NCBI RefSeq assembly: GCF_030227115.1
Contig: NZ_JASSUA010000002.1
Coordinates: forward strand, 573,655-637,654
Direction of reading: 5' to 3'
Length of the DNA stretch: 64,000 nt
Source: Marinobacter sp. SS13-12
GTDB lineage: Bacteria; Pseudomonadota; Gammaproteobacteria; Pseudomonadales; Oleiphilaceae
The notes under the pieces were generated by a model, which worked only from the letters and a program-made list of their open reading frames with translations, was not told where the DNA came from and ran no database searches. Of this stretch, positions 1 to 64,000 are shown in pieces. Made by a program: the position numbers and the translations under genes. Every line of letters begins with the position of its first letter. Position 1 is the stretch's first letter.

Positions 1-1916
1 AATAAATGGGCGGCATATTCGAACAGCATGGCCCGGTTCGGCAGACCCGTTAATGGGTCATGCAATGACGCATGCCGTATTTCTTCGTCGGCCTGTTTGC
101 GCTCGGTTATATCCCTGAAAAAAACCGCAAGCCCACCGTCAAGGGCAGGGTAAGCTCTTACTTCCAGCCATTTCTGGTTATCGTCGGGAGTTGTAAGGGA
201 GAATTCCATTGCGGCCGGTTCTCCGGTCTCTCTGACCCGGGTATACAGCTCTTCGACCGCCGTGCCTTGCTGCTCAGGCCAAACCTCCCAAAGGTTTCTA
301 CCGATCACCTCAGGAGCGGGTTGGTGGCTGATGCGTTCCGCCTCGGCATTGAACTGGGTCATCGTCCAATCGGCGGACATTGCGGCAAAGCCTTCGGTCA
401 TGCTGTTCAGAATGTATCGGCTGTAGTCCCGCTCCCGGCGAAGCTCCGCCTGCGCACGGGCAGATTCAACAGCAGCCCAGGTCCGGTCTACCACGTCTTC
501 AGCCAGGGCAATTTCCTTTGCGGTCCAATGGTGGACTTCCGAGTCATGAACCCCCAGCAGTACCCGTAACGAGCCGGCTTTCATGACCGGTACCGCCAGG
601 ACCGCCTTTATCCCCCTCTCCAGGTAGGCGTTTGCATAATCGGCCGAGCGTTCGTCAGCGATGACGTCGCCGAGCACAAACACCTCTCCGGCGCGAATTT
701 GAGCCGCCACCACCGGGCCGAATTCTTCCAGCGGCAACTCGTCCCCAACCATTGAGACTGCGCCTTCACTTGTCCATCCTGGCATCACTGTTACGGTTTC
801 GCCGGACTTTGAAACGTCCCCGTAGAATACCCGGGTCACACCCAGAAACTCGCCTAATAAGGCGGTGGCAGCAGCTGTAATCTCATCGGGGTCAGCCAGC
901 GAACGCAGGCTGTCCGTTAATTTCAAACGAAAACTATTCCGCCGCTCGCTCTCTTTCTGGTGGTCCAGAGTTTCAGCCAGTTCACGGTTGACCCGTTCCA
1001 ACTCCTCCTGGGTCAGAACCTGATCAGTGACGTCTGTGCCCTCTGCGAAGACGCCGCTGATTTTGCCGTCCGGCCCCCAGAGCGGTTGGTACACAAAGTC
1101 AAGAATGCGCTCATTTACCGGACCCCCGGGCGTCACCTGTACACCGTACTGCGCGTTGTTTGCCCTATAGGTGGTGCCGGTAGCGTATACATGGTCCAGA
1201 ATATCCTCAAAGCCCTGTTCAACCGCATCCGGCAGTGCTTCCCGGATGGTTTTACCCAACACTGGCCGATGACCAATTAACTGCGCGTGGCTGGGATTGG
1301 CGATTTCGTAGCGATGCTCCGGGCCACTCAGATAAACCATGAAAGCAGAAGCATGGTTGAACATCTGGCTCAGAAGATCGCATTCGGGATTGAACACAGG
1401 CGGGGCGCATTCCTGGTCCGTGGCTTCAGTGCAGACAGAAAGAACACCGCCAATACGCCAGGAGGCAGCTTCTTCTTCTTCGAGTGGAGTAAGACTGAAT
1501 GTCCAATGACCGTATTTCTGTTGGCCGTAGCGTGTATAGGGGAGTTTATAGTTGAGCTGTTTGATCGGGCCTTTGCCCCTCATAACCTGTTCAACGTCTG
1601 TGCCAATGACGGGCCAGGCCTCTTTCCATACTTCTCTTGCTGGCCGACCCAGAGCGTGGGGGTGTCGTTCGGGCCCCAGCGCCTGTCGGAAAGTATTGTT
1701 ATAGAGGCACAACGCTTCCTGACCCCAGAAGATCATCATCGGTTGTTCCAGGTTAAGCATGAGGCGCACGGCCGTGCGAAGAGATTGCGGCCACTGGTGG
1801 GGTGAGCCAAGGGGGCTCGTGTGCCAATCATGGTGGCGTAACAACTCACCCATCTCGCCCCCACCTGAGAGGAATTCAAGTGCGGAGGTGGCGGTCCTGC
1901 CTGCTTTATCTGACAT
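1..1916 (-). CDS. PAS/GAF sensor diguanylate cyclase, 3' end cut by window edge
   Basis: I translated this gene by hand from the complement; it is open from the ATG at 1916 to the window edge (638 codons), so its C-terminus is missing. Visible order: a PAS-like N-terminal region (residues about 20-160) opening with a W-x-PLG-x-WP-SLRTAV type motif, a second PAS (about 175-290), a short coiled linker, a GAF region (about 315-460), a third PAS (about 475-590) ending in FFRDITERK, and the start of a GGDEF domain recognised by HDPLTGLPNR about 20 codons before the edge. No membrane segment is seen, so it is probably cytoplasmic. The family makes cyclic di-GMP; the GGDEF active site itself, and any EAL domain after it, lie outside the window. 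Before the element inserted, this gene would have lain just beyond the tRNA-Arg 3' end. Confidence 0.85.
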   Translation of the reverse strand, partial: MSDKAGRTATSALEFLSGGGEMGELLRHHDWHTSPLGSPHQWPQSLRTAVRLMLNLEQPMMIFWGQEALCLYNNTFRQALGPERHPHALGRPAREVWKEAWPVIGTDVEQVMRGKGPIKQLNYKLPYTRYGQQKYGHWTFSLTPLEEEEAASWRIGGVLSVCTEATDQECAPPVFNPECDLLSQMFNHASAFMVYLSGPEHRYEIANPSHAQLIGHRPVLGKTIREALPDAVEQGFEDILDHVYATGTTYRANNAQYGVQVTPGGPVNERILDFVYQPLWGPDGKISGVFAEGTDVTDQVLTQEELERVNRELAETLDHQKESERRNSFRLKLTDSLRSLADPDEITAAATALLGEFLGVTRVFYGDVSKSGETVTVMPGWTSEGAVSMVGDELPLEEFGPVVAAQIRAGEVFVLGDVIADERSADYANAYLERGIKAVLAVPVMKAGSLRVLLGVHDSEVHHWTAKEIALAEDVVDRTWAAVESARAQAELRRERDYSRYILNSMTEGFAAMSADWTMTQFNAEAERISHQPAPEVIGRNLWEVWPEQQGTAVEELYTRVRETGEPAAMEFSLTTPDDNQKWLEVRAYPALDGGLAVFFRDITERKQADEEIRHASLHDPLTGLPNRAMLFEYAAHL

Positions 1917-2068
1917 AATCCACTGTGGGTCTTGAGAGTAGGCTTTCAAACCAGCTTAGCACATAGAGGTTGGGGCGGATGTTTACAAATTTATAAGGAT
2001 GGGGCCTCCTATAAAACTGTCTTAACGAGCTGGGGTGTGCTGGTCTAGAGATCGGTGCGGAAGGGTAA

Positions 2069-2086
2069 TTGGTACCCCCGGCAGGA
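2069..2086. repeat. Distal attachment repeat
   Basis: This is identical over 18 bp to the tRNA-Arg 3' end at 7246-7263 and in the same orientation. The match stops at the next base (T here, C in the tRNA). There is no tRNA body next to it, so it is the fragment copy made by integration. Confidence 0.85.
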
Positions 2087-2153
2087 TTGGTTACCTGTTT
2101 ATGGGTGGTCAAGGTATTGAATAATAAGGCTCAAAACTGTGATGGCTTCTTAA

Positions 2154-2173
2154 TGTATCACACCTTGTATCAC
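2154..2173. repeat. Paired TGTATCAC repeats, distal end
   Basis: TGTATCAC occurs at 2154-2161 and 2166-2173, 12 bp start to start, about 70 bp inside the distal attachment repeat. The same octamer occurs twice at the integrase end (7158 and 7181) in the same orientation. Paired direct repeats flanking the core sites are typical arm-type binding sites for tyrosine integrases. The binding role is inferred. Confidence 0.6.
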
Positions 2174-2196
2174 GAGTTGTACCGCAGAATACAGCT

Positions 2197-3279
2197 TCAA
2201 AGGTTTGGGTCTTGACCCTCTCTACGAATGTGATCGAGCTCCTGGAGGTACTTTGTGCCAGCCGTTCTGTTTAGTTTTTTGAACTCTCGGATTTTCCCTT
2301 CCAGGCTTCTGATTCGCTTTTCTATGGATTCTCTTGTTTGGCTAGGGTCATGGAGGTCATTTCTGAGGTGGTGAAGCATTGACCTCAACAGGTGTTTCCG
2401 CTCTTTACCGGCAGTTGGGCGGCCCGAGTTAACGATGACGTTGTGCACTCTTTGTTGTCGGTTCCGGTCCATTACCTCTGTTTTCCGAGTCTTGATCTTC
2501 AAGCCGTTAGCTAAGAATACTTTCTGCGATGCCCGGACGATCTTGTTTTTCTGTGCTGAGCTCAGTCGACAGGTGGTAGACACAACGATGTCATCCACAT
2601 ATCGGCTGTACCTGATGCCATCCTTTTCCAATTGTTGAACTATCACTGGCTCGACTCTCCATAGAGCGAGGTTTGCCAAAAAGGATGATGTAGGAGAGCC
2701 TTGTACCAGTCCGCCTTGATACGTAGTCAGTTTGGTTAGAACATCTGATACATCTTCTGAGAACAGGAAGAGGTCTCTCCAAACGGCATACACGAGCTCT
2801 TCTCGAATAGAGGGGAAGAAGTTAGTGGCATCAATTCGGATGACCGTCCCTTGTCCTGAGTGCCTTCTAGCGTTGATAAGATAGTTGGCTTCTGCTGATC
2901 TAAGTTCCGATTCCGGTGTCCCTTCTCTTGACTTCGATAGGGAGCCGGTCAGGTATGGAGGGTAATAACAGTTCCTGAGGATGTGACTGTTGACGCGTTG
3001 CAGTATTGGTTTCAGCGGTTGCTTGAGACTGAAAATTTCCCGCACAGTCCCGTCAGGTTTGCCTTCCCGCGAATGTAGCTTATGGTAAGGCCCCGTATCG
3101 GATGCAATCTTACGAAGACATTCAATGTCCGTTTGAAGAGCAGCTTCTAATGCTTCTCCGGAGGATATCCGCTTAGCTCGGTATCTAGGCGAGAGACCTC
3201 TCGGACGAAGCCTTAATGAGTTCGCTGGTGACTTGCTTGAGCTCACTGCGAGTTTCCTTTGATAGGGATGAAAGTTCAT
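2197..3279 (-). CDS. Retron-like reverse transcriptase
   Basis: This is a 360-residue RNA-directed DNA polymerase. Numbered from the ATG at 3279: motif A RIDATNFFPSI with catalytic D150; LVQGSPTSS at 191-199 (fingers/palm motif); YVDD at 227-230 with the catalytic aspartate pair; and HNVIVN at 279-284, where retron enzymes usually have a VTG..VN motif. The tail is helical and charged, with no endonuclease, maturase or protease domain, and the size fits retron enzymes. A GTG at 3246 has a better ribosome site (AAGGA, 8 bases away) and would give 349 residues; from the ATG the gene overlaps the HTH gene by 95 bases. It is the last gene of the leftward cluster. Assignment to the retrons rather than another bacterial RT group rests on the motifs and the structured leader, not on a phylogeny. 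Confidence 0.85.
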   Translation of the reverse strand: MNFHPYQRKLAVSSSKSPANSLRLRPRGLSPRYRAKRISSGEALEAALQTDIECLRKIASDTGPYHKLHSREGKPDGTVREIFSLKQPLKPILQRVNSHILRNCYYPPYLTGSLSKSREGTPESELRSAEANYLINARRHSGQGTVIRIDATNFFPSIREELVYAVWRDLFLFSEDVSDVLTKLTTYQGGLVQGSPTSSFLANLALWRVEPVIVQQLEKDGIRYSRYVDDIVVSTTCRLSSAQKNKIVRASQKVFLANGLKIKTRKTEVMDRNRQQRVHNVIVNSGRPTAGKERKHLLRSMLHHLRNDLHDPSQTRESIEKRIRSLEGKIREFKKLNRTAGTKYLQELDHIRREGQDPNL

Positions 3280-3481
3280 CACCAGATGCAAGGAAAACGA
3301 GAAGGCTGGCGGGAATTCCTAGCGCTTCGGATATCTTCTCGATCGACGCCAATGTGGGTTCCCGTTCCCCCTGAATAATGAGCGTCAGGTACGAAACTGA
3401 GATTCCTGCATCTTGAGCGAGCTTGCTCTTGGTATACCCTTTGAGCACTCTACATTGTTCAATAGCTGACCCAAGGTTCAT
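3185..3481 (-). CDS. XRE-family HTH protein paired with the RT
   Basis: This 98-residue protein has an N-terminal Cro/C1-type helix-turn-helix (about residues 4-62). The pattern is SKLAQDAGISVSYLTLIIQG then EREPTLASIEKISEALGIP, followed by SLLVFLAS and a charged helical tail. The ATG at 3481 is chosen because GAGG sits 9 bases upstream; an upstream TTG at 3523 overlapping the previous stop is the alternative. The gene follows the 84-aa gene by 38 bases and overlaps the start of the RT, so the three are probably co-transcribed and translationally coupled. It could repress the cassette, or be a retron accessory protein; HTH partners have been described for some retron types. The sequence does not tell which. 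Confidence 0.8.
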   Translation of the reverse strand: MNLGSAIEQCRVLKGYTKSKLAQDAGISVSYLTLIIQGEREPTLASIEKISEALGIPASLLVFLASGDELSSLSKETRSELKQVTSELIKASSERSLA

Positions 3482-3519
3482 GGGTTTGGTCCTCGAAAAT
3501 AGATAAGAGGTCTGGGGCG

Positions 3520-3774
3520 TCAATTCAAGTTCCGGAAGAATTCAGCTACCTCCGGAAGAACCTTCACAATGGAGCCAAGGCTGACTAGGCAATCGGTTAT
3601 CAAAGCCTGCCTTTTCGCCTCTGAAACTTCATTGCGATGTGCTGACCGGATATTCTCAATCAGCTCATCAAGTTCATTACCGACTTGACTGCTATACCCT
3701 GGCTTCCCTTTCAGCTCTTTTTTCAAGCGCGTCAACAGCGCTTCAACACTAGTACTGCTCAGTTGATCTTTCAT
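3520..3774 (-). CDS. Small helical protein of unknown function, first in RT cassette
   Basis: I do not recognise this 84-residue protein. The ATG at 3774 has GGAG 9 bases upstream (GGAGAAAGAGCAATG). It appears all-helical: a charged N-terminal half with lysine-rich (RLKKELKGK) and acidic (ELDELIENI) segments, then a more hydrophobic stretch ending in SIVKVLPEVAEFFRNLN. There is no signal peptide, cysteine pair or known catalytic motif. It is the first gene after the structured leader and is followed by the HTH and RT genes. In a retron-like cassette it is a candidate effector or an msDNA/RT-binding partner, but that is inference from position only. The short length, good ribosome site and tight spacing argue that it is a real gene. 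Confidence 0.65.
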   Translation of the reverse strand: MKDQLSSTSVEALLTRLKKELKGKPGYSSQVGNELDELIENIRSAHRNEVSEAKRQALITDCLVSLGSIVKVLPEVAEFFRNLN

Positions 3775-3821
3775 TGCTCTTTCTCCGGTTGCGACGCGGA
3801 TGCGCCTGCTCCCGATACACA

Positions 3822-4009
3822 AACCAAGTCGCTATGCCGAGAAAGGACATAGAGGATGAAGGAAGCCAGAGTCCCAGACCTCTACCTAGCAGCGTTGCTG
3901 CTCCCTGCTGCTCCCCCTCGCTACGTGGCGCTCGGCACTATGGCTAAGGTCAGCGTGCGCTGTGCGGGAGAGCTTGCCGACCCCAATGGTTGCGGGTCAT
4001 GACTTGGTT
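3822..4009 (-). ncRNA. Candidate msr-msd RNA of the retron-like cassette
   Basis: Read on the minus strand, this 188-nt leader starts with AACCAAGTC (4009-4001) and ends with its exact complement GACTTGGTT (3830-3822), matching the a1/a2 closing repeats of retron RNAs. Just inside a1 is a hairpin of GACCC/GGGTC plus CAA/TTG with a 3-nt loop (3998-3979). A 7-bp pair TGCCGAG (3937-3931) and CTCGGCA (3841-3835) closes a long irregular stem ending four bases (TAGC) before a2. That stem holds a tandem 10-mer (two copies of GGGAGCAGCA on this strand) and a perfect AGCAGC/GCTGCT hairpin (3888-3902). Order (a1, short hairpin, long stem, a2), size and position upstream of the operon fit msr-msd. The branching G was not identified, and pairing was done by eye. 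Confidence 0.5.
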
Positions 4010-4067
4010 AAAGCAATGATCAACTGTTAAAGAGCCGCTTCCGGGCGAAACACCCGTCCACACTTTG

Positions 4068-4096
4068 ATGATGCATAGAGTTTTGCTGAGAGTCAA
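4068..4096 (-). promoter_or_regulatory. Putative promoter for the RT cassette
   Basis: On the minus strand TTGACT (4096-4091) is followed after 17 bases by CATCAT (4073-4068), five and four matches to the sigma-70 hexamers. Transcription would start near 4060 and run through the structured leader into the 84-aa gene. Just upstream is a TTTTCT/AGAAAA dyad (4100-4123) that could bind a regulator. Confidence 0.35.
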
Positions 4097-4194
4097 GGAA
4101 AGTTTTCTGTCAGAAAAATTTGAGCCCCATCTATCATGCCGGTGTTCGCGTGATTTACCCCCCGTACCCCGTCCACGAGTCTCCAGTTGCAACG

Positions 4195-4297
4195 TAGGGG
4201 TCTTTCTCTGACCACATACCATACCCCGTGACCCCTAGCCTCATCTCCAGTCATATCGCTGGTACGTTTTAGGTACACCTGAACAGAACCACTGTTC
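4195..4297. repeat. Inverted repeats between divergent cassette and recombinase
   Basis: Two perfect dyads lie in the otherwise non-coding spacer: TAGGGGTC (4195-4202) with GACCCCTA (4230-4237), and GAACAG (4281-4286) with CTGTTC (4292-4297). Between them AGGTACACCT (4271-4280) is a short palindrome. They lie upstream of both divergent promoters and could be operators or recombinase sites; no protein can be assigned to them. Confidence 0.4.
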
Positions 4298-4312
4298 CTG
4301 CCTGTTGATGAT

Positions 4313-4356
4313 GGTTCGATAATTCTGTTGACAGACCCAAAGCGAACCGTCAATAT
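4313..4356 (+). promoter_or_regulatory. Putative promoter and dyad for the serine recombinase gene
   Basis: TTGACA (4328-4333), a 17-base spacer and CAATAT (4351-4356) form a sigma-70-like promoter 37 bases before the recombinase ATG. It is embedded in two dyads: GGTTCG (4313-4318) with CGAACC (4343-4348), and TCTGT/ACAGA overlapping the -35 box, which suggests repression of the gene. Confidence 0.5.
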
Positions 4357-4392
4357 GAAACTACTCAAACCGAACCGGAGTGGTAGCCAAGC

Positions 4393-5016
4393 ATGTACGT
4401 CAGGGCATATCTCAGAGCATCAACCAAGGAGCAGGACGCAGAGCGGGCAAGGGAGCAGGTGGAGAGTTTCGCGCAAGAGCGGGGTCTGACCATTGCTGCC
4501 TTCTATGTTGAGAACGAATCAGGGGCCAGCCTCAAACGTCCTGAGTTGTTCCGCCTGCTAAAGGACAGTAAGCCGGGGGACATTCTCTTGGTGGAACAGG
4601 TAGACCGTCTGAGCCGTCTGAACGCTGAGGACTGGGACAGCCTGAAGCGGATGATCACAGACCGTGGTGTCCGTGTGGTGGCCCTAGACCTCCCGACGTC
4701 TTGGATGATGATGAGGTCAGACGACGAGCTAACAGCCAGGATGATGGATGCCTTGAATAGCATGATGCTGGATATGCTGGCGGCGATTGCACGGAAGGAC
4801 TTTGCAGACAGGCGTAGGCGTCAGGCTCAGGGCATCAAGAAGGCCAAGGCTGAGGGGAAGTATAGGGGCCGTCCTGCTGACAGTGAGAGGCACCAAGTCA
4901 TTGCTGAGATGATCGACAAAGGGATGAGTTGGTCGCAGGTAACCAAGGCTACTGGGGCGTCACGGTCTACCATCTCCCGAGTGCTGAATGATCGCAGGGT
5001 AACGATTACGGAATGA
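4393..5016 (+). CDS. Serine recombinase (resolvase/invertase family)
   Basis: This 207-residue protein has an N-terminal resolvase catalytic domain. The nucleophile is probably Ser10 in YLRASTKEQD, followed by R-rich AERAREQ and the DRLSRL motif typical of the family. After the long helix KDFADRRRRQAQGIKKAKAEG and GKYRGRP comes a C-terminal HTH (WSQVTKATGASRSTISRVLN). The length fits small resolvases/invertases, not large phage integrases. GGAG lies 12 bases before the ATG at 4393. It is transcribed away from the RT cassette. It might resolve dimers, invert a segment, or act as a DNA-binding regulator. No matched inverted sites were found that would define an invertible segment. Confidence 0.9.
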   Translation: MYVRAYLRASTKEQDAERAREQVESFAQERGLTIAAFYVENESGASLKRPELFRLLKDSKPGDILLVEQVDRLSRLNAEDWDSLKRMITDRGVRVVALDLPTSWMMMRSDDELTARMMDALNSMMLDMLAAIARKDFADRRRRQAQGIKKAKAEGKYRGRPADSERHQVIAEMIDKGMSWSQVTKATGASRSTISRVLNDRRVTITE

Positions 5017-5729
5017 CGAAGTTACGTTGTGGGTCTGATGTCCTCCCCCCGGTCTTTTTGATGGGCTGGAGGGCATGCTGAGGCGTAACTATCAGGGTTC
5101 CTCCGGCTCTCTGTGGGCTGTTTCGTGTCCAGGGTGACCTTCTTATAATTCGGCTTCAGTAGGTGCTGTGGGCTCTCTGAGGAGGTCTGCAAGCGTAGGC
5201 GCTCCATGTTCTCAGGGACTCTGGTCTGACTCACAATTGATCAATATATCTACAGTTCTTGTTGGGAAATGACCCTCTGAAGGCCTTCTGCCGCAAGGGC
5301 TGAATAATGTCGTACCTAAGGGGAAGCCCAGAGATCATAACTATAAGTTAGGCATCTCGTTCCCTGACCACTAGTTCCGTTACCTCTCCTTCCTCATACC
5401 TATAGTCTAACTCGTGGTTAGACCCCTGGTTCCAGCTTGGAGTCAAACTACGGGCCCGTGTCTGTGGTGTTCTCCAAGTCAGTCAGAGGATGTGTTCACG
5501 AGCCTTTGCCTATGGCTGAGTAGAACCATTGAGGTCATCAGCAGTACCAGTTCAGTGACCCCTGGTGATAACTCTGGGTGTGACCCTGAGGCAGCGATCA
5601 GAACGACTGTATGCCCTTGCTCAGTGTCTTGAGCCAGAGCCCTTGTAAGTTCCTGACCTCATGAGAGGAGCAGAACCAGTTAACTATCATCTTGGTCTCA
5701 AGCCAAGCGCCCCACCTCTTGCCATACTT
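5017..5729. other. Gene-poor stretch inside the element
   Basis: I see no recognisable gene in these 713 bases; the short open frames have no credible ribosome site or family match. Present are a 10-bp palindrome ATTGATCAAT (5236-5245) and a 10-mer GACCCCTGGT repeated at 5421-5430 and 5557-5566. Rightward transcripts crossing it would end at the terminator at 5732-5771. It could hold recombinase sites, a non-coding RNA or decayed genes. Confidence 0.4.
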
Positions 5730-7115
5730 TCAGCCCAACTCTCGGTTAACCCCGTAGGTTGGGCTTTTTTTCTGACTCAGGGGTGAACTGCCGGTTGTGA
5801 GGTCTCCGACTGGAATAACGACTTTCAATAGGTCACCCTGCTTTCGCTTCAACATGCGACCTATGCCGTAGGTGTCATCCATATCCCCAGCGCCATGACC
5901 CTGAATCTCATCCCGTATGTCCTTGGTCACGTCAGCGTTACGTAGCCTGTCCTTCATCGCATGCCGGAAACTGTGGGAAGTGAGTCCCCACGGTCTCAAG
6001 CGTTTGTTCACGGCTGCCGACGCTGAGTCATTGCCCCTTGGTTTGGCATAGTTGGGAAACAACCACTCATGCTTACCACGGTGAGACGCTATGGCCTGCC
6101 TTGCTGCATGGAGAGCAACCCCGACAAGTGGAACAAAACGCGGCCTACAGTCGTTCTTGAGTGTCCGCCACTCGTTATCCTTGAGGTCGATGTGAGGTGT
6201 CTCATGGTCAAGCACAACGTCCGCCAGCTTGAGGCCTGAGATTTCGCCTACTGACGCGCCAGTCTCCAGTTGCATCAAAATTATGAGAGCAGTGGGTGAG
6301 GGGTCATCCAAGAACTTTACGACAATCTCCCTCAGTTCCGTATCACTGGGAACCTTCTTGTCCTTTGCGTCTTTGCCTTCGTTCTGGATGCTGACCGAGC
6401 GGAATGGGTTAGACCTGTTCGCCTCAGTCTCGGTAATGCACGTTTGGGCAATAGCCCTAAGCTGATTCAGTTCACGCCTGACGGTTCCTGTCGCCATGCC
6501 GTCTGCCAGCCTATGATCAATGTAAGACCTGACGTGCGAGCGTTTGAGGTCAGCGAAGGATATATCACCAGTGACCCCGACGAACTGGCTCCAGTAGCGA
6601 CGACACCGCTCGATAAACTGAGGGTCATTGCCCTTCGTGTGGTGCTGCTCGTAGTAGGTGAAGACCCCTGATAACCGTAGTTCCTGTGGATTCTGTAACC
6701 GCTTCAGGGTCTCTTGTTCAACAGGGGTCAGAAACTCTTCGACAGGTGCATGCTCGTAGGTTTCCCAGCATTGGCCGGCGTATGCCTGCCTTTTGGGTTC
6801 AGCCACCGCATCAACGAAGGAATCGGGGTCCTGGTAACGCTCAGCCATGCGGGAGGCCGCTTCTATGGTCTCACTAGGGGTCAGGCTCCTGTCCTGACTG
6901 AGTGCCGCGAACTCGGCCTTGTACGTCCGAGCCAGTCGTTCAGCTTTACGCATGGCTTCCAGTTCGTCTGAGGTCCTCAACGACTTGCGTAGGCTCTGCC
7001 TGCCGTAGTGAGACACCAGTTCAGTGGGGATGCGCATGACAAACTGCCAGACGTTGCCACGCTTCTGAAGGTAATTGGTTTTGATGGACAAGGCATAACC
7101 CAACTTCACTATCAC
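5730..7115 (-). CDS. Tyrosine site-specific integrase of the element
   Basis: This 461-residue phage-type integrase starts at a GTG (7115) with GGAG 9 bases upstream. The N-terminus (YLQKRGNVWQFVMRIP, residues 15-30) is the arm-binding-type domain found in related proteobacterial integrases. A core-binding helix region follows (about 145-245), then the catalytic domain (about 255-420). Catalytic residues seen are K320 (TLKNDCRPRFVPL), H381 and R384 (HSFRH), H407 (GHG) and Tyr416 (DDTYGIG). The usual first arginine, in TGxRxxE, is replaced: the sequence reads TGASVGEI with Ser288 there. The gene lies beside the tRNA-Arg attachment site and presumably integrates and excises the element. Its last codons overlap a plus-strand terminator. 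Confidence 0.92.
   Translation of the reverse strand: MIVKLGYALSIKTNYLQKRGNVWQFVMRIPTELVSHYGRQSLRKSLRTSDELEAMRKAERLARTYKAEFAALSQDRSLTPSETIEAASRMAERYQDPDSFVDAVAEPKRQAYAGQCWETYEHAPVEEFLTPVEQETLKRLQNPQELRLSGVFTYYEQHHTKGNDPQFIERCRRYWSQFVGVTGDISFADLKRSHVRSYIDHRLADGMATGTVRRELNQLRAIAQTCITETEANRSNPFRSVSIQNEGKDAKDKKVPSDTELREIVVKFLDDPSPTALIILMQLETGASVGEISGLKLADVVLDHETPHIDLKDNEWRTLKNDCRPRFVPLVGVALHAARQAIASHRGKHEWLFPNYAKPRGNDSASAAVNKRLRPWGLTSHSFRHAMKDRLRNADVTKDIRDEIQGHGAGDMDDTYGIGRMLKRKQGDLLKVVIPVGDLTTGSSPLSQKKSPTYGVNRELG
5732..5771 (+). terminator. Rho-independent terminator, rightward
   Basis: AGCCCAAC (5732-5739) pairs perfectly with GTTGGGCT (5758-5765), followed by a run of T to 5771. The T-run is on the plus strand only, so it ends transcripts coming from the serine recombinase side. 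It lies inside the last codons of the oppositely oriented integrase gene. Confidence 0.8.
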
Positions 7116-7157
7116 TGCATACCGCTCCTACAATGGGAACCGGCAATCTACGGCTGA

Positions 7158-7188
7158 TGTATCACGCCGTGTTGCCACTTTGTATCAC
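7158..7188. repeat. Paired TGTATCAC repeats, integrase end
   Basis: TGTATCAC occurs at 7158-7165 and 7181-7188, between the integrase start and the attachment site, in the same orientation as the pair at 2154-2173. These are probable integrase arm sites. They also overlap the integrase upstream region, so binding could repress the gene. Confidence 0.6.
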
Positions 7189-7245
7189 AGTGAGCCTATG
7201 GAATATCGTTCAAGACCTTGAAAAAGCAGGGTTTCTCGCGAAACT

Positions 7246-7263
7246 TTGGTACCCCCGGCAGGA
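7246..7263. repeat. tRNA-side attachment repeat
   Basis: This is the 18-bp copy of the direct repeat inside the 3' end of tRNA-Arg, including the encoded CCA. Insertion here leaves the tRNA gene whole. Confidence 0.85.
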
Positions 7264-7323
7264 CTCGAACCTGCTACCTTCCCCTTAGGAGGGGGACGCT
7301 CTATCCAGATGAGCTACGGGGGC
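7247..7323 (-). tRNA. tRNA-Arg (CCT anticodon)
   Basis: This 77-nt cloverleaf reads on the minus strand from GCCCCCG to CGGGGGT plus discriminator A and encoded CCA. The anticodon stem TCCCC/GGGGA encloses the loop CTCCTAA, giving anticodon CCT, which reads AGG. The T-arm is GCAGG TTCGAGT CCTGC. It is the insertion site of the neighbouring element. Confidence 0.95.
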
Positions 7324-7407
7324 ATCTCTGCAAGAAGGGCGGTATGATAGCGGCCTGAAGCCTGCGGCTCAAGGTGTGTTGCGGATTCGTCTTTTCCGGG
7401 GGGTGTT

Positions 7408-8115
7408 TTGTCTGAATCGCTTTCGCTGAGTGTCATTGTGCCTGTATGGCGCGAGGCCGCTTCCATTCAGTCGTTTCTGCAATCCCTGCAGCAGGTGCGC
7501 GCCGCGGGGCATGAAGTGATTGTTGTGGATGCGGGCAGTGACGATGGCACTACGGATCTGGCTGGGCCCTGGTGCGATCAGGTGCTGACCGGGGGCAAAG
7601 GCCGGGCCTTGCAGATGAATGCGGGGGCGGAGGCGGCGCGGGGCAATGTGCTGTTGTTTCTGCATGCCGACACTCTGTTGCCGGATACCGCGATTGATCA
7701 CCTTGAGCGCTTTGTCGATAGCCCGGAACAATGGGGGCGTTTCGATGTACGCCTTAGTGGCCAGCGTGCGATTTTCCGGGTGGTGGCCTGGTTTATGAAC
7801 CGGCGCAGCCGGCTGACGGGGATTGCCACGGGCGATCAGGCGATGTTTGTTCGTACCTCGGTGTTCCGGGCGCTGCAGGGGTTCGCTCTGATTCCGCTGA
7901 TGGAAGACGTGGAATTGAGCAAACGGCTTTGCGGCCTTTCACGGCCCTATTGTGTCGGCGATCCGGTTATTACGGATAGTCGGCGGTGGGAGCAGGGGGG
8001 TGCCTGGCGCACCATTTTTCTGATGTGGAGGTTGCGCTGGCGGTACTGGCGGGGGGAGTCCCCGGAGTCCCTGGTGGCAGCCTATCGGGCGGATGTACGA
8101 CATGCAGATAGTTGA
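7408..8115 (+). CDS. Family 2 glycosyltransferase, TIGR04283-like
   Basis: This 235-residue protein starts at a TTG (7408). It has a GT-A fold N-terminus: SVIVPVWREAASI, then VVDAGSDDGT, GKGRALQMNAGA and the LHADT metal-binding motif. It matches the short glycosyltransferases often paired with the TIGR04282-type transferase, which here overlaps its 3' end. The true substrate is not known for most members. There are no clear transmembrane segments, so it is probably cytosolic. The overlap with the next gene implies co-translation. Confidence 0.85.
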   Translation: MSESLSLSVIVPVWREAASIQSFLQSLQQVRAAGHEVIVVDAGSDDGTTDLAGPWCDQVLTGGKGRALQMNAGAEAARGNVLLFLHADTLLPDTAIDHLERFVDSPEQWGRFDVRLSGQRAIFRVVAWFMNRRSRLTGIATGDQAMFVRTSVFRALQGFALIPLMEDVELSKRLCGLSRPYCVGDPVITDSRRWEQGGAWRTIFLMWRLRWRYWRGESPESLVAAYRADVRHADS

Positions 8116-8740
8116 TCCGGATTCGGTTCTGGTCATGCAGTTTGCCAAGTGGCCGGAGGCGGGCCGGGTTAAAACCCGCCTGATGCCGGAGCTTGGCGCG
8201 GAAGGAGCGATGAACGCCCATGTGCGGCTCAGCCTTGCCGTGCTTGAGAACCTGGTTGCCAGTGGTTATGACGTCCGGTTTTTGTGGGACCGGCCGCTGG
8301 ATACCATTCCTGACGCTGCCTCGCCCATTAATGAACGGCTTGAATACTATGGCGTGGGCTGCGACTGGCAGCAGGGTGATGTTCTGGGCGAGCGCATGAC
8401 CCTGGCGCTGGACACAGGTCTTCAGAAGGCGAGCAAGGCAGTGATTGTGGGCAGCGATTGCCCGTCGGTGGATGCCGAATATGTCCGCCTGGCGGTTGCC
8501 GCGCTGGACGAGGTAGATGTGGTGCTGGGGCCGTCGGACGATGGCGGCTATGTATTGATCGGTGCCCGCATAATTGTTCCGGATATGCTGGCCGGAGTGG
8601 CCTGGGGTACCGAGAACGCGCTGGAGCAGACGTGCGATCGGCTCACCCGGGCCGGGCTGACCTTCGCTCTGCTTCCGGAAAAATGGGATGTGGATGAGCC
8701 TGAAGACTGGCGCCGGTTTATTGGCCAGTCTTCAGGCTGA
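8093..8740 (+). CDS. TIGR04282-type nucleotidyl/glycosyl transferase
   Basis: This 215-residue protein of the DUF2064 family has the N-terminal pattern VMQFAKWPEAGRVKTRL, then VGSDCPSVD and LGPSDDGGYVLIG. The fold is GT-A-like, related to nucleotidyltransferases such as CofC. The start at 8093 overlaps the upstream glycosyltransferase by 23 bases; an ATG at 8102 is the alternative. Members are often found next to TIGR04283 proteins, as here. The substrate is not established from sequence. Confidence 0.85.
   Translation: MYDMQIVDPDSVLVMQFAKWPEAGRVKTRLMPELGAEGAMNAHVRLSLAVLENLVASGYDVRFLWDRPLDTIPDAASPINERLEYYGVGCDWQQGDVLGERMTLALDTGLQKASKAVIVGSDCPSVDAEYVRLAVAALDEVDVVLGPSDDGGYVLIGARIIVPDMLAGVAWGTENALEQTCDRLTRAGLTFALLPEKWDVDEPEDWRRFIGQSSG
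8697..8738. terminator. Perfect 15-bp hairpin at a convergent gene end
   Basis: AGCCTGAAGACTGGC (8697-8711) pairs perfectly with GCCAGTCTTCAGGCT (8724-8738) around a 12-base loop. It spans the last codons of the rightward transferase gene, whose stop is at 8738-8740, and ends 15 bases before the stop of the leftward peptidase gene. There is no T-run, so its use as a terminator or as an mRNA-stabilising stem is inferred. Confidence 0.5.
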
Positions 8741-8753
8741 AGGCTGAGTTGCT

Positions 8754-11618
8754 TCAGGCCCCGGGTACGCTCGGTCGTTGAACCAGTTGTTCAATGGCGC
8801 TGGTGTTGTCAGCGGCATCATCAACAGTGAACACGCGCAGGGCTTTTTGCCGTTCAATCACCTGATTTTCCAGGGTTTCGATCAGGGTTTCAAGGTTTAC
8901 GCCGTTAATGGCCTCCGCCAATTTTTCCCGTGAGTCAAAGTCGGTCTCGCCGCGGTCGATCTCGCGCCAGTAACGCTCCGATATCTCGCCCAGGCGGCGG
9001 TCCTGTTCCATCAACTTGCTGAGGACCGCCTGTTTCTCCCGTTGCAGATCCTGTTCAGACATTTCTGACAGGGTACCCTTGAAGGTTTTCGAGAACTCTC
9101 GCACTGCCTTGTCGATCTGCTCACTGCTGGCTTCCGGAGACTGCACCACGAAGCCCAGTGCCGGAGTTTCGAGCATTTCGAACGGCGTTGCGTAGACGAT
9201 GTAGCCAAGCTGGCGGTTGGTGCGAAGTTCTTCGTAGAAGGGGCTGCTGATAATCTGGCCCAGCAGGCGGAAGGCAGCCCGTTCCTCGAAGCTGGTATTG
9301 TCGCCCTGTACATAAAGGGTGTAACCAGTATCCGGGTGGTCCACCTCCAGTGGCAGTGCTGTCTCGTCTTCCGGCAGCGACCGTACGCTGCTACGCTCCA
9401 CGGTTACCAGTTCACTCTCATCCAGCACCATGGCGTGAACCCGTTTGGTGAGGTTGAGTGCCGAGGCGTAGCTCATGTTGCCGTGGGTGAGCAGAACCGG
9501 GTCAACCTGGGCCAGGAAGGCATCGGCAAAGGATCTGAGCTCATCCAGGGTGACTTCCCGGGCCGCCCGGAGTTTTTCTTCCGTGCTCCAGGCGCCTTCG
9601 ATCAGCAGGGTCTGGATGAATTCGGACGTCTGTTGAACCGGGCGTTCCTTGGCCTTGTTCAGCAGTCGGTCGATCATTTTCTGACGGGCAATGTTGAACC
9701 GTTGCTCGGTCAGTTCCGGCTCCGCCACCTGGGTCAACAGGCGTGCCATCAGTGTGTGCAGTTTGTCGCTGTAACCGCCAACCCGGATGGTGATGCCGCG
9801 AAGGTGGGGATAGATGCTGTAGTCCAGCCCGGCCAACTGTGCGGGGTAGGCCCAGGCGTTCACGTTGGTGTTGATGGCGTCCACCAGAAGGGTGGAAAGC
9901 ACATTGCTGCGGGCAGACGCCAGGGTGGCCGGGGTGCGCAGGCTCAGATAAACATTGGCCTTGGGGGTTTCAAAGCGGGTATCCCTGGCGTACCACACCT
10001 CCATGCCGCTGATGGTTCCCATGGAAACCGGCTTGTCCATGGTTGGGCCGGAGATCATCCCCAGTTCCTCGGGGATAAACGGGTTCTCAAGGGGCAGTGC
10101 CAGGCTCGCTACCAAAGGGTTCTCATCAGCTGTTCTGACGGCACTGGTATCGAGTGGCTTGATTTTGAAGGCGGTGTCGTACCACTGGGTCAGGCTGGGG
10201 TTCTCGATGTCTGGCTCAGGTTCCAGCACCGAAACCAGCACATTATCCGGCGTAAGACGCGCCAGGATGGCCTGGTACTGGTCCGGTGCGTAATCCTCCA
10301 TCATCCAGGGCGCCTGCAGGACATCCTCCGGTGCCACGTGCCGCATTTGCCGCGACAGGTGCATGACCTCCTGAACCGGCTGGTTTTTTTCCCGGAACCG
10401 GAAATCGATTTGTGCCAGCTGTTTCATTTCTTCAAAACGATGCCGGGCAATGCCCTCGTTTCGCACCTTGTCGATGTAGGCAAAGGTGAGTTCAAGGATC
10501 TTCTCCTGCTCTTCAAGCCCTTCCGGCGTCAGCGACATGTTCAGTTCCAGCGTGGCTTCTTCACCGGTATCCATGCCGCCACCCGCAGACAGACTTTCCA
10601 CAAGTCCGGCCCGTTTCAGTACGTCGAACAGGCTTCCCGGCCCTTCATGGCCGAGCAGGCTGGCGACGTAGTTGGCAGGTTTGTCGCGGTAGTTTTCCTC
10701 TTGAGAAGGAATCGGGAACGTCAGCGTCAGGCTGCGTATGTCCTTGAGGGCATCCACCGTTACTTTGGCTGGCAGTCTGTCCGGGCTGAACAGTGGCTCA
10801 TCATGAACCTCCGCCGTCAGGTTGCGGTTTTCAATGCGGTCGAACCGCCCCCGCACCATGGCTTCCAGTTCATCCAGCGATTGCGGGCCATAAACCGCCA
10901 GTGTCATCAGGTTGGACGAGTAGTGCTGCTTCCAGAAATCAATCAGGTCTGGGCGCAGGGGGCGCTCATCGGTGTTTTCCAGGGTGGTCAGGTTGCCCAC
11001 GGCAAACTGGTTGAAGGCATGTTCCGGGTTACTGATGGCCTTCTTTACGGAGTAGAAACGGCGGCCGTCTTCCTTCTGTTTGGCACTGAACTCGGAGTGC
11101 ACGGCCCGGCGTTCACGGTCGACCAGCTCCGGTGTGAATAGCGGGGCGGAGAACTGTTCGGCGAAGCGGTCCAGGGCGTCATCCAGGTGTTCGGCCTGAA
11201 CATCGAAGAAATAGTTGGTGTCCTGGAACGCGGTAAAGGCGTTATGGCTGCCGCCGTGGCTCTTGATGAACTGCTGGTACTCTCCCGGGTCGGGGTATTT
11301 TTCCGTGCCCAGGAACAACATGTGCTCAAGGAAGTGGGAGAGGCCTTCCCGGTCGGCGGGGTCATCGCCGCTGCCGACGGCTACGTTCATGGAAGCCGCC
11401 GCCTTGTCAGATTCTGGCGCGGATATCAGCAGCACCCGAAGCTGGTTTTCCAGCTCGACGTAGCGGTATTGGTTGTCGTCGTTCGGGCTTTTGACGGGGG
11501 AGGTGTTGGCCAGTACCGCTGAGCTGAAGGCAAGAAGAAGTACCAGAATAAAGCCTTTCTTCAGGCCAGGGAAACCGTGGGCAAATCCATGAATGCCTGG
11601 GCGCATAGTGCCTCTCAT
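8754..11618 (-). CDS. Pitrilysin/insulinase-family zinc metallopeptidase (M16)
   Basis: This 954-residue M16 peptidase has the inverted zinc motif HFLEH (H95, E98, H99) followed by MLFLGTEKYPDPGEY, and ERRAVHSEF downstream with the third ligand. The large four-domain layout fits pitrilysin/protease III. A hydrophobic stretch at residues 22-38 (FILVLLLAFSSAVLA) is a signal peptide, so it should act in the periplasm on small peptides. ATG 11618 has no clear ribosome site; an ATG at 11606 with AGAGG just upstream is the likelier start. It ends face to face with the transferase gene. Confidence 0.9.
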   Translation of the reverse strand: MRGTMRPGIHGFAHGFPGLKKGFILVLLLAFSSAVLANTSPVKSPNDDNQYRYVELENQLRVLLISAPESDKAAASMNVAVGSGDDPADREGLSHFLEHMLFLGTEKYPDPGEYQQFIKSHGGSHNAFTAFQDTNYFFDVQAEHLDDALDRFAEQFSAPLFTPELVDRERRAVHSEFSAKQKEDGRRFYSVKKAISNPEHAFNQFAVGNLTTLENTDERPLRPDLIDFWKQHYSSNLMTLAVYGPQSLDELEAMVRGRFDRIENRNLTAEVHDEPLFSPDRLPAKVTVDALKDIRSLTLTFPIPSQEENYRDKPANYVASLLGHEGPGSLFDVLKRAGLVESLSAGGGMDTGEEATLELNMSLTPEGLEEQEKILELTFAYIDKVRNEGIARHRFEEMKQLAQIDFRFREKNQPVQEVMHLSRQMRHVAPEDVLQAPWMMEDYAPDQYQAILARLTPDNVLVSVLEPEPDIENPSLTQWYDTAFKIKPLDTSAVRTADENPLVASLALPLENPFIPEELGMISGPTMDKPVSMGTISGMEVWYARDTRFETPKANVYLSLRTPATLASARSNVLSTLLVDAINTNVNAWAYPAQLAGLDYSIYPHLRGITIRVGGYSDKLHTLMARLLTQVAEPELTEQRFNIARQKMIDRLLNKAKERPVQQTSEFIQTLLIEGAWSTEEKLRAAREVTLDELRSFADAFLAQVDPVLLTHGNMSYASALNLTKRVHAMVLDESELVTVERSSVRSLPEDETALPLEVDHPDTGYTLYVQGDNTSFEERAAFRLLGQIISSPFYEELRTNRQLGYIVYATPFEMLETPALGFVVQSPEASSEQIDKAVREFSKTFKGTLSEMSEQDLQREKQAVLSKLMEQDRRLGEISERYWREIDRGETDFDSREKLAEAINGVNLETLIETLENQVIERQKALRVFTVDDAADNTSAIEQLVQRPSVPGA

Positions 11619-11631
11619 CGTCGGTGAATGG

Positions 11632-11931
11632 TCAGTGAATCAGTTCGTTGCGAGTGCTTTCCGGTTGTTGATCCAGCGTCTTTTTCGCCAGGCTGGCGGC
11701 GGCGTCTGCATCAAGCTGGCCGGAGGCGATGCGTTCGAGCACGGTCCCCATCACCGCCACAGACCGGCGATAGTCTGCGAACTCGGCCTGGAAAGCGTGG
11801 TCTATGGCCTGGTAGACGGCCTGGATTTTCTCTTCTCTGGTACCGGCGTCCGCGGCTGTATCGTTGATGGCCTTCAGGCAGGCGCGGGCGATGGCAATGT
11901 AACGTTCAGCGTTGGGATCGTCTTGGTTCAT
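11632..11931 (-). CDS. Small conserved-looking protein of unknown function
   Basis: This is a 99-residue acidic, helical protein beginning MNQDDPNAERYIAIARACLKA and ending in PESTRNELIH. I do not recognise the family. The ATG at 11931 is preferred over a longer frame to 12060, whose extra N-terminal sequence looks non-coding. It lies just upstream of the peptidase gene on the same strand (13-base gap), so it may be its operon partner. There is no signal peptide or membrane helix. Confidence 0.6.
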   Translation of the reverse strand: MNQDDPNAERYIAIARACLKAINDTAADAGTREEKIQAVYQAIDHAFQAEFADYRRSVAVMGTVLERIASGQLDADAAASLAKKTLDQQPESTRNELIH

Positions 11932-12125
11932 AGTCGGGATTCCGAAAACCGGGATGTTAGGACAGAAGCTGTCATGAATGGTTCCGATTATGTCATTGCT
12001 CCTGACAGGTTTCATTTCTTCTCTGTAATGGTAGGGATTTGCGGGCAGGCTGCACACCATGTGCTAGTCTCAATTTCAGTATGTCGGGCAATCGAACAGG
12101 TCAGGGCCTGCTTCCATGCCGGTAC

Positions 12126-12174
12126 TAGAGTAATAGCTCTAAATAAAACAAAGGGTTAAAGAGTAATTGCTCTA
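12126..12174. repeat. Twin operator-like repeats upstream of the fatty acyl-CoA reductase
   Basis: Two near-identical 17-mers, AGAGTAATAGCTCTAAA (from 12127) and AGAGTAATTGCTCTAAA (from 12160), each with AGAG/CTCT dyad arms, lie 33 bp apart (about three helical turns). They are 130-180 bp before the reductase start. The spacing suits two dimers on one face of the DNA; the regulator is unknown. Confidence 0.5.
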
Positions 12175-12232
12175 AAAAAGTTGGATACATGAGAGTTGCA
12201 ATTAAGTACAATGCCGGCGTTCCGGGAGCGTA

Positions 12233-12249
12233 TAAGACTTTGGTCTAAT
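12233..12249. promoter_or_regulatory. Palindromic operator-like site before the reductase gene
   Basis: TAAGACTTTGGTCTAAT is an imperfect palindrome. On the other strand it reads ATTAGACCAAAGTCTTA and matches 15 of 17 bases of the palindrome upstream of the GntR/mutase operon (45972). It lies about 60 bases before the reductase start, near a likely promoter, so a repressor site is plausible. Confidence 0.45.
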
Positions 12250-12307
12250 ACCTCGCTGGCGACTAAGGGACAGACAACAAATGAGCAACAAGCAGGGTGG
12301 ACAATCA

Positions 12308-14293
12308 ATGAATTACTTTCTGACGGGTGGCACCGGATTCATCGGCCGTTTTCTCGTTGAAAAACTGCTGGCTCGTGGCGGCACAGTACACGTACTGGTG
12401 CGCGAGCAATCACAGGACAAACTGGCCCAGCTCAGGGAGCGTTGGGGCGCCGATGAGTCCCGGGTGAAGGCAGTGATCGGCGACCTTACCAGCCCCGACC
12501 TGGGCATTGACGCCAAGACGATGAAATCGCTCAAGGGTAACATTGATCATTTCTTTCACCTTGCTGCGGTTTACGACATGGGGGCCGACGAAAAGGCCCA
12601 GCAGGCGACCAACATCGAGGGCACGCTCAGCGCAGTACAGGCGGCAGAAGCCATGGAAGCCGGTTGTTTCCATCACGTGTCCTCCATCGCCGCAGCTGGC
12701 ATGTTCAAGGGCACGTTCCGTGAGGACATGTTCGAGGAAGCAGAAAAGCTGGATCATCCTTACCTGCTGACCAAGCACGAGTCAGAAAAGGTCGTTCGCC
12801 AGAGCTGCAAGGTACCGTTCCGGATCTATCGACCGGGTATGGTCATCGGTCACTCAAAAACCGGTGAGATGGACAAGGTCGACGGCCCCTATTACTTCTT
12901 CAAGATGATCCAGAAAATCCGCCGAGCGCTGCCTCAGTGGGTGCCGACCATCGGTATTGAGGGCGGTCGCCTGAACATTGTTCCGGTGGATTTTGTGGTG
13001 AATGCCATGGATCACATCGCGCATCTGGAAGGCGAGGACGGCAACTGTTTCCACCTGGTGGATTCCGATCCCTACAAGGTGGGCGAGATTCTCAATATCT
13101 TCTCCGAGGCCGGTCACGCGCCCCGCATGGCCATGCGTCTGGATTCCCGGATCTTCGGATTTGTTCCTCCGTTCATCCGCCAGAGCCTGAAAAACCTGCC
13201 TCCGGTGAAGCGTCTGACAACTGCGGTACTGGACGACATGGGCATTCCGCCGTCAGTGCTGTCGTTCATCAATTACCCCACGAAGTTTGATGCCCGTGAA
13301 ACCGAGCGGGTTCTGAAGGGTACCGGCATCGAAGTGCCACGCCTTGATAGCTACTCTGCCGTGATCTGGGATTACTGGGAGCGTAACCTGGACCCCGACC
13401 TGTTCAAGGACCGCACCCTGCGCGGCACCGTTGAAGGCAAGGTCTGTGTGATCACCGGTGGTACGTCCGGCATTGGACTGGCGACAGCAGAAAAGCTCGC
13501 AGATGCCGGTGCGATTCTGATCATCGGTGCCCGCAAGAAAGAACGCCTGATGGAAGTCGCTGCGCAACTCGAGGCTCGAGGCGGTAACGTCCATGCCTAC
13601 CAGTGCGATTTTGCCGAGATGGAAGACTGCGACCGGTTTGTGAAAACGGTGCTGGATAACCATGGCCATGTGGACGTGCTGGTGAACAACGCCGGCCGTT
13701 CAATCCGCCGCTCACTGGCGCTGTCGTTCGATCGTTTTCATGATTTCGAGCGTACCATGCAGCTGAACTATTTCGGCTCGGTTCGCCTGATCATGGGCTT
13801 TGCGCCGGCCATGCTGGAGCGCCACCGCGGTCACGTGATCAATATTTCCTCCATTGGTGTGTTGACCAATGCGCCGCGGTTTTCGGCCTATGTGGCCTCC
13901 AAGTCGGCACTGGATGCGTTCAGTCGCTGTGCGGCTGCGGAGTGGTCGGATCGCAACGTCACCTTTACCACCATCAATATGCCGCTGGTAAAGACACCGA
14001 TGATTGCGCCTACCAAGATCTACGATTCCGTGCCCACGCTGACGCCGGACGAAGCCGCCGACATGGTGGTGGATGCCATTGTCTACCGGCCCAAGCGCAT
14101 TGCCACGCGGCTGGGCATCTTTGCCCAGGTGCTGCAGGCGCTGGCGCCGAAGATGGGCGAGATCGTGATGAACACCGGTTACCGTATGTTCCCGGATTCT
14201 CCGGCCGCTGCTGGCAGCCGCTCGGGTGAGAGGCCGAAGGTCTCATCTGAACAGGTGGCCTTCGCCGCGATCATGCGGGGTATTTACTGGTAA
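12308..14293 (+). CDS. Fatty acyl-CoA reductase (alcohol-forming), wax ester pathway
   Basis: This 661-residue NADPH enzyme reduces fatty acyl-CoA to the fatty alcohol, which a wax ester synthase then esterifies. It has two fused Rossmann domains: an extended-SDR N-terminal half (TGGTGFIGRF at about 6-15, YLLTKHESEK active-site Tyr/Lys) and a classical SDR C-terminal half (ITGGTSGIGLATAEKLA, NNAG, YVASKSALDAF). I recognise the overall sequence and length as the Marinobacter reductase family. ATG 12308 (MNYFLTGG) gives 661 residues as in that family; an in-frame ATG at 12281 would add nine. The upstream gap (11932-12307) holds twin dyad repeats and a palindrome, and a terminator follows. No wax ester synthase gene is in the window. 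Confidence 0.93.
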   Translation: MNYFLTGGTGFIGRFLVEKLLARGGTVHVLVREQSQDKLAQLRERWGADESRVKAVIGDLTSPDLGIDAKTMKSLKGNIDHFFHLAAVYDMGADEKAQQATNIEGTLSAVQAAEAMEAGCFHHVSSIAAAGMFKGTFREDMFEEAEKLDHPYLLTKHESEKVVRQSCKVPFRIYRPGMVIGHSKTGEMDKVDGPYYFFKMIQKIRRALPQWVPTIGIEGGRLNIVPVDFVVNAMDHIAHLEGEDGNCFHLVDSDPYKVGEILNIFSEAGHAPRMAMRLDSRIFGFVPPFIRQSLKNLPPVKRLTTAVLDDMGIPPSVLSFINYPTKFDARETERVLKGTGIEVPRLDSYSAVIWDYWERNLDPDLFKDRTLRGTVEGKVCVITGGTSGIGLATAEKLADAGAILIIGARKKERLMEVAAQLEARGGNVHAYQCDFAEMEDCDRFVKTVLDNHGHVDVLVNNAGRSIRRSLALSFDRFHDFERTMQLNYFGSVRLIMGFAPAMLERHRGHVINISSIGVLTNAPRFSAYVASKSALDAFSRCAAAEWSDRNVTFTTINMPLVKTPMIAPTKIYDSVPTLTPDEAADMVVDAIVYRPKRIATRLGIFAQVLQALAPKMGEIVMNTGYRMFPDSPAAAGSRSGERPKVSSEQVAFAAIMRGIYW

Positions 14294-14312
14294 GACTTAC
14301 CCTGAAAACAAA

Positions 14313-14343
14313 AACCCCGCTTCCAGGGAAGCGGGGTTTTTTT
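14313..14343. terminator. Rho-independent terminator between convergent genes
   Basis: The stem ACCCCGCTTC/GAAGCGGGGT has a short loop, seven T on the plus strand and an A-run before the stem, so it can serve both the reductase gene and the leftward rnt gene. Confidence 0.9.
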
Positions 14344-14350
14344 GTGGCCG

Positions 14351-15007
14351 TTATTCCGGTTCGTCCGGAACAGGCGGCGGTGGGAAGCCGCCAATTTCCC
14401 GCCAGCGGTTCACGATGCCGCAGAACAGGTCGGCGGTCTTCTCTGCGTCATACGCGGCAGAATGGGCTTCCTTGTTACTGAAGGGAATGCCCGCCAGCTT
14501 GCACGCCTGCGCCAGTACGGTGTGGCCGTAGGCAAGCCCAGCCAGGGTTGCGGTATCAAACGTGGAGAAGGGGTGGAACGGGTTGCGGCGGATATCCGCG
14601 CGCAGGGCAGCGGCGAACACGAAATTGTGATCAAAGGTGGCGTTATGACCTACCAGCACGGCCCGCTTGCAGTCGTGGGCTTTGACCGCCTTGCGAATCG
14701 GCCCGAAAATCTCGCTCAGGCCCTCGCGCTCGGGCACCGCTTCCCGCTCGGGGCTCCAGGGGTCAATGCCGGTGAAATCGAGGGCTGACTGTTCCAGGTT
14801 GGCGCCTTCAAACGGATCAATCTGCTGCAGGTGGGTTTCTCCACGTACCAGCCAGCCGTCTTCGTCCATGGTGAGTATAACAGCGGCAATTTCCAGCAGG
14901 GCATCCCGCTCGGGATTGAATCCGCCCGTTTCCACATCCACCACTACAGGCAGGAATCCGCGAAAGCGGCGGGACATGGGGTGGCGTTCTTTGTTTTCGT
15001 CAGTCAC
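14351..15007 (-). CDS. rnt: Ribonuclease T
   Basis: This 218-residue DEDDh 3'-5' exoribonuclease trims tRNA and other stable RNA 3' ends. Motifs are VVDVETGGFNP (Exo I, Asp/Glu pair), GHNATFDHNFV (Exo II) and HSAAYDAEKTADLF (Exo III with catalytic His). RRFRGFLPVVVDVETGG and the overall length match RNase T rather than the DNA polymerase epsilon subunit. It is the neighbour of pyrC and motY, a grouping also known from pseudomonads. A shared terminator lies at its 3' end. Confidence 0.95.
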   Translation of the reverse strand: MTDENKERHPMSRRFRGFLPVVVDVETGGFNPERDALLEIAAVILTMDEDGWLVRGETHLQQIDPFEGANLEQSALDFTGIDPWSPEREAVPEREGLSEIFGPIRKAVKAHDCKRAVLVGHNATFDHNFVFAAALRADIRRNPFHPFSTFDTATLAGLAYGHTVLAQACKLAGIPFSNKEAHSAAYDAEKTADLFCGIVNRWREIGGFPPPPVPDEPE

Positions 15008-15065
15008 TTGAACTCCCGGAGTTTCTGGCCAGCTCCACCGGCCTGGTATAGGAACAGGTGTTGAA

Positions 15066-16103
15066 TCAGTTCTGGGCGAGGCGCCATCTCAGGCTTTCAC
15101 CTGCTTTCAGCGGGACAATGGTGCCATCTGCCAGGGGCAGCTCAGCGGGCATGTCCCAGTTTTCCCGCACCAGGGTTATGGTGTCGGTGTTTCGTGGCAG
15201 CCCGTAAAAATCGGCGCCGTTGAAACTGGCAAAGGCCTCCAGTTTGTCGAGAATGCCAAGGTCTTCGAAGACTTCCGCGTACAATGCAATGGCGCTGTAG
15301 GCGGAATAGCAACCAGCACAGCCGCAGGCGGTTTCTTTCCGGTCCTTTGAATGCGGTGCCGAGTCGGTACCCAGGAAGAAGCGCCGGTCGCCGCTGACGA
15401 CCGCATCCAGCAGTGCCTGTTGGTGCCGGTTACGTTTGAGAATCGGCAGGCAGTACAGGTGAGGGCGAATGCCGCCGACCAGCATATGGTTGCGGTTGTA
15501 CATCAGGTGCTGGGGGGTGATGGTGGCACCCAGGTTGTCGCCCTCGTGATTGCGGACGAACTCGGCCGAGTCTGCTGTGGTGATATGCTCAAGAACAACC
15601 CGCAGCGAAGGAAAGGCTTCAAGTGTCGGCGCCAATACCCGCTTCAGGAAAATCTTCTCCCGGTCAAAGATATCGATGTCCTGATCAGTCACTTCACCGT
15701 GGACCAGCAACAACATGCCACAATCCTTCATGGCTTCCAGTACCGGGTAGATATTGCGGATATCAGTAACACCGGAATCGGAATTGGTGGTGGCGCCGGC
15801 AGGGTAGAGCTTTGCGGCAACCACCCCCGCCGCTTTGGCGTCGCGGATCTGGTCCGGTGTGGTGGTCTCTGTCAGGTACAGCGTCATCAGTGGGTCAAAG
15901 TCATAGCCCCTTGCGGCGTCCAGAATCCTGTCGCGGTAGGCCATGGCCTGTTCCGCATCGGTTACAGGTGGCACCAGGTTGGGCATGATGATGGCGCGGC
16001 GAAAGCAGCGGGCCGTGGCTGGCACTACGTCCTTGAGAATGTCTCCGTCCCGTACGTGAAGATGCCAGTCATCCGGGCGGGTAATGGTGATCTGATTGGT
16101 CAT
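15066..16103 (-). CDS. pyrC: Dihydroorotase
   Basis: This 345-residue class II dihydroorotase catalyses the third step of pyrimidine synthesis, carbamoyl-aspartate to dihydroorotate. The zinc-binding [10 protein letters not shown] lies at the N-terminus (about residues 10-19), with [15 protein letters not shown] carrying the carboxylated lysine, LLVHGEVTD, and GTDSAPH near the C-terminus with the catalytic Asp. ATG 16103 ([10 protein letters not shown]) is chosen over a 26-residue longer frame without motif support. It lies 58 bases downstream of rnt's start on the same strand, so the two are probably co-transcribed. Confidence 0.95.
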
Positions 16104-16264
16104 TGACGGTTTCCGGCTTGCCGGGGCGTTTGGTATGGGGCCCCTGAAAAATTCTGGCGGAATTATATCAGAAGCCGTCATCGATTGTTTCAGGCCAGAA
16201 CCCTAAAGAATGCTTTGTGGCGGCCGTTAAGTAACCAGTGAACTTTCTTTGACGGACTGATGGT

Positions 16265-17185
16265 ATGGCACGAATTCCAGCCTTCCTGCGTAGTGCAGTG
16301 ATCTCCAGTGCATGCTGCTTACTGGCTGCCGCCAATGCGGCCCAGGCCGCCACCTATGGTGCCGGTATCGAGAACAGCCAGTGGTACCTGTCGGAGTCTG
16401 TCTTCGAATGCACCCTGGTGCATCAGGTGCCGGGTTACGGCCGTGCCATATTCCGTCATCGGGCCGGCGAATCCCTGTCCTTTTTCCTGGAGTCGGAAAC
16501 TCCGGTGATGCGCCCTGGCCGGGGCCTGCTGGTTGTAGAGGCTCCATCCTGGCGTCCGGGAATAGCACCCCGCTCCCTGGGACGGGTAAACATAGACGAC
16601 GGTCGTCGCCCTGTGTCACTGGATTCACGCCAGGCCATGAACATGGTTCAGGGCCTGCTGGAAGGGATGGACCCAACGGTGACCCGGGAGTCCTGGTATG
16701 ACGGCAGCCCGGTTCGTGTGAAGGTCTCAAACATCAACTTTGCTGGCCAGTTTTCCGGCTACCGTTCCTGTACGTCCGGTTTGCTGCCGGTGAACTATGA
16801 CCAGATCAAGCGTTCCCGTATTCCGTTTTCAGCCGGCAGCACCAGTCTTTCCGGGGCCGACAGGCAGCTGCTGGATAACATAGTGGCTTACGTTCAGGCA
16901 GATTCCACGGTGGAACGGATTTTCGTGGACGGGCACACGGACAGCAGCGGCAGCCGTATCAATAACCGGGCACTGTCCGAAGAACGGGCCAATGTGGTGG
17001 CGGATTACCTGATCGGGGAGGGTGTTGATACCAATATGGTGACGGTCAGGGCCCATGCGGACCAGTACCAGGTGTCAGGCCGCCCGGCGGATAACCGACG
17101 CACCACCATCCGCCTGCAGCGGGAAGGCGAACGGCCGGATCTGCAGCAGGCCAATGGCTATGATGCCGCAACACCCAATACCTGA
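16265..17185 (+). CDS. motY: Flagellar stator-associated OmpA-like protein MotY
   Basis: This 306-residue protein has a signal peptide (residues 1 to about 28, ending AAQA), a MotY-type N-terminal domain (YGAGIENSQWYLSES...ECTLVHQVPGYG) and a C-terminal OmpA peptidoglycan-binding domain (about 185-290: FVDGHTDSSGSRINNRALSEERANVV). MotY forms the T-ring around the flagellar basal body and anchors stators. The rnt-pyrC-motY neighbourhood supports the call over a generic OmpA protein. It is divergent from pyrC. Confidence 0.88.
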   Translation: MARIPAFLRSAVISSACCLLAAANAAQAATYGAGIENSQWYLSESVFECTLVHQVPGYGRAIFRHRAGESLSFFLESETPVMRPGRGLLVVEAPSWRPGIAPRSLGRVNIDDGRRPVSLDSRQAMNMVQGLLEGMDPTVTRESWYDGSPVRVKVSNINFAGQFSGYRSCTSGLLPVNYDQIKRSRIPFSAGSTSLSGADRQLLDNIVAYVQADSTVERIFVDGHTDSSGSRINNRALSEERANVVADYLIGEGVDTNMVTVRAHADQYQVSGRPADNRRTTIRLQREGERPDLQQANGYDAATPNT

Positions 17186-17222
17186 CCTCTGGCACCTGAG
17201 GCGCCGGCCTTGAATCCAGCAA

Positions 17223-18149
17223 TCAGCGAATGGAATTGAGCACTTCAAGGTGCACATTCACGCTTTCTGCCAGCGCCTTCAGATGATACCCCCCTTCAAG
17301 CGTGGAGATGATCCGGTCATTGGCGGAGTCAGCGGCTATGCTGGTGATCATCTCCGTCAGCCAGCGATAATCATCCACTTCCAGATTCAGTTCCGCCATG
17401 GGATCGAGCCGGTGGCCGTCGAAACCGGCGGAAATCAGCACCAGCTGTGGGCGGAAATCCTGTAGCCGTTTCACCCAGGCAGCTTCCACCGTTTTACGAT
17501 ATTCGTCAGCAGAGGTCCCGGCCTGGATGGGGGTGTTGATAATGTTCTCAGCCTGCCGGTGCACGTGGGAGTGGGGATAGAACGGGTGCTGAAAACTGGA
17601 GCACATCAGAATGCGCTCATCACCGCCCACGATATCGACGGTGCCGTTGCCCTGGTGGACATCAAAATCAATGATGGCCACCCGTTCCAGGTGGTGGAAA
17701 TTCAGGGCGCGCATCGCAGCCAGGGCAATGTTGTTGTAGAAGCAGAAACCCATGGATTTACTGCGCTCGGCATGGTGCCCCGGTGGCCGGGCACACACGA
17801 ATGCATTGGTGAGCTGACTGCTGAGTACCATGTCGACCGCTTCAATACTGGCGCCGGCGGCCAGGCGGGCGGCCCGCAGGGTATCCGGCATCATCGCGGT
17901 GTCGGGGTCGGTATAGACCCGCCCCCTGGTGGGCTGCATCAGCTCCAGTTGATGCAGGTAGCGCTCGGGATGAACGGTCAGCAACTGGTCCCGCGTGGCT
18001 TCATCCGGCCTTACCCAGTCCAGTTCCTGCTCCATGCCGGTATCTGCCAGGTAACTGATAATGGCCGCAAGCCGTTCCGGGGACTCCGGATGCTCTGCCC
18101 CCATGGTGTGTTTCATGCAGTCGTCGTGAGAGAAAAATCCCGTAGTCAT
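17223..18149 (-). CDS. Histone deacetylase-family amidohydrolase
   Basis: This is a 308-residue zinc amidohydrolase of the HDAC/acetoin utilisation (AcuC-like) superfamily. Motifs are HPESPERLAAI near the N-terminus, RPPGHHAERSKSMGFCFYNN with the catalytic His pair, DFDVHQGNGTVDI with zinc ligands, and SAGFDGHRLDP with the third ligand. Such enzymes remove acyl groups from lysines or polyamines; the substrate cannot be told from sequence. It faces the PatZ-type acetyltransferase gene across a divergent promoter region, a suggestive pairing of a deacylase with an acyltransferase. Confidence 0.88.
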   Translation of the reverse strand: MTTGFFSHDDCMKHTMGAEHPESPERLAAIISYLADTGMEQELDWVRPDEATRDQLLTVHPERYLHQLELMQPTRGRVYTDPDTAMMPDTLRAARLAAGASIEAVDMVLSSQLTNAFVCARPPGHHAERSKSMGFCFYNNIALAAMRALNFHHLERVAIIDFDVHQGNGTVDIVGGDERILMCSSFQHPFYPHSHVHRQAENIINTPIQAGTSADEYRKTVEAAWVKRLQDFRPQLVLISAGFDGHRLDPMAELNLEVDDYRWLTEMITSIAADSANDRIISTLEGGYHLKALAESVNVHLEVLNSIR

Positions 18150-18321
18150 GCTGATCCCGAACGCTCTGGTTATGCTTGTATTTTGTTCAATATTATCAGG
18201 GATACGGTAGCCCTGCCGTGTTTCTTTGGTCTTATGGTGGCGATAGACATTTTACATCACCAGACAAGCGCCTAAGATAGGGTGTACATCCGCCCGGTCG
18301 ATCCGCAGCAAGGAGCAACGC

Positions 18322-21066
18322 TTGAGCACCCGATACCTGGAAAGCCTTTTCAATCCCTCTTCCATAGCGGTTATCGGGGCCTCGGAGCGGGCAGATAACC
18401 TGGGCGGTATGGTGCTGCGTAACCTGCTTGGCGGTGGTTATCCCGGCCAGCTGCTGGTGGTCAACCAGAATGATTATGACAACGTACACGGCGTGCCCTG
18501 CGTCCGGAAAGTGTCCCATATGGACTTTAGCCCTGACCTGGCGATTATCTGTACACCCCCGGACACCGTGCCAAAGGTGATCAAACGGCTGGGGGAGGCC
18601 GGTGTCCGTACCGCGATTGTGATGACCGGTGGCATGTCCCGTAGCCACAGCAAGACCGGCCAGCCGTTGATGTATTCGGTCCGCGATGCGGCCCGGGAAA
18701 CCGGCATCCGGGTGCTTGGACCGAACACCATCGGCCTGATGGTGCCTGCTCGCAGCCTGAACGCAACCTATGCCCACATGGGCGCGATACCCGGCAAGGT
18801 GGCGTTCGTGGGCCAGTCGGGCACCATCGCCAGTTCGGTGATTGACTGGGCTTTTGCCCGGGGAGTGGGCTTCTCCTACTTCCTGACCCTGGGCGATGGC
18901 ATGGATATCGACCACGATGACCTGATCGACTACCTGGCCCAGGACAGCCAGACCCGCGCCATACTGCTGCACATCGAGAACATTCCCAATCCGCGCCGTT
19001 TTATGTCCGCCGTCCGTGTGGCTTCGCGCACCAAGCCGGTGATTGCGGTGAAAAGCGGCCGGGTGCCGGAATCGGAGTGGTTCCACCACGAATTACCCGC
19101 CGGGATCACCCGCAGTGATCCCATCTATGATGCCATGTTACAGCGTGCCGGTGTGTTGCGGGTGGACGGCCTGGGGCAGATGTTCGATGCCCTGGAAACC
19201 CTCACCCGAATGCGTCCGTTGCGGCGTGAAACCCTGGCGATCATGGCTAACGGTGTCGGCCCCGGGGTTCTGGCGGTGGACCGGCTGGCCTATCTGGGTG
19301 GCGAGCTGGCGGAATTGTCCGGAAAGTCCATTGACTCACTGGCGGAATTGCTGCCCCCTTACTGGACCCGCAAAAACCCGATCGATCTTGGTTATAACGC
19401 CTCGCCGGAACTGTATGCCCAGGCGGTCAAGGTCCTGGCCAAAGACCCGGAAGTGGCCAACGTTCTGATTATGTACGCGCCAAGCCTGACCCAGGATAGC
19501 CTGCAGATTGCGGATGCGGTGGTGCAGGCGACCAAGGGCACACGGTTGAATGTGTTTACCTGCTGGCTGGGGCAGAGCACGGTGCTGGACGCCCGTGACG
19601 AATTCTACCGGGCCGGACTGCCGTCGTTCTTCAACCCGGAGAAGGCGGTGGTGGCATTCATGCAGCATGTGCGTCACCAGCGTGTGCAGCGGCTGCTGAC
19701 GGAAACGCCGGAGTCCTTTACCGACCACCTTGCTGACCACACGCAGACCCGTCGGGTCGTGGTCAACGCTATACGCGCGGGGCGCAGCCACCTTTCCAAC
19801 CGGGAAGCCCGGGATGTGATTGGTGACTATGGCATCAACGCGGTGGACACCATCTACTGCGACGATATGGAAGAGGTGCTGGAAGCCTTTGCCGTGGAGC
19901 GTCGGCCGGTGGATATCACTCTGATTCATGAACAGTCCTGTCACCCTTTGATCGCGCTCAGCCCCGGCCAGCGCCGTTACAAGGGTACCGTCCAGAAGCT
20001 CAACAGCGAGGGTGCCATCATGGACTCCTGTCGCTTCCTGATGGAGGAGTACCAGAAGCATTACCCCGACAGTGGTTTCCTCGGGTTTGCGGTTCAGCGC
20101 TCCTACCAGCATGTTGGCGGTATCGAGTTCAGCGTTGGCATCACCCGGGACAAACTGTTCGGCCCGCTGGTGGTGTGCGGTGCTGCCGGTGCCCAGATCA
20201 ATGTGATGACGGACCGCCAGATCGCCCTGCCGCCACTGAATATGGTGCTGGCGCGGGAACTGTTGCGGCGAACCTACATGTACAAGCTGCTGAAAGAGCA
20301 CAGCCTGAAACCGGAAGAGGATATTCGCGCGGTATCGGAAACCCTGGTGACCCTGTCCCAGATTGTCATTGATAATCCGGAGATCCGTGGGCTGGAAATT
20401 TCCCCCTTGCTGTTCAATGAGCAGGGTGCTGTTGCTGTCAACGTCGCCATTGATCTGGCGGACAAGCCGGGGCGCCCGATTATTCAGCCGTATCCCAGGG
20501 AACTGGAAGAATGGATACTGCTGCCGAAGTCTGGTCGCCGTGTGATTATCCGTCCGGTACTGGCGGAAGACGAGCCCGCCCACCGGGCCTTCCATGAGCT
20601 GCAGTCTCCTGAATCCATCCGTTATCGCTTCTTCCAGTACCGTAAGCATTTCTCACGGGAAGACGTGGCCCAGATGGTCCAGATCGACTATGACCGGGAA
20701 ATGGTGTTCATTGCCAATGCGCCAAAGGAAGACGGGGAAGGCGAAGAAACCCTGGGCACCGTGCGTACCTGGACAGACGCCGACAACCTGCGGGCCGAGT
20801 TTGCGGTGATGGTGCACGACAAGATGAAGGGCGAAGGCCTGGGCGTGGCCCTGATGCAGAAAATGATCGATTACTGCCGCGCCAAGGGCACGATGGAAAT
20901 GGTCGGTAATGTGCTGGCGGATAATCGCCCGATGTTGCGGCTGGCAGAGCACCTGGGCTTTGAGATCCGTTACAACCCGGAAGAGGAAGTCATGGACCTG
21001 ACCCTGGTGCTCAACGAGCCGGAGAAAGACTGGCAGCGGGAGCGTCTGGAGCAGACCTCCCACTGA
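18322..21066 (+). CDS. ADP-forming acyl-CoA synthetase fused to GNAT acetyltransferase (PatZ/Pka-like)
   Basis: This 914-residue protein has a CoA-binding Rossmann N-terminus (SIAVIGASERADNLGG), succinyl-CoA ligase-like domains (FVGQSGTIASSVIDWA; NGVGPGVLAVDRLA), an ATP-grasp region (about 490-700), and a C-terminal GNAT domain (about 735-890: VIIRPVLAEDEPAHRAFHEL, VHDKMKGEGLGVALMQKMIDY with the acetyl-CoA loop). This is the architecture of the lysine acetyltransferase PatZ, which regulates acetyl-CoA synthetase and other enzymes. The start is a TTG with AAGGAG upstream. It sits opposite a deacetylase-family gene. Confidence 0.9.
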   Translation: MSTRYLESLFNPSSIAVIGASERADNLGGMVLRNLLGGGYPGQLLVVNQNDYDNVHGVPCVRKVSHMDFSPDLAIICTPPDTVPKVIKRLGEAGVRTAIVMTGGMSRSHSKTGQPLMYSVRDAARETGIRVLGPNTIGLMVPARSLNATYAHMGAIPGKVAFVGQSGTIASSVIDWAFARGVGFSYFLTLGDGMDIDHDDLIDYLAQDSQTRAILLHIENIPNPRRFMSAVRVASRTKPVIAVKSGRVPESEWFHHELPAGITRSDPIYDAMLQRAGVLRVDGLGQMFDALETLTRMRPLRRETLAIMANGVGPGVLAVDRLAYLGGELAELSGKSIDSLAELLPPYWTRKNPIDLGYNASPELYAQAVKVLAKDPEVANVLIMYAPSLTQDSLQIADAVVQATKGTRLNVFTCWLGQSTVLDARDEFYRAGLPSFFNPEKAVVAFMQHVRHQRVQRLLTETPESFTDHLADHTQTRRVVVNAIRAGRSHLSNREARDVIGDYGINAVDTIYCDDMEEVLEAFAVERRPVDITLIHEQSCHPLIALSPGQRRYKGTVQKLNSEGAIMDSCRFLMEEYQKHYPDSGFLGFAVQRSYQHVGGIEFSVGITRDKLFGPLVVCGAAGAQINVMTDRQIALPPLNMVLARELLRRTYMYKLLKEHSLKPEEDIRAVSETLVTLSQIVIDNPEIRGLEISPLLFNEQGAVAVNVAIDLADKPGRPIIQPYPRELEEWILLPKSGRRVIIRPVLAEDEPAHRAFHELQSPESIRYRFFQYRKHFSREDVAQMVQIDYDREMVFIANAPKEDGEGEETLGTVRTWTDADNLRAEFAVMVHDKMKGEGLGVALMQKMIDYCRAKGTMEMVGNVLADNRPMLRLAEHLGFEIRYNPEEEVMDLTLVLNEPEKDWQRERLEQTSH

Positions 21067-21076
21067 CGACCGGTTA

Positions 21077-22006
21077 TCAGCCTTCTTCAACAATGGCGGA
21101 ACGGTCTTCCCCGCCCAGTGCTTCCAGCAGGCCGGGGATCAGCCTGGCCAGCTCCAGTGTCATCAGGGAAAATGCCGCATCAAAGCGGGCGGCGGCATCG
21201 TCTGCGTCCACGTCGTCCAGCTTTTCCTGCAGGGTGTCGCCGAATTTCAGGCGACGGATTCCCAGCTCCTCATCCAGCACGAAGGAAAGGTTGTCATCCC
21301 AGGTCACGGACAGCTTGGTGACCTGCATACCGGCGTCCAGGTGGCTGCGGATTTCATCGCCCTGAAGGTCCAGGCCCTTGCAGCGCACCACACCACCGTC
21401 CTCCGAAGTATCTTTCAGCTCACATTCAGTGCCCAGCTCGATACTGGCAGGCAGGTCGATGGACTCGTTCAGCCAGCCGGTGAAGGTGAACGCCGGCGCC
21501 TGTTCCACCGCAGGTGGACGAACCGGCAGTGAGCCCACGCTCTTGCGCAGGGTAGAGGCCAGGTCTTCCGCCTGCTTGGCGGAGCCGGCATCCACTACCA
21601 GCACGCCATCAGCGGGGGCCAGGTAGGCGTAGCAGCGGCGGTTCTTGGAAAAGGCCCGGGGCAGCATTTCCAGCATCACCCCTTCTTTGAGCTCGTCCTT
21701 TTCCTTGCGTCGTACCTTGCGATGCTGCTCAGCCTCGATCATTTCAGCCTTCTCGTCCACCAGCTCCTTGATAACGGAGGCGGGCAATAGCTTTTCTTCT
21801 TTTCGCAGGGCGATCAGGTGGTAACCACCGGCACTGTGAACCAGCAGGTCGCTGTGCTTGCCCATGGGCGGTACCCAGCCCTGGCGTGACGTTTCCTGTG
21901 GACCACAGGGCTTGAAGGCGTCGGCCTGAAGCTTCGCTTCCAGGGCTTCGGCCGTTATTTCAAATGGCTTGGTAAAACGGAAAACGCGGGCATTACGAAA
22001 CCACAT
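21077..22006 (-). CDS. rdgC: Recombination-associated protein RdgC
   Basis: This 309-residue protein matches the RdgC family throughout: MWFRNARVFRFTKPFE at the start, LLPASVIKELVDEKAEMIEAEQ in the middle and a C-terminal acidic region. RdgC forms a ring dimer that binds DNA without sequence preference and limits RecA/RecFOR action at replication forks. The gene ends 10 bases from the patZ-like gene, tail to tail. There are no unusual features. Confidence 0.95.
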   Translation of the reverse strand: MWFRNARVFRFTKPFEITAEALEAKLQADAFKPCGPQETSRQGWVPPMGKHSDLLVHSAGGYHLIALRKEEKLLPASVIKELVDEKAEMIEAEQHRKVRRKEKDELKEGVMLEMLPRAFSKNRRCYAYLAPADGVLVVDAGSAKQAEDLASTLRKSVGSLPVRPPAVEQAPAFTFTGWLNESIDLPASIELGTECELKDTSEDGGVVRCKGLDLQGDEIRSHLDAGMQVTKLSVTWDDNLSFVLDEELGIRRLKFGDTLQEKLDDVDADDAAARFDAAFSLMTLELARLIPGLLEALGGEDRSAIVEEG

Positions 22007-22067
22007 GGTCCGGGTCCTTGTTGGTTATGGGGTGATGTTGAAAGTCAGGAAGGGGAGGGATGATACC

Positions 22068-22268
22068 TCAAATCTGCATGATTTCGACCATTACGGTTTT
22101 AACGATAAAACCCACCACTCCGGCGCCCAGAATGGTGAACAGGGCAACGGTGCCGAACCGGCCCGCCTGGGACTTCCTGGCGAGGTCCCAGACAATAAAA
22201 CCCATCCAGACAATCAGGCCGGTCAGCAAGACCAGCATGGAAATCTCTGCGAATACTGCTTCGTTCAT
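22068..22268 (-). CDS. DUF2788-type two-helix membrane protein
   Basis: This 66-residue protein has two predicted transmembrane helices (about 10-28 and 40-60) separated by a charged loop WDLARKSQAGRFG. It is recognised as a member of the DUF2788 family of small gammaproteobacterial inner-membrane proteins with no assigned role. It lies between yaaA and rdgC on the same strand and may be co-transcribed with them. Confidence 0.75.
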   Translation of the reverse strand: MNEAVFAEISMLVLLTGLIVWMGFIVWDLARKSQAGRFGTVALFTILGAGVVGFIVKTVMVEIMQI

Positions 22269-22293
22269 TAATGACTCCGGGTTTGTGAAACGT

Positions 22294-23064
22294 TTACTGC
22301 TCGTCCCTCAGGAACACCCAGTTGTCTGCACTGGACTGCTCCTCGCTATAACGATAGCCCTCAAGATCAAAGCCCTTGAGATCGTCTGCCTGGGTAATGT
22401 TGTTCTGGATGGCGTAGCGGCACATCAGTCCCCGGGCCTTCTTGGCGTAGAAGCTGATCATCTTGTACTGGCCGTTTTTCCAGTCCTTGAACTGGGGGGT
22501 GATCAGGCGGGCATCCAGCTCTTTCTTGCGCACGCTCTTGAAGTATTCATTGGAGGCCAGGTTCACCAGCACGCCGTCATCCGCCTTCAGCAGCCGGTTG
22601 AGTTCGTCGGTAATCTTGCTGCCCCAGAAGGCATACAGGTCTTTACCGCGATGATTCTCGAATTTTGTACCCATTTCCAGGCGGTAGGGCTGCATCAGGT
22701 CCAGGGGTTTGAGCACCCCGTAGAGGCCGGAGAGTATCCGCAGGCGCTTCTGGGCAATCTCGAATTCCTTGTCGCTGAAGCTTTCCGCATCCAGCCCGGT
22801 ATAGACGTCGCCTTTGAACGCCAGCACCGCCTGGCGTGCATTCTCCAGTGTGAAGGGGGTGTGCCACGAGCGAAAACGCTCGGCATTGAGCTGGCCGAGC
22901 TTGTCGCTGACCCCCATCAGGTTGCTGATGTCGTGGGGTTCCAACTCCTTGAGCTGGTCAACCAGCTCGCAGGCGTCGTCCAGGAAAGCCGGCTGAGTGG
23001 CCTTGGTGGTGGCCAGCGGGCTTTCGTAGTCCAGCGTTTTTGCAGGGGAAATAACCATCAACAT
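22294..23064 (-). CDS. yaaA: Peroxide stress protein YaaA (DUF328/UPF0246)
   Basis: This 256-residue protein begins [16 protein letters not shown], the family signature. YaaA lowers intracellular iron-mediated oxidative damage after hydrogen peroxide exposure and binds DNA in E. coli. ATG 23064 is used because family members start at this MLMVISPAK; a TTG three codons upstream is possible. It is immediately downstream of the glutaredoxin-like gene. Confidence 0.92.
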
Positions 23065-23076
23065 GTCGGGCAATCC

Positions 23077-23310
23077 TCATCGGAGAAAGTTCAGTAACTG
23101 GTCACTGGTGAAAGGCCAGTCCAGCTCCTCGCCGGTGTCGTTACGGCGCAGTACCGGAATGCGCGTGCCGTAGCGTTCCACCAGTTGCCTGGACTGGGCA
23201 ATGTCCACCGCGTCGACGGGAATGGGCGCAGGCATGGGCGTATTCACCAGCAGCGCTTCCGCCAGTTCGCACAGGTGGCACTGGGACGTGGTGTAAAAAG
23301 TCAGTTCCAT
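23077..23310 (-). CDS. Glutaredoxin-family thiol protein
   Basis: This is a 77-residue thioredoxin-fold protein with an N-terminal CHLC motif (residues 12-15, TSQCHLCELAEALL) and a cis-Pro motif (TRIPVL). It belongs to the short glutaredoxin-like DUF836 group. It abuts yciK (stop and start adjacent) and precedes yaaA, a cluster consistent with redox or stress housekeeping. Confidence 0.85.
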   Translation of the reverse strand: MELTFYTTSQCHLCELAEALLVNTPMPAPIPVDAVDIAQSRQLVERYGTRIPVLRRNDTGEELDWPFTSDQLLNFLR

Positions 23311-24060
23311 TTACTTGGGCTGTGCGTCTATCTGCTGGCCATTGATGCCTGCGCTGTCCCGCCCCATCAGGTACAGGTAAACCGGCATCAGGTCTTCCGG
23401 TGCGGGATTCTGCTGCGGGTTCTCGGCGGGATACGCCGTGGCTCTCATATTGGTGCGGGTTGCGCCCGGATTGAGGCTGTTCACCCGCACATTATGGCGA
23501 TCATCATCCAGTTCTTCTGCCAGCATCTGGCTCAACCCTTCGATGGCGAACTTGGAAACCGCATAGGCGCCCCAGTACGGCTTGGCTCTGCGGCCGACTC
23601 CGGAAGAGGTGAAAATCACCGAGGCATCATCGGACTTGCGCAGCAGCGGGATCATGGCGCGGCTCAGCAGGAACGGAGCGGTGGAGTTCACGTGCATCAC
23701 CTTGTTCCAGATTTCCGGGTCATAAAGCTCGATGGGGCTGCGCGTGCCCAGGATGGCAGCGTTGTGAAGCAGGCCGTCGAGATGATCGAAATTGTCTTCG
23801 ATCGTCATCGCCAGCTCTTCGTACTCCTTGACTGCAGCCCCCTCGAAGTTAAGCGGTACGATGGCCGGTTTCGGGTGGCCGGCAGCCTCGATTTCGTCAT
23901 ACACGGATTCCAGCTTGGAAACGGTGCGGCCTACAAGGATCACAGTGGCACCATGGGCCGCGTAGGCTTTTGCAGCCGCCCGTCCGATGCCGCTACCGGC
24001 ACCGGTTACCATAATGATGCGATCTTTCAGCAAGTCTGCCGGTGCTTTATAGTCCTGCAT
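23311..24060 (-). CDS. yciK: YciK-type short-chain dehydrogenase
   Basis: This 249-residue classical SDR has MVTGAGSGIGRAAAKAYA for NAD(P) binding, the NAAI(LG) motif (LHNAAILGTRSP), catalytic Ser in FTSSGVGRR and YxxxK as YAVSKFA. MQDYKAPADLLKDRIIMVTGAG resembles YciK. The substrate is unknown. In pseudomonads the orthologue follows mupP and ubiG, as here, so the leftward run ubiG-mupP-yciK is probably one operon. Confidence 0.9.
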   Translation of the reverse strand: MQDYKAPADLLKDRIIMVTGAGSGIGRAAAKAYAAHGATVILVGRTVSKLESVYDEIEAAGHPKPAIVPLNFEGAAVKEYEELAMTIEDNFDHLDGLLHNAAILGTRSPIELYDPEIWNKVMHVNSTAPFLLSRAMIPLLRKSDDASVIFTSSGVGRRAKPYWGAYAVSKFAIEGLSQMLAEELDDDRHNVRVNSLNPGATRTNMRATAYPAENPQQNPAPEDLMPVYLYLMGRDSAGINGQQIDAQPK

Positions 24061-24081
24061 TCTGTGTCTCCGTTTGGAACT

Positions 24082-24750
24082 CTATTGTAACAGTTTTGCC
24101 AGGTCGCTGACGGTGTCAGCCACGATGTCAGCTTGCCACAGGTCAACCGCCTCTGGCTGTTCGATATAACCGTAACGTACCGCGATGGTTTTCATGCCCG
24201 CGTTGCGTCCGGCCTCGATGTCCCGTTCATGGTCACCCACGTACACGCCGGTGGCGGGGTCGGCGCCCACCTCGCGGCAGGCCAGAAACAGCGCCTCCGG
24301 GTGCGGTTTCCGGTTAGTGACATGGTCGGGGCAGATCAGGGTAGAGCAGCGCTCCGCCAGGCCCAGGGCCTCTATCAATGGCGCCGCAAATCGAACCGGT
24401 TTGTTGGTGACGATGCCCCAGGGAATATTCCGGGCTTCCAGGTCCTTCAGGATAGCGTCCACGCCTTCGAACAGGGTGGTTTCCACAGCCACGCCGGCTT
24501 CATACAGGTCGAGAAACGCCGTGTGTTTCTCCAGGTAGTCCGGATGATCCGGCTCAAGGCCAAAGCCCACGAGGATCATCGCCCTGGCGCCGTTGGAAAC
24601 CGAACGGCGGATGTGGGGCGCCGGCAGTGCCTGCAGCCCGTGGGCCCGGCGCAGTTCATTCAGGCAACGGATAAAATCCGGTGCGGTATCAATCAGTGTG
24701 CCGTCCAGGTCGAACAGGACGGTTGAGGGCGCGGAGGGCGATGATGTCAC
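24082..24750 (-). CDS. mupP: MupP-type MurNAc-6-phosphate phosphatase (HAD family)
   Basis: This 222-residue HAD phosphatase has nucleophile motif [12 protein letters not shown] (first Asp), VTNKP (motif II), and [17 protein letters not shown] (motif IV). The sequence alone would read as phosphoglycolate phosphatase (Gph). The position between ubiG and yciK is that of MupP in Pseudomonas, where it dephosphorylates N-acetylmuramate 6-phosphate in cell-wall recycling, so MupP is the preferred call. The GTG at 24750 overlaps the ubiG stop (GTGA); longer frames run into ubiG. Confidence 0.8.
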
Positions 24751-25475
24751 GACGGATCCGTTTCCTCGCGTGTATCCATGGCATGCATCATATAGTTGAC
24801 GTCCACATCCCGCCCCAGGCGATACACTTTGGTGATCGGGTTGTAGGTCATGCCCGTCAGTTCGCAGATGTTCAGCCCGGCGTGGCGCAGATGATCCGAC
24901 ATTTCCGAGGGGCGGATGAACTTGCGCCATTCGTGCGTGCCCTTCGGCAGCAGCCTGAGCACATACTCAGCGCCCACAATCGCGAACAGGAACGACTTGG
25001 GGTTACGGTTGATGGTGGACACGAACAGATGTCCGCCGGGCTTCAGCAGGGCAGCGCAGGCCTTGATGACGGAAGCCGGGTCCGGCACATGCTCCAGCAT
25101 TTCCAGGCAGGTGACCACATCGTACCGGCCGGTGTGTTCCGGGTCGATTGCCAGCTCTTCAACAGTGATCTGGCGATAGTCCACCTTGATGCCGCTTTCC
25201 ATGCCATGGAGCCTGGCCACTGCCAGCGGTGCTTCGCCCATGTCTATGCCCGTCACGTGCGCGCCCCGCTGTGCCATGCCCTCGGACAACAGGCCGCCGC
25301 CGCAGCCGACATCCAGGGCCCGCTTTCCCGCCAGGGGCACGCGCTCGTCAATGTAGTTGAGGCGCAGGGGGTTGATGTCGTGCAGAGGGCGGAACTCGCT
25401 GGTGGGGTCCCACCAGCGGCTGGCCAGTGCCTCGAATTTGGCGATTTCGTTGTGGTCTACGTTCTGAGTGCTCAT
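24747..25475 (-). CDS. ubiG: Ubiquinone biosynthesis O-methyltransferase
   Basis: This 242-residue class I SAM methyltransferase acts in both O-methylation steps of ubiquinone synthesis. It contains [29 protein letters not shown] (family N-terminus), [12 protein letters not shown] for SAM binding (about residues 52-63), and [10 protein letters not shown] (post I). It overlaps mupP by four bases, indicating translational coupling. Confidence 0.95.
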
Positions 25476-25509
25476 AGTTGGTTCTGCCTGATAACGAATA
25501 TGTCGGGCG

Positions 25510-26850
25510 TCAGCTGGTTTGCTGCTCGCGGATACGGTCTGCCCAGCCCCGGACGCGGAGCATCAGGTCTGGTACGTCAATACGGGTCAGCCTGCCTTCC
25601 TGTACCTGAGGTACGCCGTTGATCCAGCTATGGCTTACCTGGCGGCCATGGTTGCTGTAAACAAGGTGAGAGGCCGGATCGTACACCGGCTGCAGGAATG
25701 GGTCGCCCAGGTCCACGGCAATGATATCTGCCAGCTTACCGGCTTGCAGTGATCCCAGCTCATGGGCGCGCCCCAGTGCCTTTGCACCGTCGATCGTGGC
25801 CATGGCCAGCGCCTCATGGGCAGACAACGCCGTGGCATCATCAGCCACCACCTTGGCCAGCATGGACGCGGTGCTAAGTTCGCCAAACAGATCCAGGTCA
25901 TTATTGCTGGCAGCACCGTCGGTGCCAATGGCGACATTGATGCCCGCCTCGCGGAATTTCTGTACCGGGCTGAGGCCGCTGGCCAGCTTGAGATTGGATT
26001 CCGGGCAATGAATCACCTGGGCGCCGGTGTCTTTCAGCAATTGTATGTCCGAGTCATCAATCTGGGTCATGTGGACACACTGGGTTGTGGGCCCAAGTAC
26101 GCCCAGCTCTGCCATTCGTGCTGTGGGTCGTTTGCCGGTTTTCTCCAGGGCATCGGCCACCTCGAAGGCGGTTTCATGGAGGTGGATCTGGATAGGCGTG
26201 CCAGTGCTCCGTGACAGCGCCACGGCTTTTGTCAGTGGCTCGTCAGACACCGTGTAAGGCGCATGGGGGCCGATGGCCGGCATAATGAACGGGTCGTCCT
26301 GCCACTGGCGGATGAAGCCCTCGCCCTTGGCCAGGTATTCGTCTGGCCCGGCTCCCCAGGGCGTCGGGAAATCCAGCAGGGGAAAACAAACCTGGGCGCG
26401 CATGCCGGCGTCTTTGGCAAGCTGTGCAACGATTTCGGGGAAAAAGTACATGTCCGCAAAGGTGGTGGTGCCGGTGCGAAGCATTTCTGCCATGGCCAGC
26501 TGCGTACCATCGGCAATGAATGGCTCGCTGACAAACGCGCCTTCGGCGGGCCAGATATGGTCATTCAGCCAGGTCATCAGCGGCAGGTCGTCTGCCAATC
26601 CCCGGAACAGCGACATGGCGGCATGGCCATGCATATTGATCAGGCCGGGAAGCACCACATGGTTGGGCAGGTCGATGGTTTCCTTGGCACGGTAACGGGC
26701 ATCGGCTTCATCCCGGGAGACCACTGCGGCAATCCGTTCGCCCTGGACAAGCACCGCCTGGTGTTCCAGTACCGCGTTCGCGGGCTCTATGGGGATAACC
26801 CAGCGTGCGTTGATGCGAATATCTGCTGCGGTAATGGTGTCTGCCGTCAT
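25510..26850 (-). CDS. mtaD: 5'-methylthioadenosine/S-adenosylhomocysteine deaminase (TRZ/ATZ family)
   Basis: This 446-residue amidohydrolase has metal-binding [14 protein letters not shown] (HxH), [12 protein letters not shown] with a third His, and [14 protein letters not shown] with the metal-binding Asp. It deaminates methylthioadenosine, S-adenosylhomocysteine or related adenosines. It is divergent from mtnA, the methylthioribose-1-phosphate isomerase gene, which supports a methionine-salvage role. The 159-base spacer between them contains a shared promoter region. Confidence 0.9.
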
Positions 26851-27009
26851 TTACCCTGCCTTGGCCGGGCCGCCCGGAAAACGTCCGTGCAGCCGAAGAA
26901 TGTAGCCCGAAAGTATAGCGACCACCCGGACCAAGAACTACCCTGGGGGCTGAGTTTGGAGTGTTATCACAGGTATACTGCCTTTTTGTAACCTGTCTGG
27001 AGTGACTGA

Positions 27010-28074
27010 ATGAGCAAAACCACTGGTTCATCCGGTAAGCGCTCCATTGGAACCGTGGCCATACGCTGGCATGGCGGCAGTCTAGAGCTGCTGGATCAGC
27101 GGCTGCTGCCCGACCAGGAGCACTGGATTACGCTGGAGGGCGCCTCCGGTGTTGCCCAGTGTATCCGGGACATGGTGGTGAGAGGTGCCCCGGCCATTGG
27201 CATAAGCGCCGCCTATGGAGTGGCCCTGGCCGCCCGCCATGCCGGCGGTGGTGACTGGAAAGCCGAGATCAAGCAGGCCATACGCGAATTGGCCGCATCG
27301 CGGCCGACAGCGGTCAACCTGTTCTGGGCGCTGCAGGAAATGGAGCGTGAATTCGCCGGTTGTCACTCCCTGGATGAAGCTGTGAAACGGCTTGCCAATA
27401 CCGCGGAACGCATTCATGAGGACGATCTGGCCGCCAACCTGGCCATGGCCGATAATGCCCTGGAACACATGGCTGCCGACAAGCCGTTTTCTGTACTCAC
27501 CCACTGCAATACCGGTGCCCTGGCCACCGGCGGTTATGGTACCGCGCTGGGCGTAATCCGTCGGCTTCATGAGGCGAAAATGCTCAGGGACGTGTTTGCG
27601 GATGAGACCCGCCCCTGGCTGCAGGGCAGCAGGCTGACCGCCTGGGAACTGTCACGGGATGGTATTCCTGTCACTCTGAACGCAGACGGTGCGGCGGCTG
27701 CCATTATGGCTGCGGGTAAAGTGCGCTGGGTGATCGTCGGTGCCGACCGGATTACCGCCAATGGTGACGTTGCCAATAAAATTGGCACCTACAGCCTCGC
27801 GGTGCTGGCTCGCCACCACAAAGTGGGGTTTATGGTGGTGGCACCGTCCAGTACCGTCGACATGTCGCTGGAGTCCGGCAAGGATATCCCCATTGAAGAA
27901 CGCGAAGGCTCAGAGCTCAGGCAGATCAGGGGAGTGGCCATTGCGCCGGCCGGGGTCAAAGTATTCAACCCGGTATTCGATGTGACGCCGGCAAGCCTGA
28001 TTGACGTAATCGTGACCGAGAAGGGGGTTGTCAGCACGCCCAATGTGACCGGAATGTGGTCGCTATTCGACTGA
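27010..28074 (+). CDS. mtnA: S-methyl-5-thioribose-1-phosphate isomerase
   Basis: This 354-residue eIF2B-like isomerase of the methionine salvage pathway has [13 protein letters not shown], the catalytic Cys in [12 protein letters not shown] and the catalytic Asp in [18 protein letters not shown]. It converts methylthioribose-1-phosphate to methylthioribulose-1-phosphate. The last 12 bases overlap the 3' end of the opposing HTH gene. Confidence 0.95.
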
Positions 28075-28785
28075 GTCGTCCTTTTGCGCCCGCAGTTCCG
28101 CCATTTCCTTTTCCTGCTCTTCGATAAAGTGCAGCGACATTTCGAAACTCTGACGGGTGAAATCCAGAACCTTCCGGAAACCCTCGTCAGAGAGGGTGCG
28201 GGCGTCGTCATGGCTGCGGAAGATATTGATGAACTGGCGCTCCCGCTCGAATTGCAGCGGTAGTCGGCCAATGCCCCAGTCGTTGAGTATTCGCCAGACC
28301 TCGGGGTTGTAATTGCGGGTGGTGCGAAGAATAAACGGAATCGGGTCGTTACGTGCTATCAGCGCTGCCAGGCGCAGTATCAGCTCAAATGACAGTGTGG
28401 TAGTGCCGTTTTCAATGGCCTCGAGAACCGATTTGTCTTTCAGATTCAGGGCTTCGCTCATTTCCGACCGGGTCAGCCCGGCCACTTCGCGGATGTCTTT
28501 CAGGGAGTTGCCGGCTGCCAGCATCATGCGAAGCTGATCCTGGGAGTTCATCAGTGCGCGGCCGACTTTCAGAGAGGTATCCGTGGATTTGGCGGCGAAG
28601 CGTAGTGCTGATCCTGTGAGGCCGGCAATGCGGTCAATGAGTGACTCGGACCCCTTGTTTTCCTCCTGACCTTCGGCACCCTGAACATGTCCTACCTCTT
28701 CCATGGACCTCATGGCATGCATGGCGTCCATCAGCATACCTTCCAGCAGGCGTGCCCTGTTCCGGTCTTCTTCCTTGTCAGCCAT
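28063..28785 (-). CDS. HTH-domain regulator with long C-terminal region
   Basis: This 240-residue protein has a central XRE-type HTH (about 93-145: [36 protein letters not shown]). It is flanked by an N-terminal segment with glycine/alanine-rich residues and a C-terminal helical region ending [13 protein letters not shown] (likely coiled coil). The position suggests a transcription regulator or nucleoid-associated protein; no target is visible. It overlaps mtnA tail to tail. Confidence 0.75.
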
Positions 28786-28819
28786 GGCTAACGCCCGTTC
28801 ACGGAGGAGTTTGGGCCGC

Positions 28820-30994
28820 TCAGCGCGCCTGGGCCTGAGCGGTTATCTGTTTGATGTCCAGGATGGAGGCCATGCGTTGATCCAGTTCCAGCATGTCGGC
28901 CATGATGTTGCCGCCTTCATGAACAATAAAGTCCATTTCCTCATCGGTGCTGTCCAGATCTGCTGCCTGTTGGTCCTGCCATTCGTCCAGCTCTTCCAGG
29001 CTGTCGAACGGGTCGCCACCATGAATCTCGCGGCGGGCATTGGCAATGCTGAGGCGCGTACGTTCAATCTGTGACTGATATTCCTTGCGGTCGTCGATGT
29101 TGAGGCTGACGGACGTCTGCTCCCGCTGTTGCTTGAGAAATTCGATTTCTTTCTGCAGCAACTGGAATTCCGGATGGTCTTCAAACCGGTTGTCGTGACG
29201 TGTGCGCAATTCGTCAATCACACTGCTGAAGTCAAAATAGCGGGTGTGGGGTACGGCTTCGATCTGGTCCCAGGGCAGGGCATGATCCAGGGCATCTTCA
29301 CCGATGCGGGTCTTGTCCACTCTTGACGGGATCTCGATATCGGGAATCACGCCCTTGTGTTGCGTGGAGCCGCCGGAAACCCGGTAGAACTTGCTCTGGG
29401 TGATCTTCAACTGGCCATGGTTCAGCGGGCGTACTGCCTGAACGGTGCCCTTGCCGAAGGTTTGGGAGCCTACTACCAGGCCCCGGCCATAATCCTGAAT
29501 GGCGCCGGCAAAGATCTCTGATGCCGATGCACTCATGCGATTGACCAGAACCACCAGCGGGCCGTCGTAGGAAACCGAGGGGTCTTCGTCGTTCAGTACC
29601 TGCACGTCGTTATTGGAGTTGCGGATCTGAACGGTGGGGCCCTTTTCGATAAACAGGCCGACCAGGTCGTTGGCTTCGTGAAGAGCGCCGCCGCCGTTGT
29701 TGCGGAGGTCCATCACCACACCATCAATTCCTTCTGCCTTGAGCTCATCGATCAGTTTGCGGACATCGCGGGTGGTGCTCTTGTAATTCGGGTCACCGTT
29801 CTGCATCGCCTTGAAATCGGCATAGAAGGTGGGAATGTGGATCACGCCGATGCGGAACGTGTCACTACCACGATCGAACTCAATCACTTCGCTGCTGGCG
29901 CTTTGCTCTTCCAGCTTCACCTTGTCGCGCTTGATGGCGATGGTCTCGGTGACGGTTTCATCCGGGGCGTCAGCGGGAATAACTTCGAGGGTAACGGTCG
30001 ACTCACGGGGACCACGAATCAGGTCCACCACTTCATCGAGGCGCCAGCCGATAACGTTTACGGCCTTGCTCTCATCTTCCTGTTTGACCGACACAATGCG
30101 GTCCGCTGGCTCAAGCTGGCCCTGCTTGGATGCTGGCCCGCCGGGTACCAGGCGGACCACTTTGGTGTACTCGTTGTCTGACTGCAACACGGCGCCAATG
30201 CCTTCCAGCGAAAGGCTCATGTTGATGTTGAAGTTCTCGGAGGTGCGCGGTGAGAAGTACGACGTGTGCGGGTCCCACATGCCGGCAAAGGCATTCATAT
30301 AGGCCTGGAAGGCATCCTCACTGCGGGCCTGGTAGGCACGCTTCAGTTGGCCTTCGTAGCGGCGGCGCAGAGCATCTTCAATGCCTTCATCATCAGTTCC
30401 GTTGAGGCGCTGGGCGAGCACAGCGTTCTTGATTCTCTTCACCCACAAGGCATCCAGCGCTTCCTTGTCGGCTTCCCAATTCGCCTCGGACCGGTCCAGC
30501 AGGATGCTTTCAGCGGCTTCGAAGTCGAGCTTGTCGATACCTTCATCGACAATTGCCAGGGCGAACTCAAGGCGTTGGATAATGCGTTGCTGCACCAGGT
30601 TGTAGATATCGAAGCCGGGCTGTAGCTGGCCGGTTTTGAGGGCCGAGCCAAGCCCCAGCCGTACGGCGTTGAAGTTCTCGATGTCTTTTTGCGTCAGGTA
30701 GATGCGCTGACCGTCGAGGTATTCCAGGTAGGCATCAAACACGTCTCCGGACAGAGAGTCGTTGATGCTCATGTCGCGGAAGTGGGTAAATTGTAATTGC
30801 CGCGCGATCAGGATGTTCGCCCTGGCTTGTTCCACGGTCGGGGACACAGGCTCGTAGACTTTGTCAGTATCCACCTTGGCCGAGACTGGCAGGGTGAGCG
30901 CCAGCATCAGGGTCAGGACGGCTGCCTGTTTGCCGGCTCTGCCGCCCTTGCCGGAGTTGCTGCAACGGCTGATAAATCGTTCCGCGATGCTCAT
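28820..30994 (-). CDS. prc: Carboxy-terminal processing protease Prc (Tsp)
   Basis: This 724-residue periplasmic tail-specific protease has a hydrophobic signal segment near residues 25-38. A PDZ domain lies at about 245-330 (LEGIGAVLQSDNEYTKVVRLVPGGPASKQG), followed by the S41 catalytic domain with Ser in NRMSASASEIFAG and Lys in TFGKGTVQ, then a helical C-terminal domain. Prc degrades proteins with nonpolar C-termini and trims cell-wall hydrolases. The length and S-K dyad match Prc rather than CtpA. It lies 34 bases downstream of the HTH gene start on the same strand. Confidence 0.95.
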   Translation of the reverse strand: MSIAERFISRCSNSGKGGRAGKQAAVLTLMLALTLPVSAKVDTDKVYEPVSPTVEQARANILIARQLQFTHFRDMSINDSLSGDVFDAYLEYLDGQRIYLTQKDIENFNAVRLGLGSALKTGQLQPGFDIYNLVQQRIIQRLEFALAIVDEGIDKLDFEAAESILLDRSEANWEADKEALDALWVKRIKNAVLAQRLNGTDDEGIEDALRRRYEGQLKRAYQARSEDAFQAYMNAFAGMWDPHTSYFSPRTSENFNINMSLSLEGIGAVLQSDNEYTKVVRLVPGGPASKQGQLEPADRIVSVKQEDESKAVNVIGWRLDEVVDLIRGPRESTVTLEVIPADAPDETVTETIAIKRDKVKLEEQSASSEVIEFDRGSDTFRIGVIHIPTFYADFKAMQNGDPNYKSTTRDVRKLIDELKAEGIDGVVMDLRNNGGGALHEANDLVGLFIEKGPTVQIRNSNNDVQVLNDEDPSVSYDGPLVVLVNRMSASASEIFAGAIQDYGRGLVVGSQTFGKGTVQAVRPLNHGQLKITQSKFYRVSGGSTQHKGVIPDIEIPSRVDKTRIGEDALDHALPWDQIEAVPHTRYFDFSSVIDELRTRHDNRFEDHPEFQLLQKEIEFLKQQREQTSVSLNIDDRKEYQSQIERTRLSIANARREIHGGDPFDSLEELDEWQDQQAADLDSTDEEMDFIVHEGGNIMADMLELDQRMASILDIKQITAQAQAR

Positions 30995-31188
30995 AAGCTT
31001 GTGTACCTGACGGTGGGTGGCGATACGGTTGACAAAAAAGGGGTCAGCGGATATCGCCCGATTGACTCATGGTTTTATTGTAGGCAAGCGCAGGTGCGGT
31101 TGCCATAGCGATGAAGTATCGGTTCGTGACAATCTGTCCATGGAGTGGGCAGGTTCGTAAACGGGAAAGCTCTCAGGCAAGGCAGGAG

Positions 31189-31221
31189 CCCTTGCCGGAG
31201 CGTAAAGGGCTCCGGCAAGGG
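31189..31221. terminator. Perfect 13-bp hairpin after the fatty acid oxidation operon
   Basis: CCCTTGCCGGAGC (31189-31201) and its exact complement (31209-31221) enclose a 7-base loop 11 bases beyond the dehydrogenase stop. No U-run follows on the leftward transcript, so it could be a terminator with weak tail, a Rho-dependent end stabiliser or a REP-like element. Confidence 0.5.
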
Positions 31222-31231
31222 AAGGCGGGGG

Positions 31232-33382
31232 TCAGATGAAGTTTTTGTTGGATTCTGCATTTTCCAGCAACAGGGCCGGTGGCGTGAAACGCTCACCAAA
31301 TCGCTCCGCGAGATTTTTTGCCCGTTCTGCGAAGGCTCTCACACCATACTGGTTGATAAACTGGATGGCGCCGCCGGTCCAGGGCGCAAAGCCGATACCG
31401 AAAATGCTGCCGATATTGGCATCTTCTACCGTGCGGAGTACGCCTTCCTCGAGGCAGCGAACGGTTTCAATTGCCTGGATGAACAGAATGCGGTCTTTCA
31501 GGTCTTGCAGCTCCGTAGTCCGGGCCTTTTCCTGATCCACAAACAGGTTTTCCAGTTCCGGCCACAGGTGTTTCTTGCCGGAGTCGGGATAGTCATAGAA
31601 CCCGGCACCGGCAGCCTTGCCCTTGCGGTTGTGGCTGCCGACCATCTGGTCGATCACTGCCTCCGCCGGGTGCGCCTTCCAGGTTTTACCGGCGGCTTCC
31701 GTGTCCTTTTTACTCTGGTCACGGATGTGCTGCATCAGGGTCATGCTGACTTCATCCGAGATCGCCAGCGGCCCCACAGGCATGCCGGCCAGAACACCCG
31801 CGTTCTCGATGCTGGAAGGGTGAATGCCTTCGCCCAGCATGGCGATGCCTTCATTCACGAAGGTGCCGAAGACCCGGGAGGTGAAGAATCCACGGCTGTC
31901 GTTCACGACAATGGGAATCTTGCCGATCTGCTGGACATAATCAAAGGCACGGGCCAGGGTCTCATCGGAGGTTTTGGCGCCCACGATGATTTCCACCAGC
32001 TGCATCTTGTCCACCGGGGAGAAGAAGTGCAGGCCAATGAAATTGGCCGGGTTGGTTGACGCTTCCGCAAGCTGTGTAATGGGAATGGTGGAGGTGTTGG
32101 ACGCAAAGATGCCGTTGTTGACCAGCTTCGCTTCCGCTTCCTGAGTCACCTTTGCCTTCAGTTCGCTGTCTTCGAACACGGCTTCGATGACGAGATCGCA
32201 ATCTTCAAGATCGTCGGCGGAGCCGGTGGCCTTGATGCGGTTCAATACCCCGGTTTTCTGCTCTTCGGTCATACGCCCGCGGCTGACTTTCTTCGCCAGC
32301 AGCTTCTCGGAATAGGCTTTGCCCTTTTCGGAGTTTTCCGTGGAAACGTCCTTGAGCACCACGTCAATACCGCGAGTGGCGGTAGAATAGGCAATGCCGG
32401 CGCCCATCATGCCGGCACCGAGAACGCCCACCTTGCGGAAGGTTTCCTTTTCCACGCCTGCGGGCCGGCTTTCACCGGCATTCACCGCATTGAGCTGGAA
32501 CCAGAAGGTGCCGGTCATGTTCTTGGCGACCTGGCCGGTAACCAGCTCTGCAAAATAACGGGTTTCGATCAGACTGGCGTTATCAAAGTCCACCTGCGCA
32601 CCTTCTACGGCCGCGGACAGGATACGCTCCGGTGCGGGGTAGCAGCCTTTGGTCTTCTGCTTCAGCATCGCCGGAGCGATGGCCAGTTTCTGTGCCATGG
32701 CCGGGTGATGGGGGGCTCCGCCGGGGAATTTGAAGCCTTTCTGGTCCCAGGTCTGCTGGCATTTCGGGTTGGCTTCGATAAAGGCCCGGGCTTTCGCCAT
32801 CATGTCATCGGCGGAGGAGGCCAGTTCATCGACAATACCGGCCTTGAGCGCGGCTTTCGGGTTCACCTTTTTGCCTTCCATCAGGAAAGGGAAGGCAGCC
32901 TCGAGGCCGATCATCCGGGGCAGCCGCTGGGTGCCGCCACCGCCAGGAAGCAGGCCCAGGGTGACTTCAGGCAGGCCCAGCTGGATCTTGTCGTCATCCA
33001 TCACCACGCGGTGGTGGCAGGCCAGGCAGATTTCCAGACCGCCGCCCAGGGCGGAGCCGTTGATGGCCGCGACAATGGGCCTGCCGCTGGTTTCCAGTGC
33101 GCGCATTTCAGCTTTGAGGCCGTTAACCATGTCTTCAAAGGCTGCTGCGTCTTCCCGCGTGACCTTGTGAAGTTCTTTCAGGTCGCCGCCGGCAAAGAAG
33201 GTTTTCTTGGCGGATGTAATGATAATGCCGCGAATGTTGTCGAGATCAGTTTTAACCTTGCCCACGGTCTCCGTCAGCCCCGTGCGGAAGTCGGCGTTCA
33301 TGGTGTTCGCGGACTGGCCGGGCATGTCGATGGTCAGGGTCAGGATCTGGTCTGAACCCAGGTCGTAGTGAATGGCGCTCAT
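31232..33382 (-). CDS. Fatty oxidation complex alpha subunit: enoyl-CoA hydratase/3-hydroxyacyl-CoA dehydrogenase
   Basis: This 716-residue bifunctional beta-oxidation enzyme is FadB/FadJ-like. The N-terminal crotonase domain contains NGSALGGGLEICLACHHRV and ALKAGIVDELA. A central NAD-binding domain starts at VGVLGAGMMGAGIAYSTATRG (about residue 318), and C-terminal dehydrogenase domains include NRIKATG and GIGFAPWTGG. It forms the complex with the thiolase encoded upstream (33-base gap, same strand). ATG 33382 has GGAG upstream. FadJ-like length suggests the second fatty oxidation complex, but the paralogue cannot be told with certainty. Confidence 0.9.
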   Translation of the reverse strand: MSAIHYDLGSDQILTLTIDMPGQSANTMNADFRTGLTETVGKVKTDLDNIRGIIITSAKKTFFAGGDLKELHKVTREDAAAFEDMVNGLKAEMRALETSGRPIVAAINGSALGGGLEICLACHHRVVMDDDKIQLGLPEVTLGLLPGGGGTQRLPRMIGLEAAFPFLMEGKKVNPKAALKAGIVDELASSADDMMAKARAFIEANPKCQQTWDQKGFKFPGGAPHHPAMAQKLAIAPAMLKQKTKGCYPAPERILSAAVEGAQVDFDNASLIETRYFAELVTGQVAKNMTGTFWFQLNAVNAGESRPAGVEKETFRKVGVLGAGMMGAGIAYSTATRGIDVVLKDVSTENSEKGKAYSEKLLAKKVSRGRMTEEQKTGVLNRIKATGSADDLEDCDLVIEAVFEDSELKAKVTQEAEAKLVNNGIFASNTSTIPITQLAEASTNPANFIGLHFFSPVDKMQLVEIIVGAKTSDETLARAFDYVQQIGKIPIVVNDSRGFFTSRVFGTFVNEGIAMLGEGIHPSSIENAGVLAGMPVGPLAISDEVSMTLMQHIRDQSKKDTEAAGKTWKAHPAEAVIDQMVGSHNRKGKAAGAGFYDYPDSGKKHLWPELENLFVDQEKARTTELQDLKDRILFIQAIETVRCLEEGVLRTVEDANIGSIFGIGFAPWTGGAIQFINQYGVRAFAERAKNLAERFGERFTPPALLLENAESNKNFI

Positions 33383-33414
33383 ATTCGTTTCTCCTCTCAG
33401 AATCAGTGGTCGGC

Positions 33415-34623
33415 TCAGACGCGCTCAATGATGGTGGCAATACCCATTCCGCCACCCACACACAGGGTGGCCAGGCCGTAGCGCAGTTCTCTCCGCTCCA
33501 GTTCGTCGAGCAGGGTGCCCAGAATCATGGCACCGGTGGCACCCAGGGGGTGGCCCATGGCGATGGCGCCGCCGTTAACGTTCACTTTCTCGTCGGGAAC
33601 CGACAGTTCCTTCTGGAAGCGCATGACCACGGAGGCAAAGGCTTCGTTCACTTCAAACAGGTCAATCTGGTCCGCCGTCATGCCAGCTTTTTCCAGTGCC
33701 TTGCGGGCCGCCGGCGCAGGTCCGGTCAGCATGATGGTGGGGTCGGTACTGGTGACCGCAGTTGCCAGGATGCGAGCGCGTGGTTTGAGCCCCATGGCCT
33801 TGCCCTTGGCTTCGCTGCCGATCAGCATGGCGGTCGCACCATCGACGATGCCGGAAGAGTTGCCGGCGTGGTGGACGTGATTGATCTTCTCCACGTAGTG
33901 GTATTTTTCCCGGGCGACTCCGTCAAAGCCCATCTCGCCCATCATCTGGAACGAGGGCTTGAGGCCGGACAGGGATTCCACCGTGGTGTTGCCGCGCACA
34001 TGTTCGTCGCGGTCCAGGATCATCACACCATTCTGGTCGGTAATAGGAATGATGGATTTGGAAAAATAACCCTTTTCCCAGGCGTTGGCCGCCTTCTGCT
34101 GGGATCTCACGGCAAATCCGTCCACGTCTTCCCGGGTGAAGCCCTCCAGGGTGGCGATCAGGTCCGCGCCGATGCCCTGGGGCATGAAGCCGGTATGCAG
34201 GTTGGTGGCCGGGTCGGTTGCCCAGGCGCCGCCATCGGACCCCATGGGTACCCGGGACATGGCCTCGACACCACCAGCAACAACCAGGTCTTCCCAGCCG
34301 GAACGCACCTTCATGGCGGCCAGGTTGACGGCCTCAAGACCGGAAGCGCAAAAGCGGTTGAGCGTGACGCCAGCCACCACTTCGTCCCAGTCCGCTGCCA
34401 GGGCGGCAGTTTTGGCAATATCCGCGCCCTGGTCGCCAACCGCAGTGACACAGCCCATGACGATATCGTCAACCTGGGCGGTGTCCAGGCTGTTTCTTTC
34501 CTGCAGTGCCTTGAGCACGGTGGTCAGCAGCGAGATGGGTTTGACGCTGTGCAGGGAACCGTCTTTCTTGCCGCGTCCACGTGGCGTGCGAACGGCATCG
34601 AAGATATAGGCTTCGGTGGTCAT
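33415..34623 (-). CDS. Acetyl-CoA C-acyltransferase (thiolase), fatty oxidation beta subunit
   Basis: This 402-residue thiolase has the active-site nucleophile Cys in [12 protein letters not shown], catalytic His in [15 protein letters not shown] and the C-terminal Cys in [12 protein letters not shown]. It cleaves 3-ketoacyl-CoA to acetyl-CoA plus a shortened acyl-CoA. It is first gene of a two-gene operon with the dehydrogenase/hydratase, the usual thiolase-alpha subunit arrangement in gammaproteobacteria. No PsrA or FadR-like operator was confidently found upstream. Confidence 0.92.
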
Positions 34624-34814
34624 TTCCTGTCCTCTGTTGGTCTTTGACTCGGGAAGAGCATTTCAAATGCCTAACCATAGCGGTTTGCGGCCTCGATGCG
34701 TAATGACGTGCGCTGCCAATCCCATTGGCGAAAGTGCTCACGCCGGTCATGACATTTCGTGCCGGTGGATCTATGTTGTAGGCAGAGACTGATAGCAAAA
34801 GCAGGAGTAAGACG

Positions 34815-35081
34815 ATGTCCCTGAGAGATGCCATTGATAACTTTTACGAGCCGCTGGTTGCCGAGGCCATTGATGAAACCAGGGAGGAGGATGACAGCCA
34901 GGATTTTCTGGCGGATGTGATGTGCGTGGCACTGAACCGGCTACCCGCAAAATACTATCGTCACAGCATCGACATGATGTTCTATCTTGCCGACGGGGAG
35001 CTCGAAGGCATGAAAAAACACGCCCTGACCGCCGTGCAGGAGGCCAGGGCGTTTGTTAAAAGCCATAAACGGGACGATTAA
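34815..35081 (+). CDS. ComFB-family late competence protein
   Basis: This is an 88-residue protein with the family core NFYEPLVAEAIDET, DFLADVMCVALNRLPAKYYRHSIDMMFYL. ComFB-like proteins are small, and some bind cyclic dinucleotides; the role here is unknown. It starts at the ATG at 34815 and shares 4 bases with the 3' end of the opposing DUF349 gene. Confidence 0.8.
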   Translation: MSLRDAIDNFYEPLVAEAIDETREEDDSQDFLADVMCVALNRLPAKYYRHSIDMMFYLADGELEGMKKHALTAVQEARAFVKSHKRDD

Positions 35082-37555
35082 CCCTTACGCCCCAGCACAG
35101 CCTCCAGTGCTCGCCCAAGGCGCAGGGCCAGGGGCTCGCTCGCCACATCCACTGGTTGCACAACGCACCAGTTTGCAACCAGCATTTCCAGTTGCTGTGA
35201 CTTGTCGTTGTCGGACGCCGAGTTACCCATCCCTTCGGCAAGTCGCTGAACCTGGATCTCCATACGGCGGCCCTGGTCTTCGTCCGGGGAGGGAACCTCC
35301 GCCAGTATTTCGGCGCGGATAACCAGTTCTACGGGGTCCGGTTGCCCCACATTCGCGGCGAGCCCGGCCCAGTGGTCAGGCAATGCATTGCTGTCCAGGG
35401 TGCTGGTGCTTCTGGCCGTTATCCAGTGCTTCCAGGTTTCAATCTGCTCCTGCAATTGGCGGTTGGAGGCAAGCGCGGAAAGTCGGCTGCGTTCGTTGCT
35501 GACCTGTTCCCTGGTCCCCGCTGACAGAGGCTCGCTCTTGAGAGTATCCAGCTCGGTCAGGGTAGCCTGCAAGGTATCGATGCCTGCATCGGCGCCCAGC
35601 GAACTGCTGGCGGCAAGCACCGGTTCCGCTTTTTCATCCGCCTCCCGGGCAAGTTGTTCCTGTTCATTCTTGTGGGCATCGCGGCGCGCAAAAATCTGGT
35701 CGCAGGCCTTGCGAAACGCCTGCCACAGTTTCCGGTCTTCACGATGACGGGTGATGCCGATGCTGGTCCACTCGCTTTGCAGGGATTTGGCCTGGTTCAT
35801 GGCCTCACCAAGGGGCTCGTGATCAATCAGGGCCTCCGCACGTTCCACAATTCCCTGTTTGAGCGCTTCATTTTTCTTGCGCTCTTCGTCCAGGGGCTGT
35901 TCCAGTTGTTTGAGCAGGTCATCGAACTGTTTCTGTACCGGGCGGTTGTCACGGAATTCTACCGGCCAGGCCGCTTTCCACTCTTCCCGGGCGGTCTGAT
36001 GGATGCGTTCGGCGGCTTTCCAGTCGATGGCGTGCCAGTCCGCATTGTCGAGGAAGGTGCGGAGTTGCTCGCAAATTGTTTTACGGGTCTCAAGGTTTGC
36101 TTTCTTCAGGCCGGATTTTGCAGAGAAATAGGCCTTGCAGGGCTCATAGGCCAGATCCGAGGCCTGCTTGAAGCGTGACCACAAGTCGCGGTCCGATGAG
36201 CCGCCAAGGTCGCGCCATTCGTTCTGCAGTTCCTTGATTCGTTCGGCTTTGGCTTCCGGTTCTATCGGTTGCTCTGCCAGATACTCCATTTGCTCACACA
36301 GGGAAATCTGTTTGGGGCGGGTTGCAAAGCCCTGCCAGTCGGTCAGTTCCCGGAGCTGCCCGCCCAGAAGGTGAATTCTCGGCTGCAAGGGTTTGCTGTG
36401 ACGGTGGTCCAGACGTTTGAGCGCCTGTTGCGCGGCCTTGAAAAGCTGGCGGGATTCCTTCAGCTGTTTGGCTTCCAGGGCAGCGTCCAGCTTGTCCAGC
36501 GTCTGTCGCAACGAATCGGCCAGGTGTTTCTGCTCTGCGGTGTCCGGCTTTTCGGTTTTTGCCGGGCGGGGCTTGCCGGCGATACGGTAAAGGGCGTCCA
36601 GCAGGGAGGGACGACGGAAGTCCTTTGGCCACTCTACAGCTTCCAGGATCTCCCTGGCCTTGCTGGTGGCTGTCTCATCCTCGGGGTCACCTTCGGCAGG
36701 GGTCTGCAGTGCGATGACCTCTTCCCGATGCTGGCCCAGGCGTTTGACGGCGGAAATATAGGCTCGCAGTGACTGCATCAGGTTCTCGTAGGATTTCTGT
36801 TCCTGCTTGTCGACCTGGGTGTCCCGGGTTGCTTCCAGCCAGCGGTTTTCCTGGGTTTTCTGCAGGGCGTCGAGGGAGGCCAGAGAAGGCTCCAGGTCCG
36901 GATCCTGCTGTTTCAGTTCATCAAGGGTGCTCTCCAGCAGGGACAGGGTTTCCGCTCGCTGGCTCCGCTGCTCCTGCTGTTGCTTGAGCAGTTCTTTTTC
37001 AGCGTGCATATCATGGAGGCGTTCACGGCACTGGTGCACTGCCTGCAAAAAATCGGTGGTCTGCTCCCGGGAGGCCCGGGACTCAACGTCGGCCCATTTC
37101 TGCAGCAGAGCTTCCAGGCGGGCTTCATACAGTTTCGTGTCGTCACTGCGTGCCTGTTCGGTGGCATTGCGCACCAGTGTCTGTATGGTTTCGGCCAGTT
37201 TCCGTTGCTGCTCCTCTTCATCACGAATGTGCTGGAGCTTCTGGCGTACCACCTGGTAGACCCCTTTGTCCTTTCCCTTGGCAAGCTTCTGGACACGTTG
37301 CAGCGCGGCTTTGTCGGCCAACGCTTCGGCAGCTTCAACACGGATGCCGGCCGTCATGCCGACGGTTGCCAGCTCTTCAAGCTGAGCTTCGGAGGGTGCG
37401 GACTTGAGCATCTTTGCCTGCTGCTCACGTTTGTCGTCCTGTCTGCTCACCTTTTCCAGGTCTTCAGGCGTCGGTTCCCGTCGAACTGCAGCAGCAGGAG
37501 GCGGCGTTGTGTTGGCCTTGCGGGTTCTGAACAGTTTCTGGATGAATGCAGCCAT
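35078..37555 (-). CDS. DUF349 repeat protein
   Basis: This 825-residue protein is rich in charged helices and coiled coil. DUF349-like repeats are visible as units such as NEWRDLGGSSDRDLWSRFKQASD and QSEWTSIGITRHREDRKLWQAFRKACD with W and RF/RKACD positions. DUF349 proteins are widespread in gammaproteobacteria and poorly characterised. ATG 37555 (MAAFIQKLFRTRK) has AAGGG upstream and replaces a 21-codon longer frame. No catalytic motif is seen. Confidence 0.85.
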   Translation of the reverse strand: MAAFIQKLFRTRKANTTPPPAAAVRREPTPEDLEKVSRQDDKREQQAKMLKSAPSEAQLEELATVGMTAGIRVEAAEALADKAALQRVQKLAKGKDKGVYQVVRQKLQHIRDEEEQQRKLAETIQTLVRNATEQARSDDTKLYEARLEALLQKWADVESRASREQTTDFLQAVHQCRERLHDMHAEKELLKQQQEQRSQRAETLSLLESTLDELKQQDPDLEPSLASLDALQKTQENRWLEATRDTQVDKQEQKSYENLMQSLRAYISAVKRLGQHREEVIALQTPAEGDPEDETATSKAREILEAVEWPKDFRRPSLLDALYRIAGKPRPAKTEKPDTAEQKHLADSLRQTLDKLDAALEAKQLKESRQLFKAAQQALKRLDHRHSKPLQPRIHLLGGQLRELTDWQGFATRPKQISLCEQMEYLAEQPIEPEAKAERIKELQNEWRDLGGSSDRDLWSRFKQASDLAYEPCKAYFSAKSGLKKANLETRKTICEQLRTFLDNADWHAIDWKAAERIHQTAREEWKAAWPVEFRDNRPVQKQFDDLLKQLEQPLDEERKKNEALKQGIVERAEALIDHEPLGEAMNQAKSLQSEWTSIGITRHREDRKLWQAFRKACDQIFARRDAHKNEQEQLAREADEKAEPVLAASSSLGADAGIDTLQATLTELDTLKSEPLSAGTREQVSNERSRLSALASNRQLQEQIETWKHWITARSTSTLDSNALPDHWAGLAANVGQPDPVELVIRAEILAEVPSPDEDQGRRMEIQVQRLAEGMGNSASDNDKSQQLEMLVANWCVVQPVDVASEPLALRLGRALEAVLGRKG

Positions 37556-37706
37556 GGGGTTACCCTTTGATATTGAAACCAGTTCCCGGTGCCGGCAAAG
37601 TATGCCTGCACCGACCATCGGCCTTATCCGGTGTTCCGGATGCCGGGTACGATTATCGAGTGGGGGCTAGTCTAGCGTTTTGTCGGCAACTGCGGGAAGA
37701 GTCAGA

Positions 37707-38174
37707 ATGGGAAAAGCATCAAATCAGGATGATCAGGATTACAAGGCCCGCTCCGCTGCGTTGCGGCTGTTGGCCCGCAGGGAACACAGCCGGCTCGAAT
37801 TGTCCCTGAAGCTCAGGCAGAGGAAGATCGAATCCGACGTAATAGAGCGGGTTCTGGATGACTATGAGGCGGAAGGCTGGTTGAGCGATGAGCGATTTGC
37901 CGATGTCTATGCGCGTCAGCGAATGGACCTGGGGTACGGGCCGCTCAGGATTCTGGCGGAGCTCCAGCAACGGGGCATTCACACAACACCGGATTGTCTC
38001 CGTGAGTTGACCGATGCCGACTGGGTCGAACGGGCCACGCTGCTGCGGGAGAAGCGGTTCGGTCTGAGTGATATCAGTGAAGACTGGGATGAAAAGGTAC
38101 GCCAGGCACGGTTTCTGGCAAGAAGGGGATTTGCTTCCGATCAGGTCGAGTCGGCGCTGGAGCGGCGTTTATAG
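37707..38174 (+). CDS. recX: Regulatory protein RecX
   Basis: This 155-residue protein has three-helix RecX repeats: ALRLLARREHSRLELSLKLRQRK, VLDDYEAEGWLSDERFADVYARQRMDLGYGPLRI, and RQARFLARRGFASDQVESAL. RecX modulates RecA filament growth. It is not next to recA in this window. ATG 37707 is chosen over a TTG at 37680. The 3' end overlaps mltF by 6 bases. Confidence 0.85.
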   Translation: MGKASNQDDQDYKARSAALRLLARREHSRLELSLKLRQRKIESDVIERVLDDYEAEGWLSDERFADVYARQRMDLGYGPLRILAELQQRGIHTTPDCLRELTDADWVERATLLREKRFGLSDISEDWDEKVRQARFLARRGFASDQVESALERRL

Positions 38175-39713
38175 GGTAGGGGGAACGAAGCCCAGTTCAC
38201 TTGGCAGGCTTGCCCGGGTTTGTTGCTCTCGCGCCGTGTCGCCGGGCCGGATAATCTTTTCCATGCCTTCAAGGTCTTTGAACCAGGGCTTTTCCGGGGT
38301 TTCGGCGATTTTTGTTGCCTCTGTCATCCAGGCCAGAACGTCGTAGTAGCGCCGGATATTCTGCACGTAGATAACCGGTTCGTGGCCACGGGCGTAGCCA
38401 AAACGGGTTTTGGAGTACCATTCCTTCTGGGTCAGTAGCGGTAGAAACTCCTTTACATCCATCCAGCGGTCAGGATCCTTTCCGGCGCCCTCTGTCAGCC
38501 GGCGGGCGTCTTCCACATGGCCCCAGCCAACATTGTATGATGCCAGCGCAAACCAGGTGCGGTCCGGTTCCTGGATACGCTCGGGGACCTTACGGTGAAC
38601 CATGGTGAAATATTTGGCCCCACCCTGGATGCTTTGCTCCACATCGAGCCGGTTCTTTATGCCGATATGCTTGGCGGTTGTGCGGGTCAACATCATCAGG
38701 CCGCGCACGCCGGTGGGCGACACGGCGTTGGGGCGCCAGTGGGATTCCTGGTACCCGATAGCTGCCAGCAGGCGCCAGTCCAGCTCGTAGGTGGAGGCAT
38801 AGTCCCGGAACAGGCTTTCATACTTCGGCAGGCGGTTTTCCACGTGGTGTACAAACGTCCGTGCACCCACGTAGTTGAGGCGGTCCAGGTGGCCGTAAAA
38901 TCGCTCTGAAATCTGGGCCAGGGCGCCGCTTTCCCTCAGCTCACTGATGAAATCCCTGGCAGCCACGGCCAGGCTCTTGTCCTGCTCTCCGGGGAACAGC
39001 CATAAAAGGTCTTCCGGCTCGCCCAGGCTGAACGCGCTTTTGACCATCGGGAAGAAGACATGGTTGAGGTCAAGTTCATTGGAAGAGACGATGGCCAGCG
39101 GATATTCCCCCGACTCTACACGCGCCAGTATGCCGGCGGCATCCAGCCCCGAATGAACTTTCCACTGCAGGCCCGGGTTTTCCGCCTGCAGTTGCGCCAG
39201 CTGGTGCTCGTGGTTGCTGTCTGCAACAAGGTGCAGGGTCTGTCCTTCCAGGTCTTCAACGGATTCGGGGCGGTCTGTGTCGCGGTTGTATACCACCACG
39301 GACTCTGCCTCCACACCATTGGATACCGTGTGATACCGGCCCGGGAAATCCGGGCGTGCAGAAAACCCGGCCAGCCCGATGTGGGCATAGTCCTGATCGA
39401 TCACCGAGAGCACGCCGGTGTTGTCATCTGCCACCCGCACCTTGAGTTCCACGCCAAGATCGTTGGCAAACAGCCGGGCCAGCTCGTAGTCATAGCCAGT
39501 AGGGCCATCGCGGCCTTCGTAGTAAACGGAAGGGGCATTGCGGGTGATAACATGCAGTACACCCTCAGAGCGAATCTCCTGAAGAGTGCTCGGCCTGGAG
39601 CATCCGGCAGTAATGAGGGTGATAGCAAGCAGGCAAGCGTACGCTGCCAGTGCGAAACCCATCGGTTGGCGATCTGTGTTTTGCAAATTCTGAACTCCCT
39701 GTCCTGGCCTCAA
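38169..39713 (-). CDS. mltF: Membrane-bound lytic murein transglycosylase F
   Basis: This 514-residue protein has a hydrophobic export segment (about 18-38, ending LITAGC, which may be a lipobox). A family 3 solute-binding-like domain follows (about 45-270: DGPTGYDYELARLFANDLGVELKV), then a C-terminal SLT transglycosylase domain (about 300-470) with catalytic Glu in YQESHWRPNAVSPTGVRGLMML. It cleaves peptidoglycan at the outer membrane. The two-domain layout is diagnostic of MltF. It is divergent from purL with a 220-base gap. Confidence 0.95.
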   Translation of the reverse strand: MRPGQGVQNLQNTDRQPMGFALAAYACLLAITLITAGCSRPSTLQEIRSEGVLHVITRNAPSVYYEGRDGPTGYDYELARLFANDLGVELKVRVADDNTGVLSVIDQDYAHIGLAGFSARPDFPGRYHTVSNGVEAESVVVYNRDTDRPESVEDLEGQTLHLVADSNHEHQLAQLQAENPGLQWKVHSGLDAAGILARVESGEYPLAIVSSNELDLNHVFFPMVKSAFSLGEPEDLLWLFPGEQDKSLAVAARDFISELRESGALAQISERFYGHLDRLNYVGARTFVHHVENRLPKYESLFRDYASTYELDWRLLAAIGYQESHWRPNAVSPTGVRGLMMLTRTTAKHIGIKNRLDVEQSIQGGAKYFTMVHRKVPERIQEPDRTWFALASYNVGWGHVEDARRLTEGAGKDPDRWMDVKEFLPLLTQKEWYSKTRFGYARGHEPVIYVQNIRRYYDVLAWMTEATKIAETPEKPWFKDLEGMEKIIRPGDTAREQQTRASLPSELGFVPPTL

Positions 39714-39934
39714 TAATCCCCGGTCGGAGGTGGCTGGTCAATGGAAGTGATCATTTTATATGCAAAACAATGTGAAATGCAGGGGGCAGGTTATGACCTT
39801 TTGACGCTGTATCCCGAACCCCGTTTCGAGTATCATTGCGGCCTTTCAAATGGCCAGCATTTTCCTGTTTCCGGACGCTCCGGCGAACAGGAGGCGTGCC
39901 CCGGCTCCCAGTTTCGCGCGTACAGGTTTTGATC

Positions 39935-42900
39935 ATGCTTGAACTTCGCGGCGCTCCTGCGCTTTCGCCCTTTCGCTCCCGCAAGCTGCATACCCGCATT
40001 CAGGACATTGTTCCCGAAGTGGAGCATGTGTATGCCGAGTTCATGCACTTCACGGACCTGGAGTCACCGCTGTCCGAATCTGACCAGGTGGTACTCGATC
40101 GGTTGCTGACATACGGGCCCAGTGTTCCTGCCGAAGAACCTGACGGCGTGCTGTTCCTGGTGGTTCCTCGGCCCGGCACCCTTTCGCCCTGGTCCAGCAA
40201 GGCTACCGATATAGCGCGCAACTGTGGGTTGAAGCAAATCCGGCGGATTGAGCGCGGTACGGCCTACTATATAAAGGCAAGCCGAAAACTGGGGCTGGCG
40301 CAGAGAGAAAAGATTGCGGCGCTGCTCCATGACCGCATGACCCAGAAAGTGTTCCACGAGATGGGTGGGGCAGAGTTGTTGTTCCACACCGATGAGCCTC
40401 GCACCCTCAACCGCATCCCGGTGCTGTCTGGTGGACGCCAGGCGCTGGTGGAGGCCAATCGTTCGCTGGGCCTGGCGCTGGCGGAAGACGAGATTGATTA
40501 CCTGGTCGAGTCTTTTTCGGACCTGGAGCGTGACCCCACGGATGTCGAACTGATGATGTTCGCACAGGCCAACTCGGAGCACTGCCGCCACAAGATATTC
40601 AACGCCTCCTGGGATATTGATGGTGAGGGGCAGGAAAAATCCCTGTTTGCCATGATCCGTAATACCTTCGAAATGAACAGTGAAGGTGTGCTGTCTGCCT
40701 ATAAGGACAACGCGTCGGTCATTACCGGCAGTCGTGGTGGCCGTTTCTTTCCGGAACCGGAATCCGGAGTGTATCGCTACCACGAAGAAGACATCCACAT
40801 CCTCATGAAGGTGGAGACCCACAACCATCCCACGGCAATTGCGCCTGCGGCGGGTGCGGCAACCGGGTCCGGTGGCGAGATCCGCGACGAGGGCGCAACC
40901 GGCCGTGGTTCCAAGCCCAAGGCTGGCCTGGCCGGCTTTACCGTGTCCAACCTTAATCTGCCGGACGACCCGCAGCCCTGGGAACTTGGCTACGGCAAGC
41001 CGGACAGAATAGCCTCACCACTGGATATCATGATTGAAGGCCCCATTGGTGGTGCGGCTTTCAACAACGAATTCGGGCGTCCCAACCTGACCGGTTATTT
41101 CCGTACGTTCGAGGAACTGGTGCCGGGCGCAGCTGGTGAGGAAGTCCGCGGCTATCACAAGCCCATCATGATTGCAGGTGGCCTGGGTAATATCCGTGCC
41201 AGCCATGTAGAGAAAGGCAATATCCCTGTCGGCGCCAAACTGATTGTTCTGGGCGGCCCGTCCATGCTGATCGGTCTCGGTGGCGGTGCTGCCTCATCCA
41301 TGGATTCCGGCTCCAGTAACGAAAACCTGGATTTTGCCTCCGTCCAGCGGGATAACCCCGAAATGGAGCGTCGCTGTCAGGAAGTGATTGACCGCTGCTG
41401 GCAGATGGGCGACGACAACCCCATCTGTTTCATCCACGACGTTGGTGCCGGTGGGCTTTCCAATGCCATGCCGGAGCTGGTGAAAGACGGTGGCCGTGGT
41501 GGCAGGTTTGAGCTGAGGGACATTCCCAGTGACGAGCCTGGCATGTCGCCCCTGGAAATCTGGTGCAATGAATCCCAGGAACGCTACGTCATGGCCGTTG
41601 CGCCGGAGAACCTGGAGCAGTTCGATGCGCTTTGCCGCCGCGAGCGCTGCCCCTACGCAGTGATCGGCGAAGCTACCGAGACGCACCACCTGGAGCTTGG
41701 CGACTCCTACTTTGATGATCGCCCGGTTGATCTGCCAATGGACGTTCTTTTTGGCAAGCCACCACGGATGCACCGGAGCGTTTCCCGCACCTCGTTTACC
41801 AAGCCCATTTTCGATTCCACAAAGATCAATCTTGAGGATGCCATCAACCGTGTACTCCGGTTGCCGTCAGTGGGTTCAAAGAGTTTTCTGATTACCATTG
41901 GTGACCGCACCATCACCGGCCTTGTGGCCCGGGATCAGATGGCCGGCCCGTGGCAGGTGCCAGTCAGCGATGTGGCCGTCACGTCAACTTCCTTTGATGT
42001 GAAAAGCGGCGAAGCAATGGCCATGGGTGAGCGCACGCCGGTTGCCGTTATTGATGCCCCGGCGTCCGGTCGCATGGCCGTTGGTGAGGTGATTACCAAC
42101 CTGGCTGCGGCGCCCATTGCCAGGCTGCAGGACATCCGTTTGTCCGCCAACTGGATGGCCGCAGCGGGGCACCCGGGAGAGGATGAAAACCTCTACGAAA
42201 CGGTTCGCGCTGTGGGTATGGAGCTTTGCCCGGCACTGGGCATCACCATTCCCGTGGGCAAGGACTCCATGTCCATGAAAACTGTTTGGGAAGAGGACGA
42301 TAATGGTGAACAGAAAAGTGTGACCTCGCCCCTGTCACTGATTATCAGCGGTTTCGCGCCGGTGACCGACGTTGACAGAACCCTGACGCCGCAACTGATT
42401 ACCGATGCCGGCGAGACGGACCTGATTCTGATTGACCTGGCAGCCGGCCAGAATCGCCTGGGCGGCTCTGCCCTGGCGCAGGTTTATCGGCAGATGGGCG
42501 CAGTGGCGCCCGATCTGGACGACCCCGAAGACATCAAGGCGTTTTTCGCGGTTATTCAGGGACTCAATGAAGACGGCAAGCTGCTGGCTTACCATGATCG
42601 TTCCGATGGTGGTTTGTTCGTAACCCTGGCCGAGATGAGCTTTGCCGCGCGCTCGGGCATTGATATCAAACTGGATGGACTGGCCGAGGATTCGTCCCAG
42701 TTCCCGCGCGAGCTCTTCAATGAAGAGCTGGGGGCGGTCATTCAGGTCCGGCGCGACGAAACCGGCTTTGTGCTGCAACAGTTCTCCGCAGCCGGTCTTG
42801 GTGACCACACGTCCGTTATCGGTACGCTCAACCAGGATGATTGTATTCGCTACACCTTCGAAGGTAATGAAATTATTGCCCGGCCACGCGCCGAACTGCA

Positions 42901-43843
42901 GCGCTTGTGGGCGGAAACCAGTTACCGGGTGCAGTCGCTTCGCGACAATGCCGATTGTGCGCAGGAAGAATTCGATAACCTCCTGGATGCCGACGATCCC
43001 GGCCTTCATGCCAAGCTGACGTTTGACGTCAGCGAGGATATCTCTGCCCCTTATGTCAACACCGGCGCGCGACCAAAGATTGCGGTGCTGCGGGAGCAGG
43101 GTGTGAATGGTCAGGTCGAAATGGCGGCAGCCTTTGACCGTGCAGGATTCGAGTCTGTTGATGTGCATATGAGCGACCTGTTGTCAGGCCGGGCTTCCCT
43201 GGAAGTCTTTAACAGCCTGGTGGCCTGTGGTGGGTTCTCCTATGGCGATGTGCTGGGCGCTGGAGAGGGCTGGGCCAAGTCCATCCTGTTCAGCGACCGG
43301 GTTCGCGATCAGTTCGCCGCTTTCTTCAATCGCCAGGACACTCTGGCTCTGGGCGTCTGTAATGGCTGCCAGATGCTGTCCAACCTTCATGAGCTGATTC
43401 CCGGTAGCGAAGGCTGGCCCCGTTTTGTTCGCAACCAGTCGGAGCAGTTTGAAGCCAGGCTGGTGATGGCCGAGGTGACGCCTTCCCCGTCCGCCTTCAT
43501 GGATGGCATGGTGGGATCCAGGATGCCGATAGCGGTGGCACACGGTGAGGGCAGGGTAGAGTTTGCCTCTGGCACATCAGCGGAGCAGCTCAACGAGAGT
43601 GAACTTGTTGCACTGCGCTATGTGGATAATCGTGGCGACGTCACCACTCGCTACCCCTACAATCCCAATGGCTCTGAAGCAGGCATCACTGGCGTTACCA
43701 CCAGGGATGGCCGGGTCACCATCATGATGCCCCACCCTGAGCGGGTCTTCCGCACATCTCAGCACTCCTGGCACCCGCAGGAGTGGTCAGAAGATGCACC
43801 GTGGATGCGTATGTTCCGCAACGCGAGGCGTTGGTTCGCCTGA
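39935..43843 (+). CDS. purL: Phosphoribosylformylglycinamidine synthase
   Basis: This 1302-residue single-chain PurL makes FGAM from FGAR, glutamine and ATP, the fourth step of purine synthesis. It has an N-terminal PurS-like domain, a synthase region with [15 protein letters not shown] and [16 protein letters not shown] motifs, and a C-terminal class I glutaminase with the Cys in [12 protein letters not shown] and the His-Glu pair in [12 protein letters not shown] 39935 ([14 protein letters not shown]) matches family starts; the longer frame from 39836 is non-coding. A strong terminator follows. Confidence 0.96.
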
Positions 43844-43860
43844 GCCTGAACAGGCAAAAA

Positions 43861-43911
43861 AAGCCGGCCCGGGGGGCACCAGAAAGGTGACTGATCCCGG
43901 GCCGGCTTTTT
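43861..43911 (+). terminator. Rho-independent terminator after purL
   Basis: AAGCCGGCCCGGG (43861-43873) pairs exactly with CCCGGGCCGGCTT (43896-43908), followed by T residues. The long loop is 22 bases. Confidence 0.85.
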
Positions 43912-44305
43912 CGTTTCCGGATCTTGAAATTTGAGCGGTTTTCAAGGGAAATTTTTGTTTATAAGTGCGAAAATCCCCTTGACTAAAATGGTTTATGCAC
44001 ATTTTGCCTGCCGTATTGTGTGTTCCGTGAACAAAGCGCTGGTTTCAGGTTCATTTTTTGTTCAGCGCTCCTAACGTGCTGATAAATATACAATTAATGA
44101 AGTAGGTGAATTTGTCGCCAATTTAACGAAAGTGTAGTAATTACGGGGGGTGAGGGCGTGTTCCCAAAATCTTTCCCCAGAGTTATCCACAGATTCTGTG
44201 GGTAAGTAGCTAACTGCTTAATCTGTACAAAAAAGATGCGTATTGGCACGCCGAACCCGCGAATGTTAATCCTGCTGAACGTCTTTAGAAGGGAGCAGAC
44301 TGGTC
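43912..44305. other. AT-rich intergenic stretch with dyads and DnaA-box-like palindrome
   Basis: There is no gene in these 394 bases. TGAACAAA (44028-44035) and TTTGTTCA (44057-44064) form a perfect 8-bp dyad, each abutting AGCGCT. At 44183-44205 TTATCCACA and its near-inverted copy TGTGGGTAA make a 23-bp palindrome of two DnaA-box-like sites. Neither dnaA nor dnaN is nearby, so this is not read as the chromosomal origin. The downstream gene is NIF3/YqfO-like. Confidence 0.5.
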
Positions 44306-44617
44306 ATGTACAAGATGTGTTATTTCGTGCCCGAGAGTCACCTTGAAGTCACCAAAGCTGCGCTGTTTGAATCCGGCGCTGGTCGCATCGGAGACTATGA
44401 CTGTTGCGCCTGGCAATGTAGGGGGCAAGGGCAGTTTCGCCCGCTTGAGGGGAGCAATCCCTACCTTGGTCAAACGGGGGAAGTGGAGCAGGTCGATGAA
44501 TTTCGGGTAGAACTGGTTTGCAGGGACGAACTGATCCGGGCGGCGGTTCAGGCACTGAAGGAGTCGCATCCCTATGAAGAGCCGGCTTACGAAGTGTTCC
44601 GCATGGAGGACTTGTAG
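44306..44617 (+). CDS. NIF3/YqfO C-terminal-like small protein
   Basis: This 103-residue protein matches the stand-alone YqfO/NIF3 insertion domain: MYKMCYFVPESHLEVTKAALFESGAGRIGDYD and ALKESHPYEEPAYEVFRM, similar to CutA/PII-like folds. The metal- or ligand-binding function is uncertain. It starts at ATG 44306 with GGGAG 10 bases upstream. It ends 3 bases from the opposing NUDIX gene. Confidence 0.85.
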   Translation: MYKMCYFVPESHLEVTKAALFESGAGRIGDYDCCAWQCRGQGQFRPLEGSNPYLGQTGEVEQVDEFRVELVCRDELIRAAVQALKESHPYEEPAYEVFRMEDL

Positions 44618-44620
44618 CGT

Positions 44621-45172
44621 CTACTGCCCTACGGGCTTCATACGATAGCGTATGTCGTCCACGTGCACCGGGAAGTGCTCTTTGTGTACGTCTTCCAGGT
44701 AAAGCTCCAGAGTGCGACGAACGGTCGGGAACGACAGTTCATCCCAGGGAATATCTTCGAGGGCAAACAACCTGGTTTCCAGGGATTCCTGGCCGGCACC
44801 AAAATTTTCGCTGGTAAGGGTCGCCCGGTAGAACATGTGGACCTGGTCGATGTGGGGGACATGGATAATGGTGTAAAGGTTGTCCACGGTGACTTCGGCC
44901 AGAGCTTCTTCCCAGGTTTCCCGGGTCGCGGCTTCAAGAGTGGTTTCCGAGTTTTCCATAAATCCCGCGGGCAGGGTCCAGTAGCCGTAGCGGGGTTCGA
45001 TGGCCCTCCGGCACAGTAAAACCTGCCCCTGCCAGATCGGAACCGTTCCCGCGACAATGCGTGGATTCTGGTAATGTATGGTTTCGCAGCTAATGCACAC
45101 ATAACGGTGACGATTGTCTCCTTCGGGAACGCGCTGTTCGACAGGATGGCCGCAGGTACTGCAGTATTTCAT
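44621..45172 (-). CDS. NUDIX hydrolase with N-terminal zinc ribbon
   Basis: This 183-residue protein has a two-cysteine-pair zinc ribbon at the N-terminus (CSTCG, CISC) and a full Nudix box GFMENSETTLEAATRETWEEA. The layout resembles NADH pyrophosphatase-like proteins of the NudC group but is short. ATG 45172 is used; a GTG three codons upstream is possible. The substrate is unknown. Confidence 0.85.
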   Translation of the reverse strand: MKYCSTCGHPVEQRVPEGDNRHRYVCISCETIHYQNPRIVAGTVPIWQGQVLLCRRAIEPRYGYWTLPAGFMENSETTLEAATRETWEEALAEVTVDNLYTIIHVPHIDQVHMFYRATLTSENFGAGQESLETRLFALEDIPWDELSFPTVRRTLELYLEDVHKEHFPVHVDDIRYRMKPVGQ

Positions 45173-45271
45173 TCGTTTCACCGTATACTGGACAATTGTG
45201 GGTTGGCAGGTGTAACTATCGGTGCTGCCGGCGTCTCATTCAATAGTCAGATGTAAAAACGGAGCCGTGTT

Positions 45272-45859
45272 TTGCGCGATCTTCTTACCAAACGCCTCTC
45301 AGGTTATGTTCCCCGGTTACTGACGCTCGACTACCCCGAAGCCGGCGTACTGGTTCCGGTGACCGACGACCACCGCAATCCTGAAATCGTTTTTACCCTG
45401 AGGTCTGAAAACCTGAGTACTCACCGGGGCCAGGTGTCTTTCCCCGGCGGTCGCCGTGATCCGGAGGACCACTCCATTGCCGACACGGCTTTACGGGAAA
45501 CCCATGAAGAAATCGGATTACCTCCGGAGCAGGTTCAGCTTATTGCACCTCTGAGCCAGGTGATGTCGCTGCATCAGATCCTGGTAACTCCATACGTTGG
45601 GGTGATACCCGGCGATCACCCGCTGACGGCAAACCCGGCGGAGATTGAAAGCATATTCAGGGTGCCGGTTGAGTTTTTCCTGGAAGACAAGCGCCATCGC
45701 ACCGACCCGCTGAATTTTCTCAATAATACCTTTTACGTGCCGTGCTATCGCTGGGAGCGCTACCAGATCTGGGGTCTTTCCGCTGTGGTACTGGTTGATT
45801 TCCTGAACGCTGTCTACGATGCGGGCATTGACCTGCTTGAGCCGCCTCAAGGGGGCTGA
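45272..45859 (+). CDS. CoA pyrophosphatase-type NUDIX hydrolase
   Basis: This is a 195-residue protein with SFPGGRRDPEDHSIADTAL and RETHEEIGL, the CoA-type Nudix box with UPF0035-like start. It likely cleaves CoA or related nucleotides to 4'-phosphopantetheine and ADP, as NudL does. The start is a TTG (45272) with GGAG 9 bases upstream. It is divergent from the zinc-ribbon NUDIX gene. Confidence 0.85.
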   Translation: MRDLLTKRLSGYVPRLLTLDYPEAGVLVPVTDDHRNPEIVFTLRSENLSTHRGQVSFPGGRRDPEDHSIADTALRETHEEIGLPPEQVQLIAPLSQVMSLHQILVTPYVGVIPGDHPLTANPAEIESIFRVPVEFFLEDKRHRTDPLNFLNNTFYVPCYRWERYQIWGLSAVVLVDFLNAVYDAGIDLLEPPQGG

Positions 45860-45971
45860 TCCCCCACACCCTCTCCCCAGGTTCCCCTCCTGATTTTCAT
45901 GATTTTCCCGGCTCCCGCCGTTGCAGGCGGAGCCGGGGCGGAGAGCTTTGTCTTCAAAAAAGTGCTCAAAA

Positions 45972-45989
45972 ATTAGACTAAAGTCTAAT
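45972..45989. promoter_or_regulatory. Perfect 18-bp palindrome upstream of the GntR/mutase operon
   Basis: ATTAGACT, AA, AGTCTAAT is a perfect palindrome 83 bases before the GntR start. It is an operator candidate, plausibly for autoregulation by the GntR protein. The same sequence with two changes occurs upstream of the fatty acyl-CoA reductase (12233). Confidence 0.55.
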
Positions 45990-46071
45990 GTGATTACAAA
46001 GTGATCAGGTATTACATGGTGAATACTGTATGCAAACGACAGCCGAGGAGTTGCGTCGTGGAGATTGATCA

Positions 46072-46764
46072 ATGAAGAAAATCCAGGCTGAGAAAAACCT
46101 CCCGGAGCTTATTTACGACTCTGTGGTCAATGCCATCGTCGAAGGTCTGCTCAAGCCGGGCGAGCGGGTCACCCAGGAGACCCTGGCCGAGAGACTGGAT
46201 GTCTCACGGTTACCGGTGAGCCAGGCCATGCAGCGTCTTCGTGATGATGGCTTCCTCTCTGCGGTAGGGCGTCGCGGCCTGATGGTTTCGGTGCTTGATG
46301 AGAATTTTGTGGCGCAGTTGTACGAATTCCGGTGCGGGATTGATCTGATCAGTGCCGGACTCGCCGCCCAGCGGGTGGATGCCGGGGTACGAAAGCGTGG
46401 GGAGGACATTATTGCGGAAGGGTTCGCAGCGGGGAAGGCCCATGACCTTCCCGCTCTTATCGACGCTGATATGCGCTTTCACGGTTTCATCTACGAACTG
46501 GCAGGTAACACCTTCATCCTGGATTCGATGGAAGCCCACTGGAACCACGTAAGACGAGTGATGAGCGACATTCTCATTGTTGAGAAAAACCAGCAACAGA
46601 TTTGGGAAGAGCACGAGGCAATACTCAATGCGGTGTTGGCCGGCGACGTGCAGAACGCTGAAACGCTTGCGAGGCAGCATGTGGAGACTGCATCAAAATG
46701 GCTTCAGCAAGAAATACAGGGCTCCCGTGAACCTTTGAAAAGAAGCGGCAGCGCAATCACATAA
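46072..46764 (+). CDS. GntR-family regulator (FadR-like C-terminal domain)
   Basis: This 230-residue regulator has an N-terminal winged HTH (about 10-75: RVTQETLAERLDVSRLPVSQAMQRLRDDGFL) and a C-terminal FCD domain (about 90-220) with DADMRFHGFIYELAGN, whose Asp/His residues commonly bind metal or ligand. It is the first gene before the mutase operon, so it likely controls it. Its inducer is unknown, but 2-hydroxyisobutyrate or an acyl-CoA is plausible by context. Confidence 0.88.
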   Translation: MKKIQAEKNLPELIYDSVVNAIVEGLLKPGERVTQETLAERLDVSRLPVSQAMQRLRDDGFLSAVGRRGLMVSVLDENFVAQLYEFRCGIDLISAGLAAQRVDAGVRKRGEDIIAEGFAAGKAHDLPALIDADMRFHGFIYELAGNTFILDSMEAHWNHVRRVMSDILIVEKNQQQIWEEHEAILNAVLAGDVQNAETLARQHVETASKWLQQEIQGSREPLKRSGSAIT

Positions 46765-46779
46765 TCCAAGGAGAATACG

Positions 46780-47205
46780 ATGCAAAACAATGACAACAAC
46801 GCAACTGTGATTCGGGTAATGTTGGCCAAAATCGGTCTGGATGGTCATGACCGGGGCATAAAAGTGGTTGCGCGTGCGCTCCGGGATGCTGGCATGGATG
46901 TGGTCTATACCGGGCTGCATCGCACACCGGAAGAAGTCGTCGATGCCGCTATCCAGGAAGACGTGGATATCCTGGGCATCAGCCTGCTCTCGGGCGCGCA
47001 CATGCACATTTTCCCCAAAGTTCTGGAGCTCCTGAAAGCGAAGGAAGCGGAAGACATGATCGTTGCCGGTGGTGGTGTTATCCCGGATGACGATGTCAAA
47101 GAGCTCTACCAGATGGGCGTCCACAAGATTCTGTTACAGGACACTCCTCCCCAGGAAATCATTGATTCGTTCCGGCAACTGGTTGCTGACCGTGGTGCCC
47201 GATAA
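46780..47205 (+). CDS. hcmB: Cobalamin-binding small subunit of acyl-CoA mutase
   Basis: This 141-residue B12-binding protein has the DGHDRG motif (KIGLDGHDRGIKVVARAL) carrying the His that replaces the lower axial ligand of cobalamin, LSGAHMHIF and a GGG(V)IPDDD loop. Together with the large subunit at 49671 it forms a two-protein B12-dependent mutase. hcmB is used because the large subunit shows the 2-hydroxyisobutyryl-CoA mutase signature. A good AGGAG precedes the ATG. Confidence 0.8.
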   Translation: MQNNDNNATVIRVMLAKIGLDGHDRGIKVVARALRDAGMDVVYTGLHRTPEEVVDAAIQEDVDILGISLLSGAHMHIFPKVLELLKAKEAEDMIVAGGGVIPDDDVKELYQMGVHKILLQDTPPQEIIDSFRQLVADRGAR

Positions 47206-47281
47206 GTCCGGTGCCATGCCGGCCGGGCGGCCATGACAGGTTTCCTCAGACGACAACCAATAACAATATCAGGAGTCTCCG

Positions 47282-48703
47282 ATGGAAGAGTGGAATTTTC
47301 CCCCCAATTACAACAAAGACTATTTTCCGGACCCGAACAGCCCTTACTGGTTCCGCGACCGGGAAACGATGGACCCGGAAAAGCGGGATGAGCTGATCGT
47401 TGCGCGCATCCGCGACGTGATGGCCTATGCCTACGACCACTCGCCCTTTTACCAGCGCAAGTGGGACGAGGCCGGTATAAAGGCCAAAGACATCCGCACC
47501 CTTGCAGACTTCGAAGAAGTGCCTGTCGTCACCAAACAGGAACTGCGTGATTCCCAGGCAAAAAATCCGCCCTTCGGGGATTATCTCTGCTGCCCTGAAA
47601 GCGATATCCATCATATCCATGGCACCTCCGGAACAACCGGCCGGCCCACCGCCTTTGGTATTTCCCGCCGTGACTGGGACACCATCGCCAACAACCATGC
47701 CCGGATCATGTGGGGTATGGGCCTGCGGCCGGGAGACACGGTGTTTGTGGCCGCTATCCTCAGTCTCTATATGGGGTCCTGGGGTGCGCTGATCGGTGCC
47801 GAAAGATTGGGCTGCAAGGCGTTTCCCTTTGGCGCTGGCGCTCCCGGGATGACGGCACGAGCCGTTACCTGGCTGGGTATGATGAAGCCCGCCGGGCTCT
47901 ACTCCACACCTTCCTATGCGCTGAGGCTGGCGGAAGTCGCTCGTGAGGAAGGGGTTGACCCCAAAGAGTTCGGTATCAAGGTGCTGTTCTTTTCCGGTGA
48001 GCCGGGCGGATCCATTCCGTCCATCCGGGACAAGATCCAGGATATCTACGGTGCCAAGGTGGTTGATTGCGGAACCATGGCCGAACTGACCCCTTGGATG
48101 CATGCCTCCGGCAGCGCCGACACCGAGGGCATGCTGCTGTGGCAGGACATTGTCTACACCGAAGTCGCAGACCCGAATACCAATCGTCGTGTTCCCTACG
48201 GCGAGCAGGGCACTCCGATCTATACCCACCTCGAGCGGACTTCCCAACCGATGATCCGCATGGTCTCCGGCGACCTGACCCATTGGGTGATGGAAGACAA
48301 CCCGTGCGGACGAACCTATCCACGACTGCCCAAAGGTATCTACGGGCGGATCGACGACATGTTCCAGATCCGTGGTGAAAACGTCTACCCCAGCGCCATC
48401 GCTGAAGTTCTCGAGGGCCTCGCCGGCTATGGCGGTGAGCACCGAATCATCATCTCACGGGGCGGCTCCATGGATGAGCTGGCAGTCCAGGCAGAATTCG
48501 ACCAGGAGACCGCGAACAAGGGCCCGGATGCGGTCAAGGCGATGGGAGAAAGGGTGGAGGCCGAGCTCAGCCGGGTGCTGGGTGTTCGGGCAAGGGTCGT
48601 CATGGTCGAGCCGGAGACCTTCCCGCGCACCGACTTCAAGGCTCAGCGTGTCGTTGACGACAGAGATCTGTACCAGAGCCTCAACCAGAAGCGGGGTGGT
48701 TGA
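47282..48703 (+). CDS. Acyl-CoA ligase in the mutase operon (phenylacetate-CoA ligase family)
   Basis: This is a 473-residue AMP-forming ligase. It has IHGTSGTTGRPTAFGIS as the P-loop and GRIDDMFQIRGENVYPSAIAEVLEG near the C-terminus. The PaaK-like form is similar to the ligase paired with 2-hydroxyisobutyryl-CoA mutase in methyl tert-butyl ether degraders, where it activates 2-hydroxyisobutyrate. It is preceded by AGGAG and follows the small subunit with a 76-base gap. The substrate is inferred from the operon. Confidence 0.8.
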   Translation: MEEWNFPPNYNKDYFPDPNSPYWFRDRETMDPEKRDELIVARIRDVMAYAYDHSPFYQRKWDEAGIKAKDIRTLADFEEVPVVTKQELRDSQAKNPPFGDYLCCPESDIHHIHGTSGTTGRPTAFGISRRDWDTIANNHARIMWGMGLRPGDTVFVAAILSLYMGSWGALIGAERLGCKAFPFGAGAPGMTARAVTWLGMMKPAGLYSTPSYALRLAEVAREEGVDPKEFGIKVLFFSGEPGGSIPSIRDKIQDIYGAKVVDCGTMAELTPWMHASGSADTEGMLLWQDIVYTEVADPNTNRRVPYGEQGTPIYTHLERTSQPMIRMVSGDLTHWVMEDNPCGRTYPRLPKGIYGRIDDMFQIRGENVYPSAIAEVLEGLAGYGGEHRIIISRGGSMDELAVQAEFDQETANKGPDAVKAMGERVEAELSRVLGVRARVVMVEPETFPRTDFKAQRVVDDRDLYQSLNQKRGG

Positions 48704-49684
48704 ATGATTAACCGCATACCCTCGATGGAGCTGGCTGAACGGGTTCGGGAGGGACACCTCCGCGCCATCGCCAGGCTTATTACCCGGGTTGAAAGCGGCG
48801 GTGACCCCGACGTTCGCCAGGCACTGGCCGAACTGTACAAGAGCACCGGCCGCGCCCATGTGGTGGGCATTACCGGCGTGCCGGGGGCAGGGAAGTCCAC
48901 CCTTGTTACACAACTGGTTCACGAGTACCGGAAAAGTGGCCGGACGGTGGGCGTTGTGGCCATTGACCCCTCAAGCCCGTTTTCCGGCGGCGCCATCCTC
49001 GGGGATCGCATACGCATGGGCGACCTGGTATCCGACCCTGGCGTCTTCATCCGCAGCATGGCCACCCGGGGTACCCTGGGTGGCCTGGCCAGACCGGCTC
49101 TTGATGCGGTCGACCTCCTGGATGCGGGCGGGTTCGACGTGGTGTTGATCGAAACCGTCGGGGTGGGCCAGGACGAAGTCGATATCGTGCGTGCAGCTCA
49201 CACTACCGTGGTGGTCAATGCGCCTGGACTGGGTGACGACGTTCAGGCCATCAAGGCAGGGGTGCTGGAAATTGCCGATGTCCATGTTGTGAGCAAAGCC
49301 GACCGACCGGACTCCAACAAGACCATCCAGGAACTCAAGGCCATGCTGATGATGAGTCTTGAGCCCGGTAAGGATGTCTGGCGGGTGCCGGTGGTGCCCA
49401 CCAGTTCTGAAAAGCACACCGGTTTCGGCGAGTTGATGGCCGCGATTGATCGCCATGCGGAGCATCTGGAACGAAGTGGCGAAATTACCGAAAGGCGACG
49501 CCAGATTGCGTTAACCCGGGTAGTGAAAGTCGCCGAAGAAATCGTCCGGGACAATTTTGCACGTGACAGCAGGTCGCAAACCGAAGAGCTGCTCAAGAAG
49601 GTTACCCAACGCGAACTGGATCCCCATGGCGCAGCGGTGACCTTGTTAAAAGCCATGAAGGAGACGATTCATGAATCGCACTGA
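48704..49684 (+). CDS. meaB: MeaB-type mutase chaperone GTPase
   Basis: This is a 326-residue G3E-like GTPase with GVPGAGKSTLVTQL (Walker A), AIDPSSPFSGGAILGDRIRM (switch region), ETVGVGQDEVDIVRAA and the nucleotide-base motif SKAD. MeaB family proteins load and protect B12 in acyl-CoA mutases. Its position between the ligase and large subunit matches the 2-hydroxyisobutyryl-CoA mutase gene cluster. Its stop overlaps the next start by 14 bases. Confidence 0.92.
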   Translation: MINRIPSMELAERVREGHLRAIARLITRVESGGDPDVRQALAELYKSTGRAHVVGITGVPGAGKSTLVTQLVHEYRKSGRTVGVVAIDPSSPFSGGAILGDRIRMGDLVSDPGVFIRSMATRGTLGGLARPALDAVDLLDAGGFDVVLIETVGVGQDEVDIVRAAHTTVVVNAPGLGDDVQAIKAGVLEIADVHVVSKADRPDSNKTIQELKAMLMMSLEPGKDVWRVPVVPTSSEKHTGFGELMAAIDRHAEHLERSGEITERRRQIALTRVVKVAEEIVRDNFARDSRSQTEELLKKVTQRELDPHGAAVTLLKAMKETIHESH

Positions 49685-51368
49685 CCAGTATGACCCCGCT
49701 GCACTCAAGCACATTGAAAAAGAGTTCAACGAGTGGGAAAAGAACGAAGTTGAATCATTTATCAAGCGGGCGCCGGAGAGCCAGTCCGAGTACACCACCG
49801 CCTCCGGTATGCCCACCAAGCGCACTTACACGCCGCTGGATCTGAAGAATACCCCGTTCGAGGACATTGGCTTTCCCGGCCAATACCCGTTCACCCGGGG
49901 TCCATACCCCACGATGTATCGCGGCCGGAACTGGACCATGCGCCAGATTGCGGGCTTCGGTACCGCCAGGGAAACCAATGGGCGTTTCAAGTACCTTATC
50001 GCCCAGGGCCAGACCGGCCTGTCGATCGATTTCGATATGCCCACACTGATGGGATATGACTCCAGCCACCCGATGAGTCAGGGTGAAGTGGGCCGTGAGG
50101 GTGTCGCCATCGATACGCTGGCGGATATGGAGGAGCTGTTCGACGACATCGATCTGACCAAGATATCCGTCTCCATGACGATCAATCCGTCGGCATGGAT
50201 CCTCTACGCCATGTACATTGCGCTGGCACAGCAGCGTGGCTATGACCTCAATGATCTGTCGGGCACCATCCAGAACGACATTCTCAAGGAGTACATCGCC
50301 CAGAAGGAATGGATCTTCCCGGTGCGGCCGTCTGTTCGCCTGGTCCGTGACTGTATCCAGTACGGATCCGAGAACATGAAGCGGTACAACGCCATCAATA
50401 TCTCCGGTTATCACATATCGGAAGCCGGCTCGACCGCTGTCCAGGAAGTGGCGTACACCATGGCCACCACCATGGAGTACGTCAAGACGGCAATCGATGC
50501 AGGGGTGGACGTTAACGAGTTCGGGCCCCGACTCTCTTTCTTCTTCGTGAGCCAGGCGGACTTCTTCGAGGAAATTGCCAAATTCCGGGCCGCCAGGCGA
50601 ATTTACGCCAAGATCATGCGGGAAAAATTCGGTGCCACGAACCCCGCGGCCAGCCGGCTACGTTTCCACGCGCAGACTGCAGCGGCAACCCTGACCAAAC
50701 CGCAGTACACGATCAACCCGATCCGTACTGCGCTGCAGGCGCTCTCTGCCGTGCTGGGCGGCGCGCAATCGCTGCATACCAATGGCATGGACGAGGCCTT
50801 CGCCATACCCACCGAGGAAGCAATGCGGATTGCCCTGCGTACCCAGCAGATCATCGCCTACGAGACCAACATCACCCAGGTTGTAGACCCGTTGGGCGGT
50901 TCCTACTACGTGGAAAGCCTCACCGACGAGATTGAGCGGGAAGCCTGGAAGATCCTCGATGAGGTTGAAGAACTCGGCGGCACGCTCCAGTGTATCGACG
51001 ATGGTTACTTCCAGAGAGGCATTTCCGACTCGGCCTATGATTTCGCGCTGCGCAAGGCCAGTGGCGAAAGACCGGTTATCGGCGTCAATATGTTCGTCCA
51101 GGAGGAAGAGGATGTTGAAATCGAAACCCATCCCCACGATCCGGAAACAGAGCGCCGTCAGATTGAACGCCTGAACAAGGTCAAGAACAATCGCGACGAG
51201 GAAAAGGTCCAGAGCATGCTCAAGCAGCTAAAAGAGCAGGCCGAGGATGAATCGGTAAACCTGATGCCTCTCACCATTGAGTTGGTCAGAGAGGGCGCTT
51301 CGATGGGTGACATTGTTGAAACCCTGAAAGGCATCTGGGGAACCTATCGCGAAAAACCTGTAATCTGA
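49671..51368 (+). CDS. hcmA: Acyl-CoA mutase large subunit, probably 2-hydroxyisobutyryl-CoA mutase
   Basis: This 565-residue catalytic subunit has the TIM-barrel mutase sequence (GPYPTMYRGRNWTMRQIAG; SAVLGGAQSLHTNG; DPLGGSYYVE). In the substrate-binding segment the residue after RQ is Ile (I93), where methylmalonyl-CoA mutase has Tyr and isobutyryl-CoA mutase has Phe. Asp120 in LSIDFDMPTL corresponds to Asp117 of the characterised 2-hydroxyisobutyryl-CoA mutase, and Ile93 to its Ile90. It would interconvert 2-hydroxyisobutyryl-CoA and 3-hydroxybutyryl-CoA with coenzyme B12. There is no B12 domain, hence the separate small subunit. Residue mapping is by eye. Confidence 0.85.
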   Translation: MNRTDQYDPAALKHIEKEFNEWEKNEVESFIKRAPESQSEYTTASGMPTKRTYTPLDLKNTPFEDIGFPGQYPFTRGPYPTMYRGRNWTMRQIAGFGTARETNGRFKYLIAQGQTGLSIDFDMPTLMGYDSSHPMSQGEVGREGVAIDTLADMEELFDDIDLTKISVSMTINPSAWILYAMYIALAQQRGYDLNDLSGTIQNDILKEYIAQKEWIFPVRPSVRLVRDCIQYGSENMKRYNAINISGYHISEAGSTAVQEVAYTMATTMEYVKTAIDAGVDVNEFGPRLSFFFVSQADFFEEIAKFRAARRIYAKIMREKFGATNPAASRLRFHAQTAAATLTKPQYTINPIRTALQALSAVLGGAQSLHTNGMDEAFAIPTEEAMRIALRTQQIIAYETNITQVVDPLGGSYYVESLTDEIEREAWKILDEVEELGGTLQCIDDGYFQRGISDSAYDFALRKASGERPVIGVNMFVQEEEDVEIETHPHDPETERRQIERLNKVKNNRDEEKVQSMLKQLKEQAEDESVNLMPLTIELVREGASMGDIVETLKGIWGTYREKPVI

Positions 51369-51410
51369 CCGGCTTCATACACTGACTGAAGCGGTTCACG
51401 GGAGAAATGA

Positions 51411-51968
51411 ATGGTCAGGCTCACCAAGATCTATACGAAAACCGGAGATAAAGGCGATACCGGCCTCGGCGATGGCAGCCGTGTTGCCAAGCACGATCTG
51501 CGTGTGGAAGCCTACGGCACGGTGGATGAGGCCAATGCCGTTATTGGCCTGGCGCGGCTGCATGTGGACGAGGAGCTGGATGGCATACTGGCGCGCATCC
51601 AGAACGATCTGTTCGATGTGGGTGCGGATCTGTGCACGCCGTTTGCGGAAAACCCGAAATACCCACCGCTGAGGCTCGCCGAAGCCAAGACCCTGGAACT
51701 TGAGCAGGAAATTGACAAGTTCAACGCAGACATTCCGTCCCTGCGTTCGTTTATTCTCCCGGCGGGTAACCCCGCCGCAACGCACCTTCACCATGCCCGG
51801 ACAGTAGCCCGCCGGGCCGAGCGGATCATCGTTCAGTTGAAGAAAGACCAAGAGATCAGCCAGTCGGTGCTGGAGTACATGAACCGCCTGTCTGACCTGC
51901 TTTTCGTGCTTGCCCGACATGCCAATGGCAAGGGAAAAGATGACGTGCTCTGGGTGCCCGGGGAATGA
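51411..51968 (+). CDS. Cob(I)alamin adenosyltransferase, PduO type
   Basis: This 185-residue trimeric ATR has the N-terminal YTKTGDKGDTGLGDGSR, AYGTVDEANAVIGLAR and the helix RSFILPAGNPAATHLHHARTVARRAER. It makes adenosylcobalamin from cob(I)alamin and ATP and delivers it to the mutase. It follows the mutase by 42 bases and belongs functionally to that operon. The separate CobO at 59417 acts on the corrinoid biosynthetic route. Confidence 0.93.
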   Translation: MVRLTKIYTKTGDKGDTGLGDGSRVAKHDLRVEAYGTVDEANAVIGLARLHVDEELDGILARIQNDLFDVGADLCTPFAENPKYPPLRLAEAKTLELEQEIDKFNADIPSLRSFILPAGNPAATHLHHARTVARRAERIIVQLKKDQEISQSVLEYMNRLSDLLFVLARHANGKGKDDVLWVPGE

Positions 51969-51999
51969 TGTCGGACTGCGACGGAGGCTCTGACGAATC

Positions 52000-53016
52000 A
52001 TGATGCCGGCTCCGGAGCATGGCGGCCGGCTTCGCGCTGCTGCGCGAAAGTGGGAAATCCCGCTGGAACAATGGCTGGACCTCTCCACCGGCATCAATCC
52101 GCAGGGGTGGTCCGTTCCGGCGATTCCCGGGGACGTGTGGCGTCGATTGCCGGAGCCTGATGATGGTCTGGAACAGCGCATAAGACAGTGGGTCGGTGCG
52201 CCCGATTCCTCGGCTGGTATTCCGGTTGCCGGCAGCCAGGCAGCGATCATGGCATTGCCCCGTTTGCGCTCACCGTGCCAGGTAGGCGTGCCTTCGCCGG
52301 GTTACCAGGAGCACGGGCACTGTTGGGCCTCTGCCGGCCACCGGGTCACGGAAATTGGTAGCGAGCAGTTTGCCAGCAATGACGAGAGTTGGCTTGATGA
52401 ACTGGACGTGCTGGTCTGCATCAACCCCAACAACCCGACGGGCCAGACCATTGAGCCTCAGCGGCTGTTGAACTGGCATGACCGTCTTCAATGCCGCGGC
52501 GGCTGGCTGATCGTTGATGAGGCGTTCATGGATGCCACGCCGGAACTCAGCGTGGGCTTTGCGACTGGTCAGCCCGGCCTCGTAATGATGAGGTCCCTGG
52601 GCAAGTTTTTCGGCCTGGCGGGTCTCAGGGCCGGGGCTGTTGTCGGCGACCCGGATATTATAGGTATGCTGGCGGCCACGCTGGGGCCCTGGTCGGTCAG
52701 TGGGCCCGCACGTTTTGTCATGGGTAAAGCGCTGGCAGACCACCAGTGGCGGGCCGCAACCGCCGAGCGGTTGCACAGTGAGAGCCGGCGGCTGTCGGAG
52801 TGCCTGGCGTACCATGGCCTGGAGCATTCTACTGGCACCGCGTTGTTCCGGTACATACGGCACAGCAGGGCAGCGGATATAGCAGCCGCGCTTGCGCGAG
52901 AGGGAATTCTGGTCCGGGAGTTTGAAAATCCCGCGGCGCTGAGGTTTGGATTGCCTGGTTCCGAGCCGGATTGGGCGCGTTTTGATCGGGCAATGTATTT
53001 AAAGGATGTTTATTGA
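52000..53016 (+). CDS. cobC: Threonine-phosphate decarboxylase-like aminotransferase
   Basis: This 338-residue fold-type I PLP protein has LDLSTGINPQG near the N-terminus, CINPNNPTGQ, WLIVDEAFMDATPE and the Schiff-base Lys in SLGKFFGLAGLRAG. It supplies aminopropanol phosphate for the B12 lower ligand linker. The symbol follows the proteobacterial naming cobC; enterobacteria call it cobD. It lies 31 bases after the ATR gene and precedes the B12 riboswitch, bridging usage and biosynthesis gene groups. Confidence 0.85.
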   Translation: MMPAPEHGGRLRAAARKWEIPLEQWLDLSTGINPQGWSVPAIPGDVWRRLPEPDDGLEQRIRQWVGAPDSSAGIPVAGSQAAIMALPRLRSPCQVGVPSPGYQEHGHCWASAGHRVTEIGSEQFASNDESWLDELDVLVCINPNNPTGQTIEPQRLLNWHDRLQCRGGWLIVDEAFMDATPELSVGFATGQPGLVMMRSLGKFFGLAGLRAGAVVGDPDIIGMLAATLGPWSVSGPARFVMGKALADHQWRAATAERLHSESRRLSECLAYHGLEHSTGTALFRYIRHSRAADIAAALAREGILVREFENPAALRFGLPGSEPDWARFDRAMYLKDVY

Positions 53017-53065
53017 TTTAGCCCTGAGGGGCTGATAGTTTGACCACCGAAAAAAGGTATACCGT

Positions 53066-53263
53066 ATTCAGGTAACGCTTTTTCGCGGTATCGCCGCAGA
53101 AAAGCTTAAAACGGGAAGTCGGTTAAAGTCCGACGCTGCCCCCGCAACGGTAAGCGAGCTAAAGGCAATCATAAAAGCCACTGTGCGTAATGCATGGGAA
53201 GGTGATTGCCCCGGATACGCCTCAAAGGCTGATCCACTCGCAAGCCCGGAGACCGGCCTGAAT
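53066..53263 (+). ncRNA. Cobalamin (AdoCbl) riboswitch
   Basis: The 406-base leader before btuB contains the conserved GGGAA (53114), the B12 box-type sequence GCTGCCCCCGCAACGGTAA (53136-53154) and GCCCGGAGACCGGCC (53244-53258). P1 is formed by ATTCAGG (53066-53072) and CCTGAAT (53257-53263), perfectly complementary. It should turn down btuB and following genes when adenosylcobalamin is plentiful. Confidence 0.95.
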
Positions 53264-53422
53264 ACACACCGGAAGTTGCGGAGGGCGACGGCGGTGGGTG
53301 AGTTGTGTCGGCTTCACACCTGTACACTGACTCGTATCCTGCCTCCCCCCAGTCTCACTCTCGAGCTCCGCAACATAATAAACACCATGCGGGTGCGCAT
53401 GGTTTACAAGCGAGTGCTGATT

Positions 53423-55264
53423 ATGGGTTTTTCGAAGACCATGCCGGTCCTGTTGTCCGGCCTCCCCTTAGTGTTCCTGCCAGTTTCTAAAGCGTTAGCC
53501 AACGAAGAGAGGGCTGCGCCGGAGCTCGACCCCATTGTTGTGACGGCCACACTTGGCCCGCGAACGGTGGGGGAAAGCCTGTCCTCTGTCACTGTGCTGG
53601 ATGAAAAAACCATTCGCCAGCAGGAAACTTCGGAGTTCAAGGATCTTCTGACCGGGCAGCCTGGCATTGATGTCGTCACCAACGGCTCCTACGGCAAGAA
53701 TACAAGTGTCTATACACGAGGCACCACCAACGACTCAACCGTCTTTCTGGTAGATGGAGTGCGCCTTCGCTCGGCCACCAGTGGGGGTGCGCCCTGGCAG
53801 TATTTTCCCATGGAACTGGTGGAGCGAGTTGAGGTTGTACGAGGCCCGCGAAGCGCACTCTATGGCGCCGACGCCGTGGGAGGTGTGATCCAGGCGTTCA
53901 CCCTGGACCCTGAGCGAGGCAGCAAAGGCTGGGTGGAGGCCGGTGCAGGTAACTTCAATACTCAGAAGGCCAGTGCCGGAGCGTCGGCAAGCTCGGATTC
54001 AACCCGTTACAGCATCAGTGGCCTGCATAGGGAAACTGACGGCACCGAGATTGTGGAAGACGGCGAAGACAAGGGATTTCGCAACACCGCCGGTGTCGGT
54101 CGCATTGTCCACGAACTCCCCGGTGGGGGCGAAGCCAGTGCGGTGATGATGCATTCCGAAGGGAACACCGAATTTGATGGTGGCGATACCGATTTCCTGA
54201 TTCGGACTGTTGGCTTCCAGCTGGACGCCCCGGTCAGCGACTACTGGAACAGCTCCATTCAGTTGTCGGAATCCGCCGATGAGCAGGACAATTTCCGCGA
54301 GGCTGGCGATTCCTTCTTCAATACCAAAACCCGTACAGCACGTTGGGAAAACACCTTCACGACCGGGGTTCATGAACTCGCACTCGGTGGCGAGCTGCAA
54401 TCTGACGAGGTGGCCAGTTCCACGGACTTTGAAGAAGACAGTCGCATCAACGCTGCCCTGTTTGGCCAACTGCGCCTGAACTTCGGACCGTCGGACTTGC
54501 AGTTGTCGTTACGCGGCGATGATAACGAGGCCTATGGTCGCCAGGAAACCGGCGGAGTAGCCTTCGGTCATTCTTTTGACCGTTCACATCGTGTCAGGGT
54601 GAGTTATGGCACGTCGTTCCGGGCGCCCACTTTCAACGATCTTTACTATCCGCTGGAAACCTACAGTTTTGGTGGTAGTTACGCCGGCAATCCGAACCTC
54701 AAGCCTGAGGAGGGGAGTTCGTTCGAGCTCGGTTTCAGTGGCCGCTATGAAATCTGGTACTGGGATGCTGCAATCTACCAACTGGATGTTGAGGATCTTA
54801 TTGATCTCCAATCCGAGGGTGGCGATCTTCGACCGGTCAATGTTAATGAAGCCCGCATCCGGGGGTTCGAGATGGGCACGGGCGTCCGTGCCAACGACTG
54901 GGATCTGGCTGTGAATCTGACCCTGATGGATCCCCGCGACCAGGAAACCGATAACCGTCTGCGACGCCGCAGCCACCAGTCTCTGCGCGTGGATGTGGAC
55001 AGGACACTTGGAGCCTGGTCTTTTGGCGGCACCATTCTGGCCAGCGGCTATCGCTATGACGACTCGGAAAACGAAGAGCGGCTGCCGGGTTATGTGACCC
55101 TTAACCTCCGCGCCGGCTGGGAGTTTGCCAGGGACTGGAACGCCCACCTCACTCTTCAGAATGTGACGGACAAACAATACTCAACAGCGCTCCGTTTTGA
55201 TGGTGCCGAGTACGTGGCTGCCGGTACCGCAGGTTTCCTGTCGATACGTCATGACTTTTATTAA
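53423..55264 (+). CDS. btuB: TonB-dependent vitamin B12 receptor
   Basis: This is a 613-residue outer-membrane barrel. From ATG 53423 it has a signal peptide (MGFSK...LPVSKALA, about 26 residues), the TonB box region DPIVVTAT, a plug domain (EFKDLLTGQPGIDVV, VYTRGTTNDSTVFLVDGVRLR, VEVVRGPRSALYGADAVGGVI) and a barrel ending in F-Y (LSIRHDFY). The start is uncertain, as ATGs at 53387 and 53399 are also in frame. The riboswitch upstream and the BtuFCD transporter downstream identify the substrate as a corrinoid. Confidence 0.93.
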   Translation: MGFSKTMPVLLSGLPLVFLPVSKALANEERAAPELDPIVVTATLGPRTVGESLSSVTVLDEKTIRQQETSEFKDLLTGQPGIDVVTNGSYGKNTSVYTRGTTNDSTVFLVDGVRLRSATSGGAPWQYFPMELVERVEVVRGPRSALYGADAVGGVIQAFTLDPERGSKGWVEAGAGNFNTQKASAGASASSDSTRYSISGLHRETDGTEIVEDGEDKGFRNTAGVGRIVHELPGGGEASAVMMHSEGNTEFDGGDTDFLIRTVGFQLDAPVSDYWNSSIQLSESADEQDNFREAGDSFFNTKTRTARWENTFTTGVHELALGGELQSDEVASSTDFEEDSRINAALFGQLRLNFGPSDLQLSLRGDDNEAYGRQETGGVAFGHSFDRSHRVRVSYGTSFRAPTFNDLYYPLETYSFGGSYAGNPNLKPEEGSSFELGFSGRYEIWYWDAAIYQLDVEDLIDLQSEGGDLRPVNVNEARIRGFEMGTGVRANDWDLAVNLTLMDPRDQETDNRLRRRSHQSLRVDVDRTLGAWSFGGTILASGYRYDDSENEERLPGYVTLNLRAGWEFARDWNAHLTLQNVTDKQYSTALRFDGAEYVAAGTAGFLSIRHDFY

Positions 55265-55285
55265 GTGCTCCACAGGAGTCGACGC

Positions 55286-56185
55286 ATGAATCGTTCGGCA
55301 ATACGGCACCTGATAGTGTTTCTGACCGCCCTCCTGGCAGTTTGGCAAGTTCCACTGCAGGCGGCGCAGGTGTGCGCAACGGACGATATCGGCGAGGAAG
55401 TATGCCTTGGGCAGCCAGCTGCCCGGATTGCGGCCTTATCTCCCGGCGCCACCGAACTGGTTTGGGCGGCTGGTGCCGGTGACAAGGTCGTGGCCGTGGT
55501 CGCTTTCAGCGACTATCCGGAACAGGCGAAAGATGTTCCGTCGGTGGGCAGTCATACCCGCTTGGACCTGGAACGCCTGATGAAGCTGCAGCCAGACCTG
55601 GTAATCGGCTGGGTAACCGGTAACCCGCCGGAACAGATTGAGGCGTTAAAGGATCTGGGTCTGCCAGTCTTTTCCATAGAACCCCGTAGCTTTGAGGGGG
55701 TATCCCACACGATTGAACGGCTCTCGCGCCTGGCCAGCACCGAAGAGAAGGGCTTTGCCGAAGCTGACCGGTTCCGCCAGGGCATTGCCGCACTCGAACG
55801 CCAGTACCGGGATGCCGAAACGGTATCGGTATTTTACCAGGTCTGGGACGAACCGTTGATGACCGTGAATGACGAGCACCTGATCGGCAAGGTTATTACC
55901 CTGTGCGGTGGAGTGAACGTGTTTGGCAACCTCGATCGCCTGGTGCCCAGAATCAGTGCCGAGGCGGTGATCGGCGCCAACCCCGAAGCCATCCTGGCCG
56001 GGGGAATGGGCGAAGAAAACCGGCACTGGCTGAGCCGGTGGGAAGCTTTTCCCGGTATCGATGCCACAGCCAGGGACAATCTTTACTTCATACCTCCATC
56101 GCTGGTCCAGCGCCCGACGCCGCGTATGCTGGAGGGCTCACAACTGTTTTGCGAGAGACTGGATGATGCCCGTGCCAAACGTTAA
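55286..56185 (+). CDS. btuF: Periplasmic cobalamin-binding protein
   Basis: This is a 299-residue class III solute-binding protein with a signal peptide (MNRSAIRHLIVFLTALLAVWQ). The binding-fold motifs are RIAALSPGATELVWAAG, GSHTRLDLERLMKLQPDLVIGW and LILAGG-like NPEAILAGGMG. ATG 55286 has AGGAG upstream. It delivers B12 from BtuB to the BtuCD transporter encoded next. Confidence 0.92.
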   Translation: MNRSAIRHLIVFLTALLAVWQVPLQAAQVCATDDIGEEVCLGQPAARIAALSPGATELVWAAGAGDKVVAVVAFSDYPEQAKDVPSVGSHTRLDLERLMKLQPDLVIGWVTGNPPEQIEALKDLGLPVFSIEPRSFEGVSHTIERLSRLASTEEKGFAEADRFRQGIAALERQYRDAETVSVFYQVWDEPLMTVNDEHLIGKVITLCGGVNVFGNLDRLVPRISAEAVIGANPEAILAGGMGEENRHWLSRWEAFPGIDATARDNLYFIPPSLVQRPTPRMLEGSQLFCERLDDARAKR

Positions 56186-56200
56186 TCAGGGGCCACTCTC

Positions 56201-57172
56201 GTGAGCAGGCCCTTGACCATGCCGCTTGTGATTCTGGCTCTTGTCAGCCTGATTGCCATGGTGCTGTCTGTGGGCATTGGCAGTGTCAGTGTGACTCCCG
56301 GAGAGGTCGCTGCAGTTATCTTGGGTGAAGGGAGCAATCTGCAGCAAACCCTGGTGTTGGAGCTGCGCCTTCCCCGAACACTCGCAGCTTTTGCCACCGG
56401 AGGTCTTCTGGCGGTGGCCGGGGCGCTGATGCAGGTGCTCCTTCGCAATCCACTGGCAGACCCCTATGTGCTCGGCCTTTCTGGCGGCGCTGCTGTGGGT
56501 GCGCTGTTGGCGATGCTGGCGGGCCTGGGTGGATTGATCGTTTCCGGTTCGGCGTTTGCCGGTGCCATGCTGGCTACCTTAATGGTGTTCGGTCTTGCTC
56601 ACGGTACCGGCAGCTGGACGCCGTCGCGTTTGCTGCTGACCGGAGTGGTTGTCGCTGCCGGCTGGGGTGCGGTGATTACCCTGATGTTGGCCATCAGCCC
56701 GGCCCAGCGCCTGCCCGGCATGCTGTACTGGCTGATGGGAGACGTGTCCTACGCGCGCTCACCCTGGCCGGCGCTGGCGCTCCTTTTTCTGGTCTGCTTG
56801 CTGGTGGTGCCACTGGGTCGCAGTCTTAACGTACTGGCCCGCGGCCCTATGCAGGCTGCCGCCCTCGGGGTCTCAGTGCGGCCATTGGAGTGGACGATCT
56901 ATATCCTCGCCAGTCTGCTCACCGCCACCGCGGTGACCATGGCTGGCAGCATCGGATTTGTGGGCCTGGTGGTGCCTCATATGTTGCGGCTGGTGCTGGG
57001 TAACGACCAGCGCCTGATCCTGCCCGCCTGCGCCCTGGCTGGTGGCACACTGCTGGTGTTGGCGGATACCCTGGCGCGAGTGGTTATCGCGCCGGAGCAA
57101 TTGCCGGTAGGGGTGATTACGGCTTTGCTTGGTGTGCCAACGTTCCTTTACCTGCTGTACCGGAGCCGCTGA
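56201..57172 (+). CDS. btuC: Vitamin B12 ABC transporter permease
   Basis: This is a 323-residue FecCD-type permease with about ten hydrophobic segments and the family sequence LPRTLAAFATGGLLAVAG and NPLADPYVLGLSGGAAVGAL. The start is a GTG at 56201. It overlaps btuD by one base (TGATG), so they are translationally coupled. Confidence 0.93.
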   Translation: MSRPLTMPLVILALVSLIAMVLSVGIGSVSVTPGEVAAVILGEGSNLQQTLVLELRLPRTLAAFATGGLLAVAGALMQVLLRNPLADPYVLGLSGGAAVGALLAMLAGLGGLIVSGSAFAGAMLATLMVFGLAHGTGSWTPSRLLLTGVVVAAGWGAVITLMLAISPAQRLPGMLYWLMGDVSYARSPWPALALLFLVCLLVVPLGRSLNVLARGPMQAAALGVSVRPLEWTIYILASLLTATAVTMAGSIGFVGLVVPHMLRLVLGNDQRLILPACALAGGTLLVLADTLARVVIAPEQLPVGVITALLGVPTFLYLLYRSR

Positions 57173-57945
57173 TGAACCCGTTACAGGCACGAGAGCTGAT
57201 AATCGATATTCCCGGGCGGGAGGACGGCAAGGCGCTGAATTTCACCATAGAGCCCGGGCAGATGTGGGGTGTGCTGGGCCCGAATGGTGCTGGCAAGACG
57301 ACCTTGCTGCATACCCTTGCCGGCCTGCTGGAACCGCGTCATGGGACAGTTTGCCTTGGGGATAATGCGCTGAGTGAGCTCAAGCGCCGGCAGATTTCGA
57401 GGCAATTGGGCCTGGTGTTCCAGGAGAGGCAGGACGGTTTTCCTGCCACCGTTATGGAAACCGCCCTGATCGGTCGCCACCCGTGGCTGTCTCCCTGGCA
57501 GATGGAATCCGGAGATGATGAGCGCTATGCGCGGCAGGCCCTCGAGCAACTGGATGTCGCCCACCTGAGTGATCGCCTGGTGAACACACTGTCCGGCGGT
57601 GAGCGACAGCGCGTGGCTATTGCGACAGTCCTGACACAGGCACCCGATACCTGGCTATTGGATGAACCAACCAATCATCTGGACCTTCATCATCAGGTGT
57701 CCGTATTGCAGCTGCTGACCGAGCAGGCCCGGAGTGGTCGCTCCGTGTTTATGTGCCTACATGATCTCAATCTGGCGGCCCGATGGTGTGATCACCTGTT
57801 ATTACTGTTCCCCAATGGCGAAGCATGCTGGGGACCAGCAAAGCAAATGCTCGTGCCAGCCGCACTTGAAAGACTTTACGACCAGGAATTGCTGACAGTG
57901 GAGGTGGATGGTGCACCACTATTCGTACCCAAGAAGGCCCAGTAA
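57172..57945 (+). CDS. btuD: Vitamin B12 ABC transporter ATPase
   Basis: This is a 257-residue ABC ATPase with Walker A GPNGAGKTT, signature LSGGERQRVAIA and Walker B TWLLDEPTNHLD. It energises BtuC for corrinoid import. It is the fourth gene of the riboswitch-controlled set. Its 3' end is followed by a large inverted repeat. Confidence 0.93.
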   Translation: MNPLQARELIIDIPGREDGKALNFTIEPGQMWGVLGPNGAGKTTLLHTLAGLLEPRHGTVCLGDNALSELKRRQISRQLGLVFQERQDGFPATVMETALIGRHPWLSPWQMESGDDERYARQALEQLDVAHLSDRLVNTLSGGERQRVAIATVLTQAPDTWLLDEPTNHLDLHHQVSVLQLLTEQARSGRSVFMCLHDLNLAARWCDHLLLLFPNGEACWGPAKQMLVPAALERLYDQELLTVEVDGAPLFVPKKAQ

Positions 57946-57955
57946 GAAGCTGGAA

Positions 57956-58063
57956 GCTGTGGTCGGGAACCCCCTTCCGGGACCGTCAAAAACATGGATG
58001 TTTTTGTCGAGCGTACAGGGACGTATTCACAGCGTGTCCCGGAAGGGGGTTCCCGGCCACAGC
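57956..58063. repeat. Long imperfect palindrome between btuD and cobB
   Basis: Arms of 28 bases (57956-57983 and 58036-58063) are complementary except for one G-T type position; the core CGGGAACCCCCTTCCGGGAC is exact. The 52-base centre holds a second hairpin, CAAAAACA/TGTTTTTG (57987-58006). The stem could form a very stable RNA hairpin or be a mobile MITE/REP-like palindrome. Only one copy is seen in this window. Confidence 0.75.
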
Positions 58064-58095
58064 CTACTCCCATGTTTTCGGACAAGGTGGCATTA

Positions 58096-59424
58096 ATGAA
58101 GGCAACCGTAGCAGCCGCAATGATTACCGCTCCCGGCTCTGGTCAGGGGAAATCCATGGTAACCGCTGCCCTGGCGAGACTGCACCGGAATGCCGGGCGT
58201 AAAGTGCGGGTATTCAAACATGGGCCGGACTATCTGGATCCCATGGTGCTGGAAGTCGCATCTGGCAACCCTGTTTACCAGTTGCACCCGTGGATGACCG
58301 GAGAGGAAGAGTGTCGCTGGCGTTTGGTCGAAGCTGCGCAGGACGCGGACCTGATTCTGGTGGAAGGTTCCATGGGGTTGTTCGATGGTGACCCTTCCAG
58401 TGCAGACCTGGCCAAGCTCATGGGTATTCCTGCTTTACCGGTGATTGATGCCCGGGGGATGGCTCAAACGTTCGGCGCAGTAGCTCTGGGGTTGGCAAGT
58501 TTCGACCCGGATTTGCCTGTTCGTCAGGTGATCGCTAACCGCATTGGCAGTTCCCGCCATGGAGATATGTTGCGGGACAGCCTGCCGAACGGCATTGAAC
58601 TGTTGGGGGCGATTCCCCGCAATGAAGCTATGAATATTCCTGACCGGCACCTCGGGCTGGTGCAGGCGGGGGAACTGGGTGATCTGGACCAGCGTCTGGA
58701 CGCGGCGGCTGAAGTTCTGGTTGAGGCCGGGCTGGATGGTTTACCGCTTCCGGTTACGCTGGAAGCTGAGAAGCCGGAGCTCCCGCCACAGTTATTGAAT
58801 GGTGTTCGCATCGCCATCGCACGGGATGCAGCATTCAGCTTTATCTACCGAGCCAATCTGGACCTGTTGCGGGCCATGGGCGCAGAACTTGCGTTCTTCT
58901 CGCCGCTGGCGGATTCGACCTTACCGGACGCCGATGCGCTCTGGCTGCCTGGCGGGTACCCGGAGCTGCACGGCGTGACTCTGGCTAGCAACCAGCCGAT
59001 GCTGGAGGCTATTCGCAACCACTACAAGGCCGGTAAACCCATGCTGGCGGAATGCGGTGGCCTGATGGTCTGTGTGGAAGAACTGATGGACCACGACGGT
59101 CAGACCCACAAACTGCTGGGGCTGATGCCGGGACGGGCGAGCATGGCCGGCCGTCTGCAGGCGTTGGGTCTGCAAAGCCTGAACACGGAACAGGGGCAGT
59201 TGCGGGGCCATACCTATCATCACTCCCGGCTGGAGACGGAATGGCAGCCTCTGGCCAGAACCCGGAAGATCGCCGGCACGGAAGCGGAACCGGTGTATAG
59301 CCACAATGGATTAGTGGCCAGCTACTTCCATGGTTATTTCCCGTCTGCCCCTGAATTGGTGGCCGGAATTTTTCGCGGGCAGGTCATTCGCCCGCTCACA
59401 GACAAGGAGCCTGACCATGCGTGA
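58096..59424 (+). CDS. cobB: Cobyrinate a,c-diamide synthase
   Basis: This is a 442-residue enzyme: an N-terminal dethiobiotin synthetase-like domain with MITAPGSGQGKSMVTAALARL and a C-terminal glutaminase with WLPGGYPELHG and catalytic Cys in MLAECGGLMV, plus SYFHGYF. It amidates side chains a and c of cobyrinate. ATG 58096 follows AAGGTGG and lies beyond the palindrome; the open frame extends upstream through the repeat but is unlikely to be translated there. Confidence 0.92.
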   Translation: MKATVAAAMITAPGSGQGKSMVTAALARLHRNAGRKVRVFKHGPDYLDPMVLEVASGNPVYQLHPWMTGEEECRWRLVEAAQDADLILVEGSMGLFDGDPSSADLAKLMGIPALPVIDARGMAQTFGAVALGLASFDPDLPVRQVIANRIGSSRHGDMLRDSLPNGIELLGAIPRNEAMNIPDRHLGLVQAGELGDLDQRLDAAAEVLVEAGLDGLPLPVTLEAEKPELPPQLLNGVRIAIARDAAFSFIYRANLDLLRAMGAELAFFSPLADSTLPDADALWLPGGYPELHGVTLASNQPMLEAIRNHYKAGKPMLAECGGLMVCVEELMDHDGQTHKLLGLMPGRASMAGRLQALGLQSLNTEQGQLRGHTYHHSRLETEWQPLARTRKIAGTEAEPVYSHNGLVASYFHGYFPSAPELVAGIFRGQVIRPLTDKEPDHA

Positions 59425-60028
59425 ACGCGCAAAAAATCCCGAACGCCATGCCCGCCGCATGGAAGCCAAACAGAAGATCATGAAGGATCGCATCGCCCGT
59501 GCCCAGAAAGAGCAGGGTGTCTTGCTGGTTCTAACCGGCCCTGGCAAGGGCAAGAGCAGCTCCGGCTTTGGCATGGTGGCCCGGGCCTTGGGCCATGGCA
59601 TGAAAGTGGGCATCATCCAGTTCATCAAGGGTGCGTTCAGCACCGGCGAGGAAGCCTTCTTCCGGGACCTGCCCAACGTGGACTACCACGTGATGGGCCA
59701 GGGCTACACCTGGGAAACCAAGAGCCGGGAGCAGGATGTGGAAGCCGCCAACGCTGCCTGGGATATCGCCAGCGCCATGCTCAAGGACGAAAGTTACGAC
59801 CTGATCCTGCTGGACGAGCTCAATATCGCCCTGAAATACGACTACATCGACCTGGACCGGGTGCTGGACGACCTGCAGGGCCGGCCGGAGATGCAACATG
59901 TGGTGATCACCGGCCGCTCTGCGCCGGCGGAACTGGTGGACCTGGCAGACACAGTGACGGAGATGGCTGTGATCAAGCACGCCTTCAAGGATCAGGGCGT
60001 AAAAGCCCAGAAAGGCGTAGAACTGTAA
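59417..60028 (+). CDS. cobO: Cob(I)yrinate a,c-diamide adenosyltransferase
   Basis: This is a 203-residue P-loop protein of the CobA/CobO type: [22 protein letters not shown] with Walker A, IQFIKGAF, and [17 protein letters not shown]. It adenosylates the cobalt. ATG 59417 has AAGGAG upstream and overlaps cobB by 8 bases. Confidence 0.94.
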
Positions 60029-60041
60029 CAGGCCCGAAACC

Positions 60042-61532
60042 ATGACCACACTGATGATACAGGGCACCACCTCCGACGCCGGCAAGACCACGGTAGTGGC
60101 TGCCCTGTGCCGGTGGCTGGCACGGCAGGGTGTTTCCGTGGCCCCGTTCAAGCCCCAGAACATGGCCCTGAACAGTGCAGTTACGGTGGATGGCGGTGAA
60201 ATCGGCCGCTCCACCGCGCTCCAGGCCCTGGCCTGTGGTCTGGAGCCCCACAGTGACATGAACCCGGTGCTGCTCAAGCCCCAGAGTGACCGTGGTGCCC
60301 AGGTGGTCTTGCGGGGCAGAGTCCATGGCAATATGGATGCGCTGGACTACCACGCCTATAAGTCGGAGGCGATGGCCTCGGTAATGGATGCATGGCGGGA
60401 TCTGAGCGCACGTTTCGAGGTAATCATTGCTGAGGGCGCGGGCAGCCCCGCCGAGATCAATCTCCGCACCAACGACATCGCCAACATGGGGTTTGCGGAG
60501 GCGGCGAACTGCCCGGTGCTGTTAGTCGGAGATATCGACAAGGGCGGCGTATTCGCGCAACTGGTAGGCACCCTGGAACTGATCTCCGACAACGAACGGG
60601 CCCGCACCAGGGGCTTTATCATCAACCGCTTCCGCGGCGACATAGCGCTGCTGGAACCGGGCCTGGACTGGCTGGCCGAGCGCACCGGAAAACCCGTGGC
60701 CGGCGTGTTGCCATACTTGCACGGATTGGTGATTGATGCTGAAGACAGTGTGGGCACCAGCGGAAGCAGTGAAGTCGGCGCGCTGAATGTGATCGTCCCG
60801 GTACTGCCGCGAATCAGCAATCACAATGACTTTGATCCCCTGCGGCTGCATCCCGGCGTCAACCTGCAATTCATCGGCCCGGACCAGCCCATCCCGCCCG
60901 CGGACCTGATCGTTCTGCCCGGTAGTAAAAGTACCCGTCACGACCTGCAGTGGTTGAAATCCCAGGGTTGGCCCGAGGCGATCCGCAAGCATTTGCGCTA
61001 TGGCGGCAAGGTGTTCGGTATTTGCGGCGGCTTCCAGATGCTGGGCCGGGAAGTGCTGGATCCGGACGGGCTGGAAGGCGAGGGTGGCCACACCGAAGCA
61101 CTGGGCCTGCTGGATATGACCACGCGGATGGTTGCCGGTAAGCAATTGAAAGATGTAGCTGGTGTTCTCTGCCTTGGGGTGGGCACATCAGCCTTGTCCG
61201 GCTATGAAATGCATAATGGCGTTACCACCGGGCCCGCGCTGGAGCGTCCGCTGGCGATGCTGGACGGGAGGCCCGATGGCGCTATCAGTGAAGATGACCA
61301 GGTGATGGGCACTTACGTACACGGTATTTTTGATGAGCCAGAAGCAGCCAGCGAGATACTGCAGTGGGCCGGCCTGCGTCCGCAAGGCCAGGCAGTGGAC
61401 TACAACGCCCATCGACTGGAGCAACTGGACCGGCTGGCAGATCTCGTGGAGGACTGTCTGGATATTGATTTCCTGAACGATTTGCTGGGACTGACGCGGA
61501 AAGCACCAGGGGTAAAGAATGAACAAGAATAA
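60042..61532 (+). CDS. cobQ: Cobyric acid synthase
   Basis: This 496-residue amidotransferase has the N-terminal [22 protein letters not shown], and a C-terminal glutaminase domain with catalytic Cys in [14 protein letters not shown] and the His in GTYVHGIFD. It amidates four corrin side chains (b, d, e, g). It overlaps bluB by 14 bases. Confidence 0.94.
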
Positions 61533-62241
61533 AAGCGACGCCACAGACCATAATCGCTCCTTCAGCGAAGAAGAGACAAAGGGCCTTTACCGCGCAATCC
61601 ATGAACGGCGGGATGTACGTTCGCAGTTTCTTCCCGACCCGATTCCCCCCAATGTGCTTGCTCGCCTGCTCGGTGCAGCGCATCGCGCCCCTTCTGTCGG
61701 ATTTATGCAGCCCTGGGATTTTATCGTGATTGACAGCACGGACGTGCGCCAGGCTGTCCTCTCGATCTTCGAAGAAGAAAACCGGAAAGCGGCAGAAAAC
61801 TACCAGGGTGATCGAAATACACAGTATAAAAGCCTCAAGCTTCAGGGCATTCTCGAGAGCCCCGTTAATCTCTGCATCACCTGCGACCGCAGCCGTGGCG
61901 GTAGCCATGTTCTGGGGCGTAATTCAATTGTGGAGACGGATCTGTTCAGCACCTGCCTTGCGGTACAGAATTTCTGGCTGGCAGCGCGAGCTGAGGGGAT
62001 CGGCGTGGGCTGGGTGAGCATCCTGGATCAAGATGAACTGGCCAGCACACTGAATCTGCCAGAACACGTATATCCGTTGGCTTACTTATGTCTTGGTTAT
62101 GTGAGCGAATTTCTTGATCAACCCGAACTTGAGAAAAAGGGCTGGCGCTCGCGTTTGCCGTTGTCGGATCTGGTCCATGGTAATACTTGGGGAGAACCAC
62201 TGACTGAACCGGCATTAGATGCAGAGATCAGAAAAGGATAA
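61519..62241 (+). CDS. bluB: 5,6-dimethylbenzimidazole synthase
   Basis: This is a 240-residue nitroreductase-fold flavoprotein that makes the B12 lower ligand from reduced FMN and oxygen. Motifs are [33 protein letters not shown] and [11 protein letters not shown]. Last gene of the cobB-cobO-cobQ-bluB run. Its presence means that the organism can make its own lower ligand aerobically. Confidence 0.92.
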
Positions 62242-62297
62242 AGTGACGGCTTTCGGGCCGCCATGAAACGGTATAGGCAATCAGGTGAGGTAGCAGG

Positions 62298-62480
62298 ATG
62301 AAAGTCGCCGACAAGGTACGCTCGCCCTGTGTGAGCATTTGCGCGCTGGATGACAAAGATATGTGTGTTGGCTGTCATCGCACCAGTGATGAAATTATGC
62401 GGTGGTCTCAAATGAGCAATGACGAGCGCCGTGAAGTGCTACAAAAAGTCGCCATGCGTGAAAGCAAGGTCTTGATTTGA
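62298..62480 (+). CDS. DUF1289 cysteine-rich small protein
   Basis: This 60-residue protein has CVSICALDDKDMCVGCHRTSDEI, the four-cysteine DUF1289 signature suggesting a zinc or Fe-S site. The function is unknown. It has its own start 57 bases after bluB. Confidence 0.85.
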   Translation: MKVADKVRSPCVSICALDDKDMCVGCHRTSDEIMRWSQMSNDERREVLQKVAMRESKVLI

Positions 62481-62519
62481 AGATCGGGCACTCGTCGATA
62501 CCACAGGACAGGCAATATC

Positions 62520-63710
62520 ATGACTGACACCGTTCGAATAGGTACTCCGCTGAAAGAAAACGCCTTCAGGGTGCTCTTTTGTGGCTCCGGGGAACTGGGT
62601 AAGGAAGTGGTCATCGAACTTCAACGATTTGGCGTTGAGGTCATCGCGGTTGATCGCTACGCCAATGCTCCGGCTATGCAGGTTGCCCACCGCAGCCACG
62701 TTGTCGATATGCTGGATGGGAAGGCACTCCGTCGTATTATCGAGGCGGAAAAACCGGACCTGATTGTGCCGGAAATCGAAGCCATCGCCACACCGGAACT
62801 GGTCAAGCTGGAGGCGGAAGGCTATCAGGTGATTCCCACGGCGCGGGCCGTGAACCTGACCATGAACCGGGAAGGTATCCGGCGCCTGGCTGCTGAAGAA
62901 CTTGGGCTTGCCACATCACCTTACCGATTCGCGGAGTCGAAAGAGGATTATCTCGCAGCGGTCGATGCCATCGGGCTGCCCCTGGTGGTAAAGCCGGTGA
63001 TGAGCTCCTCCGGTAAGGGGCAGAGCACGGTCAAATCCCGCGATGATATTGAAGCTGCCTGGGATTATGCCCAGACAGGGGGCCGCGCCGGTAAGGGCAG
63101 GGTGATTGTTGAGGGCTTTGTAGACTTTGATTACGAAATTACCCTGCTGACCGTAAAGCACCGTGATGGCATCTCTTTCTGTGACCCGATCGGACATCGT
63201 CAGGAGGACGGGGATTACCGGGAATCCTGGCAACCCCAGCCGATGAGTGAGAAAGCCCTGACCCGTTCCCGGGAAATCGCGGAGGCGGTGGCCAGCAATC
63301 TCGGTGGCTATGGCGTCTACGGGGTGGAGCTGTTTGTAAAGGGTGACGAGGTGTGGTTTTCGGAAGTGTCGCCGCGCCCCCATGATACCGGGCTGGTGAC
63401 ACTGGTATCCCAGGACCTGTCGGAATTCGCATTGCACGCCCGTGCGATCCTGGGGCTACCAATACCTGCGATACGCCAGCAGGGGCCGTCGGCTTCCGCA
63501 GTGATATTGCCTGAGGGAGATTCGGATGCCGTGGCCTACTCGGGGCTTGAAAAAGCCCTGGCCGAACCTGATATCTTTCTCAGGTTATTCGGCAAACCGG
63601 AACTGAGAGGACGCCGCCGGATGGGTGTGGCTCTGGCGACCGGTAGTTCGATTGCGGAAGCTAGGGAAAAGGCGAGCAGGGCAGCGGCCGCCGTAAAAAC
63701 CGAGCTCTGA
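62520..63710 (+). CDS. purT: Formate-dependent GAR transformylase
   Basis: This is a 396-residue ATP-grasp enzyme that makes formyl-GAR from GAR, formate and ATP, a folate-free alternative for purine step three. The N-terminal [21 protein letters not shown] and [19 protein letters not shown], and [15 protein letters not shown] as the grasp loop, match PurT, as does the C-terminal end [13 protein letters not shown]. It is the last gene before the rRNA operon promoters. Confidence 0.95.
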
Positions 63711-63750
63711 CGGTAATTCGTCGGCTTTCCGAAAAAGTTATAACGAACCG

Positions 63751-63778
63751 TTGACACCTCGAGTGAGCTCTGTAGAAT
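63751..63778 (+). promoter_or_regulatory. rRNA operon promoter, upstream copy
   Basis: TTGACA (63751-63756), 16-base spacer and TAGAAT (63773-63778): near-consensus hexamers. It repeats the same hexamers and spacer length as the promoter 132 bases further on. Confidence 0.7.
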
Positions 63779-63856
63779 ACCCATCTCTTTCGAGGGACAC
63801 GCCCCTGGGGCGGGTCAGAAATTGAAAGGCAACCGTTTGAATTACCTGAAGATTTC

Positions 63857-63910
63857 AAGTTTTTAAATTCTTCAGAAAGCGGTTGACAAGGCAGCGATTC
63901 GATGTAGAAT
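63857..63910 (+). promoter_or_regulatory. rRNA operon promoter with A/T-rich upstream element
   Basis: TTGACA (63883-63888), 16-base spacer and TAGAAT (63905-63910), preceded by the A/T-rich stretch CAAGTTTTTAAATTC that resembles an UP element. This is the proximal of two tandem rrn-type promoters. Confidence 0.75.
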
Positions 63911-63939
63911 ACGCCACCTTGATCGGGCAAGCCCCGAAC

Positions 63940-64000
63940 GCTCTTTAAAAAGTTGACCAAGTAATTCGTGTGGGCGCTGGCCGAGGTATTTCGGATACGA
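63940..64000 (+). promoter_or_regulatory. rRNA leader with boxA-like antitermination site
   Basis: GCTCTTTAAAAAG (63940-63952) matches the boxA of ribosomal RNA leaders, and the following GTTGACCAAGTAATTCGTGTG is typical of the sequence before 16S rRNA. The 16S gene itself starts beyond the window. Confidence 0.7.

Follow-up and report, generated by a model that had tools for sequence, protein, structure and literature searches.

A gene cluster in Marinobacter sp. SS13-12 places a reverse transcriptase (RT) beside two small proteins, raising the question of whether it encodes a retron and, if so, whether that retron belongs to a known type. A first-pass annotation had proposed a retron partnered by both small proteins, with an RT that may lie outside the familiar clades. 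We followed up this proposal by comparing the locus with its relatives.

Layout of the locus

The locus occupies the minus strand at positions 4096-2197 of the window, the whole 64,000-nt stretch of DNA analysed here. In minus-strand order, a promoter-like site and a ~290-nt leader precede the genes for an 84-aa protein, an XRE HTH protein and the RT. The leftward cluster of three genes was recovered as open reading frames (ORFs) at the positions that the first-pass annotation had given, and the leader extends upstream past 4009, where that annotation had placed its end, to the promoter-like site at 4096-4068. The main components are as follows.

2197..3246, minus strand: retron RT, 349 aa, with NARRH, YVDD and HNVIVN motifs, read from GTG 3246; a longer ORF opens at TTG 3291
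3185..3481, minus strand: XRE-family HTH protein (HTH_VI), 98 aa, putative autoregulator, from ATG 3481; the ORF opens at TTG 3523
3520..3774, minus strand: 84-aa small protein (SP), divergent SP_VI-family member and candidate effector, with a hydrophobic C-terminal stretch at residues 58-76
3777..4066, minus strand: putative leader of the transcript plus msr-msd RNA, running from close to the start site up to the SP ribosome-binding region; similar layout in 20 loci, both ends predicted

The RT probably starts at GTG 3246. The database entry for this locus (P0004) is 349 aa long, and three full-length near relatives (P0006, P0009 and P0011) start at the same alignment column as this codon; because of this start, the RT and HTH genes would overlap by ~60 nt.

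The same three genes are found in the same order in Oceanobacter kriegii, with identities of 43% for the small protein, 59% for the HTH protein and 40% for the RT. Together with the E-values of the RT_VI and HTH_VI models given below, this shared order puts the three-gene cluster far beyond chance. Pseudomonas, Alteromonas and Psychrobacter plasmids also carry the combination of small protein, HTH protein and RT, as do further genomes; a DNA search of plasmids returned no match.

The reverse transcriptase belongs to the type VI clade

A protein database search returned 220 RT homologues at E ≤ 0.001, and RT_VI was the best of 79 matching PADLOC families (E = 2.8e-60), with RT_V second and RT_IV third. 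RT_V scores above RT_VI in three of eight other clade members scanned (L038, L039 and L066), so the best model alone is not decisive. The top RT_VI score among ten RTs scanned (343 bits) belongs to L011 (5452-6405), where neither HTH nor SP was found by profile and whose RT, on a very long branch, is not part of the clade.

We built a quick maximum-likelihood tree from 57 RTs and used as outgroup three RTs that exceed the cut-off of a group II maturase model; DGR and Abi/UG RTs are absent from it. One clade of 30 rows (SH-aLRT 98) is made up of the window, 19 further SP loci and ten proteins from the database, and within this type VI clade the window falls in a nine-row sub-branch (SH-aLRT 99). 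The three confirmed group II RTs are placed far outside, which excludes the clustering with group II introns that the annotation had named as evidence against a retron. Clades adjoining the 30-row clade contain loci with type V effectors (cold-shock, Se72-like) and type IV effectors (membrane, Ec48-like). The RT clades of the three types are thus neighbours but their effectors differ, and no SP, HTH_VI-like gene or boxA leader was found in the type V and type IV loci examined.

Both YVDD and HNVIVN occur in the RT as claimed, and the numbering of D150 is correct when counted from ATG 3279. A further retron motif, NAxxH, which had gone unmentioned, is present as NARRH, and its pattern was detected in 13 of the 20 clade loci. 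VTG itself is replaced by HNVIVN; because strict VTG is missing from 16 of the 20 clade loci, HNVIVN is no mark of a new clade, and VTG is not treated here as defining for type VI. The RT therefore does fall within the familiar clades: it belongs to type VI in the published classification, for which PADLOC already holds SP_VI and HTH_VI models.

It is extremely improbable that the RT is instead a group II-intron, DGR or Abi/UG enzyme, with the two small genes as unrelated neighbours. Weak matches to group II, Drt2, Drt3a and AbiA models are seen, but retron models score far higher (119.8 bits for one of them versus 48 bits for the group II model). The tree, which covers retron RTs and the confirmed group II outgroup, contradicts a group II origin, and the three-gene order is preserved at ~40% RT identity.

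Profile searches of whole genomes, with type IV and type V relatives counted, gave an RT match in 9 of 124 genomes of the genus (E ≤ 1e-40) and 15 of 390 of the order (E ≤ 1e-30). At E ≤ 1e-45, 7 of 369 genomes from the class matched, as did 8 of 398 from the phylum. Three loci of the same genus (L012, L013 and L014), typed by eye from the neighbouring sequence, have cassettes that resemble type V (with a cold-shock protein) and type IV (with a membrane protein).

Two small partner proteins

A protein search returned three relatives of the small protein, 73-90% identical. We then made a profile of nine such proteins (those of eight loci plus P0003), which matched 12 loci outside its building set, with E-values of 1e-23 to 4e-2 in a small ORF set; two of these (L036 and L038) are near-copies of loci used in the building and three (L068, L037 and L069) are weak. 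Every match at E ≤ 0.1 fell in loci of the type VI RT clade. The profile matches exclude that homologous loci lack the small proteins, a result that would have counted against the annotation.

Two SP_VI models of PADLOC match 15 and 11 of 20 aligned family members, and the family is therefore PADLOC's type VI small protein. The window SP itself matches no PADLOC family at E ≤ 0.01 (the best is PDC-M14B, at 0.016) and neither SP_VI model even at E ≤ 1; the SP of L009, 42-43% identical to it, matches SP_VI at 2.2e-4. By the family profile, the window SP is thus an SP_VI family member too divergent for the PADLOC models. Hydropathy plots place a hydrophobic stretch near the C terminus in nearly every member. 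Peaks that indicate a membrane span usually lie higher than those of most members, which reach 0.8-1.6 on a 19-residue scale (exceeded only in L065, L068 and L069), and no membrane span is therefore established. Searches for remote homology in PHROGs, Pfam and the PDB gave weak matches, many to designed helical bundles, and were set aside; as a reading only, the protein is probably helical.

For the HTH protein, HTH_VI is the best PADLOC model (E = 2.5e-22) and Pfam HTH_3 matches at 7.4e-13. The best solved match of the family profile is C.BclI, the controller protein of a restriction-modification (R-M) system (E = 3.7e-15), and the profile matches both controllers and repressors.

As effector we tentatively favour the small protein, at odds slightly short of even, because the general retron pattern has an RT-msDNA complex restraining a toxic partner and because the HTH protein resembles regulators. 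A less probable but still serious alternative makes the HTH protein the effector or its neutraliser and the small protein an assembly or antitoxin factor. The small protein has the size of many antitoxins and the HTH protein accompanies it in 18 of 20 loci, as that alternative would expect; against it, the HTH profile is that of controllers and repressors, and no HTH was found by profile in L037 and L069, where a leader is present and a weak SP-like gene (E = 5e-4 and 0.043) is kept between leader and RT. The HTH protein therefore looks dispensable.

According to a 2021 paper (PMC8541194), which cites Mestre et al. 2020, type VI comprises an RT, a DNA-binding protein and a small auxiliary protein. 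The window shares with other type VI retrons its RT clade, HTH partner, gene order and, by the family profile, small-protein partner; it differs in an SP beyond the reach of the PADLOC models and in its well-supported RT sub-branch. Because the best models for RT and HTH protein are RT_VI and HTH_VI, the SP family matches SP_VI and the RT falls in the type VI clade, we assign the locus to the known type VI, as a marine member that is divergent but ordinary by class. We put the probability that it is a type VI retron at roughly 0.9. The proposal of a retron with two small proteins as partners is thus borne out by the RT_VI, HTH_VI and SP_VI-family evidence; its claim to novelty falls, since the type is already classified and the partners already have PADLOC models.

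The leader carries a hairpin followed by a boxA-like element

For 20 type VI loci we compared the 400 nt that precede the small-protein gene. A leader was scored as positive if it had a hairpin with a stem of 6 bp or more and a loop of 3-4 nt and if, no more than 8 nt after it, GCTCTTTAA or GTTCTTTAA occurred, one mismatch being allowed. The corresponding features of the window are as follows.

4042..4056, minus strand: 5' leader hairpin CGGGTG-TTT-CGCCCG, in the boxB position; hairpin and boxA test positive in 17 of 20 loci
4025..4035, minus strand: boxA-like GCTCTTTAACA, also in the host rRNA operon

A hairpin followed by boxA was found in 17 of 20 loci, compared with a mean of 0.04 loci and a maximum of 1 over 100 rounds of shuffling; L028, L035 and L070 failed the test. 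None of 17 other retron loci scored, of which 16 are fair controls because L005 is a truncated clade relative that lacks its own leader. The letters of the hairpin stem vary across loci with pairing preserved, although paired counts from this comparison are not evidence alone because the hairpins were selected for pairing. In the window, hairpin and boxA follow soon after the inferred start site.

The 11-mer GCTCTTTAACA occurs three times in the genome: in this leader, in the 16S-23S spacer of an rRNA operon and in an apparent protein-coding stretch. In E. coli rrn leaders, a hairpin and then boxA come directly after the promoter. The variant in L027 is GTTCTTTAAAA, which PMC7862264 gives as the boxA preceding a natural CRISPR array; in the same source, a boxA before a synthetic CRISPR array raised precursor RNA about tenfold. 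The type VI leaders resemble those of rRNA operons and CRISPR arrays in boxA sequence and in its position heading a long untranslated RNA, and differ in that a retron lies downstream and antitermination is putative. A literature search of partial coverage found no paper pairing a retron with boxA or antitermination, and no description of these leader features.

A different account of the same segment, in which the hairpin and CTCTTTAA form a conserved part of the msr recognised by the RT and the likeness to boxA is coincidental, is unlikely but has some force: the segment is found where the retron RNA begins, at its 5' end, and is conserved across an entire RT clade, and an RT-specific signal would likewise be missing from the 17 other retron loci. 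Against this stand the 11-nt identity with the boxA of the host rRNA operon and the hairpin-boxA order after the promoter, as in the E. coli leaders. The segment also lies outside the helix described next, whereas the msr of known retrons lies inside the corresponding a1/a2 helix.

A closing helix with cognate-specific arms

The first-pass annotation had described the leader as structured. Comparison of loci backs this description, whereas folding energy does not: single-sequence folds of the whole leader were not more stable than shuffles (z = 0.73 and 0.04), single-sequence folding was rejected as evidence for this reason, and RNAalifold on sub-groups of loci gave no common full structure. 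In the minimum-energy fold of the window, the boxA stretch at 4035-4029 pairs with the purine-rich SP ribosome-binding region at 3782-3776. The same fold contains a 9-bp helix between two arms.

4001..4009, minus strand: a1-like arm AACCAAGTC (AACCAAGUC), paired with 3830-3822
3822..3830, minus strand: a2-like arm GACTTGGTT (GACUUGGUU), paired with 4009-4001

Across the 20 loci, cognate arms outperformed arms swapped between loci, with means of -17.5 versus -13.3 and a permutation p of 2e-5, a value that includes the analyst's choice because windows and scoring were changed after the sequences had been inspected; an earlier duplex-energy test with wider windows gave p = 0.03 only. The advantage also holds with 17 dereplicated loci. 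The window is among seven loci in which none of the 19 swapped partners equals the cognate one, and in each of L027, L037 and L068, 11 or more of the 19 swapped partners are as good. For some loci (for example, L026 and L036), the best-scoring helix differs from the one drawn by eye. As far as pairing can tell, this is the expected a1/a2 closing helix of a retron RNA; the msd and the priming or branching guanosine were not located.

A possible controller-like operator at a promoter-like site

Upstream of the leader lie two overlapping features.

4068..4096, minus strand: promoter-like site, with -35 TTGACT at 4096-4091, a 17-nt spacer and -10 CATCAT at 4073-4068; 9 of 12 in a consensus scan
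4082..4096, minus strand: operator-like inverted repeat TTGACTctcAGCAAA, overlapping the -35; 10 of 12 positions, the left half alone exact

The -10 of this site is weak and promoter-like sites in total are not above shuffles; a TTGACT-like -35 lies ~60 nt upstream of boxA in many relatives. The exact repeat ACTnnnAGT is present in 10 of the 20 type VI loci (mean 0.5 and maximum 3 in 500 rounds of shuffling), at -55 to -58 from boxA in six, the place of the -35, and at -76 to -81 in four. Anywhere in the 400 nt, it occurs in 2 of 17 other retron loci. The window, with GACTctcAGC as a half match, is without the exact repeat, like nine more of the 20 loci; those without it are both HTH-less loci (L037 and L069) and 8 of 18 HTH-bearing loci, the window included. 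The operator consensus scored 191 versus 152.7 expected (s.d. 3.5, maximum 163), which is circular evidence because the consensus was derived from the same loci. A palindrome test free of any consensus gave 96 versus 86.4 for a gap of 3 (s.d. 2.2, maximum 92), and 94, also above a maximum of 92, for a gap of 1.

The operators of C proteins are usually GACTtatAGTC (PMC3115060). The likeness between C proteins of R-M systems and the type VI regulator thus covers both the HTH profile, with C.BclI first, and the operator, GACTnnnAGTC resembling the TTGACTnnnAGTmAA of type VI leaders. The two also differ: C proteins usually have a pair of operators, whereas type VI loci have one, at the -35 or ~20 nt upstream, and C proteins serve R-M systems whereas the HTH partner here is a retron.

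The poor -10 and half-matching operator of the window might indicate that this copy is decaying and has lost msDNA production. This is improbable, given that all three frames are open, that the frame is kept in relatives of the SP (73-90% identity) and of the RT (73-86%), and that the a1/a2 helix is perfect over 9 bp.

The retron as probable cargo of an integrative element

The genomic context of the locus is a 5.2-kb element, placed by its repeats in a tRNA-Arg gene.

2069..2086, no strand: att core repeat, 18 bp, at the distal end of the element; identical to 7246-7263
4393..5016, plus strand: serine resolvase/invertase of the element (Pfam Resolvase, E = 1.2e-24)
5730..7115, minus strand: tyrosine integrase of the element (Pfam DUF6538, E = 1.9e-17; Phage_integrase, E = 3.2e-9)
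7246..7263, no strand: att core repeat at the 3' end of tRNA-Arg(CCT), a perfect 18-bp repeat
7247..7323, minus strand: tRNA-Arg(CCT), the integration site (ARAGORN; Rfam tRNA)

Integrase, resolvase and retron all lie between the two 18-bp repeats. An empty site is seen in the relative L082, in which the flanks (90% and 86% identical) join at the att repeat, and likewise in L083. Another relative, L101, carries a sibling element at 4465-10188 in the same tRNA-Arg site, with an integrase stretch of 81% identical DNA; its cargo is another resolvase, an RNase HI and a DUF2971 protein, with no match to the retron. The retron therefore looks like exchangeable cargo, and it is likely to be the defence cargo of the element. 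Elsewhere in the window, a cobalamin riboswitch was detected at 53055-53275 (Rfam, 102.4 bits).

A proposed model for this type VI retron

Several features from which a model can start are read directly from the DNA: the leader-SP-HTH-RT order, the type VI clade, the boxA-type leader, the cognate closing helix, and the att repeats with their empty site. In the model, a single promoter would drive the whole cassette. The HTH protein would bind the inverted repeat at the -35 and so adjust how much of itself and of the cassette is made, in the manner of R-M controller proteins; on arrival of the element in a new cell, such control would keep the toxic part from preceding its neutraliser. At the boxB/boxA leader the Nus antitermination complex would be recruited, allowing RNA polymerase to traverse ~250 nt of untranslated RNA to the genes. 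The RNA would then fold through the a1/a2 helix, and the RT would prime on it and make msDNA. RT-msDNA, perhaps with the HTH protein, would keep the SP inactive until phage attack on the msDNA or the RT freed it; the freed SP, small, probably helical and with its hydrophobic C-terminal stretch, would halt growth of the infected cell.

Leaving aside the identity of the effector, we regard this account as a whole as fairly probable, and we lean, a little less firmly, towards its boxA and controller-like regulation. That the type VI class is wired unlike other retrons, combining an HTH protein on a promoter C-box with Nus-dependent boxB-boxA transcription of the msr-msd, is a bolder and rather doubtful proposition. 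A literature search of partial coverage found no paper testing a type VI retron, and the small protein of this type has no name beyond 'small protein'.

The divergent SP sequences described here would let defence finders detect members that are now missed. The boxA and controller-like wiring shared by type VI is the part worth following. Should the boxA prove genuine, retrons as well as CRISPR arrays would be defence RNAs that make use of antitermination of the rRNA kind. The host Nus antitermination pathway is one that phages such as lambda commandeer; if the proposed wiring is true, type VI retrons would be tied to the very pathway that phages exploit, and disturbed Nus-dependent transcription could shift the ratio of msDNA to the small toxic protein and so act as a trigger.
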